From Pseudomonas putida (lineage in GTDB: Bacteria; Pseudomonadota; Gammaproteobacteria; Pseudomonadales; Pseudomonadaceae), in the NCBI GenBank assembly GCA_029953615.1, contig CP124529.1, positions 5,172,494 to 5,236,493 of the forward strand: DNA of 64,000 nucleotides. Direction: 5' to 3'. A program made the position numbers and the translations under genes. The notes under the pieces were generated by a model. The model searched no databases. It was not told where the DNA came from and worked only from the letters and a program-made list of their open reading frames with translations. Shown here piece by piece: positions 1-64,000 of the stretch. Each line of letters begins with the position of its first letter. Position 1 is the first letter of the stretch.

Positions 1-1
1 G

Positions 2-271
2 GGCCGGGCTGCGGTGCAGGCGGTGCGGATGCGCAAGGCGCAATGCCTGGAGGTACCCGTGTGGGCCTGGCACTGGGCACAACCGGACGACCCGCGCCTG
101 CCTTGGCAGCGGGCCCACCGCATCCAGCTCGACGAGGCCAGCCTGGCCCGCAAGCGCAAGGCCTTGGCCGCCCATGTCAGCCAGCTCGAGCCGGATGGCC
201 CGCGCCCGCCCGTACTGCCGCCGAACTTGCAGGAGTGTTTGCTGCAACCTTTCGAACTGGTGTTCCTGTAA
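2..271 (+). CDS. C-terminal end of a PIG-L family deacetylase (partial at window edge)
   Basis: The reading frame is open from the window's first bases and ends at 271, so only the last 89 residues or so are visible. The tail is rich in Arg, Pro and Trp (VWAWHWAQPDD near its start). I recall PIG-L/LmbE N-acetylglucosaminyl-deacetylase genes sitting just ahead of NodS-like methyltransferase and GT2 genes in Pseudomonas, and that order is seen here. The catalytic zinc motifs lie outside the window, so the call rests on tail resemblance and context. The next start follows after 11 nt, which suggests one operon. Confidence 0.5.
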   Translation, partial: GRAAVQAVRMRKAQCLEVPVWAWHWAQPDDPRLPWQRAHRIQLDEASLARKRKALAAHVSQLEPDGPRPPVLPPNLQECLLQPFELVFL

Positions 272-282
272 TTGGAGTTGTC

Positions 283-882
283 ATGAGCCTTGACTCACAG
301 TATTTCGCCGACCTGTACGCCACCAGTGAAGACCCTTGGGCATTTCGTACCCGCTGGTACGAAAAGCGCAAGCGCGAGCTGGTCATGGCCAGCCTGCCGC
401 GCCAGTGCTATCAGCGCGTTTTCGAGCCGGCTTGCGCCAATGGCGAGCTCAGCGCCTTGCTGGCCGAGCGTTGTGCCTACCTGTTGTGCCAGGACCTGGA
501 CCCTACTGCGGTAGCCCTGGCCAGTGAGCGCTTGGCCCAGCTGGGTAATGTCTCGGTGGAGCAGGCGCGGCTGCCGGCGGACTGGCCGGGCGGGAGTTTC
601 GACCTGATTGTGCTGAGCGAGGTGGGATACTACCTCGACCCGACCGACTGGCTGCAGGTGATCGAACAGTCGGTGGCCAGCCTGACCTACGACGGCGGGC
701 TGCTGGCCTGCCATTGGAAGCACCCTATTGCCGGTTGCCCGCAGGACGGGCGTGAAGTGCATCGCATGCTGGCCCGGCACCTGCCGCTGCATCTGCAGTT
801 GCAACATGACGAGGCGGACTTCGTGCTGGAATACTGGTCTTCTCAGCCCAGCGTGGTCGACCTTGACGAGACCTGCCCATGA
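283..882 (+). CDS. NodS-like SAM-dependent methyltransferase
   Basis: 199 residues. The start ATG at 283 was chosen over an upstream in-frame start at 43 because it follows GGAG spacing and clears the preceding gene. The opening FADLYATSEDPWAFRTRWYE is typical of the NodS/class I SAM methyltransferases of Pseudomonas. The Rossmann motif I reads FEPACANGELSALLA (near residues 46-60), the acidic residue of motif II follows in CQDLDPTA, and SFDLIVLSEVGYYL is motif IV. The methyl acceptor is unknown. The stop overlaps the next start by ATGA, so it is translationally coupled with the glycosyltransferase, which suggests a shared carbohydrate or glycolipid substrate (inference). Confidence 0.8.
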   Translation: MSLDSQYFADLYATSEDPWAFRTRWYEKRKRELVMASLPRQCYQRVFEPACANGELSALLAERCAYLLCQDLDPTAVALASERLAQLGNVSVEQARLPADWPGGSFDLIVLSEVGYYLDPTDWLQVIEQSVASLTYDGGLLACHWKHPIAGCPQDGREVHRMLARHLPLHLQLQHDEADFVLEYWSSQPSVVDLDETCP

Positions 883-1538
883 TTGCCGTTGTTATCCCGG
901 CGCACAACGAGGCCCGGCGCCTTGGGCGCTGCCTGCGGGCAGTACTGGCGGCCGCCCGGCAGGCGCAGCAGGTGGGGTACCAGGTGGAGGTGCTGGTGGT
1001 GCTGGACCGCTGCAGCGATGGCAGTGCCGCCGTGGCAAGCCGTTTCGGTGTAACGGCGCTGACGGTGGATACCGGCAACGTCGGCATGGCGCGCCGGGTG
1101 GGTGCGGCATACATGGTCGAGCGCGGCGCGCAGTGGCTGGCATGCACCGATGCCGACAGCCGGGTGCCAGCGCACTGGCTGTTGTCGCAACTGGCCTGCA
1201 GGGCCGAGGTGGTGTGCGGAACGGTGCATGTCGAGTGCTGGCAGCCCTGGCAGACAGCGGCCTTGCGCAAGCTGTACCACAGCCGCTACCACGCACGTGA
1301 GGGGCATCGGCATGTGCATGGGGCCAATCTGGGGGTTTGTGCCGACGCCTATAATCGGGTGGGCGGCTTCAAGCCCCTGGCGGCGCATGAGGATGTGCAA
1401 CTGGTCAGCGACCTGCAGGCCAGTGGCGCGCAGATCGTATGGACCGCCAGGCATAGCGTGGTCACCAGCAGCCGGCGCGACAGCCGCGCCCGCGGAGGGT
1501 TTGGCGATTATCTGGTGGGGTTGCAGACACAGATCTGA
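879..1538 (+). CDS. Family 2 glycosyltransferase
   Basis: 219 residues. The N-terminus MIAVVIPAHNEARRLGRCL is the GT-A nucleotide-sugar binding start, and the metal-binding DxD-type motif is seen in CTDADSRVP near residue 88. VHGANLGV followed by the ED-type motif AHEDVQL completes the GT2 pattern. No membrane anchor is seen, so it is probably cytoplasmic. It overlaps the methyltransferase stop by four bases. The acceptor cannot be read from sequence. With the upstream deacetylase and methyltransferase it forms a small sugar-modification cassette (inference). Confidence 0.8.
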   Translation: MIAVVIPAHNEARRLGRCLRAVLAAARQAQQVGYQVEVLVVLDRCSDGSAAVASRFGVTALTVDTGNVGMARRVGAAYMVERGAQWLACTDADSRVPAHWLLSQLACRAEVVCGTVHVECWQPWQTAALRKLYHSRYHAREGHRHVHGANLGVCADAYNRVGGFKPLAAHEDVQLVSDLQASGAQIVWTARHSVVTSSRRDSRARGGFGDYLVGLQTQI

Positions 1539-1562
1539 TGCTAGTTCGCACGCGGCGCGTAC

Positions 1563-1651
1563 CCTGTGGGAGCGGCTTTAGCCGCGAAGAATTCAACTCG
1601 GTGCATGGCACCGGCTGCGCCGGTGTTCGCGGCTAAAGCCGCTCCCACAGG
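1563..1651. repeat. Paired REP palindrome
   Basis: Two 26-bp arms are perfect inverted copies (CCTGTGGGAGCGGCTTTAGC and onward), separated by about 37 bp. They sit between the convergent glycosyltransferase and ku genes, where the transcript hairpin could serve both as a terminator and as a 3' stabiliser. Confidence 0.9.
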
Positions 1652-1682
1652 TACCTCGCTAATTCAATGAGTCATGAACATT

Positions 1683-2504
1683 TCAGGACGCCTTGCGTGT
1701 CTTCTTCGCCGGTTTCTTGCCACCCAGGCTGCGCTTGAGCAGTTCGGTAAGGTCGAGGATGTCCGCGCCTTTCCCAGCTTCCGTCGCCTCGCCCTTCTCC
1801 ACGGTTTCGATCTTGCCCTTGCTGGCCTTCTCTTCCACCAGGTCCATGATGGTCTGGCGAAACACATCCTGGTAGTCCGCCGGTTTCCACGGCCCGCTCA
1901 TGTCTTCCACCAGCCGCTTGGCCATGTCCAGCTCGCGCTTGTCCACCTTGGCCTCGGTCACACTGCTGTCCAGTTCCAGTGTTTCCAGCCCGCGCACTTC
2001 CTCGGGCCAGCGCAGGGTGATCATCACCAACGCGTCTTCCAGCGGCCGCAGCAGCGCCAGGTGCTGGCGGGTGTGCAGCACCACCGTGGCCAGCGCCACC
2101 TTGTCAGTCTTGGCCAGGGTTTCGCGCAGCAAGGCGTACACCTTGCCGCCACGACGGTCGGGGGTAAGGTAGTACGGTGTGTCAAAATACTGCAGCGGGA
2201 TCTCACCGGCTTCGACGAAGGAAAAGATGTCGATCGTCTGGGTCGCTTCGGGCCGGGCCTTGCGAATTTCCTCTTCGCTGATGACCACGTAGCGCCCCTT
2301 CTCGAACTCGACACCCTTGACGATATTGTCCTTGTCGATGTCCTTGCCGGTGACCTTGTTCACCCGTTTGTAGCCGACCGGCTCCATGCTGCGCTTGTCG
2401 AGCCAGTCGAAATCGACCCGCTCGGTGCGCACCGCGGTATTGAGGGCCACCGGTATGTGCACGAGGCCGAAACTGATGGCGCCTTTCCAGATTGCCCTAG
2501 CCAT
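1683..2504 (-). CDS. ku: Ku protein, non-homologous end joining
   Basis: 273 residues. The start ATG at 2504 (MARAIWKGAISFGLVHIPV) follows GGGAG by 8 nt; a longer reading to 2519 is less likely. The whole chain is the single Ku core fold of bacterial Ku, with the family motif YYLTPDRRGGKVYALL and a Lys-rich C-terminal tail (KKPAKKTRKAS). In bacteria the Ku homodimer threads onto DNA ends and recruits LigD. No ligD is in this window. In pseudomonads NHEJ acts mainly in stationary phase, and the next genes upstream are also stress-type, which fits that role (inference). Confidence 0.95.
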   Translation of the reverse strand: MARAIWKGAISFGLVHIPVALNTAVRTERVDFDWLDKRSMEPVGYKRVNKVTGKDIDKDNIVKGVEFEKGRYVVISEEEIRKARPEATQTIDIFSFVEAGEIPLQYFDTPYYLTPDRRGGKVYALLRETLAKTDKVALATVVLHTRQHLALLRPLEDALVMITLRWPEEVRGLETLELDSSVTEAKVDKRELDMAKRLVEDMSGPWKPADYQDVFRQTIMDLVEEKASKGKIETVEKGEATEAGKGADILDLTELLKRSLGGKKPAKKTRKAS

Positions 2505-2578
2505 TGGTGGTGCTCCCAAGGTTGCCTGCCAGTACCTGAATCGACTGCAACGGGTGGCGAAGGTTTAACCGCCCCGCC

Positions 2579-3484
2579 CTACGGCAGCGGGTTGCCGCCC
2601 GTCACGCCGAACACTTCACCGGTGATGTAGCTGGACTCCTGGCTGGCCAGCAACACATACACCGGTGCACATTCGGCGGGTTGCCCCGGGCGCTTCATCG
2701 GCGTTTGCGCGCCGAAGTCGGGGATTTTCTCCGGCGGTTGCCCGCCACTGGGTTGCAGCACGGTCCAGATGGGGCCCGGGGCCACGGCGTTGACCCGGAT
2801 ACCGCGCTCGATCACCTGCTTGGCCAAGGCCTTGGTGAAGGCGACGATCGCGGCCTTGGTGGTGGCATAGTCGAGCAAGGTGGCCGAAGGCTGATAGGAC
2901 TGGATCGAGGCGGTGTTGATGATGGTCGCCCCCGCCGGCATCAGCGGCACGGCCGCCTGGCAAAGCCAGAAAAGCGCATAGACGTTGGTTTTCAGGGTGT
3001 GGTCGAACTGCTCGTGGCTGACCTGGCTGATGTCCTTGCGCGCTTCCTGCTTGCCGGCGACGTTGACCAGGATGTCCAGGCCGCCGAGCTGCTCGTGGGC
3101 CTGGTCGACCAGTTCCTTGCAGAACTGCTCATCCTTCAGGTCACCGGCAATGGCCACCACCTTGCGGCCTTCGGCTTCGATCAGCTTGATGACTTCGCGG
3201 GCGTCGGGTTGTTCGATAGGTAGGTAATTGAGGGCAATGTCGGCGCCCTCGCGGGCAAAGGCGATGGCCACGGCGCGGCCGATGCCCGAATCCGCACCGG
3301 TGATCAGCGCCTTGCGCCCTGCCAGGCGGCCAAAGCCCTTGTAAGTGGTTTCGCCGTGGTCTGGCTCGGGCTGCATGTTGGCATCCAGCCCCGGGGCTGG
3401 CTGGCCTTGAGCCGGGAACGGTGGGTGCGGGTACTGGGTCAGCGGGTTCTGCATGCTGAACTGGTCGTGGGGTTTGTTGGGCAT
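2579..3484 (-). CDS. YghA-like SDR family oxidoreductase
   Basis: 301 residues. ATG at 3484 was chosen because AGAGGAG lies 8-9 nt ahead; a GTG three codons upstream is less well placed. A Pro/Gln-rich 45-residue leader precedes the Rossmann domain, as in the YghA/general-stress-protein-39 group. The NAD(P) motif [15 protein letters not shown] is followed by the structural NVAG, the catalytic Ser (ASIQS) and the Tyr-x-x-x-Lys pair in YATTKAA. The C-terminus [12 protein letters not shown] is classic SDR. The substrate is unknown, with aldehydes or stress-derived carbonyls a guess. It lies 75 nt upstream of ku on the same strand. Confidence 0.88.
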
Positions 3485-3518
3485 GGGGGCCACTCCTCTG
3501 GTGAAACCGGTATAGGCC

Positions 3519-3592
3519 CTTCGCGGGTTTGCCCGCCCCCACAGGTCTTGAAGCTGGTGATAGCCCTGCGGGAGCGGGCGAGCCCGCGAAGG
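3519..3592. repeat. Paired REP palindrome
   Basis: Inverted units of the CTTCGCGGG...CCCGC type flank a short loop. The arms are imperfect (TTTGCCC against GCGAGCC in the centre). It lies upstream of the SDR gene. Confidence 0.85.
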
Positions 3593-3837
3593 TTGCTCTA
3601 CCGTTTTCGAGGTAAACCGCCATCGATGGTTTTTTCTGACTGGCCCCTACACCGACCAGCGGTCGATACGACAGTCAAAGTGATCAGTTGCGCACCTCGA
3701 CAGCGTCGACATCCGGCGCGTCCCTGGCATCAGCTACTGCCACCACCACTGCCACCGTCTTTGGAATACACGCTGGAGAAACTACCGATGTAGTCGGGCA
3801 CCAGGACGGTCGAGGCCGACAGGACGCCACCATAGGT
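3593..3837. other. Gene-poor spacer with an open Gly/Ser stretch
   Basis: Directly after the nucleosidase stop (minus strand), 35 more codons stay open in the same frame, from 3837 down to a stop at 3730-3732, ending in the Gly/Ser-rich DGGSGGGSS. There is no start codon or ribosome site for it. It may be a decayed tail or chance. I see nothing else in the spacer. Confidence 0.4.
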
Positions 3838-4425
3838 TCACGCCTGGTTGAACAGCACCCGCCTGAAAGCTTCAGCCGCCAGGTGTACCTGCACCGCCCA
3901 GTCTTGCGCCGCGTCACTGCCGGCGTCATCGGAGATGTACTTCAGGCACACGAACGGGATGCCTTCGCTACGTGCGATCAGCGCCAGCACGTAGGCTTCC
4001 ATGTCGACCACGTCATAAGGCGCATCGCCATGGTTGATCTCGAAGCTGTCGCCACTGCCGCAGGTTTCCAGGGCCAGGCCAGGGATCTGCGTGCCGTGCT
4101 CCAATACCACCGGGATGTCCGACAAAGGCGTCTGGTAGCGGGCGAAGCCCAGTGGGGTCACGTCCATGTCGCGCTGCACGAAGCGGTTGCAGCACACCAC
4201 CTCGCCCTTGCCATGGCGCTGGCTGCCGGCCGAGCCAAGATTGACGATCAGCCTGGGCCGGTGTGCGGCAATGGCCTTGGTCAGGGCGATGGCAGCATTG
4301 ACCTTGCCGATGCCGGTGAACACCGTGTTGAGGTCAGCGAATACATCGCCGGCCTCGGCTTCAAGGGCGAAGACAAACAACGTGTCGTCGAGGGAAACGT
4401 CGGGAAATTGTTTGATCAGCATCAT
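3838..4425 (-). CDS. Nucleosidase / purine phosphorylase family protein
   Basis: 195 residues, the short form of the PNP_UDP_1 fold. Visible motifs are FALEAEAGDVF at the N-terminus, the phosphate/ribose region VNLGSAGSQ (residues about 61-69), the family signature VVDMEAYVLA (Met-Glu contact the ribose) and a late Asp in YISDDAGSDA that usually protonates the base. It probably hydrolyses a nucleoside such as methylthioadenosine or a related by-product, but the exact substrate is not readable. It is last in a minus-strand run with the YbdK ligase 56 nt upstream. The start lacks a clear ribosome site; MM offers two choices (4425 or 4422). Confidence 0.75.
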   Translation of the reverse strand: MMLIKQFPDVSLDDTLFVFALEAEAGDVFADLNTVFTGIGKVNAAIALTKAIAAHRPRLIVNLGSAGSQRHGKGEVVCCNRFVQRDMDVTPLGFARYQTPLSDIPVVLEHGTQIPGLALETCGSGDSFEINHGDAPYDVVDMEAYVLALIARSEGIPFVCLKYISDDAGSDAAQDWAVQVHLAAEAFRRVLFNQA

Positions 4426-4481
4426 GGCGCAGGGGGTTCCGAGTGGCTGCGAAAGGCGCGGCCATTTTCAGCCAACCCCGG

Positions 4482-5588
4482 CTAATTGCAAGCCCCGGCG
4501 GCCACCACGGCCCGTAACGCCTGCGTCCTGCCCAGGCCGGCTGCACTGGCCTGCGCCAGGCACTGCAATTGCTGGTCGGCGTGGGTACCGTCGCGCAACA
4601 GGCGGTGTGCATGGTGGAAGGCGCGTTCGGCGTCTGCCGTGTCGATCGGCAACTGCTCCTGCAACTGGGCCAGCCACCCTACGGCCGTGACCGGCTGTTG
4701 CTCATGCAGGCCGATGAATTCACCCTGGCGCCCATGGCGCATGGCGCGCCAGTAGTTTTCCTGGGTGATCCAGCGCTGCTCGCGGTTGCAGGCCGACGGG
4801 TCATGCCGGTACATGATGCTGTGCTCGACCAGGTGGCGAAACAGCGCGGCGATGCACAGCGCGTCCTCCAGCCGCGGGCAGCCATCGCAAATGCGCAGCT
4901 CGACCGTCGGGAAGCGCCGCGAGGGCCGGATCGCCCACCAGAAGTCGCCATCCGCGGCCAGCGACCCTGTACGTTGCAGCAAGGCACGGTAACGCTCGTA
5001 GGCGCTCCAGTCCGGCAAGGGCTCGGGCAAGCCCATGTGCGGCCACTCCCCGCAAATCACCCGACGGTAGCTCATGTAGCCGGTGCACTGGCCGGCCCAC
5101 AGCGGCGATGACGTACTCAGCACCAGCAACAGCGGCAACCAGCCCAGTACACGGTTGATCAGTTGCATACGGTCACAGCCTGGGGGTACGCCCACGTGGA
5201 CATGCAGGCCGTTGAGCAGGCTGCGCCGCGCCACATGCCGGTAGTCAGCGAACAGTTGCCGGTAATGCGCCGGGGTAGCCGGTTTCTGCCGCAGCCAGGC
5301 GGCATTGGGGTGGCTTGCCGCACCGTACAGGCCCATGCCCTCTTCGGCCAGGGCCGAATTCAACCGCTGGCGGCTATGCTGGAAGAACTCGCGCGCCTCG
5401 AACTGGTTGGCGAACACCGGCGAGGCCACCTCGATCTGGCTGCGGAACATTTCCTGGGCAAAATGCTGGCCCAAGGCCTCCCTGCAGCGCCCGATCACGG
5501 CAGGCGCGGGTGTGGCAGGTACCTGCCCTGTGTCCAGGTTCACCAGCAGGTACTCTTCCTCGATGCCGAACGTGCAGGGTCGGGCCAT
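4482..5588 (-). CDS. ybdK: YbdK-type carboxylate-amine ligase (GCS2 family)
   Basis: 368 residues. The chain begins FGIEEEYLLVN, the GCS2 ATP/Mg motif, and carries LHVHVGVP (His cluster around residue 130) and the downstream FPTVELRICD motif, all hallmarks of the YbdK branch of glutamate-cysteine ligase 2. E. coli YbdK has only weak gamma-glutamylcysteine activity, so the true amine and acid substrates are open. It starts 6 nt after the methyltransferase stop. Co-transcription with a haem-oxygenase-like enzyme and a methyltransferase suggests it joins a small amine or amino acid in a dedicated pathway (inference). Confidence 0.85.
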   Translation of the reverse strand: MARPCTFGIEEEYLLVNLDTGQVPATPAPAVIGRCREALGQHFAQEMFRSQIEVASPVFANQFEAREFFQHSRQRLNSALAEEGMGLYGAASHPNAAWLRQKPATPAHYRQLFADYRHVARRSLLNGLHVHVGVPPGCDRMQLINRVLGWLPLLLVLSTSSPLWAGQCTGYMSYRRVICGEWPHMGLPEPLPDWSAYERYRALLQRTGSLAADGDFWWAIRPSRRFPTVELRICDGCPRLEDALCIAALFRHLVEHSIMYRHDPSACNREQRWITQENYWRAMRHGRQGEFIGLHEQQPVTAVGWLAQLQEQLPIDTADAERAFHHAHRLLRDGTHADQQLQCLAQASAAGLGRTQALRAVVAAGACN

Positions 5589-5594
5589 GCTGCC

Positions 5595-6548
5595 TCAGCG
5601 ATTGCGGGTGACAGTGAGCACCACGGCGGCGATGCGCTCGACCTGCTCGTAACCAGGTTCGTCCAGTTGTTCGCCAAACACGTCCGGGTCGATCTCCCGA
5701 TACACCCAGGACCATTTCGGCCCCGCCAGGCGCAGGCGAATGGCTTCGAGCAAGGCATCCCGGCCTTCTATGATCGCCACGCCGGTATACAAAAGTAGCG
5801 TGCCTCCTGAACCAAGCCGCTCGCAGGCTTGTTCGACGATCCGCAGCGACAGCTGCGCGCCTAGCGAACCACCGCCATGCCGATAGGTGCGTTCGCCGGC
5901 ATCCAGCATGTACGGCGGGTTGGCAACGACAAGGTCGAACAGCCCGGTAATGCCATCAAGCAGATCACTCGGTTCCACGGACACATTGCTCAGGCCCGCC
6001 AATGCCGCGTTGATCGCGGTGTAACGCAGCGCAAGCGGGTTTATATCCACGGCGCTGACATGGGCATGGGGCGCCCCGCGGGCAATCAGCAACGCGCCGA
6101 CACCCGTGCCGCAACCAATATCCACGGCGTGCTCGACGCGCTTCGGGGTGCGTTGCAGATGATCCTGAATCACTTGGGCGAAACGGTAACTGTCCGGGCC
6201 GAGAAACACCGCGTCGGCGTCCTGGGTGGGGTATGCAGAATGCACCAGCAACAGGTCGTCGACCGTCGACCAGCGCACGGTACTGATCAGCAACTCTCCG
6301 TGCTCCTTGAGCACTTGGGCCAGCCGCATCTGATCCAGTTCATCGGCAGACACCAGTGACGAACGGAACGGGCGGCTCCAGCCGAATACATCGCGCACTG
6401 TCCTGGCCTGCGCAGCTTCCGGGCGCGCATTCACCCGAGCATGGGTTGCCGGGGTAACACAGGTGAAGCGATAGCCATCGGCGCGCAGGCGCCTGCCCAA
6501 TTGCAGCAGTGCCTGGTCAGCCTGGATTTGTTTGGGATCGAGCAGCAT
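5595..6548 (-). CDS. Class I SAM methyltransferase with NPPY motif
   Basis: 317 residues. The C-terminal two-thirds is a HemK/RlmG-like methyltransferase domain: motif I AVDIGCGTGVGALLIA (about 142-157), acidic AVDINPLAL, and the catalytic VVANPPYMLD near residue 205, which usually marks N-methylation of an amide or base amine. The N-terminal 130 residues form a separate region without recognisable motifs. Its ATG shares one base with the upstream stop (TGATG), so it is coupled to the haem-oxygenase-like gene. The methylated target may be protein, nucleic acid or the product of its neighbours. Confidence 0.85.
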   Translation of the reverse strand: MLLDPKQIQADQALLQLGRRLRADGYRFTCVTPATHARVNARPEAAQARTVRDVFGWSRPFRSSLVSADELDQMRLAQVLKEHGELLISTVRWSTVDDLLLVHSAYPTQDADAVFLGPDSYRFAQVIQDHLQRTPKRVEHAVDIGCGTGVGALLIARGAPHAHVSAVDINPLALRYTAINAALAGLSNVSVEPSDLLDGITGLFDLVVANPPYMLDAGERTYRHGGGSLGAQLSLRIVEQACERLGSGGTLLLYTGVAIIEGRDALLEAIRLRLAGPKWSWVYREIDPDVFGEQLDEPGYEQVERIAAVVLTVTRNR

Positions 6549-7882
6549 CAGTGGGTGACCTCCTGAATCAGGCCGGTAGCACGCAAGTAGCGCCGGGTGG
6601 CCAGCAATCCTTCCGGTGTCGCATGGCGGTTACCCGCCATCGTGTCGATCAAGGTTTCGATGTCGGCGCCCGGGGCAGGCTGCGCAAGCGTATCGTCCGA
6701 CTGTGCTTGCACCTCCCAGCTGCCAGGCAGCACGCGGCGGCCCCGGGCTTGCCAACCCGCGGCGATCCAGTCGTGCCACAGTTGTTTTTCATACGCCGTG
6801 AACACGCCATACATGGGTGCCGATGGGCCGTCGATGAGCGCCCACCAGCGGCTGTTGACGGGTGGCTCACCGCGACGGATCCAGCCCTGCGCCTGCAGGG
6901 CCTGAAGAAACGCGGGCATGGCGCCGGGCTCGGCCAGCCATTGGTTGACGGTGCGCTTTTGCAAGCGGCAATGGTCGGAATGCATGAACTGGCCGAAGTT
7001 GCGCTTGTGCTCCAGTGCCGAAAGCAGCTCGGATTCGAGATCGAAGCTGCTGATCAGGCTGGGGGTATCGGGCCCCAGGTCGTTCAAGCGATACCCGTTG
7101 CGCACCCGCTGGTAGAACTGACCGGCGTCGTCGGCCGGGCATAGTTGGCGCAGCGCCTGGACAGACAGATGTGCATGCCCGCTGGCTGCGTTGTCGATGG
7201 TCACGTGAAGCTGGAAGTAATGGCCATCGATGCCCAGTTCCGCCAGTTCGTAGGTGGTAATCAGCAAATGCAACGGTGGCTGTTCATAGCCCAGGTTATA
7301 GCCGATCACCTCGGCAAGAAACTCATCACCGTGGCGCCCCAACGCCAGCTGTACGGCACCTTGCAGGTAACGCTGGTCGTCCAGTTCAGGCAGGTCCAGG
7401 CAACCCAGCCGGCTCAACAGCCTTTGGTAGATCAGTACATGGTTGCAGCGCGGGTCGCCGCCGCCCAGTTCTTCGATGTAGGTGCGAATCAGGCCGTGGT
7501 AGCGCGGATCGCCCCAATGTCGCAAGGTGCTGTGCAGCCATGCCCCGTCCACTGCCTTGGTGGGCGCCACTTGTTGCAGGAACCACAACGCCTGGGCGCG
7601 GTTGGCAAAATAGCGCCGTGGTGCGCCTTGGCGGCGTTGCTCGAGGTAACTGGCATAGGCTTCGGCCACCTGGCTGGCGTGACGAGCGCTCCAGGCATCC
7701 AGCAGAGCGGGATCGGCAGGCAGGTCATCCGGCAAACGCTGCGCGTGTGCCAATTGTTCGTTCAGCCACGAAGTGCTCGTGGTGTCATGGCCTTCGAGCA
7801 ACGTCTGGTAACGCTGCTTCAGGCTTGGCCCATTTGCCGAAGCCGGTATCACCGCGTCGGTCTTGCGGGTCATTACCGTCAT
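6548..7882 (-). CDS. Haem-oxygenase-like iron-containing redox enzyme (possible diiron oxidase)
   Basis: 444 residues. ATG at 7882 was picked because AAGGA lies 7 nt ahead; a GTG at 7900 overlaps that ribosome site. Possible iron ligands follow the pattern of haem-oxygenase-like diiron oxidases: Glu137/Glu138 in YIEELGGG, His148 in CNHV, Glu200 in GYEQPP, and His226, Asp230 and His236 in YFQLHVTIDNAASGHAHLS. About 110 residues precede this helical core and a 130-residue Trp-rich tail follows. Members of this superfamily (UndA, SznF, BesC) oxidise amino acids, fatty acids or amines. It is coupled to the methyltransferase and the YbdK ligase. The reaction is unknown. Confidence 0.75.
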   Translation of the reverse strand: MTVMTRKTDAVIPASANGPSLKQRYQTLLEGHDTTSTSWLNEQLAHAQRLPDDLPADPALLDAWSARHASQVAEAYASYLEQRRQGAPRRYFANRAQALWFLQQVAPTKAVDGAWLHSTLRHWGDPRYHGLIRTYIEELGGGDPRCNHVLIYQRLLSRLGCLDLPELDDQRYLQGAVQLALGRHGDEFLAEVIGYNLGYEQPPLHLLITTYELAELGIDGHYFQLHVTIDNAASGHAHLSVQALRQLCPADDAGQFYQRVRNGYRLNDLGPDTPSLISSFDLESELLSALEHKRNFGQFMHSDHCRLQKRTVNQWLAEPGAMPAFLQALQAQGWIRRGEPPVNSRWWALIDGPSAPMYGVFTAYEKQLWHDWIAAGWQARGRRVLPGSWEVQAQSDDTLAQPAPGADIETLIDTMAGNRHATPEGLLATRRYLRATGLIQEVTH

Positions 7883-7903
7883 GCCGTAGTCCTTGTCCAC
7901 GTT

Positions 7904-8101
7904 TTATTGGCTGGGTTTCTGACCGGGCATCGGTTCAGGGTCTGGCGCAGGTTGTGAAGCAGGTTTGTCGCCAGGTTGCTGCATCTGCAAAGAGGGTTTG
8001 CTTTGGTCGGCATCCTTCGCCGGGTGATCGTTGTCCCGGTCAAAGCAACCACCCAGCAAACCAAGCGTGCCCACCAGGGCTATCAGAGGGATCAAGCGCA
8101 T
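7904..8101 (-). CDS. Small lipoprotein
   Basis: 65 residues. MRLIPLIALVGTLGLLGGC is a lipoprotein signal peptide with lipobox LGGC, so the mature chain starts at Cys19 and is lipid-anchored. The rest is short, hydrophilic and rich in Asp, Gln, Lys and Pro (PAPDPEPMPGQKPSQ), without a recognisable domain. GGAG lies about 5 nt ahead of this ATG, which favours it over an upstream start at 8161. It lies 21 nt ahead of the haem-oxygenase-like gene on the same strand. The function is unknown. Confidence 0.75.
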   Translation of the reverse strand: MRLIPLIALVGTLGLLGGCFDRDNDHPAKDADQSKPSLQMQQPGDKPASQPAPDPEPMPGQKPSQ

Positions 8102-8161
8102 GGGGTTCTCCTTCTGTGCAAAATCGCAGTGCCCGATCACCCGGGCACTGCGTAGGCTCAC

Positions 8162-8338
8162 TTACGAACGGCCGCCCTTGCGGCCCGATTCGCTGGTACG
8201 GCCACCACCGGAATGCTGGCCGCCCTTGCGCCCAGCTTCGGAGGCTTTTTCGCGGTCATTGGCAAAGTTGCCCGGGTTCTTGTTGCCACCCTGGCTGCCT
8301 TGCTGGTTGCCGGTGCGGCTGTTCTCTTTGTTGGCCAT
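8162..8338 (-). CDS. KGG-domain stress-induced small protein
   Basis: 58 residues, with start ATG at 8338 preceded by ACGAGG. The chain contains two copies of the KGG signature, AGRKGGQHSGGGR and SGRKGGRS, plus NPGNFANDREKASEAG, the plant-LEA/GsiB/YciG-type motif. Such proteins are very hydrophilic, lack hydrophobic core residues and are usually induced by starvation, desiccation or general stress through RpoS. That regulation is family knowledge, not seen here. It heads a same-strand run into the lipoprotein and enzyme genes, with a 60-nt gap. Confidence 0.85.
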   Translation of the reverse strand: MANKENSRTGNQQGSQGGNKNPGNFANDREKASEAGRKGGQHSGGGRTSESGRKGGRS

Positions 8339-8486
8339 GGTCTTAAACCTCGTATGACTTAGGAATGCACAGCATTACCTGCCGTACACCAGTTCGGAGT
8401 TCGGTCATTTCTGCGGATTCGGTTTAATGCGAAGCGTTCGGACCAGCGGCATTAAATAAGCGGCACCCGCATATTTGGCGCCCCTG

Positions 8487-9770
8487 TCAGTCGCGCGATG
8501 TGCTATCCAGGCGTGCCTGTCGCCTTCCCAGCCAAGCGCCGGTCATTGCCCAGCCCAAGGCAATCAGCGTACCGATCAGCATCGCCAGCTGCGGATGCTC
8601 GCCCATTACGTCCAGCGCCCGCTTGAGCCAGCCACTCAAGGCATCACCGCCGCGGTAGATCACGGTGTCGATGAAGTTCTTGGCCTTGTACTTGTCCGCA
8701 GCGGGCAGCACGGTGAACAGCATCTCCCGCCCCGGCCGTACCAGTGCGTACTCACCGGCCCGACGCACCACCATCACCACCACGAAAACCGCGAACACAG
8801 GGGCCAGTGCCAGCCAAAGAAAGCCCGCGGCGATTACCAGCGGCACTGCCACCAGCAGCACCCCCACCCCCAGCCGACCGGCCAGGCGACCGGTGAGGAG
8901 CACCTGGGTGAGGATGGCCAGGGCCTGTACCACAGCGTCGATCAGGCCGAACACTTGAGTTTGCCGGGTACGGTCGGTGAAGGTTTCGCTGACGATGCGC
9001 GCCTGTTCGAAATACAGGAAGGTGCTGACACTGGCGAGCAACACCACGAACAAGGCAATGCCCAGCAGGTAGGGCGAGCGCAGCACGGCAGTGGCACCGG
9101 CAAACGGGTTGCCGCCCAGTGGCCGGGCATCCGCCCGCTTGGCTTGCGTCGGCAATGGATGGCGCATTCGCCAGCGTTGCAGGTACGACGCAGCGCCGAC
9201 GCTGCCCAGCAGGAACGCCGCGGCCAGCACCAGCAACCCGGCATGGCCCAGCGGCACCACCAGTAGCGTGCCCACGATGGGGCCACTGAGCCCGCCCAGG
9301 CTGGCACCGGCCGCCAGCAGGCCGAACAGGCGCTTGCCTTGCGCGGTGGAAAACACGTCGGCAAGCACACTCCAGGCCAGCGAGATGCTCAGCAGGTTGA
9401 ATACCGACAACCAGATGTAGAAGGCCCGGGCCGTCCATGGAGCGTCAGGGTCGTGGGCAAACAGCATGGCGAACAGCAGCAGGTTGCTGGTGAAAAAGCC
9501 GTAGGTCCAGGGCAGGATGTGTCGGCGCTTTACCCTGGAGGCCAGCCAGCCAAACACCGGCAGGCACGCCAGGGTGGCAATGAAGGTGCCGGTGAACAGC
9601 CATTGCAGGTTGTCTACGCCGCCGGCGACGCCCATGGTTTCACGCACCGGGCGCAGCATGAAGTAGCCAGTGAACAACAGGTAGAACAGCAGCAAGCCGG
9701 CGATCACCGCCGGCCCTTCGCCGGGCTGGATGTTCAGCCCCTGGTCCAGGCGCCGCCGCCAGGCTGCCAT
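8487..9770 (-). CDS. NTP/NDP-exchange-type (MFS-like) membrane transporter
   Basis: 427 residues with about twelve hydrophobic segments. ATG at 9770 (MAAWRRRLDQG) is chosen over an in-frame TTG at 9782, which would overlap the previous stop. The first membrane segment ends GYFMLRPVRETMGVAGG, a motif shared with proteobacterial proteins annotated as NTP/NDP exchange transporters, distant relatives of Tlc ATP/ADP carriers. GEYALVRPGREMLFTVLP near residue 330 is a second conserved patch. Whether nucleotides are really the substrate in a free-living pseudomonad is doubtful. It begins 4 nt after the aldo/keto reductase stop. Confidence 0.75.
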   Translation of the reverse strand: MAAWRRRLDQGLNIQPGEGPAVIAGLLLFYLLFTGYFMLRPVRETMGVAGGVDNLQWLFTGTFIATLACLPVFGWLASRVKRRHILPWTYGFFTSNLLLFAMLFAHDPDAPWTARAFYIWLSVFNLLSISLAWSVLADVFSTAQGKRLFGLLAAGASLGGLSGPIVGTLLVVPLGHAGLLVLAAAFLLGSVGAASYLQRWRMRHPLPTQAKRADARPLGGNPFAGATAVLRSPYLLGIALFVVLLASVSTFLYFEQARIVSETFTDRTRQTQVFGLIDAVVQALAILTQVLLTGRLAGRLGVGVLLVAVPLVIAAGFLWLALAPVFAVFVVVMVVRRAGEYALVRPGREMLFTVLPAADKYKAKNFIDTVIYRGGDALSGWLKRALDVMGEHPQLAMLIGTLIALGWAMTGAWLGRRQARLDSTSRD

Positions 9771-9774
9771 GGTG

Positions 9775-10683
9775 TCAGGCAAACTGCTCGATCAGCGCCT
9801 GTTGCTGCGCCTGGGTCAGCAATGGCCCGTACCCGGCCTTGAGCTGGTCAAGTTGGCGCTCGGGCCGGCTGGTCGCGGGAATGACCGAGGTCACCGCAGG
9901 GTGGCTGATGGCGAATTTGAGAAACAGCTGCGCCCAGCTGCCGATACCCGCTTCTGCGGCCCAGCCAGGTAGGGCCTGGTCCTTGACCCGGGCGAACAGG
10001 CGGCCATCGTCGAATGCCCGGTTGATCAGCACGGCCACACCCTTGTCCTGGCACAGCGGCAGCAGTTCGCGGGCGGCGTCAGGGGCATTGACCGAGTAGT
10101 TGATCTGGATGAAGTCCAGCGCTTCGCTGCGCACGATGCGCGCAACCTCTTCCTGGCCACTGTTCAGGTAATGGGTAATGCCGACATAGCGGGCCTTGCC
10201 CTGCTGCTTCAATTCGCGGGCATAGGGCAGCTGGGTCTGCCAGTCGCGCAGATTGTGGATCTGCAGCAAGTCGACCTTGTCGGTACGCAGGCTCTTGAGG
10301 CTGCCGGCCCATTGCGCTTGGGCCTCTGCCCGGCTGTCGGCGGCGATCTTGGTGGCAATGAAGCATTGCCGGTGCCAGCCGCCCTCTTCCAGCAACTGGC
10401 CGAGAATGCTGTCGGCGCCGCCGTAGTTGGGCGAGGTGTCGATGACCCGGCCACCGCCTTCGAAGAACGCCTTGAGCGCGATTTTCAGCTGCTGGTACTG
10501 GGGCGAGCCGGCTTCTACCTCGAAACTGCCGGAGGTGCCGGCACCGATCACCGGCAGCGCTTCACCGGTGGTCGGCACTTTACGGGTCAGCAAACCCGTC
10601 GGGCTGGCGGCGTGCAACCAGGGGCTGGCGGCCAGCAAGCCCAAGGTGGCACCCGCACGTAGGACATCACGACGTGCGTACAT
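9775..10683 (-). CDS. Tat-exported aldo/keto reductase
   Basis: 302 residues. The N-terminus ARRDVLRAGATLGLLAASP has the twin-arginine and hydrophobic pattern of a Tat signal, with likely cleavage after LHAA-S, so the mature enzyme is periplasmic. The AKR barrel follows, with IDTSPNYGGADSILGQ (Asp and Tyr of the catalytic tetrad), Lys in IATKIAADS, and IHNLRDW. Periplasmic AKRs are uncommon because NADPH is cytosolic; folding with cofactor before Tat export would solve that. The substrate is unknown. It is followed closely by the membrane transporter. Confidence 0.85.
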   Translation of the reverse strand: MYARRDVLRAGATLGLLAASPWLHAASPTGLLTRKVPTTGEALPVIGAGTSGSFEVEAGSPQYQQLKIALKAFFEGGGRVIDTSPNYGGADSILGQLLEEGGWHRQCFIATKIAADSRAEAQAQWAGSLKSLRTDKVDLLQIHNLRDWQTQLPYARELKQQGKARYVGITHYLNSGQEEVARIVRSEALDFIQINYSVNAPDAARELLPLCQDKGVAVLINRAFDDGRLFARVKDQALPGWAAEAGIGSWAQLFLKFAISHPAVTSVIPATSRPERQLDQLKAGYGPLLTQAQQQALIEQFA

Positions 10684-10772
10684 GGAAAAGCTCCCGTCAT
10701 GAGGCGGAAACTTTCAAGGCTAGCCGCTATACCTCGCTGCGCCCGGTGTTTCTGTATCTGGATATTTAGCGA

Positions 10773-11637
10773 TCAGGCTTGCAGCAGCACGCTCAGGTCG
10801 ACCCCTGCCTGGTTCATCGGCGGGCACCAGTAGTAGCCACCGCTCAGTGGCCGGCTGAAGCGGTACAGGCCGTCGATGATGCCGTCCTCCAGGCCGCTCA
10901 TGCGCCGCAGCTGCACTTCGAACGCATCGAAGCTGTGACCAAGGGCCACGAAGGCCAGGCCAGCGCCGCGCTGGTCTGCCCCAGGCCACCGAACGACGGA
11001 CCATGAACGCCTCTGGTTCGAAGCTCTCTTGCGCCGTGCGCTTGACGTGGGCGGACGCGGGAGCGTCGTCGAGCTCTTCGTTGTCGCTCAGGCGGCGCCC
11101 GATGATGTTGTCCTGGTCGGCCTGGGGCAGCGACTTGAAGTACTCAAGGTCGTGCTTCCACAACTGGAACGCGGCAAAGCTGGAGCCATCGGCACCAATG
11201 GCCGCCTGCACTGCCGCTTCGTCCACCGGGTTTTCGGTGCCGTCTTCATAGCCGGTCAGGTCATGGCCGCCACGGTGCAGGAAGCCGTCGACACTATCGG
11301 CCAGGCGCAGGGCTGGTGCCAGCAACCGTTCCAGGGCCTGGGCCCGCAGCAGCAGGTCGCCGCGCTCGTTGCCACGCAGCCACAGCCACAGGGCGTGTTG
11401 AGTGCTGGGGTTCTCCACAGCGGCATCCAGCTGCGGGAAGGCGCGCAAGCCAGGCACTTCACGGCCCAGGGCCTTGGCCAGCGGGGCGCCGACACCCAGG
11501 ATCAGCTGTTCGCCATCGACCTGCGGCAGCAAGGCATCCAGCGCAGCAGGCAGGGCTTCGGGCGACTGCAGGGTAAAGAACAGGTGACGGGCGTGGGCCG
11601 GCACCGGGGTGGCAAGCAGACCTTGCTGGAACGGCAT
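10773..11637 (-). pseudogene. DyP-type peroxidase, interrupted by a one-base frameshift
   Basis: From 11637 the frame encodes a dye-decolorizing peroxidase: GYEDGTENP (GxxDG motif, near residue 135), the proximal His in ASAHVKRTAQ and the distal Arg in FMVRRSVAW. At the C run 10979-10982 (GGGG on the coding strand) the frame slips. Removing one base restores ADQRGAGLAFVALGHSFDAF through to the stop at 10773-10775, giving 287 residues, the expected length. As written, the frame runs on to 10720 with a non-homologous tail. This is either a base-call error or a real inactivation. DyPs use haem and H2O2 on dyes and lignin-like phenols. Confidence 0.85.
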
Positions 11638-11821
11638 GACAGGCTAATCCTCGGTTAAAACGGGAATGCTACTTTGCCTGCAGGCCTACTGCAACGCGGC
11701 ATGCAGCCTCACTGGCGGCTGCGCTTGGTAACAAACGGTTACCAAGCGCTGGCGCTTTGCAATTAGCTAGCAACCAGGGCCGGCCTACACTCCTCGGGAT
11801 CCTTCGCCCGAGAGACCGCCC

Positions 11822-12715
11822 ATGACCGCCTCGCCGTTGCTTACCGCCTTTCTGCCGCTGGCCTTGGGCATCATCATGCTCGGCCTCGGGTTGTCGCTGA
11901 CCCTGGCCGACTTCGCCCGCGTGGTGAAGTACCCCAAGCCGGTAGTGGTTGGCCTGGTTTGCCAGATCCTGCTCCTGCCGCTGGTGTGCTTCCTGATCGC
12001 CAACGGTTTTGGCCTGGAGTCGGCCCTGGCGGTGGGGCTGATGCTGCTGGCCGCCTCGCCTGGCGGCACCACGGCCAACCTGTTCAGCCACCTGGCGCAT
12101 GGCGATGTGGCGTTGAATATCACCCTGACAGCGGTCAATTCGCTGATCGCGATCCTCACCATGCCTCTGCTGGTGAACCTGTCGCTAAGCTGGTTCATGG
12201 CATCGGACCAGGCCATCCCGCTGCAGTTTGCCAAGGTGATGCAGGTGTTCGCCATCGTCCTGCTGCCGGTGGCGCTGGGTATGCTGATACGCCGCTTCGC
12301 ACCGGCTTTTGCCGCGCGCATGGAGAAGCCGATGAAGCTGGTAGCCGCGTTGTTCCTGGCGTTCACCATCGTCCTGGCCCTGGCCAAGGACTGGCAAACC
12401 GTGGTTGCGTACGCGCCGGTGGTGGGCCTGGCCGCGCTGTTGTTCAACCTGCTGAGCCTGGGTGTGGGCTACTGGGTCCCGCGCCTGCTGAACATTCCCA
12501 AGCGTCAGGCGATTGCCATCGGCATGGAGATCGGCATACACAACGGGACCCTGGCGATTGCCCTGGCGTTGAGCCCTTCGCTGCTGAACAACGCCACCAT
12601 GGCGGTGCCGGCGGCGCTGTACAGCCTGATCATGTTCTTCACGGCGGCCGGGTTTGGCTGGTGGGTGAGCCGCGGGCATGTGGCGGTGCAGCCAAAAGGT
12701 GAAACAGTGAACTGA
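11822..12715 (+). CDS. Bile acid:sodium symporter (BASS) family transporter
   Basis: 297 residues with about ten membrane helices. Conserved parts include SPGGTTANLFSHLAHGDVAL (residues about 78-97, first crossover) and GMEIGIHNGTLAIALAL (about 236-252, second crossover), the two broken helices that hold Na+ and substrate in ASBT-type carriers. Bacterial members move organic anions such as pantoate, pyruvate or sterol acids; the substrate is not readable here. It is divergent from the DyP gene, with the shared 184-nt spacer carrying both promoters. Confidence 0.85.
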   Translation: MTASPLLTAFLPLALGIIMLGLGLSLTLADFARVVKYPKPVVVGLVCQILLLPLVCFLIANGFGLESALAVGLMLLAASPGGTTANLFSHLAHGDVALNITLTAVNSLIAILTMPLLVNLSLSWFMASDQAIPLQFAKVMQVFAIVLLPVALGMLIRRFAPAFAARMEKPMKLVAALFLAFTIVLALAKDWQTVVAYAPVVGLAALLFNLLSLGVGYWVPRLLNIPKRQAIAIGMEIGIHNGTLAIALALSPSLLNNATMAVPAALYSLIMFFTAAGFGWWVSRGHVAVQPKGETVN

Positions 12716-12740
12716 GGCGAGTTGCCTGTGGGAGCCCGGG

Positions 12741-13208
12741 TCACAACTGGCTGCGCTTACGCCGCAACTGCTGCTTCAGCACCTTCAGCGGCGGTGCATA
12801 GAAGAACCCGAACGACACACTCCCCGTGCGCCCCTTCACCGCATGGTGCAACCGGTGCGCGCGATGCAAACGCTTGAGGTAGCGGTTGACCGGCCGTGGC
12901 TTGCGCGGCCAGTGCCGGTGAAAGAACCCGTCATGGGCCACGACATACGCCACACCGTACCCCGCCACCCCGCCGCCCACCCACTGCAAGGGCGCATGAC
13001 CACCCTTGCCAAAGGCCACCAGCAGCGTGGCGATCAGCCCCAGGGCTAGCAGATACAGGTCATTGGTTTCGAGCATGCCCAGTTGCGGCTCATGGTGCGA
13101 GCGGTGCAGCCACCAGCCCCAGCCATGCATGATGTACTTGTGAGCCAGCGTGCCAACGCCCTCCATGGCCACCAGGGTGCCGAACAGCACGGCGAGATTG
13201 AACAGCAT
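12741..13208 (-). CDS. CrtZ-like beta-carotene hydroxylase / fatty acid hydroxylase family
   Basis: 155 residues. The diiron His boxes are all visible: HKYIMHG, HRSHHE, HDGFFHRH and HRAHRLHHA, between about four hydrophobic segments. This is the CrtZ/sterol desaturase fold, which hydroxylates the beta-ionone ring. No other carotenoid gene is in this window, so its physiological lipid may differ. It ends 26 nt from the convergent transporter gene; a half REP-like piece (CTGTGGGAGC near 12725) sits between them. Confidence 0.85.
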   Translation of the reverse strand: MLFNLAVLFGTLVAMEGVGTLAHKYIMHGWGWWLHRSHHEPQLGMLETNDLYLLALGLIATLLVAFGKGGHAPLQWVGGGVAGYGVAYVVAHDGFFHRHWPRKPRPVNRYLKRLHRAHRLHHAVKGRTGSVSFGFFYAPPLKVLKQQLRRKRSQL

Positions 13209-13337
13209 GGGACGGTCCGGGTGATGGCAAGGGAAGGCGCAAGGTTACCGATTGCCCGTGTTTTTTTCCATGCAGGCGTGACCGGCTGCAGGCCTGGTGC
13301 GACAGATCAGGACGGCCCCTTTGAAAAGGATTGACTC

Positions 13338-13914
13338 ATGCGCATACGCCCTACCCTTGAACACGACATTCAATGCCTCCCGGACGTCGAGCGCTCGGCA
13401 GCTCAGGCCTTTGTTGCCTTGCCGGCGCTGGCATGGCTGGCACAGGGTGACGTGATGGGCCACGACGCACACCGGGCTTTACGTCGACGTGGGCGGTAGC
13501 TGGGTGGCTGAGGACACGCAGGGGCGCATTCTGGGGTTTGCCTGTGGCCGGTTTGCGGGGCAGGCGCTGCATCTTCACGAAGTTTCGGTGCGGCGGGAGG
13601 CCCAGGGGCAAGGTGTCGGCCGCAGGCTGGTGCTGCAAGTCGCCGATATCGCACGCCAGGCGGGAGCGAAGGAGCTGACCCTGACCACCTTTGCCGATGT
13701 GCCGTGGAATGCACCGTTCTATGCGCGGCTCGGGTTCGAGGTGATTGATGACGGGCTGCTGGATGCTCGGCTGCGGGGTATCCTGGCCAGTGAGCTTGCC
13801 CATGGGCTGCTCGGGCGCTGCGCGATGCGCCTTTGTGTAGGGGCTGAGGCCCAAGGGCTGCTGCGCAGCCCATCGCCGGCAAGCCAGCTCCCACAGGAGT
13901 ACCACCAAGCCTGA
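13338..13914 (+). pseudogene. GNAT acetyltransferase, frameshifted, with a REP-derived tail
   Basis: AAGGA precedes ATG 13338. The frame encodes MRIRPTLEHDIQCLPDVERS and stops early at 13491 because the T run 13478-13480 has one base too many. Without it the frame joins YVDVGGSWVAED and the acetyl-CoA motif RREAQGQGVGRRLV, then FYARLGFEVI. The end of the chain, from about 13874, is read from a REP sequence, so the last 13-14 residues are encoded by repeat DNA. The substrate is unknown. The shift may be a base-call error. Confidence 0.75.
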
Positions 13915-13951
13915 GGGCAGTGATATCCCTGTGGGAGCTGGCTTGCCGGCG
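13874..13951. repeat. Paired REP palindrome overlapping the GNAT 3' end
   Basis: Inverted units of the CGCCGGCAAGCCAGCTCCCA class face each other across a 30-bp loop. The left unit lies inside the GNAT reading frame, and the pair separates convergent GNAT and cyclase genes. Confidence 0.88.
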
Positions 13952-13979
13952 AAAGGGCCGGTACAGGTATTCAAAGAAG

Positions 13980-15548
13980 TCATTCTTCCAGCCCGACCGC
14001 CATACTCCCCGCCACACAATACCCATCCCGGCCCTGGCGCTTGGCCTGATAAAGCGCCGCATCCGCCGCCGCCATAAGCCGCTCGGCCGTCACCTCCTCC
14101 CGCGCCGGGTCACCCACGGCAATTCCCGCACTGAACGATACCCGCCCCAGTGGGCTACCCGCATGCTCCAACAGCTGCCGGCGCAACAGTTGCTGCACCT
14201 CCTGCACCAGCAGTTCCGCCCCGCGAGTATCCGTATCGGGCAGCAGCAGAGTGAACTCCTCGCCCCCAAAGCGCACAGCCAGGTCGGCCGGCCGCTTCAG
14301 CGCCTGTTGCAGCAACTCGGCAAAACGCCGCAGGCACTGGTCGCCCGCTGGGTGGCCGTAACGGTCGTTGTAGGCCTTGAAGTAATCCAGGTCGAGCATC
14401 ACCAGCGCCAGCGGATAGCCCTGGCGTCGCGCCCTGCGCAGCTCCGGCTCGAACACCGCATCCAGCCGCCGACGGTTCCCCAGGCCGGTCAGGCTGTCGG
14501 TCAGCGCCAGGGCCTTCAAGGTCTGGTGTGCCTGGTGCAGGGCCCGCTCGATGGCAATACGCTCGCGCAACTGGCGCAGCACCACACCACCAAAGGCCGC
14601 CAACCCCACCAGTAGCAGCAGCAAAACCGACACCGATTTGATCGCATCGCGGCGCCACGGCGCGATGATCGACTCCCGCGACAAGCCCGCCTCCACCACC
14701 AACGGATAGCTCGACAGCGCACGATAGCCATACAGCCGTGGCGTACCGTCCACCACGGCGACCGCCTCGACCACTCCTTCGTTTGCATGCGGCAAGTGGT
14801 TGCGGAAGATCTCACTGTTGCGCAGGCTGCGGCCCACCGCCTGCTCGACGAACGGCCGCCGCACCAGGATGGTACCGTCACGCTTGGCCAGCACCAGTGC
14901 GCCACGTTCGTCGATCTTGAAGTCGCCGTAGTAACGCACGAACCACTCCACCTTGATGGTGCCCAACAACACCCCGGCGAAACTGCCGTCGGCATGTTCC
15001 AGGCGCCGTGAAATGGGGATGACCAGGTCACCAGTGGAACGGCTGCGCACCACCGAGCCAATGTGTACCCCTCGGTCGGTATGCTCGCGGTGGTAGATGA
15101 AATAATCACGGTCGGCATTGTTGGCATTGGCCGGAACGACCGCCTGGTCGGTGACGATCCAGCTACCATCCGGGCCATACACGAATAACCCGTGCAGTTG
15201 CGGCATGATGTTTTTTTGCTGGACCAGCAAGGTATGCAGGCGCGGCCGGTCGATATGCCCGAAACCGTCGCCTTCCAGCCGCTCGGCCAGCGCCGCGGTG
15301 ATGGCGTCGACCTGGCGGATGGCGTCTTCGGCATGTTGCGCCGTGGCCCGGGCCAGGTTGGTAACCATGTTCTCGGCATTGGTGAAGGCGTGCCGGTAGT
15401 CGCGCCAGATACGCCAGCCTTCCACTACCGCGAAGGCCAGCATCACCACCAGCATGAACGCGACCACCAGGCGGAACAGCGCCACGGCGCGGCCCTCGCC
15501 GCTTACGGCGAAAAGTCCGTCCTCATCCTGTTTCCTGGCTGCACCCAT
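13980..15548 (-). CDS. Membrane diguanylate cyclase with periplasmic sensor domain
   Basis: 522 residues. One membrane segment lies at about 24-46 and a second at about 308-330; between them is a roughly 260-residue dCache-like sensor (DGSWIVTDQAV, DRDYFIYHREH). The GGDEF domain follows: LTDSLTGLGNRRRLD, then GGEEF at residues 428-432, an active variant. RPAD at 419-422 lies five residues ahead and is the inhibitory I-site. It should make c-di-GMP from GTP on the cytoplasmic face in response to an external ligand, and feed back on itself. The ligand is unknown. Confidence 0.92.
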   Translation of the reverse strand: MGAARKQDEDGLFAVSGEGRAVALFRLVVAFMLVVMLAFAVVEGWRIWRDYRHAFTNAENMVTNLARATAQHAEDAIRQVDAITAALAERLEGDGFGHIDRPRLHTLLVQQKNIMPQLHGLFVYGPDGSWIVTDQAVVPANANNADRDYFIYHREHTDRGVHIGSVVRSRSTGDLVIPISRRLEHADGSFAGVLLGTIKVEWFVRYYGDFKIDERGALVLAKRDGTILVRRPFVEQAVGRSLRNSEIFRNHLPHANEGVVEAVAVVDGTPRLYGYRALSSYPLVVEAGLSRESIIAPWRRDAIKSVSVLLLLLVGLAAFGGVVLRQLRERIAIERALHQAHQTLKALALTDSLTGLGNRRRLDAVFEPELRRARRQGYPLALVMLDLDYFKAYNDRYGHPAGDQCLRRFAELLQQALKRPADLAVRFGGEEFTLLLPDTDTRGAELLVQEVQQLLRRQLLEHAGSPLGRVSFSAGIAVGDPAREEVTAERLMAAADAALYQAKRQGRDGYCVAGSMAVGLEE

Positions 15549-15700
15549 TGAGTTCCCTGGCCATACCGCGTTCGCCGCCTTTCACTATAGTTCAGCACCA
15601 CCTGAGCGAAGCCGGCCAGGAAAAAGATTAAACCTTTGCCGCGCCTGCACCCTCAACCGTACGCGACACTGAGGTCGCGTCACGGTTTAAGGAGTGAAGC

Positions 15701-16202
15701 ATGAGCAGTCTCTTCATCAAGCGAGTCGGTTTTTCCATGGTGCTGGGCCTGGCATCGGTACACGCATTGGCGGCGGGCTCCGATGACTTCGTCGAGGCGG
15801 CCACCGAAGCCGGCATTGCCGAGGTGGTCACTGGCAAACTGGCCCTGGAAAAAAGCCAGGATGCCGAGATCAAGACCTTCGCCCAGCAGATGGTCACCGA
15901 CCACACCCAGGCCAATCAGAAGCTCGGCGACATTGCTCGCAAGCTGGACATTTCCGTACCCGACGAAGCGGCAATAACCGAACAAGGTCAAGAAGATGAT
16001 CCTGGAATGGCGGGAGGAATCGTTCGACAAGTCCTACGTCAACAACCAGGTCGACGCTCACGAAAAGGCGGTGGAGCTGTTCAAGAAGGAGGCGGCTTCG
16101 TCAGACAAGGCTGAGCTCAAGGCCTTTGCGAGCGAAACCCTGCCCAAGCTCGAACAGCATCTGGAGCATGCCAAGGCGCTTCAGGCCAAACACGGCAAGT
16201 GA
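15701..16202 (+). pseudogene. DUF4142 periplasmic protein, split by a one-base frameshift
   Basis: MSSLFIKRVGFSMVLGLASV is a signal peptide ending ALAAG. The ferritin-like DUF4142 helices follow (KLALEKSQDAEIKTFAQQMV). At 15981-15982 one extra A breaks the frame after DEAAITE; deleting it restores the continuation VKKMILEWREESFDKSYVNN through to the stop at 16202, giving 166 residues. As written, two pieces remain (15701-16114 and 15996-16202). GGAG stands 7-8 nt before the start. An inverted repeat ACGCGAC/GTCGCGT lies at 15661-15680 in the leader. Confidence 0.82.
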
Positions 16203-16210
16203 GGCCCGCC

Positions 16211-16462
16211 ATGAGCAACGATGCATTGAAAGCCGAAGTGCTGACTCGTCTGCTGCACGCTCACCCCCAGGGGCTGGGCAAGGAAGTGCTGGACAACTAT
16301 CGGGGCGAGAAAGCCGTTGCCGGTATGTTGAAGACGCTGCAGGAGGCCGGTTTGATCCAGGATGGCAGCGTGGCGGTAAGCAGCGACCACCAGATCAGCG
16401 TGAACTATCCGATCAAGCTCTCGGCTGCGGGCGTGGAGGCGGCCAGGCAGGCGGAGTCCTGA
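16211..16462 (+). CDS. Small conserved hypothetical protein
   Basis: 83 residues. ATG 16211 follows GAGG; an upstream in-frame GTG at 16199 would overlap the previous gene. The chain is soluble, with a helical start (ALKAEVLTRLLHAHPQGLGK) and a basic-to-acidic mix that resembles a small winged-helix fold (LQEAGLIQDGSVAVSSDHQI). It follows the DUF4142 gene by 8 nt, so it is probably co-transcribed. The function is unknown. Confidence 0.7.
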   Translation: MSNDALKAEVLTRLLHAHPQGLGKEVLDNYRGEKAVAGMLKTLQEAGLIQDGSVAVSSDHQISVNYPIKLSAAGVEAARQAES

Positions 16463-16567
16463 GTCGAGCGAGCCGGGCTTGCCTGGCCAAGGGCTCGAGC
16501 CTGCGGCCCTGGCAATGCCATCCCGATCGCGGGGGCCGCTGCGCGGCCCTTCGCGACACTGCCGCCT

Positions 16568-16738
16568 TCATGGGGATTTTTCGTCATCCCGCGGTGGCTT
16601 GGCAGGCCCTTGAGGGTCGACTTGTGGATCCTCCACATCTGGCGAATCAGGATCGAAACCCAAGTCCTCGCGTTTGTTCGCCTGCTCGGACGAATGGGGC
16701 CCTTGGGGGTGTTTTCCTGGTTGTTCTGCTTCAGGCAT
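16568..16738 (-). CDS. Small acidic hypothetical protein
   Basis: 56 residues, read on the minus strand from ATG 16738, with GGAG about 8 nt ahead. The sequence MPEAEQPGKHPQGPHSSEQA is followed by DPDSPDVEDPQVDPQGPAKP. It is Pro/Asp/Gln-rich with no hydrophobic core, so probably disordered. No family is recognised. The good ribosome site and protein-like composition argue it is real. It is convergent with the 83-residue gene. Confidence 0.55.
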   Translation of the reverse strand: MPEAEQPGKHPQGPHSSEQANKREDLGFDPDSPDVEDPQVDPQGPAKPPRDDEKSP

Positions 16739-16793
16739 GAGGCTATCTCCGGTGCGTGTCTAGGGAAGAAACCACCGGCCGGGAAAAGTTTGA

Positions 16794-17780
16794 TTAATCT
16801 GTTTTCGCGGCTAGCCGAGTACGGCATTGAACCAGCGCTTCATCACGTTCCTTCAGCTGTTCCTCGAGCCACTGCAGTTGGCGAGCCTGTTCCGCGCACA
16901 CGTCGCGCCTGGCTTCAAGGCTCTGTGCCTGCACATCCAGCTGCCGACGCATCTCCTCGCTGGCGCCCTGTGCCTGAGCCAGGATTGTGCGCAAGCCCTG
17001 TATCTGCGCATCACGCTGTTCCAGCAGTTCATCCTGCGCCCTGCAGGCGCTGGCGGCCTGACGATGTTCACCCAGCAAGCGCTCGTTGTCGCGGTGCAGG
17101 CGCGTCAGTTCGTCCTGCTTGACGATCATGCCCTGCTGCAGTTGACGCACTTCCACCTGCAACTGTTGCAGCTGCGATTCGTGGCGGCGCTGTTCCTGCT
17201 CACGCTGTTCGCGGCTGGCGGTGCGGTAGTGCTCCAGCGCGTCGCGGGCATGACGGTGCTTGTCTTCCAGTGATTTGACCTGCTCGTCCTTGTCGGCCAG
17301 GCGCACCTGCAGCTCGCCCAGCGACTGGTTGAGGCTGGCACTGCGCAACTGTTCGGCCTGCAGCGTGCTTTGGGTGGAAAGCAGTTTTTCCGACTCGGCG
17401 GCCAGTGCGGCCACATCGATCTGATGCTGCTGATGCGCCGCAGCCAGTGCCTGCTGGGCAATGGCCAGCTGTGCCTCCAGTTGTTCGCGCTGTCGAGTGA
17501 ATGCGCTTTCGGCCTGCTCGATCTTCAGGTCGGCCTCGTCCTGCAACTGGGTTGCCAGTTGCCCGACCATTCGGCTCAGCACATCGCTCAGCGCCATGCC
17601 GCCTTCGGCGGCCACAGGCTGCTGGCCGTTCAACTCTTTCAGGTAGCGGTGAATCGTGGTCTTGGAGCCGGTGTTGCCCAGCTCGATACGTATGGCATCG
17701 ATGCTGGGATTCTCGCCCCGGGCAATCAGCGCCTGACGCGCCTGCTGCACTACAACCTTGTTTATACCGCCCCGGGCCAT
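16794..17780 (-). CDS. KfrA-like DNA-binding coiled-coil protein
   Basis: 328 residues. Residues 1-60 (MARGGINKVVVQQARQALIA, then GENPSIDAIRIELGNTGSKT) form the KfrA N-terminal helix-turn-helix that binds operator DNA. Residues about 80-315 are an almost unbroken heptad coiled coil rich in Gln, Glu, Arg and Leu. KfrA is known from IncP plasmids as an autorepressor and segregation scaffold; chromosomal copies are frequent in Pseudomonas but poorly studied. The start is unambiguous. Three GTACC repeats lie directly upstream and could be its own operator. Confidence 0.85.
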   Translation of the reverse strand: MARGGINKVVVQQARQALIARGENPSIDAIRIELGNTGSKTTIHRYLKELNGQQPVAAEGGMALSDVLSRMVGQLATQLQDEADLKIEQAESAFTRQREQLEAQLAIAQQALAAAHQQHQIDVAALAAESEKLLSTQSTLQAEQLRSASLNQSLGELQVRLADKDEQVKSLEDKHRHARDALEHYRTASREQREQEQRRHESQLQQLQVEVRQLQQGMIVKQDELTRLHRDNERLLGEHRQAASACRAQDELLEQRDAQIQGLRTILAQAQGASEEMRRQLDVQAQSLEARRDVCAEQARQLQWLEEQLKERDEALVQCRTRLAAKTD

Positions 17781-17798
17781 GCTTGCTCCTACGATTTT

Positions 17799-17830
17799 GT
17801 ACCGTGTTATGTACCATGTAATTACGTACC
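17799..17830. promoter_or_regulatory. Candidate KfrA operator: three GTACC repeats
   Basis: GTACC occurs at 17799, 17811 and 17826, with TGTACCGTG and TGTACCATG as near copies. It lies 19-50 bp ahead of the kfrA-like start. KfrA family members repress themselves; the link to this site is inference. Confidence 0.45.
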
Positions 17831-18018
17831 GATTATGAGGGCTCGCAATCTACCCTGCAAACATTTCATGAGGTGGAATAATCACGGCTTATCGCATGTG
17901 AAAGGGAAAACAGAGCGGTTTCCAGCAGGGCGAATGTACCGACCCTGCCTGTAGCTGCCTTGTGTCGGTCAAGCTTTGCCGCCACCATGGGCGTCCAGCA
18001 CCCGATCACCGACAGAAA
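17831..18018. other. Divergent intergenic region
   Basis: This spacer between the kfrA-like gene and the DauR-type gene must hold the promoter of the latter. No RNA gene or repeat is recognised. Confidence 0.3.
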
Positions 18019-18624
18019 ATGACCCTGGAAAACTACAAGGCAATCGCCGACAGCATCGCCCTGCTGCTGTACCCGCACGCAGAAGTCATCGTCCATGAAC
18101 TGCGCAGCCAGACCGTCGTGCACATCGCCAACAATTTCTCCCAGCGCAAACTGGGCGATGACTCGGCCATCGACCACGAACTGGGCGACCTGCTGAACGG
18201 TGCCAACCTTGGGCCCTACGAGAAGCTCAACTGGAACGGCCAGAAGATCCGCTCCATCAGTACCGTGCTGCGCAACAGCGACGGTGAAGCCGAGTTCCTG
18301 ATGTGCATCAATCTGAACGTGTCGGTACTGGAGCAGGCCCGCGCGGCGCTAGAGGCGTTCTTCCAGATGAGCCGGCTGGTGCCGCAGCCGGATTCGCTGT
18401 TCCGCAACGACTGGCAGGAACGCATCAACACCTTCCTGCATGCCTGGCTACAGGAGCGCAACCTGTCACTGCAAACGCTGCAGATAAAAGACAAGCGCAG
18501 CCTGGTGCAAGCATTGCACGCTGAAGGCGCGTTCGAGGGGCGCAGCGGCGCCGACTACGTCGCTAACGTGCTCAACATGGGCCGGGCCACGGTGTACAAG
18601 TACCTGAAGGAATTCCGCGCCTAG
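18019..18624 (+). CDS. YheO/DauR-type transcriptional regulator
   Basis: 201 residues. ATG 18019 (MTLENYKAIADSIALLLYPH) is preferred to an in-frame GTG at 17962. Residues 5-115 are the YheO PAS-like domain (VIVHELRSQTVVHIANNFSQ), and the C-terminal 60 residues carry a helix-turn-helix ending GRATVYKYLKEF. DauR of P. aeruginosa represses D-arginine catabolism. Here the next genes are a EutB-like dehydratase and an ornithine-cyclodeaminase family protein, so this is likely their regulator. A long dyad at 18716-18747 is a plausible operator. Confidence 0.85.
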   Translation: MTLENYKAIADSIALLLYPHAEVIVHELRSQTVVHIANNFSQRKLGDDSAIDHELGDLLNGANLGPYEKLNWNGQKIRSISTVLRNSDGEAEFLMCINLNVSVLEQARAALEAFFQMSRLVPQPDSLFRNDWQERINTFLHAWLQERNLSLQTLQIKDKRSLVQALHAEGAFEGRSGADYVANVLNMGRATVYKYLKEFRA

Positions 18625-18715
18625 GCGACAACTCCTCCCCTGTAGCCCATTACGCGGGCGGCCGGTCTCGGGCGCCAACGGTTGCGCGCACCCTCTTGCC
18701 TGATATGGATTAATA

Positions 18716-18747
18716 GTCTACGGTGGACATGTTTTCCACGAATAGAC
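18716..18747. promoter_or_regulatory. Two-step dyad upstream of the eutB-like gene
   Basis: GTCTA-cg-GTGGA-catgttt-TCCAC-gaa-TAGAC is nearly symmetric over 32 bp. It ends 12 bp before the dehydratase ATG and likely binds the adjacent DauR-type regulator (inference). Confidence 0.5.
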
Positions 18748-18759
18748 AGGAATGCAGTC

Positions 18760-19761
18760 ATGTCAGCCGCCACCGCTTCTCCTTCCGTTGTCGATACCCG
18801 TTACCTGGATGCGCTATACGAAGCGATCAAGGATGCCCATGTGGCGCTGCGCCCGGCCGTCAGCATCACCCCACTGACCTACAGCGCCCGCTTGTCGGCA
18901 ATGAGCGGCTGCAACGTGCTGCTCAAGTGCGAACACTTGCAGCACACCGGCTCGTTCAAGTTTCGTGGAGCCAGCAACAAGATCCGTCTGTTGCCGGTCG
19001 ACCGACACCAGCGAGGCGTGATTGCCGCCTCCTCCGGCAACCACGGGCAGGCACTGGCGCTGGCGGGTAAGCGGGCTGGGGTACCTGTCACCGTTTACAC
19101 CACCACCTCTGCCTCTGCGTACAAGGTGGAAGCCATGCGTGCACTGGGCGCCGAAGTGGTCTGCCTGCCCACCGACCCGCTGAGTGCGGAACTGGAAGCA
19201 GCCAGCCAGGCCAAGGCCCAGGGCAAACCGTTCGTGTCGCCCTACAACGACCCGCAAGTCATCGCGGGCCAAGGCACCATCGGCATCGAGCTGTTCGAGC
19301 AGGCGCCGGAGCTGGACGCCGTGTTCGTTGCCGTGGGCGGTGGCGGAATGATTGCCGGTATTGCTGCGGCCTTGCGGGTACTCAAACCTGGCATCGACAT
19401 CATTGGTTGCTGGCCAGAAAATGACCCGGCCCTGCAGCAGTCGCTCAAGGCCGGCAGCATCATCGACGTGGAAGCGACTGACACGCTGTCCGATGGCACG
19501 GCCGGCGGTGTCGAGCCCGGTAGCATCACCTTCCCGCTGTGCCAGGCGCTGCTGACCGACACCGTGCTGGTCAGCGAGGCCGAGATCAGGGCCGCCATGC
19601 GCGATGTCGCCAGCAGTGAGCGCTGGATCATCGAAGGTGCCGCCGCTGTTGCGGTCGCCGGCATGCAAAAGCTTGCCGAGCGCTACCGCGGCAAGAACGT
19701 GGCGGTGGTCGTGTGTGGCCGCAACATCCTGCTCGACAAGTTCCTCGAGGCTGTCCAATGA
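18760..19761 (+). CDS. Threonine/serine dehydratase family, EutB-like
   Basis: 333 residues, fold type II PLP enzyme. The Schiff-base Lys67 is in TGSFKFRGASNK, the Asn-containing SSGNHGQALA binds the cofactor, and VAVGGGGMIAG near residue 190 is the phosphate-binding loop. ATG 18760 follows a weak site; upstream starts have no support. EutB acts in hydroxyectoine breakdown beside EutC, and this gene overlaps an EutC-like gene by ATGA. No ectoine hydrolase genes are in the window, so the substrate may be another hydroxy amino acid. Confidence 0.85.
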   Translation: MSAATASPSVVDTRYLDALYEAIKDAHVALRPAVSITPLTYSARLSAMSGCNVLLKCEHLQHTGSFKFRGASNKIRLLPVDRHQRGVIAASSGNHGQALALAGKRAGVPVTVYTTTSASAYKVEAMRALGAEVVCLPTDPLSAELEAASQAKAQGKPFVSPYNDPQVIAGQGTIGIELFEQAPELDAVFVAVGGGGMIAGIAAALRVLKPGIDIIGCWPENDPALQQSLKAGSIIDVEATDTLSDGTAGGVEPGSITFPLCQALLTDTVLVSEAEIRAAMRDVASSERWIIEGAAAVAVAGMQKLAERYRGKNVAVVVCGRNILLDKFLEAVQ

Positions 19762-20705
19762 AGGTTTTCAGCAGAGCGCAGATCACCGCCAGCCTGGACC
19801 CGGAAGCCGCGGTACGTTGCCTGGAACAAGGCTTCATCGCCTACTCCGAGGGCAAGGCGCAGGTTCCGCCGGTTCAGGGCTTTGCCTTCCCCGAGGCCAA
19901 CGGTGACTGCTGCGTCAAGTCGGCTTACCTAGCGGGCAGCGCCACCTTCACGGTCAAGCTATCGACCGGCTTCTACGACAACCCGTCCAGGGGCTTGCCG
20001 AGCAACGACGGCTTGATGCTGGTGCTGTCTGCGCTCACCGGGGAGCCGCTGGCCTTGCTGCAGGACGAGGGGTGGCTGACCGGTATGCGCACAGGCCTGG
20101 CCGGGCGTATCGCTGCGCGGTTGCTGGCGCCGGCACAGGTCAGCGCCATTGGCATCCTGGGTACCGGCATGCAGGCGCGGATGCAGCTTGAACAGCTGGG
20201 CGCAGTTACCGACTGCCGCCGGGTCATTGTCTGGGGTCGCCAGGACAGTGGGCTTGCCGCCTACAGCACCTTTGCCTCTGCGCTAGGTTACGAGGTGCGG
20301 ACCACTCGTGATCCCGCAGAGGTCGCCGCGGCGGCAAACCTGATCGTCTGCACGACTCCGTCGCGCCAACCGCTATTGCGCAGCGAGTGGGTGCAGCCCG
20401 GCACGCACATCACCGCTGTCGGTGCCGATGCGCCAGGCAAGCAGGAGCTGGACCCGGCGCTAGTGGCCAGGGCAGATCGCGTCGTCGTCGACTCGATGGC
20501 CCAGTGCAGCCAGTACGGCGAGGTTGCCCATGCCTTGAACAGCGGCTTGATCGACGCAACCCAGCTGAGCGAACTGGGTGCGCTGCTGGCTGGCCGTGCC
20601 AAGGGGCGTGAGCATGATGACCAGATAACCCTGGCGGACCTGACCGGCGTAGCCGTGCAGGATGCGCAGATCTCAAGCTGCGTGCTGGCTGCGCTGGCCG
20701 CCTGA
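19758..20705 (+). CDS. Ornithine cyclodeaminase / mu-crystallin family, EutC-like
   Basis: 315 residues. The start overlaps the previous stop (ATGA at 19758). The NAD-binding Rossmann motif reads GILGTGMQARMQLEQL (about 131-146), and the N-terminal half carries the substrate region VKLSTGFYDNPSRGLPSNDG. The C-terminus contains VGADAPGKQELDP, common to the family. Members deaminate ornithine, make alanine or reduce cyclic imines. Coupled to the dehydratase, it may reduce the keto or imine product of that enzyme. Both are probably under the DauR-type regulator. Confidence 0.85.
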   Translation: MKVFSRAQITASLDPEAAVRCLEQGFIAYSEGKAQVPPVQGFAFPEANGDCCVKSAYLAGSATFTVKLSTGFYDNPSRGLPSNDGLMLVLSALTGEPLALLQDEGWLTGMRTGLAGRIAARLLAPAQVSAIGILGTGMQARMQLEQLGAVTDCRRVIVWGRQDSGLAAYSTFASALGYEVRTTRDPAEVAAAANLIVCTTPSRQPLLRSEWVQPGTHITAVGADAPGKQELDPALVARADRVVVDSMAQCSQYGEVAHALNSGLIDATQLSELGALLAGRAKGREHDDQITLADLTGVAVQDAQISSCVLAALAA

Positions 20706-20718
20706 AACCACGCCGGCG

Positions 20719-21960
20719 TCAGGCAAAGCGTTGCACCTGCGCCGGCGTACGCCGCATCAGCACCTTACCGTTGCGTACCGACACCAGTGCATGCCCCTGG
20801 CTGCGCACCATCTCGTAATCGTCTGGCGCGGACAGCAGCAACAGGTTCGCCGGGCGCCCCACCTCAATGCCGTAGCGTTCGCCCAGGTTCAGGGTGCGGG
20901 CGCTGTTGTCGGTGATCAGGTCCAGGCAGCGTTGCAGGTCTTCGTAGCCCAGCATATGGCAGATATGCAGGCCGGCCTCGAGAATACGCAGGATGTTGCC
21001 GTTGCCCAGCGGGTACCAAGGGTCGACGATGGAATCCTGGCCAAAACAGACGTTCATCCCGGCCCGGTCGAGTTCAGCCACGCGGGTGACGCCACGGCGT
21101 TTCGGGTAACTGTCGAAACGCCCTTGCAGGTGAATGCTTTCGGTCGGGCAGGAGACGAAGTTGATACCCGACTGTTTGAGCAGGCGAAACAGTTTGTAGC
21201 AGTAGGCATTGTCGTACGAGCCCATGGCCACGGTATGGCTGGCCGTCACCCGGGCACCCATGTCGCGCACCCGGGCCTCTTCGGCCAGCACCTCGAGGAA
21301 GCGCGACTGTGGGTCGTCGGTCTCGTCGCAATGCACATCCACCAGGCAGCCGGTGCGCTCGGCCAGGTCCATCAGGAACTTCACCGACGACACGCCCTGG
21401 TCGCGGGTGTTCTCGAAATGCGGGATACCGCCGACCACATCGGCGCCAATGGCCACCGCCTCGCTCATAAGCGCCCGACCATTGGCGTACGACTCGATAC
21501 CCTCCTGGGGGAAGGCGACGATCTGCAGGTCGAGCAGGTCGCGCACTTCATCACGCACTTCGACCATGGCTTTGAGAGCGGTCAGGGTGGGGTCGGTGAC
21601 ATCGACATGGGTGCGCACATGCTGGATGCCATGGTCTACCAGCATGCCGATGGTCTTTTTCGCGCGGCGCTTGATGTCGTCGTGGGTGGTGATTGCCTTG
21701 CGCTCGGCCCAGCGCTCGATGCCTTCGAACAGGGTGCCGCTCATGTTCCATTGCGGCTCGCCTGCGGTCAGCGTGGCGTCCAGGTGGATGTGCGGTTCGA
21801 TGAAGGGCGCCACCACCAGGTTCTGCCCGGCGTCCAGGTCATCGGCAGCACACGCGGCCACCCCTTCGCCCTGGGGCACGATGGCGGCGATGCGTTCGCC
21901 GCTGAGCTCGATGCGAAACAGGCCGGGCTTGCCGCGGAGGCGTGCGTTGATGATGTTCAT
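20719..21960 (-). CDS. codA: Cytosine deaminase
   Basis: 413 residues, from ATG 21960. An amidohydrolase with metal ligands in PHIHLDATL, HCDE (DVHCDETDDP), the catalytic-zone ASHTVAMG and the late Asp in FGQDSIVDPWYPLGNGN, which is the CodA signature. It converts cytosine to uracil and ammonia for pyrimidine salvage. It is convergent with the EutC-like gene, 13 nt apart. The TenA genes behind a thiamine riboswitch lie upstream on the same strand but are cut off by a strong REP palindrome, so shared expression is doubtful. Confidence 0.92.
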   Translation of the reverse strand: MNIINARLRGKPGLFRIELSGERIAAIVPQGEGVAACAADDLDAGQNLVVAPFIEPHIHLDATLTAGEPQWNMSGTLFEGIERWAERKAITTHDDIKRRAKKTIGMLVDHGIQHVRTHVDVTDPTLTALKAMVEVRDEVRDLLDLQIVAFPQEGIESYANGRALMSEAVAIGADVVGGIPHFENTRDQGVSSVKFLMDLAERTGCLVDVHCDETDDPQSRFLEVLAEEARVRDMGARVTASHTVAMGSYDNAYCYKLFRLLKQSGINFVSCPTESIHLQGRFDSYPKRRGVTRVAELDRAGMNVCFGQDSIVDPWYPLGNGNILRILEAGLHICHMLGYEDLQRCLDLITDNSARTLNLGERYGIEVGRPANLLLLSAPDDYEMVRSQGHALVSVRNGKVLMRRTPAQVQRFA

Positions 21961-22039
21961 GATGCTTCTCCCTGGGCTTGGCTGATGGCCCTGGCAGAAT
22001 AGTGACGGAAATCGCATCTGCCCGGCTAGTGCGGACCGT

Positions 22040-22154
22040 GTAGGAGCGGCCTTGTGTCGCGAAAGGGCTGCGAAGCAGCCCCAGCAATTTGTGCTTCTGC
22101 GCTGAAATCCTGGGGCTGCTTCGCAGCCCTTTCGCGACACAAGGCCGCTCCTAC
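22040..22154. repeat. REP palindrome with perfect 45-bp arms; intact IS110 target
   Basis: Arms 22040-22084 and 22110-22154 are exact inverse complements (GTAGGAGCGGCCTTGTGTCG onward) around a 25-bp loop. The stretch 22132-22158 is identical to the 27-bp site split by the IS110 element near 54972, so this is an unoccupied target. Confidence 0.95.
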
Positions 22155-22182
22155 AAGGGTCCGCGCAGGGCCATGCAATACA

Positions 22183-22845
22183 TTACTGGCTAGCCAACCC
22201 CATCTGCCAGAAGTCCGCCTCCAGGCTGGACGCCTGGCCGAAAATCCCCACCAGCTCGGCAAACCGCTGCTCGGTCATGCTTCGCGCCGCCAGTTCATCC
22301 AGATGCTTGCGCGCCGCCGCTGCAACACCTTGGTAGCCCTCACCGGCATACTCGGCGATCCACTCGCGGTACGGGTGTTTGCCCAGATCCCCAATGCGCT
22401 CGGACAGCGCCCGGCCAATCTCGGCATAGCCGATCACGCAAGGCGCCAGCGCCACATGCAGCTCCAGCAGGTCGCCCGCAGCGCCGCAGTCCAGCACATA
22501 GCGGGTATAGGCAACCGTGGCCTGGTGTTCAGACGCGGCCTCGATATCGGCCTGGGTCAGGCCCCAGCGTGTGCACAGGCGCAAGTGCAGCTCGGTTTCA
22601 TCCAGAATCGCCGCCAGCCCGGCCTGCGCAGCACGTATATCGGCCGGGCGGCGGCTTTTGTAGGCGGCCAGCGCCCAGGCGCGGGCGAACTGGATGAGGA
22701 ATAGGTAATCCTGTACCAGATAGGTACGGAAGGCGGCTTCGCTCAGCGTACCCTCGCCCATCCGGCGTACGAATTCGTGGTCGACGTAGCTGTTCCACTG
22801 CGGTTCGGCGGCCGCTTTGAGGCGGTCGAAGATATCCAGGCTCAT
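22183..22845 (-). CDS. tenA: TenA thiaminase II family protein, Cys type
   Basis: 220 residues. QDYLFLIQFARAW gives the substrate Asp, LAPCVIGYAEIG carries the nucleophile Cys (TenA_C type), and SLEADFWQMGL holds the C-terminal catalytic Glu. It hydrolyses aminomethyl-pyrimidine (from degraded thiamine) to HMP, feeding thiamine synthesis. The start overlaps the upstream stop by ATGA, so it is coupled to the second TenA gene. Both lie behind the TPP riboswitch. Confidence 0.92.
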   Translation of the reverse strand: MSLDIFDRLKAAAEPQWNSYVDHEFVRRMGEGTLSEAAFRTYLVQDYLFLIQFARAWALAAYKSRRPADIRAAQAGLAAILDETELHLRLCTRWGLTQADIEAASEHQATVAYTRYVLDCGAAGDLLELHVALAPCVIGYAEIGRALSERIGDLGKHPYREWIAEYAGEGYQGVAAAARKHLDELAARSMTEQRFAELVGIFGQASSLEADFWQMGLASQ

Positions 22846-23489
22846 TTGTCCTCCGGGTAGACGGCATCGAAGAAGGCCAGCTCCAGCGCCACGGTGCGCT
22901 GGTAGAAGTCACCTGCCAGCGCGGCTTCCTGCGGGCCGACGCGGTCAAGTTCGGCTTGCAGGAAGGCAACGAAGTCCTGGAATGCCGGGTTGTCGTGCAG
23001 GGTGATCCATTCGGCATGGACGAAATTGTCCGGCATCGGTTTTGGCGCCTTCAGCGCCCAGTCCAGGTACAGGCCTTCGGCGACGTTGAGTACTGCCAGT
23101 GCGGCTGCATAGGACCTGGTGGCCGCCGCTTCGCGCATGATCGCCTTGAAACCTGCGGTTGGCACCGTGTCGGCCGGTTCGCTGCGTTGTGCAGCACCTA
23201 CACCAAGGGCCTCGAAGGCGCGCAGGAAGTAGGTGTTCTCGTCACTGCAGATCATCCCGGCAAAACGACCGAAGCGCAGGCGCGCCTCGAAGGTGTCGGC
23301 GGTGGCGATGGCTGCGCCCAGCAGGGTCACGAAACTGTCGAGGAAGCGGTGGTCCTGCACCAGGTAGTCGACCATGATCGGGGCCGGCAGGCTGCCGTCG
23401 CACAATCGGGTGACGAAGCGGTGGCCAACGGCCGCCGACCAGGTCGGCTCGCTGCGGCGGCGCAGGGACTGGCTGAAGCGTTCGGTCAT
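22842..23489 (-). CDS. TenA family protein lacking the Cys (TenA_E type)
   Basis: 215 residues from ATG 23489; longer frames run back into the riboswitch and are rejected. The fold is TenA (LVQDHRFLDSFVTLLGAAIA), but the region where Cys stands in its neighbour reads LNVAEGLYLDWA, with Ala and a following Glu, as in TenA_E enzymes. In plants TenA_E proteins deformylate N-formyl-aminomethyl-pyrimidine and then hydrolyse it. A Cys-type and Glu-type pair in one operon suggests a stepwise thiamine-salvage route (inference). Confidence 0.85.
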   Translation of the reverse strand: MTERFSQSLRRRSEPTWSAAVGHRFVTRLCDGSLPAPIMVDYLVQDHRFLDSFVTLLGAAIATADTFEARLRFGRFAGMICSDENTYFLRAFEALGVGAAQRSEPADTVPTAGFKAIMREAAATRSYAAALAVLNVAEGLYLDWALKAPKPMPDNFVHAEWITLHDNPAFQDFVAFLQAELDRVGPQEAALAGDFYQRTVALELAFFDAVYPEDK

Positions 23490-23583
23490 GTTGCTGTCCT
23501 TGATGGTGGAGACAGCGAGACCACGATGGTTGGCATGGACGGGCCTCGCAGTGAGGCCGGCGAAAAGGCAGGTTGCAAGCCCC

Positions 23584-23682
23584 AATCCCTTCGCCGGCAT
23601 GATCCGGATCAGGTTCGAAGGGTCACCGCGCTGCAGCGTTCAGCGGTTTCTCAGCCCTTGGCCGGGCTCCCCTTGGTGGCGC
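23584..23682 (-). ncRNA. TPP riboswitch (THI element)
   Basis: On the minus strand AAGGGGAGCCCGGCC and GGGCTGAGAAACC form the P2/P3 side with the conserved CTGAGA. GGTGACCCTTCGAACCTGAT and CCGGATCATGCCGGCGAAGG give the P4/P5 side with its conserved ACCTGAT. It lies about 95 nt upstream of the TenA pair, so TPP should switch them off. The boundaries are approximate. Confidence 0.95.
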
Positions 23683-23712
23683 TCAGGTATACCCCAGGGC
23701 ACCGCTGCTGTC

Positions 23713-23748
23713 ACCCAATCTTTGGGCAATGGGTGACCCACTAGTGGG
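23713..23748. promoter_or_regulatory. Palindromes, candidate enhancer site
   Basis: ACCCA...TGGGT (23713-23734) and the perfect 12-bp palindrome CCCACTAGTGGG (23737-23748) sit about 90-125 bp ahead of the sigma-54 site, a usual distance for an activator of the NtrC class. Confidence 0.4.
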
Positions 23749-23836
23749 GCCCCTTACCCATTTTTGACGCCACGTTATTTTGCGCGCCATAGGCGCCGCA
23801 AGGATTTGTTTGGAAACACATTCCTCGCTTCTGGGT

Positions 23837-23852
23837 TGGCACACCCGTTGCT
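23837..23852 (+). promoter_or_regulatory. Sigma-54 promoter for mcoA
   Basis: TGGCACACCCGTTGCT matches the consensus TGGCACRNNNNTTGCW at every fixed position (GG at -24, GC at -12). It lies 70 nt ahead of the mcoA start. P. putida GB-1 Mn oxidation needs MnxR, an NtrC-type activator, which agrees with this. Confidence 0.75.
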
Positions 23853-23922
23853 CTAGCCCCAGAAACGGGCAAAAAGCCATTGATGGCCGCAAGCCATGAT
23901 GTCGCGAACGAGGCATAAGGCA

Positions 23923-26900
23923 ATGAAAACACCTGCCATGATCCACCCCGCCAGGCCTGCATTTCAGCTGTCCACCGTTACTACGCTGATGCTCGGCCTC
24001 GGGCTGATCACGGCTACCGCCGCTCCCCTCGATGACAACAGCATGCCTCCACCGACCGACCCTTCGGCCTACACAGACCAGCCTGCGGACCCGACCCAGC
24101 CCCTGCTCGACCTGTACAGCATGCCGGAAGCCAACCGCGGTTCACTCGAATTGACCGATGGTGCATACGGCAACCGCGACACGGTAAGCGCCAATAATGT
24201 GCTGCAACCGGCCCTGCAAACCGACAACAAATACCCCACCAACGGCAAGCCCAGCCCGCTGTTCGGGGCGCTGCCGTTTACCCAGCAGTTACTGCTGTTC
24301 GAGGAATTCGGCACCGAAAAGCTCGACCCCACGCTGCCGCCGCCCGCCCTGACCTTCCCGGTGCCCACATTGGGCGCAGCACCGGCGCAGGACCCTGACG
24401 TGGTCGCTCGCAGTGGCCCTGCCGGTACGGCCCTGGAAGCCTTCCTCAAACAACCGGGCCTGTACCCGTTCCCGACCCAGTATTCCAACGTGCTCGACCG
24501 CAACCCATGGAAGGCGCAGATCGAGATGTTCCTGAACCGCAAGCCGGTCGGCTCGCCAGCGGAAGGCCGGCCACCAGGAAAAGGCTGGTCGCACCAGCGC
24601 TGGAACGAGTTCTACCCACAGGCGGGGTTCAAGACCGCCCAGGCGGGTGCACGCATCAACCTCGGCCTGCGTGACCGCAAGCAGCTGCACAACTATGCGG
24701 TTGGCGAGTTTGCCCCGGGTGGCCTGTACTACCAGACCTCCGATATCCCTAGCTCACTGGGCACCACCAAGGGCATCGACACCCGCTTCCACCCGAGGAT
24801 GCCACTGCAAAACCACAAGTCGCTATGGACCTTCGACGGCACCTTCCCGCCCAAACTGCTGATGGCGCGCTATGGCCAGCCGATCCTGATGCGCCATTAC
24901 AACGCCCTGCCGATCGACCCGTCGGCCAACTACGGCTTTGGCTTGCACACCCTCTCCACACACGAACACAACGGCCATTCGCCGGCAGAGAGCGACGGCT
25001 ATGCCAATGCCTACTTCTTCCCCGGCCAGTATTACGACTACCGTTGGCCGCTGCAGTTGGCCGGCTACGACACCATCAACACCCTCGCCCAGGACGCGCG
25101 TGCGGCGTTCCCCTGCTCGCCGGGTGAAACCCTGTTCGTCAATGACGCCTCGCCCGGCCTGAAAACCTGCCAGAACGGCAGCATCAAGATACGCGGTGAC
25201 TGGCGCGAAACCATGAGCACCCACTGGTTCCACGACCACATGATGGATTTCACGGCGCAGAACGTCTACAAAGGCAACGCTGTGATGATGAACTACTACA
25301 GCGCCCTGGACCGCGGCAACGAGGCCCTGCAGGATGGCGTGAACCTGCGCTTCCCCAGCGGCTCGGGCATGCCGTGGGGCAACCGCGACTACGACGTCAA
25401 CCTGGTGATCGCCGACAAGGCCTGGGATGCCAACGGGCAGCTGTGGTTCAACCCGTTCAACACCGATGGCTTCCTCGGTGACCAGATCCTGGTCAACTGG
25501 CAGTACCGGCCCGTGCTGAAGGTACGTGCGCGCAGCTACCGCTTCCGTATCCTCAACGGCTCGGTGTCGCGCTACTTCAAGTTTGCCGTGGTGCGGGAAA
25601 TTGCCGGTACCAGTGGTGAGTTCAAAGGCCCCACCGGCTCCAACCTGTCGTATGCACGGGTGCCGTTCCACATGATCGCCAACGACGGCAACATCATGGA
25701 ACACACCGTGCCGTTCGACGGCACCATGGACCTCAACGGTGACGGCAACCTGCAGGACAACAACGGTATCCTGCCGCTGCAAGGCATCGCCGAACGCTAT
25801 GACATCATCATCAACTTCGCCAAGAACGGCATCAAGGTTGGCGACAAGCTGTATTTCGTCAACCTTGAGGAACACCAGAGTGGCAAGGGCCCGGAAGGCG
25901 CCATTTCGCTGGCCGACGTGCTGTCGGAAAAGTACAAGCCGGTGATCAAGCAGACCAGCAAAGGCCCGCGCTGGGAAAACGGCGACCCGGCAATCGGCAG
26001 GTTCCTGCAGCTTGTGGTACAGCCCTACAGCGGCCAGGACCTGAGCATGAACCCGGCAGCCTATGAACCGGCCAAACCGGGCAAGGCCGCAGGCATGAAG
26101 ATGCTGCCGCTGCCGATCGACCGCAACTCTGCCACCGACCAGGCCAAACTCCAGGCTGCCCGACACCGCGAGTTCATCTTCGGTCGTTCGGACGGTACCG
26201 ACACCCAGCCCTGGACCATCAAGACCGACGGCGGCTTTGGCTACAGCATGGACCCACGACGCATCAACGCGGCGCCGCAACTGGCCCAGCAGTCTACCGA
26301 CGGCGGTTTCAGCGGCGACGGCACCCTGGAAGTGTGGAAGATCATCAACGGCGGCAATGGCTGGAGCCACCCGGTGCATGTGCACTTCGAGGAAGGCGTG
26401 GTCCTTAGCCGCGACGGCAAGGCACCGCCAGAATGGGAAAAATGGGCGCGCAAGGACGTGTATCGCATCGGGCCGGATATCGATTCTTCGGAAGAGGTGG
26501 AAGTGGCAATCCGCTTCCGCGAGTTTGCCGGTACCTACATGGAACACTGCCACAACACCCAGCATGAAGACTCGTCGATGCTGCTGCGCTGGGACCTGGA
26601 GCACCCAGGCCAGTTCCAGGTGATGCCGACCCCTCTGCCAGGCTGGGATGGCGTGGAGTACGTCGCTTCGGTTGGCCTGCCGACCTTCCGCACCCAAGAC
26701 CATGACGACGACGCGGCCAACAAACCTCCAGTCGCGGCCAACGACAGCGCGGCAACCACGGCCGGCAAGCCGATCACCCTGAACGTGCTGGCCAACGACA
26801 GCGATCCGGAAGGCAACCTGCCGCTGAAGGTCGTCGGCCTCAGCCAACCGGACTCTGGCCAGGGCAACACCAGCACCGATGGCACCACCGTGACCTACAC

Positions 26901-27312
26901 CCCGCCGGCCACGGTCACCACACCGTTCACCGCCAGCTTCAACTACTCGGCGCGTGACAGCAAGGGCGCCGAATCGGTAGCGCCGGCCACGGTCAGCATC
27001 GCGGTGGGCGCGGCGGTGGCGATCGACCAGATCCAGGTCACCAGTGCCACGGTACAGGTGCTCAGCAGCAACCGCTTCACCTGGGAAATCGCTGGCACCA
27101 CAACGGTGGCCACGGGCAACAGCATCACTGTGACCGCTGCCACTACCGGCGGCCCGGTGAACCTGGGCACCGCCACAATGACCGCCACGAGCAGCGGTGC
27201 CAGCTGGCGCTTGGTGGCAACCACCAGCGGCTATGGCCCGGCCACGCCGGCGACGGTGACCGTGAAATCGGCGCTGGGGCAGAGCGTGACCGCGCCAGTC
27301 AGGTACAAGTGA
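23923..27312 (+). CDS. mcoA: McoA-type multicopper oxidase (Mn(II) oxidase candidate)
   Basis: 1129 residues. The start ATG 23923 follows AAGG; a signal peptide ends near TATAAPLDD, so it is exported. Four copper motifs are read: HTLSTHEHNGH (about 342), HWFHDH (about 434), HPVHVH (about 816) and HCHNTQHEDSSM (about 873), the last holding T1 Cys, His and Met. A long spacer separates the pairs, and residues 930-1129 form Ig-like/VCBS-type repeats (NKPPVAANDSAATTAG). GB-1 McoA is one of two multicopper oxidases shown to oxidise Mn(II); substrate identity here is by resemblance. It is driven by a sigma-54 site. Confidence 0.85.
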   Translation: MKTPAMIHPARPAFQLSTVTTLMLGLGLITATAAPLDDNSMPPPTDPSAYTDQPADPTQPLLDLYSMPEANRGSLELTDGAYGNRDTVSANNVLQPALQTDNKYPTNGKPSPLFGALPFTQQLLLFEEFGTEKLDPTLPPPALTFPVPTLGAAPAQDPDVVARSGPAGTALEAFLKQPGLYPFPTQYSNVLDRNPWKAQIEMFLNRKPVGSPAEGRPPGKGWSHQRWNEFYPQAGFKTAQAGARINLGLRDRKQLHNYAVGEFAPGGLYYQTSDIPSSLGTTKGIDTRFHPRMPLQNHKSLWTFDGTFPPKLLMARYGQPILMRHYNALPIDPSANYGFGLHTLSTHEHNGHSPAESDGYANAYFFPGQYYDYRWPLQLAGYDTINTLAQDARAAFPCSPGETLFVNDASPGLKTCQNGSIKIRGDWRETMSTHWFHDHMMDFTAQNVYKGNAVMMNYYSALDRGNEALQDGVNLRFPSGSGMPWGNRDYDVNLVIADKAWDANGQLWFNPFNTDGFLGDQILVNWQYRPVLKVRARSYRFRILNGSVSRYFKFAVVREIAGTSGEFKGPTGSNLSYARVPFHMIANDGNIMEHTVPFDGTMDLNGDGNLQDNNGILPLQGIAERYDIIINFAKNGIKVGDKLYFVNLEEHQSGKGPEGAISLADVLSEKYKPVIKQTSKGPRWENGDPAIGRFLQLVVQPYSGQDLSMNPAAYEPAKPGKAAGMKMLPLPIDRNSATDQAKLQAARHREFIFGRSDGTDTQPWTIKTDGGFGYSMDPRRINAAPQLAQQSTDGGFSGDGTLEVWKIINGGNGWSHPVHVHFEEGVVLSRDGKAPPEWEKWARKDVYRIGPDIDSSEEVEVAIRFREFAGTYMEHCHNTQHEDSSMLLRWDLEHPGQFQVMPTPLPGWDGVEYVASVGLPTFRTQDHDDDAANKPPVAANDSAATTAGKPITLNVLANDSDPEGNLPLKVVGLSQPDSGQGNTSTDGTTVTYTPPATVTTPFTASFNYSARDSKGAESVAPATVSIAVGAAVAIDQIQVTSATVQVLSSNRFTWEIAGTTTVATGNSITVTAATTGGPVNLGTATMTATSSGASWRLVATTSGYGPATPATVTVKSALGQSVTAPVRYK

Positions 27313-27342
27313 AGGTAAAGCGGGGGCCGCTGTGCGGCCCAT

Positions 27343-27423
27343 CGCCGGCAAGCCAGCTCCCACACCGACCGTGCTGCCCTCAAGACCTGCGCATTACCTG
27401 TGGGGGCTGGCTTGTCGTGGCGA
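27343..27423. repeat. Paired REP element between mcoA and the sco gene
   Basis: CGCCGGCAAGCCAGCTCCCA and a diverged inverted unit GTGGGGGCTGGCTTGTCGTG. The right arm has several mismatches, so the hairpin is weaker than others here. Confidence 0.8.
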
Positions 27424-27483
27424 CGAACCGCGTCGATGGGCTGCAGGGGTGCCCCCGATACCGTTATCGACGAGGGCCACATC

Positions 27484-28467
27484 ATGCCTGGTTCATGGCG
27501 TTTCCTGCTGGTGCTCTCGCTGTTCGCCGCCAGCATCCCGTTCTGGACGCTGCAGCCGCAACAACCCGTAGCCGAGGAAGCGGCAACCCCATGGGGTGCC
27601 AACTACTTTCCCAACATCCCCTTGCTCACCCAGGACGGTGAAAAGGTGCATTTCTTCGACGACCTGATCAAGGGCAAGGTGGTCGCCATCAACTTCATCT
27701 TTACCGGCTGTTCCGACTCCTGCCCGGTGGAAACCGCGCGCCTGCGCCAGGTGCAGAAAATCCTCGGTGACCGGGTTGGCAAGGATATCTTCCTCTATTC
27801 CATCAGCATCGACCCCTACAACGACACCCCCGCCACCCTCAAGCGCTACGCCGAAAAGTTCGCCATCGGCCCCGGCTGGACGCTACTCACTGGCGAGCCG
27901 GCCGATATCGAACAATTGCGTCGCAGCCTGGGCCTGTACATCGATGGCCTGGAAAACGGGCGCTCCAAGGACCACAACCTGAGCCTTATCATCGGCAACC
28001 AGGCCACCGGCCGCTGGATGAAGGCCTCGCCCTTCGAAAGCCCGTATATCCTCGCCGACCGCCTGGGCAACAGCCTGCACAACTGGAAACAGGCCAGTAC
28101 CATGGCCAATGACTACGCCCAGGCGCCCGAGGTACGCGCCCCCAGCAGTGGCGAGCAGCTCTTCCGCACCCGCTGTTCGTCCTGCCACACCCTTGGCAAC
28201 GCCGAGCCTGGACAACCCGGCATCGGCCCTGACCTGCTGGGCGTGACCCGCCAGCGCGATGCCAACTGGCTGACCCGCTGGCTGAAGGAGCCCGACCAGA
28301 TGCTGGCACAGAAAGACCCCCTGGCCATGCTGCTGTACCAACAATACAAGCGCCTGGCCATGCCCAACATGCGCCTGGGCGATGCCGAAGTCAGTGCGCT
28401 GATGAGCTACATGGAGGAAGAAACAGCGCGCCTGCAGACGCCCCTGGCAGACAAGGGAAACCCTTGA
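27484..28467 (+). CDS. SCO1/SenC copper chaperone fused to cytochrome c
   Basis: 327 residues. ATG 27484 has GAGGG 8 nt ahead. Residues 1-20 are a membrane anchor or signal. The SCO thioredoxin-like domain shows the copper motif GCSDSCPVET (CxxxC) and the distal His in SKDHNLSLIIG. A class I cytochrome c follows with haem motif CSSCH (about 233) and an axial Met in AMPNMRLGD. Next to mcoA it may load copper into the oxidase or carry its electrons. An SCO gene also follows mcoA in P. putida GB-1 as I recall. Confidence 0.88.
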   Translation: MPGSWRFLLVLSLFAASIPFWTLQPQQPVAEEAATPWGANYFPNIPLLTQDGEKVHFFDDLIKGKVVAINFIFTGCSDSCPVETARLRQVQKILGDRVGKDIFLYSISIDPYNDTPATLKRYAEKFAIGPGWTLLTGEPADIEQLRRSLGLYIDGLENGRSKDHNLSLIIGNQATGRWMKASPFESPYILADRLGNSLHNWKQASTMANDYAQAPEVRAPSSGEQLFRTRCSSCHTLGNAEPGQPGIGPDLLGVTRQRDANWLTRWLKEPDQMLAQKDPLAMLLYQQYKRLAMPNMRLGDAEVSALMSYMEEETARLQTPLADKGNP

Positions 28468-28561
28468 AGGCAGCGCGCCAGCAGTCAAGCTGAAAAGCAC
28501 AGCCGGGACAGGCAGTCCATTTCGGTTTATCGTGTGCCCATCGCCCACCGACAGCTGCATC

Positions 28562-29512
28562 ATGACCGACATCGAGCGCTACCTTCGCGCCGCCACCCGT
28601 GACAACACCCGGCGCAGCTACCAGGCCGCCATCGAGCATTTCGAAACCCACTGGGGCGGCTTTCTCCCGGCCACTGCCGAGAGCATCGCCCGCTACCTGG
28701 CCGATCACGCCGACCAGCATGCCGTCAGCACCCTGCGCCAGCGCCTGGCCGCGCTCAGCCAATGGCATGTCGCCCAAGGTTTCCCCGACCCGACCAAGGC
28801 GCCGCTGGTGCGCCAGGTACTGCGCGGCATCCGCACCCTGCACCCGACACCGCCCAGGCAGGCCGCACCGCTGTTACTGCAGCACCTGCAAAGCGCAGTG
28901 GAATGTTTTGAAGAGGAAGCCCGCCAGGCACGGGAGCGGCATGACCTGGCCGCCCTGCGCCGGGCCCGCCGCGATGCAGCCTTGCTGTTGCTGGGCTTCT
29001 GGCGCGGCTTTCGCGGCGATGAACTGGCACGCCTGCGCGTCGAGCACATCCAGGCCGAGGCCGGTGTCGGCATCACCCTGTTCCTGCCACGCAGTAAAGG
29101 CGACCGCGAAGCTTTGGGCGTGCAACACCGCACCCCGGCCCTCAAGACCTTGTGCCCGGTCGCGGCCTACCTGCAGTGGCTGGAAGTGGCCGGCATCGCC
29201 CATGGGCCGGTGTTCCGCAAGCTCGACCGCTGGGGCAACCTCGGCGATACCGCGCTCAACAGCAACAGCCTGGTCGGCCTGCTGCGGCGCATGCTGGAGC
29301 GCGCCGGGGTACCGGCGGCGCTGTATACCGGCCACTCGCTACGCCGTGGCTTCGCCACCTGGGCCACGGCCAACGGCTGGGAGTTGAAGTCGCTGATGAG
29401 CTACGTGGGCTGGAAAGACGCCAAGTCGGCATTACGCTACATCGACGCGGCGCAGCGCTTTGGCGAACTGGCGGTGCTACCGGCCAGCCAGGCTCAAAAG
29501 CTTGTTTCCTGA
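28562..29512 (+). CDS. Tyrosine recombinase / integrase family protein
   Basis: 316 residues from ATG 28562. The N-terminal SAM-like core-binding half (ATRDNTRRSYQAAIEHF) is followed by the catalytic domain: Arg in GFWRGFRGDELARL, Lys in PRSKGD, His-x-x-Arg in GHSLRRGFATWA, Trp in YVGWKDAKSALR and the nucleophile Tyr in LRYIDAAQ. All catalytic residues are present, so it should be active. No tRNA or direct repeats are seen nearby, so it is not clearly a phage or island integrase. Confidence 0.88.
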   Translation: MTDIERYLRAATRDNTRRSYQAAIEHFETHWGGFLPATAESIARYLADHADQHAVSTLRQRLAALSQWHVAQGFPDPTKAPLVRQVLRGIRTLHPTPPRQAAPLLLQHLQSAVECFEEEARQARERHDLAALRRARRDAALLLLGFWRGFRGDELARLRVEHIQAEAGVGITLFLPRSKGDREALGVQHRTPALKTLCPVAAYLQWLEVAGIAHGPVFRKLDRWGNLGDTALNSNSLVGLLRRMLERAGVPAALYTGHSLRRGFATWATANGWELKSLMSYVGWKDAKSALRYIDAAQRFGELAVLPASQAQKLVS

Positions 29513-29669
29513 AACCCAGAAACGGCAAGAGCCGCCTTGATAGCCCGGTCGAAGCTGGCCCTGGTTCGCCGGACCTAACATTATTGACAGTAGTCGTGAC
29601 TTTCGCCGCTCAGGATACTGGACATCACAACATGCGCTGTTGGATCAAATTTATAACGAAGGTCACACT
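29513..29669. other. Spacer ahead of the RHS gene
   Basis: It is more AT-rich than its surroundings. TTGACA at 29584 has no -10 at a normal distance. No other element is seen. Confidence 0.3.
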
Positions 29670-30368
29670 ATGGATTCCAAAAGATCGATACTTCATGTGC
29701 CGGCTCTTACACAGCGTGCAAAGCAGCGCGCCTATTCAACTTACGGATATCATCAGACAGCCCTGCTGGGCCAGCCATTGCTGGGGTTCAATGGTGAGCC
29801 CTTCGAGACAGCGTCAAAGACCTACTTGCTAGGTAATGGATACCGGGCCTATAGCCCCAGCCTGATGCGTTTCAACTCACCAGACAGCTTGAGTCCCTTT
29901 ATGGCCGGAGGGATCAATTGCTATTGTTTCTGTGGGAACGATCCGGTCAATCACACCGATCCGGATGGGCATATGTACAAGCGCAAAACGTCTCTCGGTA
30001 AGATTCCTGCCAAATCTTCAGGCTCTGGCAGCAGCAACGACAGTCTGACGCTCTATGTGCAAAAACCAGCAACCAATGAGGTGGTCTACCAACCTATTGC
30101 ACCGCCTTACCCCGCGCCTCGTGCGTCCACAGTCACAGAACAGAACAGGTCACCTCAGGGCCGGGCTCCGATACCGTTACCTGAGCAATCCCCCTGGGGA
30201 GATCGCGAGGAAACCCTCGATGAACTCTTCAGCAGGCTACTCAGTGCTCAGCAACGCGAAGGCACTCACCAGACCGATCTGATCCTGCCCTCCGCGCCCA
30301 GTGGCTATGCACGCATTCAAACCCCGCCAGATATCCAAAACGCGGCACAGACCACTCGACAGACTTAG
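29670..30368 (+). CDS. Orphan RHS-repeat core protein with variable tail
   Basis: 232 residues from ATG 29670, after ACGAAGG. Residues about 25-110 are an RHS-associated core: AYSTYGYHQTALLGQPLLGF, YLLGNGYRAYSPSLMRFNSP, and the closing NDPVNHTDPDGHM. The rest (about 115-232) is polar, Ser/Pro/Gln-rich and of unknown fold. Only the last RHS unit exists; there is no long repeat shell, signal peptide or VgrG nearby. Codon use is less GC-rich than neighbours, a sign of transfer. Full RHS proteins deliver C-terminal toxins. No immunity gene follows (the next gene is convergent). Confidence 0.75.
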   Translation: MDSKRSILHVPALTQRAKQRAYSTYGYHQTALLGQPLLGFNGEPFETASKTYLLGNGYRAYSPSLMRFNSPDSLSPFMAGGINCYCFCGNDPVNHTDPDGHMYKRKTSLGKIPAKSSGSGSSNDSLTLYVQKPATNEVVYQPIAPPYPAPRASTVTEQNRSPQGRAPIPLPEQSPWGDREETLDELFSRLLSAQQREGTHQTDLILPSAPSGYARIQTPPDIQNAAQTTRQT

Positions 30369-30427
30369 GTACGGCCGCCCCAGCAGGCAGTATTCTGTGG
30401 GTTCACACAATTCACCGGTCAATCTGC

Positions 30428-31567
30428 TCAGATCTGCTTCGCGCAGCGCCAAAAGCGCCCGATATCACCCGCCCGCGCCCGCAGCAGGTCGGCCGCATTG
30501 GCACAGGCCTGCTCCAGGCTCATCGGCCCGCTGGCCAGGGCAAAGGCGGCATCGACCCCATGGGCATACAGCTGCTGGTACCCCTCACCCAAGGTCCCGG
30601 CCAGCACCACCACCGGTACCCCATGGCGCTTGGCGACCCGGGCCACGCCCATCGGCGTTTTGCCACGCAAGGTCTGGGCGTCGAAGCGCCCCTCGCCGGT
30701 GACCACCAGGGCTGCGCCCTGCACCAACGCATCCAGGCCGGCCAGTTCGGCCACCACTTCCACCCCGGGGCGGAACTGCGCGCCCATGAATGCCCGCGCC
30801 GCGAACCCCATGCCGCCGGCTGCGCCGCAGCCAGGGTAGTCGCGCACATCCTCACCCAGCAGCTGTGCACAATGGTCGGCAAAATGGCCCAGGGCCTGGT
30901 CCAGCGCCTGCACCTGCTGCGGGTTGGCGCCCTTCTGCGGGCCGAAGATCGCCGATGCGCCGTTGGCGCCACACAGCGGGTTGTCAACGTCTGCTGCGAC
31001 TTCGAATTGCACCTCGGCCAGGCGCGGGTCGAGGTCGCTGGCATCGATACGGGCCAGCTTGGCCAAGGCCAGGCCGCCCTCTTCCAGTGCTTGCCCGTCG
31101 GCGTCCAGCAGGCGCAGGCCCAGCGCCCGCAACATGCCGCTGCCAGCGTCGTTGGTGGCACTGCCGCCGATGGCCAGCACTATACGTTGCGCGCCAGCAG
31201 CCAGGGCGGCAGCAATCAGCTCGCCGGTGCCCCAGGTGCTGCTGCGGCAAGCATCGCGCTGGGCAGGCGGCACCAGTTGCAGGCCACTGGCCTGGGCCAT
31301 TTCGATGATCGCCGTGCGGCTTTGCGGCAGCCAGCCCCAGCCCGCCTCCACACTTTGCCCCAACGGCCCGCGCACGGTCTGCAGCCGCAGTTCGCCGTGG
31401 CTGGCGGCGAGAATCGCCTGCATGGTGCCTTCGCCACCGTCGGCCATCGGGCACTCGACCAGCTCGGCCTCCGGCCAGGCCTCGCCCAGGCCAGCGGCGA
31501 TGGCGCGGGCGACGCCGGCAGCGTCGAGGCTGTCCTTGAACGAGTCGGGGGCAATGACGATCTTCAT
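30428..31567 (-). CDS. Glycerate kinase (GarK/GlxK family)
   Basis: 379 residues from ATG 31567. MKIVIAPDSFKDSLDAAGVA and CPMADGGEGT are the class II glycerate kinase N-terminal motifs; IGGSATNDAGSGML and VVTGEGRFDAQTLRGKTPMG complete the active site. It phosphorylates glycerate, the last step of glucarate, galactarate or glyoxylate use. The adjacent CdaR-type regulator and MFS carrier match the sugar-diacid setting. Confidence 0.92.
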   Translation of the reverse strand: MKIVIAPDSFKDSLDAAGVARAIAAGLGEAWPEAELVECPMADGGEGTMQAILAASHGELRLQTVRGPLGQSVEAGWGWLPQSRTAIIEMAQASGLQLVPPAQRDACRSSTWGTGELIAAALAAGAQRIVLAIGGSATNDAGSGMLRALGLRLLDADGQALEEGGLALAKLARIDASDLDPRLAEVQFEVAADVDNPLCGANGASAIFGPQKGANPQQVQALDQALGHFADHCAQLLGEDVRDYPGCGAAGGMGFAARAFMGAQFRPGVEVVAELAGLDALVQGAALVVTGEGRFDAQTLRGKTPMGVARVAKRHGVPVVVLAGTLGEGYQQLYAHGVDAAFALASGPMSLEQACANAADLLRARAGDIGRFWRCAKQI

Positions 31568-31681
31568 GGGGTTTCTCCTGTCCAGATGAGCGGCATGCTG
31601 ACAGGTGGCTGCAAAGGTAGCCTCGGTCAAATGCACAAAACGCCGGGCGGGTTGTTTGGGCGGATGCCTTTCGCCTGTACT

Positions 31682-31774
31682 GGCCCTATCGCCGGCAAGC
31701 CAGCTCCCACAGGTTCAACGCAGGCCTGAGGGCAGCATGTATCCTGTGGGAGCTGGCTTGCCGGCGATAGGGCC
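31682..31774. repeat. Paired REP palindrome
   Basis: Arms of 32 bp, GGCCCTATCGCCGGCAAGCC onward, are perfect inverse copies, placed between cdaR and the glycerate kinase gene on the same strand. Confidence 0.92.
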
Positions 31775-31789
31775 GGTTCAGGCAACCCT

Positions 31790-32887
31790 TCAGTCGGCAG
31801 GCAGCAACTGCAACCCCAGGTACAAGCTAAGCATGCCTTCCATACGCAGCGGGTCGACCTCGCCCAGTTCGGCAATGCGCTCCAGGCGGTAGCGCAGGCT
31901 GTTGCGGTGGATACCAAGGGCATCGGCACAGGCCTGGCTCTGACCGTCATGGGCACACCAGGCGCGCAGAGTGGTGAGCAACTGCCCACTGCCGTCCCTG
32001 CTGCGTATACGTTGCAATGGCTCCAGCAACTCATCCAGCGCATCATCGTTGCGATGCCGCCACAGCAATGCCGGCAACCGGTAGCGCTGCAGGCTGAGCA
32101 GGCGCTCGCCGGGCAGCACCTCGCGCCCATAGGCCAACAGGTCGCGCACCCGGCGATAGCCGCGGCGCAACTGTTCCAGGCTTTGCGCGGCACTGCCGAG
32201 GGCCAGCCGCTCCACTTCCCAGCCATGGCGCTGCAGGCGTTCCAGCAGGCGAGGTTCGTCCAGCGCCACGCCTGCCGGGCGACACCACAACAACGACTGG
32301 CGGGCCGGGCTGACGCACCAACTGTCCGGGTAGCGGCTCATCAACCATGCTGCCAAGGCTTCGGCGGCGGGCCCCGAGGCCAGTTCGAACAGGCACGGCA
32401 CCCGTGGCAACTGGGGTTTCAGCCCCAGTTGCCGGGCCTCGTCGAGCAACCGGGGAGAATCGCCACTGCCGCCCAGCAGCAAGGCCAGCAAGTCGTCACA
32501 GCGCTGCCGTCGCCATTGCTGGTCCGCCTGCAAATGGCGCTGGGCCAGTAGCATTTCCGCAGTCATGCGCACCAGTTCGCCATAGGTACGCACTTGTTGC
32601 GGGTCGCCGGTCAGACCAAGTACGCCCATCAACCTGCCATCAAGCATCAATGGCAGGTTCACCCCGGGCTGCACACCCTTCAGGCATTTGGCCGCGTCTG
32701 TATCCAGCTCGACGATGCGGCCGTTGGCCAGTACCAGTTGCGCGCCCTCGTGGCGGGTGTTGATGCGCTCCGGTTCGCCACTACCCAGGATCAAGCCCTG
32801 GCTGTCCATGACATTGACGTTGCATGGCAGAATGGCCATCGCGCGGTCAACGATATCCTGTGCCAGGTCATGGTCGAGTTCGAACAT
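31790..32887 (-). CDS. CdaR-type sugar diacid regulator
   Basis: 365 residues. Residues 1-130 form the diacid-binding domain (FELDHDLAQDIVDRAMAILP, then VNVMDSQGLILGSG). The C-terminus has the PucR/CdaR helix-turn-helix ADALGIHRNSLRYRLERIAE. CdaR activates glucarate/galactarate/glycerate genes in E. coli. It is divergent from the MFS carrier, with a 163-nt shared spacer, and upstream of glycerate kinase, so both are probable targets. Confidence 0.9.
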   Translation of the reverse strand: MFELDHDLAQDIVDRAMAILPCNVNVMDSQGLILGSGEPERINTRHEGAQLVLANGRIVELDTDAAKCLKGVQPGVNLPLMLDGRLMGVLGLTGDPQQVRTYGELVRMTAEMLLAQRHLQADQQWRRQRCDDLLALLLGGSGDSPRLLDEARQLGLKPQLPRVPCLFELASGPAAEALAAWLMSRYPDSWCVSPARQSLLWCRPAGVALDEPRLLERLQRHGWEVERLALGSAAQSLEQLRRGYRRVRDLLAYGREVLPGERLLSLQRYRLPALLWRHRNDDALDELLEPLQRIRSRDGSGQLLTTLRAWCAHDGQSQACADALGIHRNSLRYRLERIAELGEVDPLRMEGMLSLYLGLQLLPAD

Positions 32888-33050
32888 TGAACGGTCCTTT
32901 GGGTGTCAGGGTTTTGGGCTCGGGCACAGCAGCCCGGTGCAAGTGCTGTGCAAAAGCACAAAGACAGGCACGCCGCCGTCCCCGAGACTCGTCAGGGCGA
33001 GCGCCGGAACAGGCGACGCGGCGACAACCATAACAACAGAGAACCCGATC

Positions 33051-34379
33051 ATGGCATACAGCCCCGCCCCTGACCAAGGCACGGACACCACCCGCAACGC
33101 GCTGTACCGGCGCATCACCCTGCGGCTGATTCCGTTCATTTTCATCTGCTACCTGTTCAACTACCTGGACCGCGTCAACGTCGGCTTTGCCAAGCTGCAG
33201 ATGCTCGACGCCCTGAAGTTCAGCGAAACGGTGTACGGCCTTGGCGCCGGCATCTTCTTCATCGGCTATGTGCTCTGCGGCCTGCCGAGCAACCTGGCGC
33301 TCAACCGCTTCGGCCCGCGGCGCTGGATCGCGCTGATGATGATCGCCTGGGGCAGCCTCTCCACCTGCCTGCTGTTCGTCACCACGCCCACCGAATTCTA
33401 CGCCCTGCGCCTGCTGACCGGCGCCGCCGAAGCCGGCTTTTTCCCCGGCGTGGTGCTGTACCTTTCGCGCTGGTTCCCGGCGGCCCGCCGCGGTCGCATC
33501 ATGGCCCTGTTCATGTCGGCGATCCCGGTGTCGGGCCTGCTCGGCGGGCCGTTCTCCGGCTGGATCCTCCAGCACTTCGCCGCTGGCCAGCACGGCCTGG
33601 CCGGCTGGCAATGGATGTTCCTGATCCAGGGCCTGCCGACCGTTGCGTTGGGGGTACTGGCAGTATTCCTGCTCAGTGACGGCTACCAGAAAGCCGCCTG
33701 GCTGAGCCCAGCCGAACGCCAGCTGATTGCCGCCGACCTCGACGCCGATGCTGCAGGCAAGCCGAGCACTACCGGCGACAGCGTGCTCGCCGTGCTGACC
33801 AACTCGCTGATCTGGACCTTCGGCTTCGTCTACTTCTGCATCCAGAGCGGTGTGTACGCGATCAACTTCTGGCTGCCTTCGATCATCAAGAACATGGGCT
33901 TCGACAACCCGCTGCTTATCGGCTGGCTCAGCGCCATCCCGTACCTGCTGGCTGGCGTGTTCATGATTCTCTGCGGGCGCTCGGCCGACCTGCGCAACGA
34001 GCGCCGCTGGCACCTTGTAGTACCGATGCTGATGGGCGCCATCGGCCTGCTGATCGCGGTGAACTTTGCCGGCAACCCGGCCATCGCCATCCTCGGCCTG
34101 TCGATCGCCACCATGGGCGCCCTTACCGGCCTGCCGATGTTCTGGCCGATGCCTACCGCGCTGCTCAGCGCCAGCGCGGCTGTGGCGGGCCTGGCGATCA
34201 TCAACTCGGTGGGCCAGATGGCCGGTTTCCTCAGCCCGTATCTGGTCGGTTTCATCAAGGACCAGACAGGCTCGACCGATGCCGCGTTGTATTCGCTGGC
34301 GGCGTTGATCGTGCTGGGTAGCCTGGTGGCCTTGCGGGTGACTCGGGCCGGTGCGCTGAGTACTGCAAGGGCCAATTGA
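33051..34379 (+). CDS. MFS anion:cation symporter (ACS family)
   Basis: 442 residues from ATG 33051, twelve membrane segments. LFNYLDRVNVGFAKLQM is the ACS family signature in the first helix, and FPGVVLYLSRWFPAARRGR the loop 4-5 motif. Such carriers import glucarate, tartrate, phthalate or similar acids with H+. The divergent CdaR and glycerate kinase favour a sugar diacid or glycerate (inference). Confidence 0.85.
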   Translation: MAYSPAPDQGTDTTRNALYRRITLRLIPFIFICYLFNYLDRVNVGFAKLQMLDALKFSETVYGLGAGIFFIGYVLCGLPSNLALNRFGPRRWIALMMIAWGSLSTCLLFVTTPTEFYALRLLTGAAEAGFFPGVVLYLSRWFPAARRGRIMALFMSAIPVSGLLGGPFSGWILQHFAAGQHGLAGWQWMFLIQGLPTVALGVLAVFLLSDGYQKAAWLSPAERQLIAADLDADAAGKPSTTGDSVLAVLTNSLIWTFGFVYFCIQSGVYAINFWLPSIIKNMGFDNPLLIGWLSAIPYLLAGVFMILCGRSADLRNERRWHLVVPMLMGAIGLLIAVNFAGNPAIAILGLSIATMGALTGLPMFWPMPTALLSASAAVAGLAIINSVGQMAGFLSPYLVGFIKDQTGSTDAALYSLAALIVLGSLVALRVTRAGALSTARAN

Positions 34380-34384
34380 ACCCA

Positions 34385-34465
34385 TTCGCGGGCTTGCCCG
34401 CTCCCACGGGGATACCACAGCATTCGAGCCTGGGGTGATCCTGTGGGAGCGGGCAAGCCCGCGAA
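34385..34465. repeat. Paired REP palindrome
   Basis: TTCGCGGGCTTGCCCGCTCC and its inverse copy. It immediately follows the MFS stop. Confidence 0.9.
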
Positions 34466-34578
34466 GAGGCCCGCCCAGGGCCATACACAATTCACTCCCT
34501 CCACCGATCGTCAGCTCAACGCATCCCCTCACCGACCCAGGCGTCAAATGGTTCCAAAGGTCCCTTTGGAGAACCGCC

Positions 34579-36099
34579 ATGACCCAGCACGCCGTGGCCC
34601 GCCTGGCCCAACTCGACGAACACCGCCCACTGCGCGTGCAGGCCGGCAGCGAGGAAATCATCCTCATCCGCCAGGGCGACCAGGTGCACGCATACCAGGG
34701 CAACTGTCCCCACGAAGGCGCCCCACTCAATGAAGGCGTGGTGTGCGGCGGCCTGCTGGTATGCCCCTGGCACAAGGCCGCGTTCGCTGTGGACGAGGGT
34801 GCGGTCTGCGAGCCACCGGCCCTGGCCGACCTGCGTCGCTATCGCACCTGGGTCAAGGGCGACGAGGTCTGGGTCGATGACCAGCCCCTGCCCAGAACCG
34901 AGCCGCCCCGCCACAGTGATGCCCGTTGTTTCGTGGTGGTCGGCGCCGGTGCCGCAGGCAGTGCCGCAGTCGCCACCCTGTTGGCCCATGGCTTTGCCGG
35001 CCGCCTGGTCTGGGTCGATCAGGAGCGCCAGCCAGCCTACGATCGTACGTCCCTCAGCAAGTTCGTGATCGCCGGGCAGATGCCGCCCGATGAAGTGCCG
35101 GCCCTGCTTGAAGCCGACGCCCTGCGCAAAGGCCAGCTGGAACGCAAGCATGGCAAGGTGCGCACCCTGAACACCCAGAAACGCCAGCTCACCCTGGCCG
35201 ACGGCCAGCAGATCGACTATGACGCCTGCCTGCTGGCCACCGGCGGCAAGGCGCTGCGGCCCGATATCCCAGGTGTGGAGTTGCCCGGGGTATTCACCCT
35301 GCGCTCACGGGAGGATGCCGCGCACCTGCTGGACGCTGCCGAGCCCGGCCAGCCGGCAGTAATCGTCGGCGACGGTTTCATCGGCCTGGAAGCCGCCTCG
35401 GCCTTGCGCAAGTACGGCGTGCAGGTGCACCTGGTCACCCGCCACGAGGTCCCCCTGGCCCGCCAGCTGGGCGAGCGCATCGGCCGTAGCATCCGCGAGT
35501 TGCACGAACGCAAGGGAGTCATCTTCCACGGCCCCACCGAGGTCGAACGGATCGAAGGCCAAGGCAAGGTCGAGGCGGTGCTGCTGGCCAACGGTGAGCG
35601 GCTACAGACGGCATTGGTGCTGCTGGGCACCGGGGTAAGACCGGCGACCGCTTTTATCCAGGGCGTGCTGCTGAGCGAAGACAAATCGGTGCGAGTCGAC
35701 GCTGAAATGCGCGCTGCAGATGGGCTGTGGGCCGCGGGGGATATCGCCACCTTCCCCCTCAGCGGGCGCCCGGTGCGTATCGAACACTGGCGCCTGGCCC
35801 AGCAACATGGGGTCATCGCCGCCGCCAACATGCTCGGCGAGCAGCGCCGCTATGCCGATGTACCGTTCTTCTGGACCTACCAGCACGGCCGCACCTACGA
35901 AGTACTGGGCCATGCGCGGGACTGGAACCGTATCGAGTTCGTCGGCGAGCCGGAAAAAGGCGACTTCATTGCCTTGCAATGCGTGGACGAGCGGGTCGAG
36001 GCGGTCATCGCCAAGGGCTATTCCGACGCCATGGCGACGCTGTCGCAACGCCTGAAGCGGCCGTTGACCTTGCAGGAAGCCTTGACGCTGATCGGTTGA
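34579..36099 (+). CDS. Rieske-ferredoxin plus FAD reductase fusion (AIF-like)
   Basis: 506 residues; ATG 34579 follows GGAGA. Residues 1-100 hold a Rieske [2Fe-2S] domain, CPHEGAPL and CPWHKAAF. Residues about 117-400 are a two-dinucleotide FAD/NAD reductase: VVVGAGAAGSAAVA (FAD), VIVGDGFIGLEAAS (NADH) and WAAGDIATF (FAD end). The C-terminal 90 residues are the reductase dimer domain. It moves electrons from NADH through FAD to the iron-sulfur centre. The partner oxygenase is unknown. Confidence 0.9.
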   Translation: MTQHAVARLAQLDEHRPLRVQAGSEEIILIRQGDQVHAYQGNCPHEGAPLNEGVVCGGLLVCPWHKAAFAVDEGAVCEPPALADLRRYRTWVKGDEVWVDDQPLPRTEPPRHSDARCFVVVGAGAAGSAAVATLLAHGFAGRLVWVDQERQPAYDRTSLSKFVIAGQMPPDEVPALLEADALRKGQLERKHGKVRTLNTQKRQLTLADGQQIDYDACLLATGGKALRPDIPGVELPGVFTLRSREDAAHLLDAAEPGQPAVIVGDGFIGLEAASALRKYGVQVHLVTRHEVPLARQLGERIGRSIRELHERKGVIFHGPTEVERIEGQGKVEAVLLANGERLQTALVLLGTGVRPATAFIQGVLLSEDKSVRVDAEMRAADGLWAAGDIATFPLSGRPVRIEHWRLAQQHGVIAAANMLGEQRRYADVPFFWTYQHGRTYEVLGHARDWNRIEFVGEPEKGDFIALQCVDERVEAVIAKGYSDAMATLSQRLKRPLTLQEALTLIG

Positions 36100-36170
36100 G
36101 GCTGCCTTTCATTGCGCCCCGGTTGTGTGTAAAACGAGTAGATCAGCCGATCGCACAAGGACCCACGCGC

Positions 36171-37181
36171 ATGATCTACCGCCCTCTCGGCCACAGTGGC
36201 CTGCAGGTTTCCGCCCTTACCCTGGGCAGCATGATGTTCGGCGAGCAGACCAGCACCGAAGATGCCCTGCGCATCATCGACAAGGCCTGGGGCCAGGGTG
36301 TCAACTTCATCGACACCGCAGACGTGTACAACGCCGGGCGTGCAGAGGAAATCGTCGGCGAAGCAGTGGCCCGCCATCGCCAGGACTGGATCGTGGCCAG
36401 CAAGGTCGGCTTCGGCCCGGCCGATGGCCTGCCCAACCGCAGCGGGCTGTCGCGCAAACACATCTTCAACGCCCTCGATGCCACGCTGACGCGCATGGAC
36501 ATGGACTACGTGGACATCTACTACCTGCACCGCGAAGACCACAAAGTGCCGCTGGAAGAGAGCGTGCAGGCCATCGGCGACCTGCTGCGCCAGGGCAAGA
36601 TCCGCTACTGGGGCGTGTCCAACTTCCGCGGCTGGCGCATCGCCGAAGCCTGCCACATTGCCGAGCGCATGGGCGTGCCCAGGCCGGTGGTGAGCCAGCC
36701 GCTGTACAACATCGTCAACCGCCAGGCCGAGCCGGAGCAGCTCACTGCGGCGGCTGCCCACGGCCTTGGTGTGGTGCCATACAGCCCGCTCGCGCGGGGC
36801 GTGCTCAGCGGCAAGTATGCGCCAGGCGCAGTGCCAGATGCCGGTAGCCGTGCCGGGCGCCAGGACAAACGCATCATGGAGGTTGAATGGCGCCAGGAGT
36901 CGCTGGCCACCGCCCGGCAGATCCAGGCCTATGTTGAAGCCAAGGGCGTGGGTATCGTCGAGTTCGCTATCGCCTGGGTCCTGAACAACCAGCTGGTCAG
37001 TTCGGCGATTGTCGGGCCGCGTACGGAAGAACAGTGGGATACCTATGGCGGTGCGCTGGCGGTGAAAATCACGGCAGAGGATGAGGCGTTCATCGATTCA
37101 TTGGTGACGGCGGGGCATGCGTCGACGCCGGGGTTCAATGATGTGGCGCATTATGTGAGTGGGCGGTTGGCCCGCAGCTGA
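36171..37181 (+). CDS. Aldo/keto reductase
   Basis: 336 residues from ATG 36171. MIYRPLGHSGLQVSALTLGS opens an AKR barrel; FIDTADVYNAGRAEEIVGEA carries the catalytic Asp and Tyr, VASKVGFG the Lys and YYLHREDH the His. VPYSPLARGVLSGKY and SSAIVGPRTEEQW bind NADPH. YajO/voltage-channel-beta-like. The substrate is unknown. It follows the Rieske reductase by 71 nt and may be co-expressed. Confidence 0.88.
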   Translation: MIYRPLGHSGLQVSALTLGSMMFGEQTSTEDALRIIDKAWGQGVNFIDTADVYNAGRAEEIVGEAVARHRQDWIVASKVGFGPADGLPNRSGLSRKHIFNALDATLTRMDMDYVDIYYLHREDHKVPLEESVQAIGDLLRQGKIRYWGVSNFRGWRIAEACHIAERMGVPRPVVSQPLYNIVNRQAEPEQLTAAAAHGLGVVPYSPLARGVLSGKYAPGAVPDAGSRAGRQDKRIMEVEWRQESLATARQIQAYVEAKGVGIVEFAIAWVLNNQLVSSAIVGPRTEEQWDTYGGALAVKITAEDEAFIDSLVTAGHASTPGFNDVAHYVSGRLARS

Positions 37182-37196
37182 CTTTCCTCCTGTTCC

Positions 37197-37289
37197 GGCC
37201 TCTTCGCGGGCACGCCCGCTCCCACAGGGATCCCACAATTCCCCGGGCTGTGGTGATCCTGTGGGAGCGGGCGAGCCCGCGAAGAGGCC
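37197..37289. repeat. Paired REP palindrome
   Basis: GGCCTCTTCGCGGGCACGCC and a near-perfect inverse (GCGAGCC in the right arm) between convergent genes. Confidence 0.9.
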
Positions 37290-37330
37290 AGCAGGGTTGA
37301 GCTCAGTTCAGCCAGGGCGCGCGCAGCACA

Positions 37331-37371
37331 GGCATGCAAACGCATGCCAAACTGGCAGGTGTGGCTGCCAG
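37331..37371 (-). terminator. Two tandem hairpins after the TraX-like gene
   Basis: CTGGCAG-gtgtgg-CTGCCAG (37352-37371) and GGCATGC-aaac-GCATGCC (37331-37348) are perfect stems just past the stop at 37377. There is no T run, so they may act as a barrier or in a Rho-linked way. Confidence 0.45.
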
Positions 37372-37376
37372 AGCGA

Positions 37377-38069
37377 TCAAGCGAAGACCTTGATCACCAA
37401 CAAATGGACCGGATAGAACAGGTACCCCCAACGTCCCACTGCCGGTACCCGCCAATCATCATGACGCAGCAACAGCAATCCGACCGGAATGGCCAATGCA
37501 GCAACAATCAGCGTCAGCACGGTAAAGGGCGTCAACAGATGTTCCCGCAACCAACTGTTGGTCAGGTTCCCACCCATCGCCAACAGGCAAGGCAACAACC
37601 CGCTCACCCCTCCCTGCCGCCGAGCCATCAAGCAGGCGCCCGGCAGCATCACCCCCGGAAGCCCGTACATCAACTGTTCGCTGAACAGCCACCCTGCAAG
37701 CAGACCGGCAAAGCCAAGCGCTCGCGCCGACCTCAACGAATGATGCACACCCCAGGCAACCAGCAACCCCAGCACCAGGGTCGGCATCACGCTGAACGTT
37801 GGTGAACCACTGTCCAGCCAATGGTACGCAGGTTCCGACAGCACCGCGAACACCAGCATCAGCCCCAGATAACGCAAGTTGCCGCGGGTATAGAGCGCTC
37901 CGCACCTGGTGCGCGCCACATTCATCGCAATCGCCAGGCAAAACAGCGGAAACGCCAACCGGCCAAGAACGAACAAGCCAACGGCATCAGGCCACAGAAA
38001 ACGCAGGTGGTCGGCGACCATGGTCAGCATCGCCGTCCACTTGACCAGGTCCAGCCCGGCTGAGCGCAC
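37377..38069 (-). CDS. TraX-family membrane protein
   Basis: 230 residues, GTG start at 38069. MRSAGLDLVKWTAMLTMVAD is the TraX motif, with about seven hydrophobic segments and the C-terminal YLFYPVHLLVIKVF. F-plasmid TraX acetylates pilin; chromosomal homologues are probable membrane acyltransferases of unknown target. It follows the YdjM-like gene by 3 nt, so they are co-transcribed. Confidence 0.82.
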   Translation of the reverse strand: MRSAGLDLVKWTAMLTMVADHLRFLWPDAVGLFVLGRLAFPLFCLAIAMNVARTRCGALYTRGNLRYLGLMLVFAVLSEPAYHWLDSGSPTFSVMPTLVLGLLVAWGVHHSLRSARALGFAGLLAGWLFSEQLMYGLPGVMLPGACLMARRQGGVSGLLPCLLAMGGNLTNSWLREHLLTPFTVLTLIVAALAIPVGLLLLRHDDWRVPAVGRWGYLFYPVHLLVIKVFA

Positions 38070-38072
38070 GCC

Positions 38073-39160
38073 TCAGCGCCCGCGCTCGACTGTTGCGGGC
38101 CCCAGGTAACGATCAGTCCAGGCTGCCAGCGGCAAAGGTGGCTGCTGCTCGACGATCCGTCGCCAGATCAGCACCAGGTCGCTGCCATTGAACGCTGCCC
38201 CCGGACCTGCGCCCTTCCACATCGAAGGCACATCGGCAATCCAGTGCCCCTGGCTGTCGCGGTGGGCCATGCTGAAGCGGAACGTGTAGTTCCCGGGCAG
38301 GCCCATGCGCAGGTCGCTGACCACCAGCGCCTCGCCGACCTGGTCGTAACGCAGCCAGTCATCGGTGAACCAGCGCAAGCGCTGGTGCAGCGGGTCGTTG
38401 GCCAGTGCTCGGGCCAGTTCAAGGTTACGCGGCAAACGCTGCATTTCTGGCACCTGCTGGTCGAACACACTGCTGATGCCTTCGTAGTAATCGCCATCCG
38501 GGGTCTTGGCCAGTACGCGCCAGACCAGGCTGTTGAAGGCGATAGGCACGGCACGTACCTGGCTGACGGCGATACCTTGCTGGTCGAGGGCCGCCTGGAA
38601 ACGCTGCTCGGCCGCCATGCGCCCGGCCAGGCCGAAACCCAGGTAGGCTGCGCCGAACACCAGGGCCAAGGTCAGTAACTGCATAGCCCTGCTCGTCAGC
38701 CCTTTGACAAGGGCGTAGCTCACCGCCGCCAGCAGCGGCACGGTGTAGATCGGGTCGATGATGAACACTGCTGCCCAGCTTTCCGGGGTGGCCTGCAAAG
38801 GCCAGAACAACTGCGTGCCGTAGACTGTGAAGGCGTCGAGCAACGGGTGGGTGACCAGCACCAGCCAGAATGCCAGGAACAGCCTGGGCAAGGTATAGCC
38901 CTTGCCTGGCCAGCACTTGTTGACCAGCCAGGCCAGCAGCATGGCCAGCCCGGTGAGCACGAACAGGGAATGAGAAAAGGGCCGCGGTGGTAGGTCATCT
39001 GCGACACCGGATCGGCGTAGCGGATGATCACGTCAAGGTCGGGCAGCGTGCCCAGCGCCGCGCCATACAGCAGCGAGCGGCGGCCCTGGATACGGCCGAG
39101 TACGGTACCTTGCAGGGCTGCGCCGAGTACTGCTTGGGTGATGGAGTCCAAGGGTGGCAT
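38073..39160 (-). pseudogene. YdjM-type membrane-bound metal-dependent hydrolase, frameshifted
   Basis: From ATG 39160: MPPLDSITQAVLGAALQGTV, then LGTLPDLDVIIRYADPVSQM and TYHRG, as in the YdjM/LexA-regulated membrane hydrolase family. At the G run 38979-38981 the frame breaks. It resumes as FSHSLFVLTGLAMLLAW and membrane helices down to 38073. Restoring it needs one base added or two removed. About 360 residues would result. The HRG-FSHS metal motif spans the break, so as written the enzyme is inactive. Confidence 0.75.
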
Positions 39161-39241
39161 TCCTGAAAAGGTGGTTGCCGGAAGCTAACTTCATCCGGGC
39201 CCAATGTGCAATTCCTCTTGTGGGAACACCTGTAACGGGCT

Positions 39242-39353
39242 GCCTGCACCGGCCTCATCGCCGGCAAGCCAGCTCCCACCCTGACCGCGTTGACCTCATG
39301 CCATGCGCTATCCCTGTGGGAGCTGGCTTGCCGGCGATGAGGCCAGTGCAGGC
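39242..39353. repeat. Paired REP palindrome
   Basis: Arms start GCCTGCACCGGCCTCATCGC and are inverted up to 39353, with small mismatches (AGTGCAGGC against GCCTGCACC). It lies past the benF end. Confidence 0.9.
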
Positions 39354-39399
39354 AACATAAGAATCTCCCACCGGGTTTGCACATCCCTCTGAGCACTAT

Positions 39400-40650
39400 T
39401 CAGAACAACTGCCAGGTGTACACCAGCGTCAAGCGGTTCTCGTCGATGTCGCTGCGGTAGTTGGAGCGGGCCATGGCATTGCGTACCCGGATCCCCAGCC
39501 CCTTTAACGCTCCGCTCTGCACCGCGTAACCAATGTCCAGGTCACGCTCGCGGTCACGCCCTTCATAACCCAGCCCGGTATCGACATTGTTACCGGTTAT
39601 GTAGCGCACGGTCGCAGTCAGCCCCGGCACGCCCATGGCCGCGAAGTTGTAATCGTAGCGCACCTGGTACGAGCGTTCGTCGGTGTAGGCGAACTCATAG
39701 GTTGGCACTTCGTTACCCAGCGGCGAGATGTTGGCGAATACCCGTGGAAACGGGCTGTCACCATAGATGCCCTGGTAGCCGGCATGGAAGCTGTGCCCGC
39801 CATGCCGGGCGGTGAACATCGAGAAGAACGCCTGGTTGTCGATGTTGCCGAGCAACGCATCGCCATCCTCGCGCGCGGTGAAATACCCCAGGTTGGCGCT
39901 GAGCACCCAGTTGCCTACGGGCTGGTTGTGCTTGAGGCCGACAAAGCCCTGTTCGTAGATGTCCTCCAGCTGCCCATACCACAGGCTGACACTGCTCTGG
40001 TTGGCATTGAACACATAGTCGCCGCCCAGGTAGCTGAAGGCGTCGCTCGCTGCCTGGCGCATCGGCACATGGCCGAGCATGGCGTTCATCTTGCCGTCGC
40101 CGCCTTCATTGCGCAGGTGGGTGCTTTTCAGGTGCCCGGCCTGCATGGTCAGGCCGTCGATTTCCGCCGAGCTCAGGCTTGCGCCCTGGTAGGTCGGTGG
40201 CAACAGGCGGATGTCGCTGAAGGTCAGCACTGGCAAGTTGGGTTGCAGTTCGCCGACGCGCAACTCGGTCCTGGACAGCCGGGCCTTGAAGGTAGGCGCC
40301 AGGCGGCTGTATTCATCGGCGGCCCGGCCATCGCTGTGTACCGGCAGCAACCCGGTGTTGGTGCGGTCGGGGCTGCTGTCGAGCTTGATGCCCAGCAGGC
40401 CCAGGGCATCCACGCCAAAGCCGACCTTGCCCGGGGTGTAGCCCGACCTGAAGTCGAGGATGAAGCCCTGGGCCCACTCCTCGGCCCTGGATTGCCGGTT
40501 GGCCCCGACAATGTCGGAGAAGTCGCGGCTGAAGTAGTAGTTACGGGCACTCAGGGTGGCCTTCGAATCCTCGAAGAAACCGCCTTCGGCGGCCAGCAAC
40601 GGTTGGCTGAGCAAAGTCAGGCCCAGGGCGACGCAAGGGGTGTGGTTCAT
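39400..40650 (-). CDS. benF: BenF-like benzoate-specific porin (OprD family)
   Basis: 416 residues with a signal peptide ending LLAAEGG. The mature start [20 protein letters not shown] is the OprD signature, and the C-terminus [10 protein letters not shown] ends in an aromatic residue for BAM insertion. OprD-family porins form 18-stranded channels for small carboxylates. It is last in the ben cluster, 54 nt after benE, the usual P. putida position, so benzoate uptake across the outer membrane is likely. Confidence 0.9.
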
Positions 40651-40704
40651 TCCGAAGCTCTCTTGATCTTGTTTTTATGGGTAAAGCGTTGGAAACACGG
40701 CGGT

Positions 40705-41904
40705 TCATGGGGTACGGCGCAGCACCTCCCCGGCCCGTGGCTGTCGCAGCCTGAGCAACGCATGGGCCAACAGGCCGAACAGCAGGCCCCAGAACGCTGC
40801 CGACAGGCCCAGGAAGGCCACCCCCGAAGCGGTGACCAGAAAGGTGAACAACCCGGCATCGCGCTCGGCCGGCTCCGCCAGGCTGCGGGCGAGGGCCTCG
40901 CTGATCGCGCCGTACAGCGCCAGCCCGGCCAGTGCTGCGATCAGGGCAGCGGGAAATGCGGCGAACAGCGACATCAGCGTGGCCCCGGCGATCCCCAGCA
41001 GCAGGTACAGCGCACTGCCCGCCACCGCCGCGACATAGCGCCGCTGGGGGTTTTCATGGGCTTCATGCCCGGTGCACAGGCTGGCGGTGACCGCCGCCAG
41101 GTTCAGCCCGTGGCAACCGAACGGCGCCAGCGCGGCACCGGCCAGCGCGCTGGCACTGATGATCGGGCTGGCCGGCGTGGGGTAACCGGCGTTGCGCAGC
41201 ACCGCCATGCCCGGCATGAACTGCCCGGTCAGGGCCACCAGCACCAGCGGCAGTGCCAGGCTGAATACCGCTGCCAGGCTGAATTGCGGGGTGACCCACT
41301 GCGGCGACGCCAGCTCAAGCACCAACGCTTCGCTGCGAAACGCCCCGCTGGCCACGGTCACCACCATGCCCACGCACAGCACCGCCGCCACGGCGTAGCG
41401 CGGCTGCACCCGGCGCATCAGCACGTAGGTGACGAACATTGCCAGGACCAGCAGCGGCTGCACCGGCAAGGCGCGGAACACCTCGATGCCGAAACTGAAC
41501 AGGATGCCGGCCTGCATGCCTGCGGCGATGGAACCCGGCAAACGCGCAATGATGCTGTCGAAGGCCCCGCTGATGCCGATCAGCAGCAGGACCAGGTTGG
41601 CCACCAGGTACGCACCCACGGCCTGTTCCAGGCCCAGTTGTGGCAAGGCGGTGACCAGCAAAGCCGAGCCAGGGATCGACCAGGCGATAACCACCGGTAC
41701 CCGGTAGCGCAGGCTGAGCAGTGCGCCGAGCACCGCACTGCCCATGGACACCGCCCACACCCAGGAAGACAGTTGTCGATGGGACAGGCCGGCGGCTTCG
41801 GCGGCGTGGAAGATGATCACCAAAGGGCCTGCGTAGGAGATCGTCGTGGCAATGCAGCCGGCGACCAGGGCCGACAGGGAGCAGTCCTTGATCAGGGTTT
41901 TCAT
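40705..41904 (-). CDS. benE: Benzoate/H+ symporter BenE
   Basis: 399 residues from ATG 41904, about twelve hydrophobic segments. ISYAGPLVIIFHAAEAAGLS and FGCHGLNLAAVTASLCTGHE are typical BenE motifs. It is a second benzoate importer beside BenK. It is separated from catA by a REP pair. Confidence 0.92.
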   Translation of the reverse strand: MKTLIKDCSLSALVAGCIATTISYAGPLVIIFHAAEAAGLSHRQLSSWVWAVSMGSAVLGALLSLRYRVPVVIAWSIPGSALLVTALPQLGLEQAVGAYLVANLVLLLIGISGAFDSIIARLPGSIAAGMQAGILFSFGIEVFRALPVQPLLVLAMFVTYVLMRRVQPRYAVAAVLCVGMVVTVASGAFRSEALVLELASPQWVTPQFSLAAVFSLALPLVLVALTGQFMPGMAVLRNAGYPTPASPIISASALAGAALAPFGCHGLNLAAVTASLCTGHEAHENPQRRYVAAVAGSALYLLLGIAGATLMSLFAAFPAALIAALAGLALYGAISEALARSLAEPAERDAGLFTFLVTASGVAFLGLSAAFWGLLFGLLAHALLRLRQPRAGEVLRRTP

Positions 41905-41957
41905 GATTGTCTCGCAAGGCGGCGGCCGGCCTTCGTGGCTGGCTCTTGTTTTATGCT

Positions 41958-42051
41958 GGCTTCTTCGCGGGCTCGCCCGCTCTCCCACCGGCTCATCCCA
42001 GGCCCCGAACTGCGCGGGCCCTGTGGGAGCGGGCAAGCCCGCGAAGAAGCC
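41958..42051. repeat. REP pair inside the ben cluster (benE/catA)
   Basis: GGCTTCTTCGCGGGCTCGCC and its inverse. It could lower expression of benE-benF relative to the genes before it. Confidence 0.9.
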
Positions 42052-42062
42052 ACCTCGGTGTA

Positions 42063-42977
42063 TCAGGCCTCCTGCAAAGCCCGCGGGCGCCGATTGCGCT
42101 GCTCATCCGCGCAGCCCTGGGCCCGCTGCAACCGGAAGTCGAACTTCAGCTCGGCATGCCGCCCCGCCTCGCCTTCGACGAACACCACCTCGCCCACCAG
42201 CCCATCGCGCGTGGCATAGGCAAAGTCATCCCACAGGTACTTGTCCCCGGCCAGGTTGATCTGCGTGGTCAGGTGCCGGTGCCCCGGCGCCGAGATGAAG
42301 AAGTGCACATGCGCCGGGCGCTGGCCATGGCGGCCCAGCAGGTCCAGGCATTCCTGGGTCGGCCCCTGCGGATCGCAGCCATAGCCCGACGGCACGATGG
42401 AGCGCGCACGGTAGCGCCCTTCCGCGTCGGTGACGATGCGCCGGCGCAGGTTGTACTCGGACTGGCTCTTGTCGAAGAACGAATAAGTGCCACGAGTATT
42501 GGCATGCCACAGGTCGACCGTGGCCCCCGGCAGCGGCCGGCCTTGCGAGTCGAGCACCTGGCCCTCCAGGTACATCAGCGTGGCCACGTCCTGCTCGCTG
42601 CCGTCGTCCATGCGCACTTCACCTTCGGCGATGGGCGCACCGGCCACGTACAGCGGGCCTTCGATGGTGCGTGGGGTGCCGCCGATCAGGCCTGCCTGCT
42701 GGTCCTTGGCATCCTGCAGCAGGTCGAGGAAGTGCTCGACGCCAAGCCCCGCCACCAGCAGCCCGGCCTCGCCACGGCCGCCCAGGCGGTTGAGGTAGTC
42801 GACGGCATGCCAGAACTCGTCCTCGCTGATTTCCAGGTCTTCGATCAGCCGCGCGGTGTCCTGCAGCACACGCTGCACGATGCGCTTCAGGCGCGGGCTG
42901 CCGGCATCGTTGCCGAAGCCTGCGGCCTCTTCGAAGAACTGCTTAACCTCGGTAGTGTGGGAAATTTTCACGGTCAT
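42063..42977 (-). CDS. catA: Catechol 1,2-dioxygenase
   Basis: 304 residues. Intradiol dioxygenase with non-haem Fe(III) ligands Tyr165 (TRGTYSFFD), Tyr199 (PSGYGCD), His223 and His225 (PAHVHFFI). The N-terminal helical dimer zone binds phospholipid in this family. It cuts catechol to cis,cis-muconate. Placed in the ben cluster, it is the second catA copy known as catA2 in P. putida, letting benzoate cells clear catechol at once. Confidence 0.95.
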   Translation of the reverse strand: MTVKISHTTEVKQFFEEAAGFGNDAGSPRLKRIVQRVLQDTARLIEDLEISEDEFWHAVDYLNRLGGRGEAGLLVAGLGVEHFLDLLQDAKDQQAGLIGGTPRTIEGPLYVAGAPIAEGEVRMDDGSEQDVATLMYLEGQVLDSQGRPLPGATVDLWHANTRGTYSFFDKSQSEYNLRRRIVTDAEGRYRARSIVPSGYGCDPQGPTQECLDLLGRHGQRPAHVHFFISAPGHRHLTTQINLAGDKYLWDDFAYATRDGLVGEVVFVEGEAGRHAELKFDFRLQRAQGCADEQRNRRPRALQEA

Positions 42978-43006
42978 GGTGGGTCACCTCATGTGTTGTT
43001 CAGGTA

Positions 43007-44335
43007 TTACGCCTGCGCTGCAATGGCCTGGGCATGCCGACGGCCGCTGGCCAGGTGCACGGCCATGGCCAGCGCGGCAATGGCGCCCGGGATGGCGAAG
43101 GCGATGAAATTGAGTTGCAGGGGCAGGTTGATGCCCATCAGCGCACCACCCAGCAGCGGGCCGACGATGGCGCCGTTACGGCCGATGCCAGAGGCCCAGC
43201 CCAGCCCGGTGGAACGCACCGACAGCCCGTACAGCTGAGCGGCACCGGCATACAGCAGGATCTGCGTGCCGATGGTGGTGGCGCCGGCAATGAAGATCAG
43301 CAGGTACAGCACCGGCATCGGGCTGTTGACGCCAAGCAGGCTGATCGACAGCGCGGCGGCCATGAAGAACATCACCTTGACCTTGACCAGGTTGTAGCGA
43401 TCGCCCAACCAGCCACCCAGAATCGCCCCGGCCATGCCGCCGAAGTTCAGTGCCAGCAGGAACGACAGGCTCGAGCCCAGGCTGTAGCCGGCGTTGGCCA
43501 TCAGCTTCGGCAACCATGAACTGAGTGCATAGACCATCAGCAGGCAGCAGAAGAACGCCAGCCACAGTGCCAGGGTGCGAATGGCCAGGCCGTTGCGGAA
43601 CAGTTCCAGCACCGACGCCCCGGTGCCTTTGCGGTCGGCAGCCTGCAGCACGTCATCTGCCTGCACGTCGCAATCCGGGTCCAGCCGCTTGAGCAGCTTG
43701 CGGGCCTCGTCGGTACGGCCCTGGCGCACCAGGAAACCGATCGATTCAGGCAGGTAGCAGAGGATCACCGGCAACAGCAGCAGCGGTACCGCAGCGACGA
43801 AGAACATCGACTCCCAGCCGAAACGCGGCAGCATGAAGATGCCGACACCCGCCGAGAGCATGCCGCCCAGCGAGTAGCCGCTGAACATGATCGCTACCAG
43901 CGTGCTGCGCAGTCGCTTGGGCGCGTACTCGTTCATCAATGCCACGGCGTTGGGCATGAGGCCGCCACAGCCCAGGCCGGCAATGAAACGGTAGATACCG
44001 AACTCGCTCGGGCTGCTGGCGAACCCGTTGAGGAGGGTCGCCCCGGAGAACAAGGCAAAACAGATGGCGATGCCCTTCTTGCGACCGATGCGGTCGGCAA
44101 GGCTGCCGAATGCCAAGGCGCCAAACATCATGCCGAACAGCGCATAGCTGCCCAGTGCACCGGCCTGCAACGGGGTCAGCCCCCACTCCTTCATGATCAC
44201 CGGCAGTACCACGCCGTAGATGAACAGGTCATAGCCGTCGAAGATCAGCAGCAGGCCGCACCAGGCCATGACCATCCAGTGGTACGGGGTAAAGCGCGCG
44301 TTATCGATGATCGGGTGTACGTCAAGGGTTCGCAT
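43007..44335 (-). CDS. benK: Benzoate MFS transporter BenK
   Basis: 442 residues from ATG 44335, twelve membrane segments. FDGYDLFIYGVVLP is the aromatic-acid:H+ symporter motif in helix 1, GSLADRIGRKKGI is the loop 2-3 motif. It imports benzoate with protons. It lies 29 nt before catA and 56 nt after benD. Confidence 0.93.
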   Translation of the reverse strand: MRTLDVHPIIDNARFTPYHWMVMAWCGLLLIFDGYDLFIYGVVLPVIMKEWGLTPLQAGALGSYALFGMMFGALAFGSLADRIGRKKGIAICFALFSGATLLNGFASSPSEFGIYRFIAGLGCGGLMPNAVALMNEYAPKRLRSTLVAIMFSGYSLGGMLSAGVGIFMLPRFGWESMFFVAAVPLLLLPVILCYLPESIGFLVRQGRTDEARKLLKRLDPDCDVQADDVLQAADRKGTGASVLELFRNGLAIRTLALWLAFFCCLLMVYALSSWLPKLMANAGYSLGSSLSFLLALNFGGMAGAILGGWLGDRYNLVKVKVMFFMAAALSISLLGVNSPMPVLYLLIFIAGATTIGTQILLYAGAAQLYGLSVRSTGLGWASGIGRNGAIVGPLLGGALMGINLPLQLNFIAFAIPGAIAALAMAVHLASGRRHAQAIAAQA

Positions 44336-44391
44336 GGCATCTGTCGCTCTTGTTTTTGTTGTGAAAGAAAGCTCTTGCCTTGGGGTGTCGA

Positions 44392-45153
44392 TCAGCCGAG
44401 GTCGCCGCCCCCTACCGGCAAGGTCACGCCGGTGATGTACGAGGCTTCGTCGGAAGCGAGGAACAGGATTGCGCCCACCTGCTCGTCGATGCTGCCGTAG
44501 CGGTGCATCAGGCTGCTGTCGAGGGTCTGGTCGACGATCTGCTGGTACCAGCGCCTTTCCTGTTCGGTCTGCTCGGCACTGTTGCGCGGCACGCGCCGCG
44601 GTGGCGCTTCGGTGCCGCCGGGCGCGGTGGCGTTGACACGGATGCCGCGCCTGGCGGTTTCGAAGGCCAGGCACGCAGTCAGCGCGTTGACGCCGCCCTT
44701 GGCCGCGCCGTAAGGCACGCGGTTGACGCCACGGGTGGCGATGGACGAGACGTTGACGATGGCGCCGCTGCCACGTTCGAGCATGTACGGCAGTGCGGCA
44801 TGGCAGCACCACAGGGTGGGGAACAACGAGCGGCGCACTTCGGCTTCGATCTGCTCCACTTCGTAGTGTTCGAAGGGCTTGGCCCAGATAGTGCCACCCA
44901 CGTTGTTGACCAGGATGTCGAGGCGGCCGAACGCTTCAATCGCGCCGGCCATGACCCGGGCGCAGTCGCCATGCTGTTCCAGGTCGGCGGTGAGGGTAAG
45001 CATGCCCTCGCCGGCCAGTTCGTGAACCAGTTCGGAGCGGTCTACCGCGACCACTTGTGCGCCTTCGGCCTTGAGCCGCCAGCACACGCCACGGCCGATG
45101 CCCTGGGCGGCACCGGTGACCAGGGCGACCTTGCCTTGGAATCGGTTGTTCAT
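44392..45153 (-). CDS. benD: Benzoate cis-diol dehydrogenase BenD
   Basis: 253 residues. The second ATG (45153) is 8 nt after GGAG and is preferred over 45159. SDR motifs: TGAAQGIGRG for NAD, NNVGG, Ser in VSSIA, and YGAAKGG with the catalytic Tyr/Lys. It oxidises and decarboxylates 1,2-dihydroxy-cyclohexadiene carboxylate to catechol. A REP pair separates it from benC. Confidence 0.95.
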   Translation of the reverse strand: MNNRFQGKVALVTGAAQGIGRGVCWRLKAEGAQVVAVDRSELVHELAGEGMLTLTADLEQHGDCARVMAGAIEAFGRLDILVNNVGGTIWAKPFEHYEVEQIEAEVRRSLFPTLWCCHAALPYMLERGSGAIVNVSSIATRGVNRVPYGAAKGGVNALTACLAFETARRGIRVNATAPGGTEAPPRRVPRNSAEQTEQERRWYQQIVDQTLDSSLMHRYGSIDEQVGAILFLASDEASYITGVTLPVGGGDLG

Positions 45154-45179
45154 GTCCATCTCTCCGGTTCGCCACAGTT

Positions 45180-45269
45180 CCTGTGGGAGCGGGCGTGCCC
45201 GCGAATGCGTCCGACCAGACAAAGTTGTTGAACCTGCTGGCCTCTTCGCGGGCACGCCCGCTCCCACAA
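45180..45269. repeat. REP pair between benC and benD
   Basis: CCTGTGGGAGCGGGCGTGCC and inverse arms, 26 bp each with a 40-bp loop, inside the transcription unit. Confidence 0.9.
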
Positions 45270-45298
45270 GGTCGGCGTATTGCTTGGGATAAAAGGAA

Positions 45299-46310
<1,012 letters not shown>

Positions 46311-46382
46311 GTTGCACCTCGCGGGCGAGCCTGGCCACGGCGTGTCGCAGGACGCACCGGGCAGCGCTCGCAGTAACCTGGA

Positions 46383-46868
46383 TCAGATGTGGTAGATGTC
46401 GATGACCTGGCGCACGTAGTCGTTCTTCAGCACCACCTTCTTGGCCTTGATCAGCGGTTGTTCGCCGCGCAGGTCGAGGGTATAGAAGCTGGTGCCGAAG
46501 TAGCTGTCGGTGGTCTTGTAGCGGAAGCTCAGGGTGTGCCAGTTGAAGCGCACCTGGCAGCTACCCTCGCCCTGCTCGACGATCTCGATGTTGCTGATGT
46601 TGTGCGAGGTACGGGTGTCGGGCACGGTCGCACTGGAGCGCTCTGTCTTGATGCGGAACACCCGGTCTTCCAGGCCGCCACGGTTGCCGTACCAGATCAG
46701 CGAGATTTCGCTTTGCGGGTCTTCGGTAAGGGTGTCGTCATCGTCCCAGCTCGGCATCCAGAAGCTGGCATCGCTGGCGTACAGTTCCAGCCACTGGTCC
46801 CACTGGGCGTCGTCGAGGTAGCGCGCTTCACGGTAGAGGAAGTCGCGCACGGTTTCATACAGGCTCAT
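46383..46868 (-). CDS. benB: Benzoate 1,2-dioxygenase small subunit
   Basis: 161 residues, ATG 46868 overlapping the benA stop by ATGA. The NTF2-like beta subunit of ring-hydroxylating dioxygenases: [20 protein letters not shown] at the start and [12 protein letters not shown] in the sheet. It stabilises the alpha3-beta3 oxygenase; there are no metal sites. 72 nt separate it from benC. Confidence 0.95.
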
Positions 46869-48223
46869 TGCACGGCCTCCACGGGGATCAGTTGCTGTTC
46901 GTCCTTCAGCGCCTGGATCATGGTTTCCTGCCAGTACTTGTGCTGCAGCACGAACAGGCCTTCGTCCTCGGTGCGCACGCCGGACAGCAGTGGCTTGAGC
47001 TCGATTTCCCTGGCCGCCTCGTCTGCGCCTTCCACCCAGTGGGCAGCGCCGCGGGACATGTCGTTCCAGCCGGTGCCGCCGCCGTAGCCGGTCTGGCACG
47101 AGCGGAACTCCTCCAGGTCATCCGGGGTGGCCATGCCGCTGACGTTGAAGAAGTCTTCGTACTGGCGAATGCGCTTGGCACGGGCATCGGCGCTCTCGCC
47201 TTTCGGCGCGATGCAGTAGATGGTGATTTCGGTCTTGTTCACCGAAATCGGCCGGGCGATGCGGATCTGCGAACTGAACTGGTCCATCAGGTACACGTTC
47301 GGGTACAGGCACAGGTTGCGCGAGTTCTCGATCATCCAGTCGGCACGGGCCTGGCCGAAGTCTGCGGCCAGTTGGGCACGGCGCTCGTAGGCCGGGCGGT
47401 CCTCGGGGTTGGCCCAGCGGGTCCACAGCAGTAGGTGGCCGTGGTCGAACGAGTAGAAGCCACCACCCTGCTTGGCCCAGGCGCCCGCACTCATGGTCTT
47501 GATCTCGTCACCCGCCTCGCGCTGCTTGCGTTGGTTCTGGGTGGCGGCGTAGTTCCAGTGCACGGAGCTTACGTGGTAGCCGTCGGCGCCGTTCTCGGCG
47601 GTGAGCTTCCAGTTGCCTTCGTAGATGTACGAACTGGCACCGCGCAGCACTTCCAGGCCTTCTGGCGACTGGTCGACGATCATGTCGATGATCCTGGCCG
47701 ATTCGCCCAGGTGCTCGACCAGCGGTTTCACGTTGGCATTCAGGCTGCCGAACAGGAAGCCGCGGTACGACTCGAAGCGCGCGACCTTGGTCAGGTCGTG
47801 GGAGCCGTCGCAATTGAAGCTTTCGGGGTAGCCGGCGTTGCTCGGGTCCTTCACTTTCAGCAACTTGCCGCTGTTGTTGAAGGTCCAGCCGTGGAACGGG
47901 CAGGTATAGCTGGAGCGGTTGCCGCGCTTGTGCCGGCAAAGCATGGCGCCGCGGTGGCTGCAGGCGTTGAGGAAGGCATTGAGCTCACCGTCCTTGTTGC
48001 GCGCGATGAAAATCGGCTGGCGCCCCATGGTCAGGGTGAGGAAGTCGTTTTTCTCAGGGATCTGGCTTTCGTGGGCCAGGTAGATCCAGTTGCCCTCGAA
48101 GATGTGTTTCATCTCCAGGTCGAACAGGCGGGGGTCGGTGAACATCTCGCGCTTGCAGCGGTAGATGCCCTTTTCACGGTCGTCCTCGAGCAAGGCATTG
48201 AGGTAGTCGAATCCCAGGGACAT
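46865..48223 (-). CDS. benA: Benzoate 1,2-dioxygenase large subunit
   Basis: 452 residues. The Rieske centre is CSHRGAMLC and CPFHGWTF (residues about 87-115). The mononuclear iron site includes [12 protein letters not shown], with the bridging Asp before the first His. It adds O2 to benzoate giving the cis-diol carboxylate. First gene of the ben operon, preceded by two BenR boxes. Confidence 0.96.
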
Positions 48224-48286
48224 GGCCAGGGTCTCCCTTGTTATTGTTTAGACCTGGTCAGGTTAGGGGCTGGGATTGGGCGGGAA

Positions 48287-48322
48287 TATCCGGTTTGTGC
48301 GGGGTGATATCCGTTTTGTGCA
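48287..48322 (-). promoter_or_regulatory. Two BenR/XylS-type boxes upstream of benA
   Basis: On the minus strand TGCA-caaaac-GGATA (48322-48308) and CGCA-caaacc-GGATA (48301-48287) match TGCA-N6-GGNTA as direct repeats 21 bp apart, two helical turns. The proximal one has one mismatch. This is where BenR with benzoate should activate the promoter. Confidence 0.85.
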
Positions 48323-48350
48323 GGTTGGGGTGAACAGGTTCAAGGGGCTT

Positions 48351-48432
48351 TTCGCGGGCATGCCCGCTCCCACAGGTACTGTGTAGTCCTGACAGGCTGT
48401 GGAATTCCTGTGGGAGCGGGTTTACCCGCGAA
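48351..48432. repeat. Paired REP palindrome between benR and benA
   Basis: TTCGCGGGCATGCCCGCTCC and a slightly diverged inverse (GGTTTACCC). It should end benR transcripts before the ben promoter. Confidence 0.88.
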
Positions 48433-48446
48433 TGGGCCGGTGCGGT

Positions 48447-49403
48447 TCAGCGGCGGTTACGGAACGTTTCCGAGGGCAATTCGCCAAACTGCTGCCGGTA
48501 CACCTCGGAGAACCGCCCAAGGTGCAGGAAGCCGTAATCCATGGCCAGTTCGGTGACACTGCGTACCGAACAGCTGGGGTCGCTGAGGCAGGCGCGCACC
48601 TGCTCCAGCTTGCGCTGACGCACATAGTGTTTGGGCGTGGTCTGCAAGTGCCGGTCGAACAATGCATACAGCGAGCGCAAGCTCACGCACGCATGCTCTG
48701 CCAGCGCTTCGGCGGTCAGTTCAAGCTTCAGGTTGCGGTCGATGTGGTCGATGATCCGCTCAAGGCTTGCACCCGGCGAACCCAGGCTTTCGCGACGGAT
48801 ATTGGTGCTCATCAGGGTCAGCAGCTTGCTGGCGACGATCTGGCTGTAATGGCCCTGCACCCTGGGTAGTGAATCGCTCACCTCCGCCTCATGGCAAACC
48901 ATGGCCAGCAGGTTCACGAACCCGTCCAGTTCTTCTAGCCGGTAATGGTTGCGCAAGAACCGGACGCCACCCTCGGGCCGGTGCCAGCGCTGTTCATGGC
49001 AAATCGAATCCAGCAACCGGGTCGGCACCTTGAGGATGAACTTCTCGCAGTCTTCCGAGTAAGTCAGGTCAACCGGATCGTCGGGGTTGATAAGCAACAG
49101 CTCGCCGGGCACCAGGTGATGCTCACGCTTGTGCCCGCGCCACAGGCAGTTGCCGTTGAGCAACACCTGCAAGTGATAAATGGTTTCCAGCGCCGGCGAA
49201 GTAACCCGCACGCTGCCGCCATAGCTGATACGGCACAGGTCGAGTTCGGCGAACTTGCGGTGACTGAGGCTGGCCTGGGGATGGGTGCTACGCGACAGAC
49301 CGATGCAATGCTGGCCTACATGCTGGTTGACGTAATCAGACACGGCATAAGGGTCGGCGTGATGAAACACGCTACTGCGCTCGCTCAGCAGGCGGCTTTC
49401 CAT
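48447..49403 (-). CDS. benR: BenR, AraC/XylS-type activator of ben
   Basis: 318 residues from ATG 49403. The N-terminal half binds benzoate in this group (ISYGGSVRVTSP, GNCLWRGHKREHHLVPGELL). The C-terminal 100 residues carry two helix-turn-helix units: ALAEHACVSLRSLYALFDRH and VTELAMDYGFLHLGRFSEVY, the classical AraC signature. XylS of the TOL plasmid is its nearest known relative. It lies upstream of benA on the same strand. Confidence 0.93.
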   Translation of the reverse strand: MESRLLSERSSVFHHADPYAVSDYVNQHVGQHCIGLSRSTHPQASLSHRKFAELDLCRISYGGSVRVTSPALETIYHLQVLLNGNCLWRGHKREHHLVPGELLLINPDDPVDLTYSEDCEKFILKVPTRLLDSICHEQRWHRPEGGVRFLRNHYRLEELDGFVNLLAMVCHEAEVSDSLPRVQGHYSQIVASKLLTLMSTNIRRESLGSPGASLERIIDHIDRNLKLELTAEALAEHACVSLRSLYALFDRHLQTTPKHYVRQRKLEQVRACLSDPSCSVRSVTELAMDYGFLHLGRFSEVYRQQFGELPSETFRNRR

Positions 49404-49643
49404 AGGCAAGGCACTCGGTATCGTTATTGTTCTGGTCGCCGCGTCCTACGGCCTTGTGGGCTGTGGCTGCGGTCGTCACGGTCATTCTATCGAGCCGGCT
49501 GCGGGTCGCGGGGGCAGGCGACAACCGGTGGATGGGCACACTTAAGCAAAAAGGCGGGATTCGGGCAATGCGGCCTTTGGAATGGATGGGCGAATGGCGG
49601 ACAGGATAGCCAGGGGCTGTGTTCGTTTATCGAACGGTATTTT
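49404..49643. other. benR upstream region
   Basis: About 240 bp without a gene. It must carry the benR promoter. I see no box, RNA or repeat in it. Confidence 0.3.
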
Positions 49644-49740
49644 CCTGTGCTGGCCTCTTCGCGGGCGCGCCCGCTCCCACAGGTTGAAGCAGCGGTGATC
49701 CCTGTGGGAGCGGGCGTGCCCGCGAAGAGGCCAGCACAGG
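49644..49740. repeat. Paired REP palindrome, 40-bp arms
   Basis: CCTGTGCTGGCCTCTTCGCG to its inverse copy at 49701-49740, nearly perfect. Confidence 0.92.
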
Positions 49741-49759
49741 CAACCCGCAACCGCTCACT

Positions 49760-50491
49760 TCACTGTACAGGCAGGAAGTTCATCAACAGCAGGCTTTGTG
49801 CGTAATTCAAACCAATGCGCCGATAACGCTCATCCAGCAATTCCGCCAGCAAGTCCAGCCGAGCCACGATCTTGCCGAACTCCACCGCAAAACTCAGGTT
49901 GCTGCCCTCTTCCGAGATTTCGTTGGAGAACAACAGGAGCACCCCATTGGCATCCTGCCGCTGGCTGAGCATCCAGGTAGCCTTCTCGATATTGCGCGCC
50001 GCATTGTTGACGAACAGCGGGTCGATGGTATCGGTCATGTAGAACTCGGTACGGCCGCCGTGCGCGGTGATCAGCATGCTGCCGATGGCGTAGATGAAGG
50101 CGCCGACCCGGTCGCCGCGAAACTCGGGGCTCAGGGCGTAGCTCAAGGCTGCAAGATCGCGACGGTTGCCCAATTGCGGCAAGGGCTGGCGTTGTTCGAT
50201 GGCGATACGGATCTGCCGCTCGGCAGTGGCAGCGTCCACGTAACCGGACAGCTTCCACTGGTTGGGGTTGCGCAGGTACAGCTTGTTCATCAGCAGGTAC
50301 AAGCTCTGCAGGTTGTCGCGCATGGACAGCGTGGCCATGCGGTCGACGCTGGTCTGGAACAGCTCGCTGGGCTTGCCGTTGCCGAACTGATCGAGCATGT
50401 CACGGCCCTGCTGCTGGGTACAGGCGCACAGGCATGTGAGGGTGCCTGCCAGCAGCAGGCGAGAGAAGGCATTCGGTTTGCTTGCAACCAT
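49760..50491 (-). CDS. Lipoprotein of unknown function
   Basis: 243 residues from ATG 50491. The signal LLLAGTLTCLCAC ends in lipobox LCAC, so it is lipid-anchored. The mature helical chain (DNLQSLYLLMNKLYLRNPNQ; IGSMLITAHGGRTEFYMTDT) is without known motifs. No operon partner is adjacent; REP pairs lie on both sides. It may be a conserved Pseudomonas envelope protein. Confidence 0.78.
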   Translation of the reverse strand: MVASKPNAFSRLLLAGTLTCLCACTQQQGRDMLDQFGNGKPSELFQTSVDRMATLSMRDNLQSLYLLMNKLYLRNPNQWKLSGYVDAATAERQIRIAIEQRQPLPQLGNRRDLAALSYALSPEFRGDRVGAFIYAIGSMLITAHGGRTEFYMTDTIDPLFVNNAARNIEKATWMLSQRQDANGVLLLFSNEISEEGSNLSFAVEFGKIVARLDLLAELLDERYRRIGLNYAQSLLLMNFLPVQ

Positions 50492-50600
50492 CGGCACCGG
50501 GTCGATATTCGGCGGCCGCACCGGGGATCAGAGCGGCCTGGCCAAGCATAGAGCCCGGAAACGGGAAAAAGTGCGGTGGTTGGAGAGGATGGATAGCGGT

Positions 50601-50700
50601 GCCGGCCTTTTCGCGGGCTTGCCCGCTCCCACAGACTCACCACAGATGTCAAGAACTGTGGGGTCCCTGTGGGAGCGGGCAAGCCCGCGAAGAGGCCGGC
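50601..50700. repeat. Paired REP palindrome
   Basis: GCCGGCCTTTTCGCGGGCTT and its inverse, with one mismatch near the base (CTTTT against AAGAG). Confidence 0.9.
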
Positions 50701-50716
50701 ACAGGCAACACATGAA

Positions 50717-51508
50717 TCACATGGCGTGCCGCAACATCTCCACCATCTGTGCATGCAGCGCCGGGTCACCACAGGCCACCACGCACCCGCCATTCTGCGC
50801 GCTGCTGCCATCCCACGCGGTGATAACCCCTCCCGCGCCTTCGATGATCGGCATCAGTGCCTGCACGTCATACGGCTGCAGGCTGGCCTCGACGATCACG
50901 TCGACAAACCCGGAAGCCAGCATGCAGTAGGCATAGCAGTCGCCACCGTAGCGCATCAGCCGCGCCTTGCCGGCAACAGCCTCGAAGGCTGCCTTGCGCG
51001 CGGAGGTATCGAACATGTCCGGCGTGGTGCACATCAGCGTGGCCGAGGCCAGGTCGGCGCAGGCGCGGGTCTTCAGCGGCATACCGCTGCGCCAGGCACC
51101 TTCCGGCGTGCCGACAAAGCGCTCGCCGGTAAACGGCTGGTTCATCACCCCGACCACCGGGCGTGTACCGTCGTTCAGCGCAATCAACGTGCCCCACAGC
51201 GGCAGGCCGGTGATGAAGGCACGGGTGCCGTCGATCGGGTCCAGCACCCAGGTCAGCGGGCTGCTGCCGACTGCCACACCGCCTTCTTCGCCAAGAATGC
51301 CATGCTCGGGATAGCGGGCCTGGATCAGCGCGCGCATGGCGTCCTCGGCGGCCTTGTCAGCCACGGTTACCGGGTCGTACAGGCGCCCACCCTTGTCCTC
51401 GACGTCCAGGCTGGCGCGAAAATATGGCTTGATCGCCACGGCAGCGGCATCGGCCAGCTGCTCGGCGAAGGCGCGGAATTCGCCGATCTGTTCAGCACTC
51501 AGGGACAT
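50717..51508 (-). CDS. Inositol-phosphatase family, HisN-like histidinol phosphatase
   Basis: 263 residues. Mg2+ motifs: GEEGG, WVLDPIDGTRAFITG, and the late YDVQALMPIIEGAGG with the catalytic Asp. The FITG form after DGTR is usual for HisN-type enzymes that cleave L-histidinol phosphate, though IMPase specificity is hard to read. It is monocistronic and divergent from the stress protein gene. Confidence 0.85.
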   Translation of the reverse strand: MSLSAEQIGEFRAFAEQLADAAAVAIKPYFRASLDVEDKGGRLYDPVTVADKAAEDAMRALIQARYPEHGILGEEGGVAVGSSPLTWVLDPIDGTRAFITGLPLWGTLIALNDGTRPVVGVMNQPFTGERFVGTPEGAWRSGMPLKTRACADLASATLMCTTPDMFDTSARKAAFEAVAGKARLMRYGGDCYAYCMLASGFVDVIVEASLQPYDVQALMPIIEGAGGVITAWDGSSAQNGGCVVACGDPALHAQMVEMLRHAM

Positions 51509-51655
51509 GGGGCGGGCCTCGTGAAAATGATGGGGCCCGCATCATACCCGACACGTCGTGCCGCGCCAGCATCCGTCAGGTGCTCATGCCGCCCTGCGCG
51601 GTCTAGACTGAACAAGACCAAGTCACCGGGGGGCTGCCACACGTGGAGGTGTGAG

Positions 51656-52546
51656 ATGAGCCAGTTCAAGCGTCTGTTCGTCATGCTCGGCCCGCAGATG
51701 CGCCACACGCCGGCGCTGCAACGCGCTGCGGCGCTGGCGGAATCCAGCGGGGCCTTGCTGGATATCAATGTGTTCGTCGACGATGTCGACACCTTCGGCC
51801 TGATGAGCGATAGCCGCGAGCGTGAACGGCTGCTCAGCGACAACCGCCAATGGCTGGCGGACGAAGCCGAACAGCTGACAAATGCCGGCCTGGATGTATC
51901 TACCGAATTGCTGCTGACCCGCGACCCGCTGCGCAGCGTGCTGGAGCGGGTCGAACAGCTGGGTTGCGACCTGCTGATCAAGGACGTGCAGCACGAACCG
52001 GTGCTCAAGCGCCTGCTGGTAACGCCCCTGGACTGGCAGTTGCTCAAGGACAGCCCGGTCGCCGTGCACCTGGTCAGTGATATCCGCCTGCCCCTGCCGC
52101 GGCAGATTGCCGCCGCGGTGGACCTGAACAGCCATGGCGCTGGCGAGCACCTGGACGAGCAGGTCATCCACTGCGCCCATGCCCTGGCCCTGCAGTGCAA
52201 TGCCGAGCTGCACCTGCTGCACGTGTGCGACGCGGCCAAGACCCACATTGCCGACTTCGGTGCCGGTACGGTGACCATGCCCGGCTTCGATGTCAGCGTG
52301 CGGACCGCGCAGCGGGCAGCGTTCAACCGGCTGGGCGACCAGCATCAGATCCCGCTGGAACGCAGGCACTTCCTGGAAGGGGCCGCGATCAAGGCCATTG
52401 CCCAGTTCGTCGGCCACAGCCGGGCGGATGTGATAGTGATGGGCAGCCATCGGCATGACACCCTGCAGACGTTCCTGGGCGGGACCACCGCGCATGTGCT
52501 GGAGCATCCGCTGTGCAATGTGCTGGCGATCAAGGCGGTTCGTTGA
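51656..52546 (+). CDS. Tandem universal stress protein
   Basis: 296 residues; ATG 51656 has GGAGG 6-8 nt ahead. Two UspA domains in tandem: residues 1-140 (degenerate) and 145-296, the second ending with the ATP-binding type motif VMGSHRHDTLQTFLGGTTAH. UspE-like. It binds ATP or AMP and supports survival under stress. The divergent neighbour is unrelated. Confidence 0.88.
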   Translation: MSQFKRLFVMLGPQMRHTPALQRAAALAESSGALLDINVFVDDVDTFGLMSDSRERERLLSDNRQWLADEAEQLTNAGLDVSTELLLTRDPLRSVLERVEQLGCDLLIKDVQHEPVLKRLLVTPLDWQLLKDSPVAVHLVSDIRLPLPRQIAAAVDLNSHGAGEHLDEQVIHCAHALALQCNAELHLLHVCDAAKTHIADFGAGTVTMPGFDVSVRTAQRAAFNRLGDQHQIPLERRHFLEGAAIKAIAQFVGHSRADVIVMGSHRHDTLQTFLGGTTAHVLEHPLCNVLAIKAVR

Positions 52547-52571
52547 GAGCTGCTGCCCCTGAACTGGCCTA

Positions 52572-52652
52572 TTCGCGGGCTCGCCCGCTCCCACAGGTTC
52601 GTCACAGGCTCAGGATTTGTGCATGACCTGTGGGAGCGGGCGTGCCCGCGAA
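52572..52652. repeat. Paired REP palindrome
   Basis: TTCGCGGGCTCGCCCGCTCC and an inverse copy after the stress protein gene. Confidence 0.9.
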
Positions 52653-52714
52653 GAATCCAGCACAAATTCCACGTGGTATCTGGCACACCAGTGCCACACA
52701 AAAAGAATGCATTT

Positions 52715-52733
52715 GATAATGATTCGTAGTAGT
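52715..52733 (+). promoter_or_regulatory. Fur box
   Basis: GATAATGATTCGTAGTAGT matches 12 of 19 positions of the Fur consensus (first nine exact), 55 nt before the receptor start. Confidence 0.65.
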
Positions 52734-52788
52734 TTTTCGGCGTTTATCCACCCTACCCTCAGCGCCCTACTCCAGGATCGTACCGTCG

Positions 52789-54927
52789 ATGCGTCGCACG
52801 TTCGTTTCGCTTTGTGTGCTTCATGCTGTCTCCCCGCTGGTCTTTGCCGAGCCTGAACCGCTCAGCGAACCCGCCCAGATCGAACTTCAGGCCCTGAACA
52901 TTACCAGCAGCGCCGACAGCGAACGTGCCGATGGCCCGGTCGAGGGCTACAAGGCTACCCGTTCGGCCAGCGCCACCCGCACCGACACCGCCCTGCACGA
53001 GACCCCGCAATCGGTCAGCGTGGTGCCCAAGGATGTTCTGCAAGACACCGGCGCCACGCGCCTTCAGGACGGCCTGGACTACGCCGGAGGTGTCGGCCGC
53101 GCCAACAACTTCGGCGGCCAGGGCCTGACCAGCTTCACCGTGCGTGGCTTCACCACCGGCGAATTCTACCGCAACGGTTTTCCGATCAACCGTGGCTACC
53201 CCAATGCGCCCGATGCCAACACTGTCGAGCGCCTTGAAGTGATCCGTGGGCCGGCCAGCAGCCTGTACGGCCGTGGCGACCCCGGCGGCACCTTCAACGT
53301 GGTCAGCAAGCAGCCGCTGCCAGAGTCCAAGGTCACCCTGGGCAGCCAGTTCGATGACCAGGGCATGCACCGCGCGACCCTGGATGCTACCGGGCCGCTG
53401 AACCAGGATGGCTCGCTGGCCTATCGCCTGAACCTGCTGGGCGAAGGTGGCGAGAGCTTCCGCGACGATGTGGAAAGCGAGCGCTATGATGTGGCGCCAG
53501 TGCTCAGCTGGCAGGTCAACGACAGCACCAGGATCGTCTTCGAAGGCGATTTCATGCGCAACAACCATCCGCTGGACCGCGGCCTGACCCGCTACCCGAC
53601 CCAGACCGGCAGCGCCTCGCGTGACACTTACATCTGGGAAAAAGGCAGCGACAACCTACTGCACAACGACAACAACATGGCGCAGGTGCGCTTCGAGCAC
53701 CTGCTCAACGACAACTGGACGCTGGGCGGTGGGTTCCAGTTCCTGGATGGTTCGCTCAAGGGTAATGCGGTCGAAGCCAACAAAGCACCTGCAGACGGCC
53801 GCACCCTGGAACGTAACTTCAACTACCGCAAGCTGGAGTGGACCGACCGCGACTGGCAACTGAACCTGACCGGGCATTTCGATACCGGAGCGTTCAGCCA
53901 TACCTTGCTGACCGGCGTCGAATACGAGAACTACGACTACAACTCGATTATCCAACGCTCCTCCGCTGCTGATGGCACCTACCCCATCGACATCTACAAC
54001 CCAGTCCTTGGCCAGACTCGACCTGCGCTCACCCGCACCACCACCTGGGACAAGGAAAACCTGCAGACCTGGGCCTTCTTCATCCAAGACCAGGTGGCCC
54101 TGACCGAGCGCCTGAAGGCGCTGGCGGGAGTGCGCTTCGAACGTTTCGAGCATGACTACGACGACAAGCTGCCGACCAACCGCGACTTCAACAAGGCCGA
54201 AAACGGCGTCACTCCGCGCTTCGGCCTGATCTACGACCTGAGTGACACCGTGGCGGTCTATGCCAACACCGCGCGCTCGTTCAAGCCCAACACCGGCACG
54301 CCTGCCAGCGGCGGCGGTGGCTTTGACCCGGAAAAAGGCAAGTCCTACGAGCTGGGCATGAAATGGGAGGCGCTCGACCGCCAACTCAGCATCGATGCCG
54401 CGATCTACCATATCGTCAAGGAAAACGTACTGGCCAACGACCCGAACGACACCACCAACACCTACAAAATCGCCGCCGGCGAGGTGCGCAGCCGTGGTCT
54501 GGACATCAACATCGCTGGCAATCTGACACCGGAGTGGCGCGTGATTGGTGGTTATGCCTACGTAGACGCCGAAGTGACCAAGGATACGACCCTGCCCAAG
54601 GGCACGCGCCTGGCCAACATCCCGCGCAACAGCTTCAGCCTGCTGAACACGTACGAGTTCCAGGATGGCCTGGCCAAAGGGCTGGGGTTGGGGGTTGGGG
54701 TGAAGTACGTGGATGATCGCGCCGGCCAGACGGCAGCCACGACCTACACCATGGAGCGCTACAGCGTGGTGGACCTGCTGAGTTACTACAAGGTCAACGA
54801 ACACGTGCGGTTGAACCTGGACGTGAAGAACGTGTTCAACAAGGGCTATGATGAGGGGGCGTTCAACAACTACGTCTACCCGGGGGCACCGCGCACGGTG
54901 CAGGCCGGGGTTTCCTATACCTTCTGA
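52789..54927 (+). CDS. TonB-dependent siderophore receptor
   Basis: 712 residues with a signal peptide (MRRTFVSLCVLHAVSPLVFA). The plug domain shows TPQSVSVVPKDVLQDTGATR, VRGFTTGEFYRNGFPINRG and VERLEVIRGPASSLYGRGDP; the 22-strand barrel ends in VSYTF. There is no N-terminal signalling domain, so it does not sense through an anti-sigma factor. A Fur box upstream indicates iron repression. The siderophore is unknown; ferrioxamine-type receptors look similar. Confidence 0.92.
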   Translation: MRRTFVSLCVLHAVSPLVFAEPEPLSEPAQIELQALNITSSADSERADGPVEGYKATRSASATRTDTALHETPQSVSVVPKDVLQDTGATRLQDGLDYAGGVGRANNFGGQGLTSFTVRGFTTGEFYRNGFPINRGYPNAPDANTVERLEVIRGPASSLYGRGDPGGTFNVVSKQPLPESKVTLGSQFDDQGMHRATLDATGPLNQDGSLAYRLNLLGEGGESFRDDVESERYDVAPVLSWQVNDSTRIVFEGDFMRNNHPLDRGLTRYPTQTGSASRDTYIWEKGSDNLLHNDNNMAQVRFEHLLNDNWTLGGGFQFLDGSLKGNAVEANKAPADGRTLERNFNYRKLEWTDRDWQLNLTGHFDTGAFSHTLLTGVEYENYDYNSIIQRSSAADGTYPIDIYNPVLGQTRPALTRTTTWDKENLQTWAFFIQDQVALTERLKALAGVRFERFEHDYDDKLPTNRDFNKAENGVTPRFGLIYDLSDTVAVYANTARSFKPNTGTPASGGGGFDPEKGKSYELGMKWEALDRQLSIDAAIYHIVKENVLANDPNDTTNTYKIAAGEVRSRGLDINIAGNLTPEWRVIGGYAYVDAEVTKDTTLPKGTRLANIPRNSFSLLNTYEFQDGLAKGLGLGVGVKYVDDRAGQTAATTYTMERYSVVDLLSYYKVNEHVRLNLDVKNVFNKGYDEGAFNNYVYPGAPRTVQAGVSYTF

Positions 54928-54943
54928 ATTGCTGGGCTGCTTT

Positions 54944-54972
54944 GCAGCCCATCGCGACACAAGGCCGCTCCT
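54944..54972. repeat. Left half of a REP pair split by the IS110 element
   Basis: GCTTTGCAGCCCATCGCGAC then ACAAGGCCGCTCCT up to the insertion point. The right half continues at 56243 (ACAAGGAAACCGCG) with the inverse REP unit 56261-56306. Confidence 0.9.
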
Positions 54973-54994
54973 TGTATGTTGTGTCTGGCCTAGC

Positions 54995-55165
54995 GGGAGA
55001 GGTTATTCTCGTCGGGCTGAAGAAGCACTTCCGGGGAGGCCGATCGCTCCTGAAGGCAGGTATTGCCCCTGACCTTGTATGTAGAGAGGCCCCCCGCCTC
55101 ATTGCCCACTGCGAAGAGTATCGAGAAGCCGACAAGTCGGACTTCGCATTACAAGGTTGCAGCAG
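54995..55165 (+). ncRNA. Predicted bridge RNA of the IS110 element
   Basis: Read from the sequence: a 5' hairpin GAGA-ggttat-TCTC at 54997-55010. A first loop is closed by 55033-55041 pairing with 55088-55095. Inside it CGCTCCT (55045-55051) equals the left target and CCTTGTA (55073-55079) is complementary to the right target TACAAGG. A second loop is closed by 55109-55114 with 55157-55162. In it AGAGTATC (55115-55122) equals the element's right end and TACAAG (55150-55155) is complementary to CTTGTA at the joined left end. This is the architecture of IS621 bridge RNAs. RNA boundaries are not determined. Confidence 0.75.
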
Positions 55166-55229
55166 CATGAAGTTCGAGGTCGGGGAACCGGAGGCCATTG
55201 TTACCTAACTCGCTTGGGAGAGGGAAGGA

Positions 55230-56225
55230 ATGAGTGTCTGGGTTGGCGTCGATATCGGCTCACGTACTTCGGTCGTTGGGGTGCGTAAAGATGGGCGTCC
55301 GGCCGGACAGTGGGATATCGCTCAAACCCCTGCAGGCCGTAAGGCTGCGGTGAAAAAGCTGCTGGCACTCAAACCCAAGTCGATCGTGATGGAGGCGACC
55401 GGAATCTATTACCTGGACTTGGCCCTTGAGCTACATGCGGCTGACCTCCCTGTATCCGTGATCAACCCCAAGAGCTTCCACAATTTCGCCAAACTGATGC
55501 TGGTGAACAGCAAGACCGATGCAATAGATGCTCAACTGCTGTCCGAGTACGGCGAGCGTATGACACCGCGCTTGTGGACACCTCCAAGCCTTGTGCAGCT
55601 TGAACTGAGGGCTCTGGGGCGACACATCAATCGTTTGGTGGGGCATCGTACAAGGGCGAAGAACGAACTGCATGCATTGCAGGCGACCGCTACAACCGTG
55701 TCGATGCTGATCGAGGATCAGGAGGAAGCGATTGCTTCACTGGATAATCGAATTGAGCGCTTTCGTAAGGCGGGCCGCGAGCTGGTCGCCCAGTGTCCGA
55801 CGCTTACTCGGCAGTACAAGCAGCTGCTCGCAGGGCCTGGGATGGGAGAAGTCTCTGCACTTGCGGCATTGGCTGAACTGACCATCCTTCCTCAAATGCT
55901 CAAGTCCTCGCAGGTAGCTCGCCACGCGGGTCTCGATGTTCGACAGACCCAATCGGGAACGAGCATTGATAAGCCCGGCAGACTCGGCAAAAGTGGGAAT
56001 GCTTATCTACGGGCAGCCATGTACATGCCTGCCTTGACCGCAGTGCGCTGCGACCCTTATGCGAAGGCTTTTTACGAGTCGTTGGTCAACAGGGGCAAGA
56101 AGAAAATGCAGGCTATCGCTGCTGTCATGCGCAAGTACCTGACAGGCATCTGGGCATGTATGCGCGGGGATGAGCCATTTGATACGGCCAAGCTTTTCAG
56201 CTCTGAACACCTCAGAAAAGCTTGA
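55230..56225 (+). CDS. IS110 transposase (bridge-RNA-guided recombinase)
   Basis: 331 residues, ATG 55230 after AAGG. The RuvC-like DEDD domain has Asp8 (VGVDIG), Glu55 (IVMEATG), Asp97 and Asp100 (KTDAIDA). A coiled region spans about 140-185. The C-terminal Tnp domain has GPGMGEVSALA, then QSGTS and GKSGNAYLRAAMY, with Ser242 or Ser255 as the likely nucleophile. It looks intact. Codon use is less GC-rich than the surroundings. Confidence 0.93.
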   Translation: MSVWVGVDIGSRTSVVGVRKDGRPAGQWDIAQTPAGRKAAVKKLLALKPKSIVMEATGIYYLDLALELHAADLPVSVINPKSFHNFAKLMLVNSKTDAIDAQLLSEYGERMTPRLWTPPSLVQLELRALGRHINRLVGHRTRAKNELHALQATATTVSMLIEDQEEAIASLDNRIERFRKAGRELVAQCPTLTRQYKQLLAGPGMGEVSALAALAELTILPQMLKSSQVARHAGLDVRQTQSGTSIDKPGRLGKSGNAYLRAAMYMPALTAVRCDPYAKAFYESLVNRGKKKMQAIAAVMRKYLTGIWACMRGDEPFDTAKLFSSEHLRKA

Positions 56226-56260
56226 CCGCCAACAGAGTATCTACAAGGAAACCGCGATTT

Positions 56261-56306
56261 CCTGTAGGAGCGGCCTTGTGTCGCGAAAGGGCCGCACAGC
56301 GGCCCC
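56261..56306. repeat. Right half of the IS-split REP pair
   Basis: CTGTAGGAGCGGCCTTGTGT then CGCGAAAGGGCCGCACAGCG, inverse of the unit at 54944-54972. Confidence 0.88.
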
Positions 56307-56311
56307 AGGCA

Positions 56312-56833
56312 TCAGAACCCTTTGCTGTAGAACAGCGAATACGATTCGATGCCATCGTTAGGCTGCTTGAGCCCAGCGTTGGAGTAATGCATCGCGCGGA
56401 TGCCCACCTTCTGCTCCCCCGGCAATTTCAGGCCAAAGCCGATGCGGTCTTCGAAGTTGACCGCCGAGCCCAGGCGCTGGTCGCCCACGTCGGTCTTGGA
56501 AAACGCTGCCAGGCCAATACCGGCTTCGATGTAAGGGGTATAGCTGAAACCACTGAACTCGTAAGTGAACACCGGGCTGAACGACAGCGAGTGCGCGCCA
56601 CTGGCTTCACCACCTTCCCAATAGGTGTAGGCCGCGTCCCAATATCCGGTCAGATAACCGGTACTGCTTTCAAGCCATTTCTTGTCCCAGTCGAACGACA
56701 GGCCAATACGGTAGGTCATGTCGCCTTGGCCAGTGGCGCCAACGGCGCCGCTCACCTGCGCTGCCTGGGCCAGATTCGCCCCGGCAAAGGCCAGCACTGC
56801 AGCAGCCAGCGAAGCTGCTAGACGGGTTTTCAT
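56312..56833 (-). CDS. pagL: Lipid A 3-O-deacylase PagL
   Basis: 173 residues from ATG 56833 with AGGAGAA ahead. The signal peptide ends NLAQAAQ. The eight-strand barrel ends ...YSLFYSKGF. The catalytic triad pattern fits P. aeruginosa PagL (His126, Ser128, Glu140): in RAMHYSNAGLKQPNDGIESY His, Ser (+2) and Glu (+14) have the same spacing. It removes the 3-linked acyl chain of lipid A in the outer membrane. Its downstream end abuts the REP beside the IS. Confidence 0.9.
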   Translation of the reverse strand: MKTRLAASLAAAVLAFAGANLAQAAQVSGAVGATGQGDMTYRIGLSFDWDKKWLESSTGYLTGYWDAAYTYWEGGEASGAHSLSFSPVFTYEFSGFSYTPYIEAGIGLAAFSKTDVGDQRLGSAVNFEDRIGFGLKLPGEQKVGIRAMHYSNAGLKQPNDGIESYSLFYSKGF

Positions 56834-57028
56834 CAATGACTTCTCCTGATGGTCTACACGGCACGCGGGGGCTTGGGCCCCTCGATCTTATGCGGGACCG
56901 GCTGCATCCCGGCCGGTCACACGGAGTAATACTTTTCTGATTATTGTCCAGATAAACAGAAAGTTGAAAGTGAATTGCCACTATTGGCTATTCCGTTTAC
57001 CAGCATCTGCCCTGCCGAACGACAGCAC

Positions 57029-57775
57029 TCAGTCGTATTCCGCCTCGTCGTGTTCGCCCAGCAGGCGCCTTTGCCTCGGTGTGGCCTCCTCCAGCACCTG
57101 CGGGTTGAAACGCCAGCTCAAGTATGGCGAAAACTTCTGTGCGACCATGCGCCGGCCATAGTGCACTTGCAGCATGTCGCGCACCTGCGACTGGCTGCAG
57201 TTGGCCGCGCCGCAGTGCCAGACATCGCTGCGAAACACCAGCGCATCGCCTGCCTTGCACAGCACCGGCTGTGCCTCACGGCCCTGCCAGTGTTGCTCGC
57301 CCGCCTGCGGTGGCCGCGCCGCGCGGTGGCTGCCGGGCACGATCCAGGTCGGCCCGATGTGATGGTCGATATCGCTGAGGTACAGCTGCGCAGTCAGGAT
57401 CTGCGCAGGTTGGGTAAAGTCGCCGCGCTCGCTGAGCCAGGCGGGCAACTGCATGGGCAGATAGTCCAGGTGCAGGGCCATGCCAGGGTAGCCCGGGTGG
57501 CTACGCCAGGCGGTTTGCCCGATAACATGGCAGTCAGCGCCCAACGCTGCTTCGGCCAGGGCAATCAGCGGTGGCAGGTCGAGAAAAGGCAACCATAACG
57601 GGTTGCGGTTGAACACGCATTTATAGTGTTCCAGCAACCCTTGGTAATCCCAGTGAATGGGCTGCAGATCATCGATGGCACAGCGCAACAAGGCGATACG
57701 CAAGGGTTCGAGCACACCGGGGAGCAACACATAGCCCCGCTCGTCCAACATCTCCAGCTGAAGATCCAGGTTCAT
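57029..57775 (-). CDS. Phytanoyl-CoA dioxygenase (PhyH) family protein
   Basis: 248 residues. Fe(II)/2-oxoglutarate fold: ERGYVLLPGVLEP at the start, HLDY (HxD) near residue 101, GPTWIVPGSHRA in the core, and the third His in VWHCGAAN; Arg for 2OG is probably in SQVRDMLQVHYGRR. The substrate is unknown. 53 nt upstream lies the small periplasmic protein gene on the same strand. Confidence 0.85.
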   Translation of the reverse strand: MNLDLQLEMLDERGYVLLPGVLEPLRIALLRCAIDDLQPIHWDYQGLLEHYKCVFNRNPLWLPFLDLPPLIALAEAALGADCHVIGQTAWRSHPGYPGMALHLDYLPMQLPAWLSERGDFTQPAQILTAQLYLSDIDHHIGPTWIVPGSHRAARPPQAGEQHWQGREAQPVLCKAGDALVFRSDVWHCGAANCSQSQVRDMLQVHYGRRMVAQKFSPYLSWRFNPQVLEEATPRQRRLLGEHDEAEYD

Positions 57776-57828
57776 GGCGATGCGCTCCTTTCAGGCAGGA
57801 GCACATGCGTACTCCTGCCTGTGTTCCA

Positions 57829-58272
57829 TCAACGCCAGTTCAGGTCCACGGTCGTCGGAGTCTTGCCATTCACGGTCACCAACTGTTGCACCGTCTGACC
57901 TTGGGCGTTGCCAGTGACTTTGTACTTGCCGGGAGGCAACTGCACGTACAGCAGCGGCCCGGCATCCACAAGGCTGAGCACGGACTGGCCCTGTGCATTC
58001 TGGATGTCGATGTTGGCACCGCTCTGGAATTTGCCTTCCGGGCCGGTGGAGAGTTCTACGTGCAGGTCATAGCCCGGAGTCTTGCGCAAGGCATTGGCTT
58101 CATCCTGGCCGATGCCGCCTTGCAGGTAACGGACGCCGTTCTGCTCCTGCTGTTGCAGTTGCACGGCCTGCATGTCGATTGGGGCATTGAGGTCGGCGGC
58201 GGCCGCCAGGGTCCATGGCAGCGCCAGGGCGATCAGCAACGCCGTGCCGAGGGCATAATGGTGGTTACGCAT
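57829..58272 (-). CDS. Periplasmic carboxypeptidase-regulatory-like protein
   Basis: 147 residues, signal peptide ending TLAAAADL. The mature protein has a short beta sandwich with SLVDAGPLLYVQLPPGKYKV, the PEGA/regulatory-like turn, and no catalytic motif. The function is unknown; a scaffold or envelope-stress role is possible. Probably co-transcribed with the PhyH gene. Confidence 0.72.
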   Translation of the reverse strand: MRNHHYALGTALLIALALPWTLAAAADLNAPIDMQAVQLQQQEQNGVRYLQGGIGQDEANALRKTPGYDLHVELSTGPEGKFQSGANIDIQNAQGQSVLSLVDAGPLLYVQLPPGKYKVTGNAQGQTVQQLVTVNGKTPTTVDLNWR

Positions 58273-58397
58273 GATACGACCCTCCTTTCGAGGATGGCTT
58301 ACCTATTATCTGATCCTCCGGGCGTAACGGCGTTCGTGCTGATGCGTGGTCGTGCGGATGAATTTCACTTTAACAGTGTTAATATCCATTTAAATCC

Positions 58398-59264
58398 TCA
58401 GCTTGCACGCTTTTCTTCAAGTAACTTCACGAACATGCTCAGGCTGCGCGACACCGTGCCCCGGCGCCACACCAGCCAGGTTTTCAGGTAGCGGAAATCC
58501 TCCGACATCGGCCAGGCACTGACAGTACTGCAACCAGGCATGTTGTCGAGCATGCTGCGCGGCATCATGGCTAGCCCGGCACCGGCGCTGACGCAGGCCA
58601 GCATGCCGTGATACGACTCCATTTCGTGGATCTTGCCCGGCACAGCCTGGTCCTGCACGAACCAGTTCTCGAAATGGTGGCGGTACGAACAGTTGGCACG
58701 AAAGGCATAAATGCTCTCGCCGTTGACGTCCTGGGCGCGGGTTACCGGGGCGTGGTTGAGCGGCGCGATGACCATCATTTCTTCCTCGAACACCGGCATG
58801 CCCTCCAGCGTAGGGTGCAACACCGGCCCGTCGACGAACGCCGCCACCAGGCGGCCGGACAACACCCCTTCGAGCATGGTCCCGGAAGGCCCGGTGGACA
58901 GGTCCAGGTCGACCTTGGGGTAGCGCTGGTTGTAGGCCGCCAGCAAGGCCGGGATGCGCACCGCCGCCGTGCTCTCGAGCGACCCCAAGGCAAAGGTGCC
59001 TTGCGGGTCTTCACCGGCCACGGTCAACCGCGCTTCGTGTACCAGGTCGAGGATGCGCCGGGTGTACTCGAGGAAATTCCAGCCTGCGGGGGACAGGCGC
59101 AGGCGGCTTTTTTCACGAATGAACAGCTCCACGCCGAGGTCTTCCTCCAGTTGCTTGATGCGGGTGGTCAGGTTCGACGGCACTCGGTGGATGTGCTGCG
59201 CGGCAGCACTGATGCTGCCTTGCTCTGCCACGGCCTTGAAAATCTCCAGTTGCACCAAGTCCAC
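58398..59264 (-). CDS. LysR-family regulator (PtrR-like)
   Basis: 288 residues, GTG start at 59264 with GGAGAAAGG ahead. The N-terminal winged helix reads [20 protein letters not shown] then [20 protein letters not shown], and the rest is the effector fold. It is divergent from the aldehyde dehydrogenase with a 104-nt spacer. This matches the ptrR-sad pair of pseudomonads, where it controls succinate semialdehyde dehydrogenase (by context). Confidence 0.88.
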
Positions 59265-59368
59265 ACCCTTTCTCCAAACGTGAATGTTTCGCTCATTATT
59301 ATTCAGTTTTCATTAAAGCCCTAGCCCACTAGTCTGGCGTCACGGATCAACAACGAGAGTGTCCCAAC

Positions 59369-60755
59369 ATGAGCGCGATCAGCAGCCTGACCCACGCCAT
59401 CTCCCTCGACCCCTACAGCGGCGAGCAGATCGGCGCCTACCCGTTCGACACCGACGCCGCACTGGAAGCGGCGCTGCAACGCGCCAAGGTTGGCTACCGC
59501 CAGTGGCGCCAGGTGTCACTGGGTCAGCGCAGCGAATACCTGCTTGCCCTGGCCAGCACCCTCGAAAACAAGGCCGAAGCCTTCGCGCAAATGATCAGCC
59601 GCGAAATCGGCAAGCCCATCGCCCAGGCTCGCGGTGAGGTCAGCAAGTGTGTCGGCCTGTGCCGCTGGTACGCCGAACACGGCCCGGCAATGCTCGCCGC
59701 CGAGCCGACCCAGGTCGAGAAAGCCCGCATCGAGTACCGCCCGCTCGGCCCGATCCTGGCCGTGATGCCTTGGAACTTCCCGGTCTGGCAGGTACTGCGC
59801 GGCGCCGTGCCGGCGATTCTGGCCGGCAACACCTACGTGCTCAAGCACGCGCCGAACGTGATGGGCAGCGCCTACCTGCTGGGCGAGCTGTTCAAGGACG
59901 CCGGCCTGCCGGAAGGCGTATTCGAGGTGCTGAACGTGACCCCGGACGGCGTCACCCGCGCCATCAATGACCCGCGCATTGCCGCAGTGACGTTGACCGG
60001 CAGCGTGCGTGCCGGCATGGCGATTGGTGCACAAGCCGGCGCCGCGCTGAAGAAGTGCGTGCTGGAGCTGGGCGGTTCCGACCCGTTCATCGTGCTGGCC
60101 GATGCTGACCTGGACGCCGCCGTGAAGGCTGCGGTGATCGGCCGCTACCAGAACACCGGCCAGGTCTGCGCTGCGGCCAAGCGCCTGATCGTGGAGGAAA
60201 GCATCGTTGACGAATTCACCCGAAAATTCGTCGAGGCTACTCGCGAGCTGAAAATCGGCAACCCACTGGAGGATGACACCTACATCGGCCCTATGGCCCG
60301 TTATGACCTGCGCGACGAGCTGGATGGCCAAGTCCAGGCAACCCTCGCCGAAGGCGCCACCCTGCTGTTGGGTGGCCACAAGGTGGATGGCGTGGCCAAC
60401 TTCTACGCGCCGACCGTGTTCGCCAATGTCACCCCTGAGATGACCGCGTTCAAGCAGGAGCTGTTCGGGCCGGTGGCGGGCGATCATCAGCGCACGGGAT
60501 GCGGAGCATGCGGTGGAGCTGGCCAACGATAGCGAATTTGGCCTGGCCTCGACCATCTACACCGCCGATTACGCGCTGGCCGAACGCATGACCGCGGCGC
60601 TGGATACCGGCGGCGTGTTCATCAACGGTTATTGCGCTTCCGACCCCCGCGTGGCGTTTGGCGGGGTGAAGAAGAGCGGCTTCGGGCGTGAGCTGTCGCA
60701 CTTTGGGGTGCGTGAGTTCACCAATGCCCAGACGGTGTGGCTGGACCGTAACTGA
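59369..60755 (+). pseudogene. Succinate-semialdehyde-type aldehyde dehydrogenase, frameshifted
   Basis: From ATG 59369: PWNFPVW (Asn136), LELGGSDPF (Glu233) and GQVCAAAKR (Cys267), all ALDH catalytic residues. At 60478-60480 the coding strand reads GCGGGCG where GCGGCG is needed. Removing one G restores the frame from FGPVAAIISARDAEHAVELA to the stop at 60755, giving 461 residues. As written it ends early at 60532. The last 85 residues hold dimer contacts. Likely oxidises succinate semialdehyde. Confidence 0.88.
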
Positions 60756-60779
60756 TTCATGACCCTGGTGCTGCTTTGC

Positions 60780-60884
60780 AGCCCATCGCCGGCAAGCCAG
60801 CTCCCACATCGACCGCATTGACTCCAAGCCATGTGCAGCACCTGTGGGAGCTGGCTTGCCGGCGATTGGGCCGCACAGCGGCCC
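60780..60884. repeat. Paired REP palindrome
   Basis: ATCGCCGGCAAGCCAGCTCC and its inverse at 60841-60866, flanked by partial GGGCCGC units, between convergent genes. Confidence 0.88.
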
Positions 60885-60892
60885 CCAGCGAC

Positions 60893-62803
60893 TTAATCGC
60901 GAACCTGGTCCTTGACCCAGTCCAGCATCCCCCCCGGCACGATCAGTTCATGCCGCGCCCGCGAACAGGCGGTATACAACCCTGCCAGCATTCGCGCCCG
61001 CTCATTGCGGTTGCCCGCCACCTGCGGCGCCACCAGCAGCTCTGGCGACACCATCACCCGGGCGAACTCCAGGTTCTTCACATCCCGCACGCGCCCCAGG
61101 AACAGCTTGGGCGCCTTGTCCCAACGATAACGGCTCTTGGCCCTGGCAAAGTGCTCCGGCGTGTAGCCCTTGCGCAGCATGTTGGCCACGGCAACGAAGG
61201 CCTTGTCATCACCCTTGTCCTGCTCCAGCGCCTGCCAGCTGGCGTAGCGGAACAGCATCGGGTGACGCGGCCGGGTACCATGGCGGTACAGCTCGATGCA
61301 GTCTTCGACGAACAACTCAAAGTCCTTGCGCGCGCTTTTCAGCAGCACGAACGGCACGCCTTGGTGGGTCAGGCGCTGGAACCAGCCAAACAGGCCCCAT
61401 TCATCGTCGACGATAAGCGCCGTAGGCTGTTCCGGCACGCTCACCGTATCGAAGAAACTGACCCGGGTGTAATGCTCGGCGCTGCCACTGAAGGCCGCCT
61501 GGATCGCCGCCGGGTGTGCCTGGATCAATGGGTTGAGCACGTTGTCCATCGCCGGCCCGGCCCGCAGTGAATGGTCGATGTAACGCTGACGGATAAAGCC
61601 GCCATGGTGCGCGCTGAGGCCGTTGAGATTCTGCAGTTCGTCACCCAGGGCAATGATCGATTGCGGGCTGCGGTCGAGCACGGCAAGCATCGGAGCCGAC
61701 AGCTCGTGGGCCTCATCGACGATTACATGGGTGTAGCGGCTGTCGATCACGTGGCCGGTCAGCGACAGCAGTTTGACCCGGTGGTAGTCGCGCACCGGCA
61801 ACTGGATTTCCCGTGACGACGGGCGAATCAGCTCCTGCCAGTACAGGCGTGCCTTTTCCAGCAACACTTCCTGATCCAGCGGCGTGGTTCCCGGCCCGGC
61901 CCAGGGCAGGTGGTGCAACTGCAGCTGGGTGTCGGCGCTGTGACAGAACGTGCGTACCGCGCGAATGCACAACGCAACCACATCACGCGCGGCGAGCGGA
62001 CCGATGTCGGGGATAGCCAGCCAACGTACCACCTGCGCATCCTGCGGGCGCCACGAAAGCCTGGTGCGATACGGGTCGCGCAAACGCCAGCCATTGCTGG
62101 TGAGATCGCGGTTGAGCAACTCGTCGGCGAGCTGGCCGAAGGTCAGCGCGGTGTAGGCGGCAGCATCCTTGACCCGCGCCTGCAAGGCGCGCAGCTGGCC
62201 TTCGGTCAAGGCCAGCAACAGCGTGCGCTGCGGCTCTAGCAGGCGGGCGAACTGGTGAATCAGGAACGTCTTGCCAGTGCCGGCAAAGCCCTGTACCGCC
62301 ACCGACTCATCGATACCACTTAGGAATTCGCGCAGCAGGCGGTTCTGTTGGTCGCTGAGCATCAGGTCGCTGGCAAGGGAAGGCAGGTACACCGGGTGCA
62401 ATGGGGTTGCTCGCTGGCGGTAGTTGTCGGCGAACTGGAAGTTCCACTGGCCCTCGGCGTCCAGCAACTCGTCGGCCTGGTACGCCACCTCGGTGGACAG
62501 CAGTGCGATACCGTTATCGCCCAGCATGCCGAGGCCCATGGCGAAGGCTTCGCGATCGAAGTGCTGTGCTACCTGGCCTTGGAAGCGCCCCGGTGCGGCG
62601 CTTTCGACTTCTTTGGCAATACGCACTATTTCGGCAAAGCGGCGTTCCTGCGCATCCGCCGAGGCGGTGGCGGGCTGGCGCGGCAGGTTTTGCACGAACA
62701 GCACTGCGGCGGCGTCGAGGACGCTTGCAGTGGTGAAGAAATCGGTAGTGGGCTCGCTGGCGAGGCTGTCAGCCTGGTCGCTGGGCAAAGGCAGGTAGAA
62801 CAT
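60893..62803 (-). CDS. SF1 helicase-like ATP-binding protein
   Basis: 636 residues from ATG 62803; a longer frame into the REP is rejected. Residues 1-150 are unlike known helicases. Walker A GFAGTGKT is at 172-179, followed by Walker B HVIVDEAHEL, motif III IALGDELQNLNG, and the UvrD-type end LYTACSRARHEL. Motifs support ATP-dependent action on nucleic acid. Nothing nearby suggests a partner. It could be a repair, tRNA-linked or defence protein. Confidence 0.75.
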   Translation of the reverse strand: MFYLPLPSDQADSLASEPTTDFFTTASVLDAAAVLFVQNLPRQPATASADAQERRFAEIVRIAKEVESAAPGRFQGQVAQHFDREAFAMGLGMLGDNGIALLSTEVAYQADELLDAEGQWNFQFADNYRQRATPLHPVYLPSLASDLMLSDQQNRLLREFLSGIDESVAVQGFAGTGKTFLIHQFARLLEPQRTLLLALTEGQLRALQARVKDAAAYTALTFGQLADELLNRDLTSNGWRLRDPYRTRLSWRPQDAQVVRWLAIPDIGPLAARDVVALCIRAVRTFCHSADTQLQLHHLPWAGPGTTPLDQEVLLEKARLYWQELIRPSSREIQLPVRDYHRVKLLSLTGHVIDSRYTHVIVDEAHELSAPMLAVLDRSPQSIIALGDELQNLNGLSAHHGGFIRQRYIDHSLRAGPAMDNVLNPLIQAHPAAIQAAFSGSAEHYTRVSFFDTVSVPEQPTALIVDDEWGLFGWFQRLTHQGVPFVLLKSARKDFELFVEDCIELYRHGTRPRHPMLFRYASWQALEQDKGDDKAFVAVANMLRKGYTPEHFARAKSRYRWDKAPKLFLGRVRDVKNLEFARVMVSPELLVAPQVAGNRNERARMLAGLYTACSRARHELIVPGGMLDWVKDQVRD

Positions 62804-62879
62804 CGGCACCTCGGGTCGAATCAGGGCGGCACGATAGCAATTTTCGCGGTGGATTGCTGGGTTGTGTAGTGCCTGGGCC

Positions 62880-62972
62880 GGCCACTTCGCGGGCTCGCCC
62901 GTTCCCACAGGATCATCTCAGGGCCAGGCATTGTGAGGTCCCTGTGGGAGCGGGCAAGCCCGCGAAGAGGCC
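62880..62972. repeat. Paired REP palindrome
   Basis: GGCCACTTCGCGGGCTCGCC and inverse. It stands directly upstream of the helicase-like gene. Confidence 0.9.
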
Positions 62973-63004
62973 AGCAGCTACGCCATCAAACCACATCCCT
63001 AAAC

Positions 63005-63904
63005 TCAGCCCCTGCCCCGCTTCAAGGTTTCACTGGGAAACTCCTTGAACAACTGCCGATAACTCTCTGAAAATCTTCCCAAATGCCAGAACGACCAGCG
63101 CATTGCCACCTCGGCCACGGTCACCCCACCACCGCGCAACAAATCGCGCCGCGCACCGTTCAGTCGGCGCAAACGCAACCAGTGCGCCGGCGGCATCCCG
63201 GTAAAGGCCTTGAAGGCTTGCTGCAATTGACGCAGGGAAACCCCGGCAACATCCGCCAGTTCCACCAGGTTCAGCGTTTCTTCCGGGCAGTCGGCCGCCC
63301 ACTCGCTTACCCGGCGCATGATCGCCCGCTCCTCGTCGCGCCGCCCCAACGCCACACCCTGCAGGCGCTGGCAGGCATTGTCGAGGATGAACAGGCAGTC
63401 CTCCAGCAGCTGCTCCGCCAGGGCCTGCCCCTGCAGCGGGCAATCCGCCTCGCCCAGGCGGGTCAGTGTCGCGCTCAGCCAGCTGCCGAAGAGCGCATTC
63501 TGCCCGCTGCCCAGTGGCACCATGAACAACCCTTCCAGGCGCTGCGGGTCAAGCCCATGGCGGGCCAGGAACGCCTGGTCGAACACCACCGCAACTTCCT
63601 GGTAGTTCTCAGGCGTGATCCAGATGTTGCGGCTCTGTTCGTTCAGCAGGTACAGGCTGTTCTCGCTGCGGTCGAAGCAGAACGCCAGCGAGCCGCTCGG
63701 CGCTCGGAAAAACTGCTCCACCCGGGTGTTCAGCCGCTCCTCGTACACCTCTACACCGTCCAGCCCCAGGCAACGCAGCTCACCGCTGAAATGCCCGGGT
63801 GACATCTGCCGGTACTGCTGCTGCCATCCGGGGGTAGCACGTACTTGTTCGGTAACGTCGGTGGTGTGGAAAGCCTGGACTTGCAGGGCATTGGCGGTTG
63901 TCAC
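63005..63904 (-). CDS. AraC-family transcriptional regulator
   Basis: 299 residues. GTG 63904 is preferred because AGGA lies 8 nt ahead; a longer frame to 63982 exists. The N-terminal cupin-like region (MSPGHFSGELRCLGLDGVEV) is followed by two helix-turn-helix units, NLVELADVAGVSLRQLQQAF and VTVAEVAMRWSFWHLGRFSE. The C-terminus resembles BenR but this is a different gene. Targets are unknown; the neighbouring gene beyond the window is the first candidate. Confidence 0.85.
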   Translation of the reverse strand: MTTANALQVQAFHTTDVTEQVRATPGWQQQYRQMSPGHFSGELRCLGLDGVEVYEERLNTRVEQFFRAPSGSLAFCFDRSENSLYLLNEQSRNIWITPENYQEVAVVFDQAFLARHGLDPQRLEGLFMVPLGSGQNALFGSWLSATLTRLGEADCPLQGQALAEQLLEDCLFILDNACQRLQGVALGRRDEERAIMRRVSEWAADCPEETLNLVELADVAGVSLRQLQQAFKAFTGMPPAHWLRLRRLNGARRDLLRGGGVTVAEVAMRWSFWHLGRFSESYRQLFKEFPSETLKRGRG

Positions 63905-64000
63905 GCTCGGTCCTAGTTGCACTCTTTTGGTGCATTCATTGCCGGAGAAAGTGGATAGATCAGCCTTGCGGGCTGCGACCAAGATAGTCTGCAGTGCGTC
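63905..64000. other. Promoter region of the AraC regulator, with a dyad
   Basis: TGCAC-tcttttg-GTGCA (63918-63934) is an inverted repeat just ahead of the start and may be a self-control site. The region runs to the window edge. Confidence 0.35.

Follow-up and report, generated by a model that had tools for sequence, protein, structure and literature searches.

What brings 11 near-identical copies of an insertion sequence, all in a single Pseudomonas putida genome, to one and the same point of the REP repeat? We examined one of these copies within a 64,000-nucleotide stretch of that genome (the window). A first-pass annotation of this DNA had assigned to the left end of the element a bridge RNA that follows the IS621 plan, with two loops whose guides match target and donor, and every sequence that it quoted was found where it had been placed. 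A scan of the window at Rfam gathering scores returned nothing at the element, its sole match being a TPP riboswitch. The surroundings are as follows.

52789-54927, + strand: TonB-dependent receptor
56312-56836, - strand: PagL-type lipid A deacylase
57029-57775, - strand: PhyH-type dioxygenase
58398-59264, - strand: LysR regulator
23568-23683, - strand: TPP riboswitch, the one Rfam match noted above

The element is a real IS110-group insertion sequence, consisting of a 257 bp non-coding left end, the single gene tnp, and a 17 bp right end after tnp. Its parts and the sequences beside it are:

54973-56242, + strand: insertion sequence, with a single CT core counted in at the right; ends common to 11 of 11 copies in this genome
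54966-54972, + strand: left target CGCTC-CT (a REP half, its CT at 54971-54972), identical in 11 of 11 copies
55230-56225, + strand: tnp, a 331-aa DEDD recombinase, recognized by Pfam, NCBIfam and solved relatives
56241-56245, + strand: core CT and right target ACA (a REP half), CT-ACA in 11 of 11 copies

The ends had been correctly drawn: all 11 copies begin with TGTATG directly after CT, finish with AGAGTATCT, and have CT on both sides. The ends and the core are firm because every copy lies in REP with CGCTC-CT to the left and CT-ACA to the right. The base after CT-ACA is A in four copies, G in four, T in two and C in one, and the right flank reads ACAAGG in just four of the 11. ISPpu10 duplicates CT and inserts in REP with CCCGCTCCTAC; set beside ISPpu10 by description, the present element is ISPpu10-like. 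The target string GGCCGCTCCTACA has 231 exact occurrences in the genome, and the same string read backwards has six. Within the window, further exact occurrences form an inverted pair at 22039/22143 (22039-22155), and another lies on the minus strand at 56263-56275, 21 bases past the element.

The recombinase belongs to the family for which bridge RNAs are described. Its protein carries PF01548 and PF02371, both above cutoff, the combination by which the IS110 family is recognized, and it passes the NCBIfam model NF033542, "IS110 family RNA-guided transposase", with 190.1 bits against a cutoff of 140. The closest solved relative is the ISCro4 recombinase (E = 7.1e-40, residues 4-321), and the solved IS621 recombinase also matches (E = 8.7e-33), both over residues ~4-320. 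Residues D8, E55, D97, D100 and S242 align with conserved motifs of IS621. The long non-coding end lies upstream of tnp (257 bp before the gene versus 17 bp after), as in the IS110 group, whereas in IS1111 it lies downstream. A protein search that scored 8000 candidates gave 996 relatives; the best 120 of these stand outside the comparisons described below.

The protein family, guides that covary with targets, and helices that covary all support the proposed left-end bridge RNA of the IS621 type. We consider it very probable that this ISPpu10-like, IS110-group element moves by bridge-RNA-guided recombination, with binding and movement predicted from the sequence. A left-end bridge RNA with guides for the two REP halves would therefore account for the targeting of REP. 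The guides in the target loop are:

55045-55051, + strand: left-target guide CGCTC-CT; positions -4 to -1 match 49, 50, 50 and 50 of 50 sites
55079-55084, + strand: right-target guide (A)TGTAG, pairing with CT-ACA(T); of 48 sites, 44 match at position 3 and 29 at position 4

Relatives were gathered from one scan of genome contigs (12 loci) and from draws of genomes by genus (398 genomes, 9 with a match), class (369, 6), order (390, 4) and phylum (398, 1). The source genome was counted in every draw, and among the 398 genomes of the phylum draw it alone matched. The resulting guide table holds 52 loci in 12 distinct guide classes, with a left target in 50 and a right target in 48. Four G213 loci have no right target because the CT core is absent after their right end, the left flank is missing from the Root562 locus, and L037, a composite, was entered without its left target. 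Kept out of the table were L063 (left end not found), L066 (motif not found), the fragments L020-L023, L032 and L039, and the duplicate loci L024, L026, L033, L040, L046 and L051; two plasmid relatives found later, L112 and L113, stand outside the count of 52.

The left guide, identical to the left flank as first annotated, tracks the left target across these relatives. None of 20000 permutations over the 12 classes did as well, nor did any of 20000 over the 20 element types, counts to be read with the fact that related elements are not independent and that every class sits in repeats of its own host. Position -5 matches in only 37 of 50 sites. Guide and left target agree in single cases as different as CCGAC (G644), CCACC (G1250) and CACTC (L018 and G213), and in G020 the guides CGGTC and CCGTAG accompany the targets CCGGTC-CT and CT-ACG. 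G020 also shows a misfit, its left guide reading CC opposite a CT core.

The right guide required correction. It had been read as CCTTGTA (55073-55079), complementary to the right flank TACAAGG, and that reading of the same bridge RNA has some appeal, since seven bases fit the flank of this copy and four of the 11 copies carry ACAAGG. The fit arises because this copy occupies a REP repeat reading ACAAGG, as four of the 11 do, and ACAAGGG is found in 9 of 30 unoccupied REP sites inspected (of the 231) regardless of insertion. Most of CCTTGTA falls within the hairpin inside the target loop, on the 3' side: its CCTT belongs to AAGGCAGG/CCTG-A-CCTT, a helix with compensatory double changes at five of eight pairs. 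Nor does CCTTGTA track targets, as 9785 (positions 3-6) and 8261 (positions 3-4) of 20000 permutations over classes, and 3304 of 20000 over element types, were as good. For TGTAG the corresponding figures are 56 (positions 3-6) and 262 (positions 3-4) of 20000 over classes and 0 of 20000 (positions 3-6) over types, with the same dependence among relatives. On this comparison TGTAG (55080-55084) is the guide for the right target, which moves it 6-7 nt in the 3' direction from where it was first placed, and a guide role for CCTTGTA appears highly improbable.

With the right guide so placed, the element has a target loop in which both guides follow the target. Matches at positions 1-2 of the right target (48 of 48) carry no weight because the search motif required GTAGA. 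From position 3 outward the matches number 44, 29, 8 and 6 of 48 (positions 3, 4, 5 and 6), and the guide seems to read about three bases past the core firmly. The right guide of IS621 is described as four bases, core included (PMC11208158). Where the guide is CTGTAG the right target is CT-ACAG in 19 of 21 sites, and where it is CCGTAG, in G020, the target is CT-ACG in four of four. At position 4, the base is G in 19 of the 21 sites where the guide predicts G, and T in 4 of the 13 where it predicts T (p = 0.0005, a difference in which the hosts also differ). The present element belongs to the latter kind: its guide predicts T, which is found in 2 of 11 sites, and a preference for T at position 4 in this genome, 2 of 11 occupied versus 1 of 30 unoccupied sites, was not significant (p = 0.17). 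In G644 the right guide predicts G at position 3, and A is present in four of four sites.

A comparison of left ends in different target sites had been suggested as the way to check the bridge RNA, and related copies in other targets with an unchanged, unpaired first loop as the finding that would speak against it. Over the 52 loci and 12 classes the guides vary with the target, and relatives at other targets have different guides that fit their own sites; the adverse case was not seen. Such guide-target pairs reveal the reading length of each guide and the misfits that occur.

Comparison of 20 element types extends the two-loop structure that had been drawn by hand. All of the following features are on the + strand.

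54988-55017, + strand: 5' stem-loop of the RNA (by eye), with pairing arms of other sequence in relatives
55028-55034, + strand: P0, 5' arm CTTCCGG, partner of 55188-55194; 136 of 140 cells paired, 20 types
55033-55041, + strand: target-loop stem, 5' arm, two bases common with P0; 98.8% paired, double changes at 3 of 8 pairs
55053-55076, + strand: inner hairpin of the target loop; 96.2% of cells paired, double changes at 5 of 8 pairs
55088-55095, + strand: target-loop stem, 3' arm, from the helix comparison over 20 types
55096-55100, + strand: P3, 5' arm GCCTC, partner of 55176-55181; 98.0% paired, double changes 0 (20 types)
55109-55114 and 55157-55162, + strand: donor-loop stem, 5' and 3' arms; 75.4% paired, double changes at 3 of 6 pairs
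55125-55145, + strand: inner hairpin of the donor loop; 97.2% of cells paired, double changes at 5 of 9 pairs
55176-55181, + strand: P3, 3' arm GAGGTC, from RNAalifold, the helix comparison and plasmid relatives
55188-55194, + strand: P0, 3' arm CCGGAGG, with the same counts as its partner

The closing stems of both loops hold, the target-loop stem with 98.8% of its cells paired over the 20 types and the donor-loop stem as the weakest helix. Missing from the original drawing were two long-range helices, P0 and P3, and about 30 nt of conserved structure, which continues to 55194. RNAalifold found 41 pairs, and 18 of these show one or more double changes. The hand-named helices comprise 36 pairs. 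Pairing holds in 93.8% of their 714 cells, and double changes occur at 16 pairs, a number reached in 0 of 500 shuffles; when the partners are slid by 1-3 columns, pairing falls to 34-53%. The left end thus contains conserved stem-loops with covariation. The 5' stem-loop is made in relatives from arms such as AGCCTGA/TCAGGCT, CACCAGC/GCTGGTG and TCTGGCA/TGCCAGA.

P0 was judged on 13 distinct arm pairs, in which 88 of 91 cells are paired against a permuted mean of 74.8, a value reached in 1 of 20000 permutations. Support for P3 within the 20 types is weak because double changes are absent; it recurs in other sequence, in the same order along the RNA, in the two plasmid relatives (CACCTC/GAGGTTG in the Vibrio copy, CGTCCCT/AGGGACG in the acidobacterial copy), where P0 keeps six of seven and seven of seven pairs, respectively. 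P0 and the stem of the first loop both use the G's at 55033-55034, so the drawn pairs cannot all form together. The chances seem about even that the ISPpu10 group has bridge RNAs with a distinct architecture, in which P0 closes the whole, P3 surrounds the donor loop, both loops are branches of one closed RNA, and the 3' end lies ~30 nt beyond that of the IS621 RNA. If this were true, P0 and P3 could fix the geometry of the two loops or couple the guide RNA to tnp expression, and if both helices matter, bridge RNAs of this group would have to extend further in the 3' direction than that of IS621 in order to work.

The folding energy of the single sequence was rejected as evidence (z = -0.90 and -0.39). 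In the minimum-energy fold of 54984-55229 the left guide is paired with upstream bases and the target loop is not formed.

A folded left end might instead be a leader or regulatory RNA of tnp, as in ISPpu9, the guide matches being remnants of joined ends or captured REP. In P. putida, the tnp leader of ISPpu9 is reported to be structured, and small RNAs with a regulatory role are reported for the same element (PMC8450116); the structure described here extends to 36 bases before the tnp start. A leader would not explain, however, why two distinct segments within a single loop both covary with the target, and we regard this account as very unlikely. The bridge RNA remains the preferred reading. 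Its putative donor-loop guides are:

55115-55122, + strand: left-donor guide AGAGTATC, identical to 56234-56241, the right end of the element
55150-55155, + strand: right-donor guide TACAAG, complementary to CT-TGTA

As had been noted, the left-donor guide equals the right end of the element by sequence identity, and the right-donor guide pairs with CTTGTA at the joined ends. Both guides fit the element's own joined ends, and these ends hardly vary across relatives. The outermost base of the left-donor guide differs in several guide classes, as judged by eye.

Joining the two ends brings together a promoter-like, presumably active site, TTGACC-17-TATGTT:

54975-54980, + strand: -10-like TATGTT of the putative promoter at the joined ends; TATG here in 18 of 18 types
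56222-56227, + strand: -35-like TTGACC of the putative promoter, with the stop codon of tnp inside it; the spacing to TATGTT is 17 bases once the ends are joined

In 17 of 18 types the junction has a -35 hexamer with at least four of six consensus bases at 17-base spacing, and the flanks of integrated copies have at most three of six at -35. TTGA with 17-base spacing is also kept in G646, a relative with 42% protein identity. The element's own junction was rejected as evidence when taken alone, since a site as good turns up in 283 of 5000 shuffles; only conservation counts.

Among plasmid records, the whole element matched one and the protein matched two; phage records searched with 55024-55200 gave no match. 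The first plasmid relative (L112) is an IS110 relative at about 2468-3700 of the Vibrio alginolyticus plasmid pVb1796 (IncC), with 43.3% protein identity. Its bridge-RNA homologue is clear and unannotated, and its site is unlike the REP string. That site reads CACTC-CT / CT-ACAAG and the guides read CGCTC-CT and TTTGTAG, so that the left target fits at four of five positions and the right target fits at ACAA. The second (L113), on an acidobacterial plasmid, has 38.7% protein identity. Its left target is TTCCCACC-CT and the guide TTCCCACC-C, with eight left positions fitting and a misfit at the core T; its right target is CT-TCCC and the guide GCGAAG, with positions 1-2 fitting and position 3 misfitting. 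Here the first right-target base and its guide base are altered together.

These relatives bear on a further possibility, that the recombinase itself reads the palindromic REP structure and that the RNA has another role. All 11 insertions in this genome do lie at one point of a palindromic repeat. Relatives lie at other sequences, however, including the Vibrio and acidobacterial plasmid sites unlike the REP string, and their guides mainly fit their own sites. Direct reading of REP by the protein is accordingly a very remote prospect, and guidance by the bridge RNA is retained.

Some copies are unusual in structure. In four G213 copies (L027, L035, L042 and L048) the right end AACAGAGTATC continues into the interior of tnp rather than into a CT core. 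These copies resemble composites in which the 3' part is repeated; one such additional stretch corresponds to query residues 195-331. In L037 (G020), a complete copy begins right after codon seven of another copy's tnp, the two left ends being 286 bases apart; this may reflect insertion into the element's own gene followed by deletion, with an ambiguous breakpoint.

Taken in order, the proposed cycle would run as follows. The recombinase would excise the element as a circle, as expected from its family, joining AGAGTAT-CT to TGTATG. The junction would complete the promoter TTGACC-17-TATGTT, a site that is present and presumably active, and transcription of the left end would follow. Comparison with relatives shows the fold of this RNA, in which a 5' stem-loop precedes the target and donor loops and the helices P0 and P3 reach 55194. 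Covariation shows that CGCTC-CT (55045-55051) reads the left target and TGTAG (55080-55084) reads CT-ACA, and sequence identity suggests that AGAGTATC and TACAAG in the donor loop would read the element's own ends. By analogy to IS621, strand exchange would take place at CT, and the element would therefore land in REP repeats reading CGCTC-CT-ACA. With 231 exact target strings in its genome, and with relatives in which the guides have been naturally rewritten, the locus offers a natural example of very probable RNA-guided recombination by an element present in many copies.

Much of this resembles systems already described. In P. putida KT2440 every copy of ISPpu9 and ISPpu10 lies at a single REP point with a 2-bp repeat, and the present element is like ISPpu10 in belonging to the IS110 family, in having all copies at one REP point, and in its 2-bp repeat, which is CT in 11 of 11 copies here (PMC1525189). 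ISPpu9 is an IS110-family element of P. putida at the identical REP point and is reported as not highly similar to ISPpu10 in sequence (PMC1525189); the RNAs described for it are an antisense one upstream of tnp and a sense one downstream (PMC8450116). For ISEc21, of the IS110 type, the upstream non-coding region encoding its seekRNA is reported to be required for circle formation and transposition; this RNA has matches to both target strands, as the guides here do, and the ISEc21 target differs (PMC11187229). The likeness to ISCro4, the nearest solved recombinase, is one of protein.

The element is like IS621 in its CT core, REP target, left-end RNA with a 5' stem-loop, and junction promoter, and also in the order of parts, with a target loop of stem, left guide, hairpin and right guide and a donor loop of stem, left guide, hairpin and right guide (PMC11208158, PMC11208160). 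In IS621 the joined ends are reported to form a promoter, and the RNA to be 177 nt long (PMC11208160). That RNA is described as ending with the donor loop at nt 177, whereas here P0 and P3 reach ~30 nt beyond. Bridge RNAs are predicted in 85.7% of IS110s, and ISPpu10 is among six elements for which a predicted bridge RNA is drawn with its left- and right-target and left- and right-donor guides (Durrant et al. 2024, PMC11208160). If the element is ISPpu10 or near it, the central claim is therefore already in print in that report. The bridge RNA is of a kind already known, and the novelty is small; what is added is a corrected position of the right-target guide and natural evidence of guides changing with the landing site.
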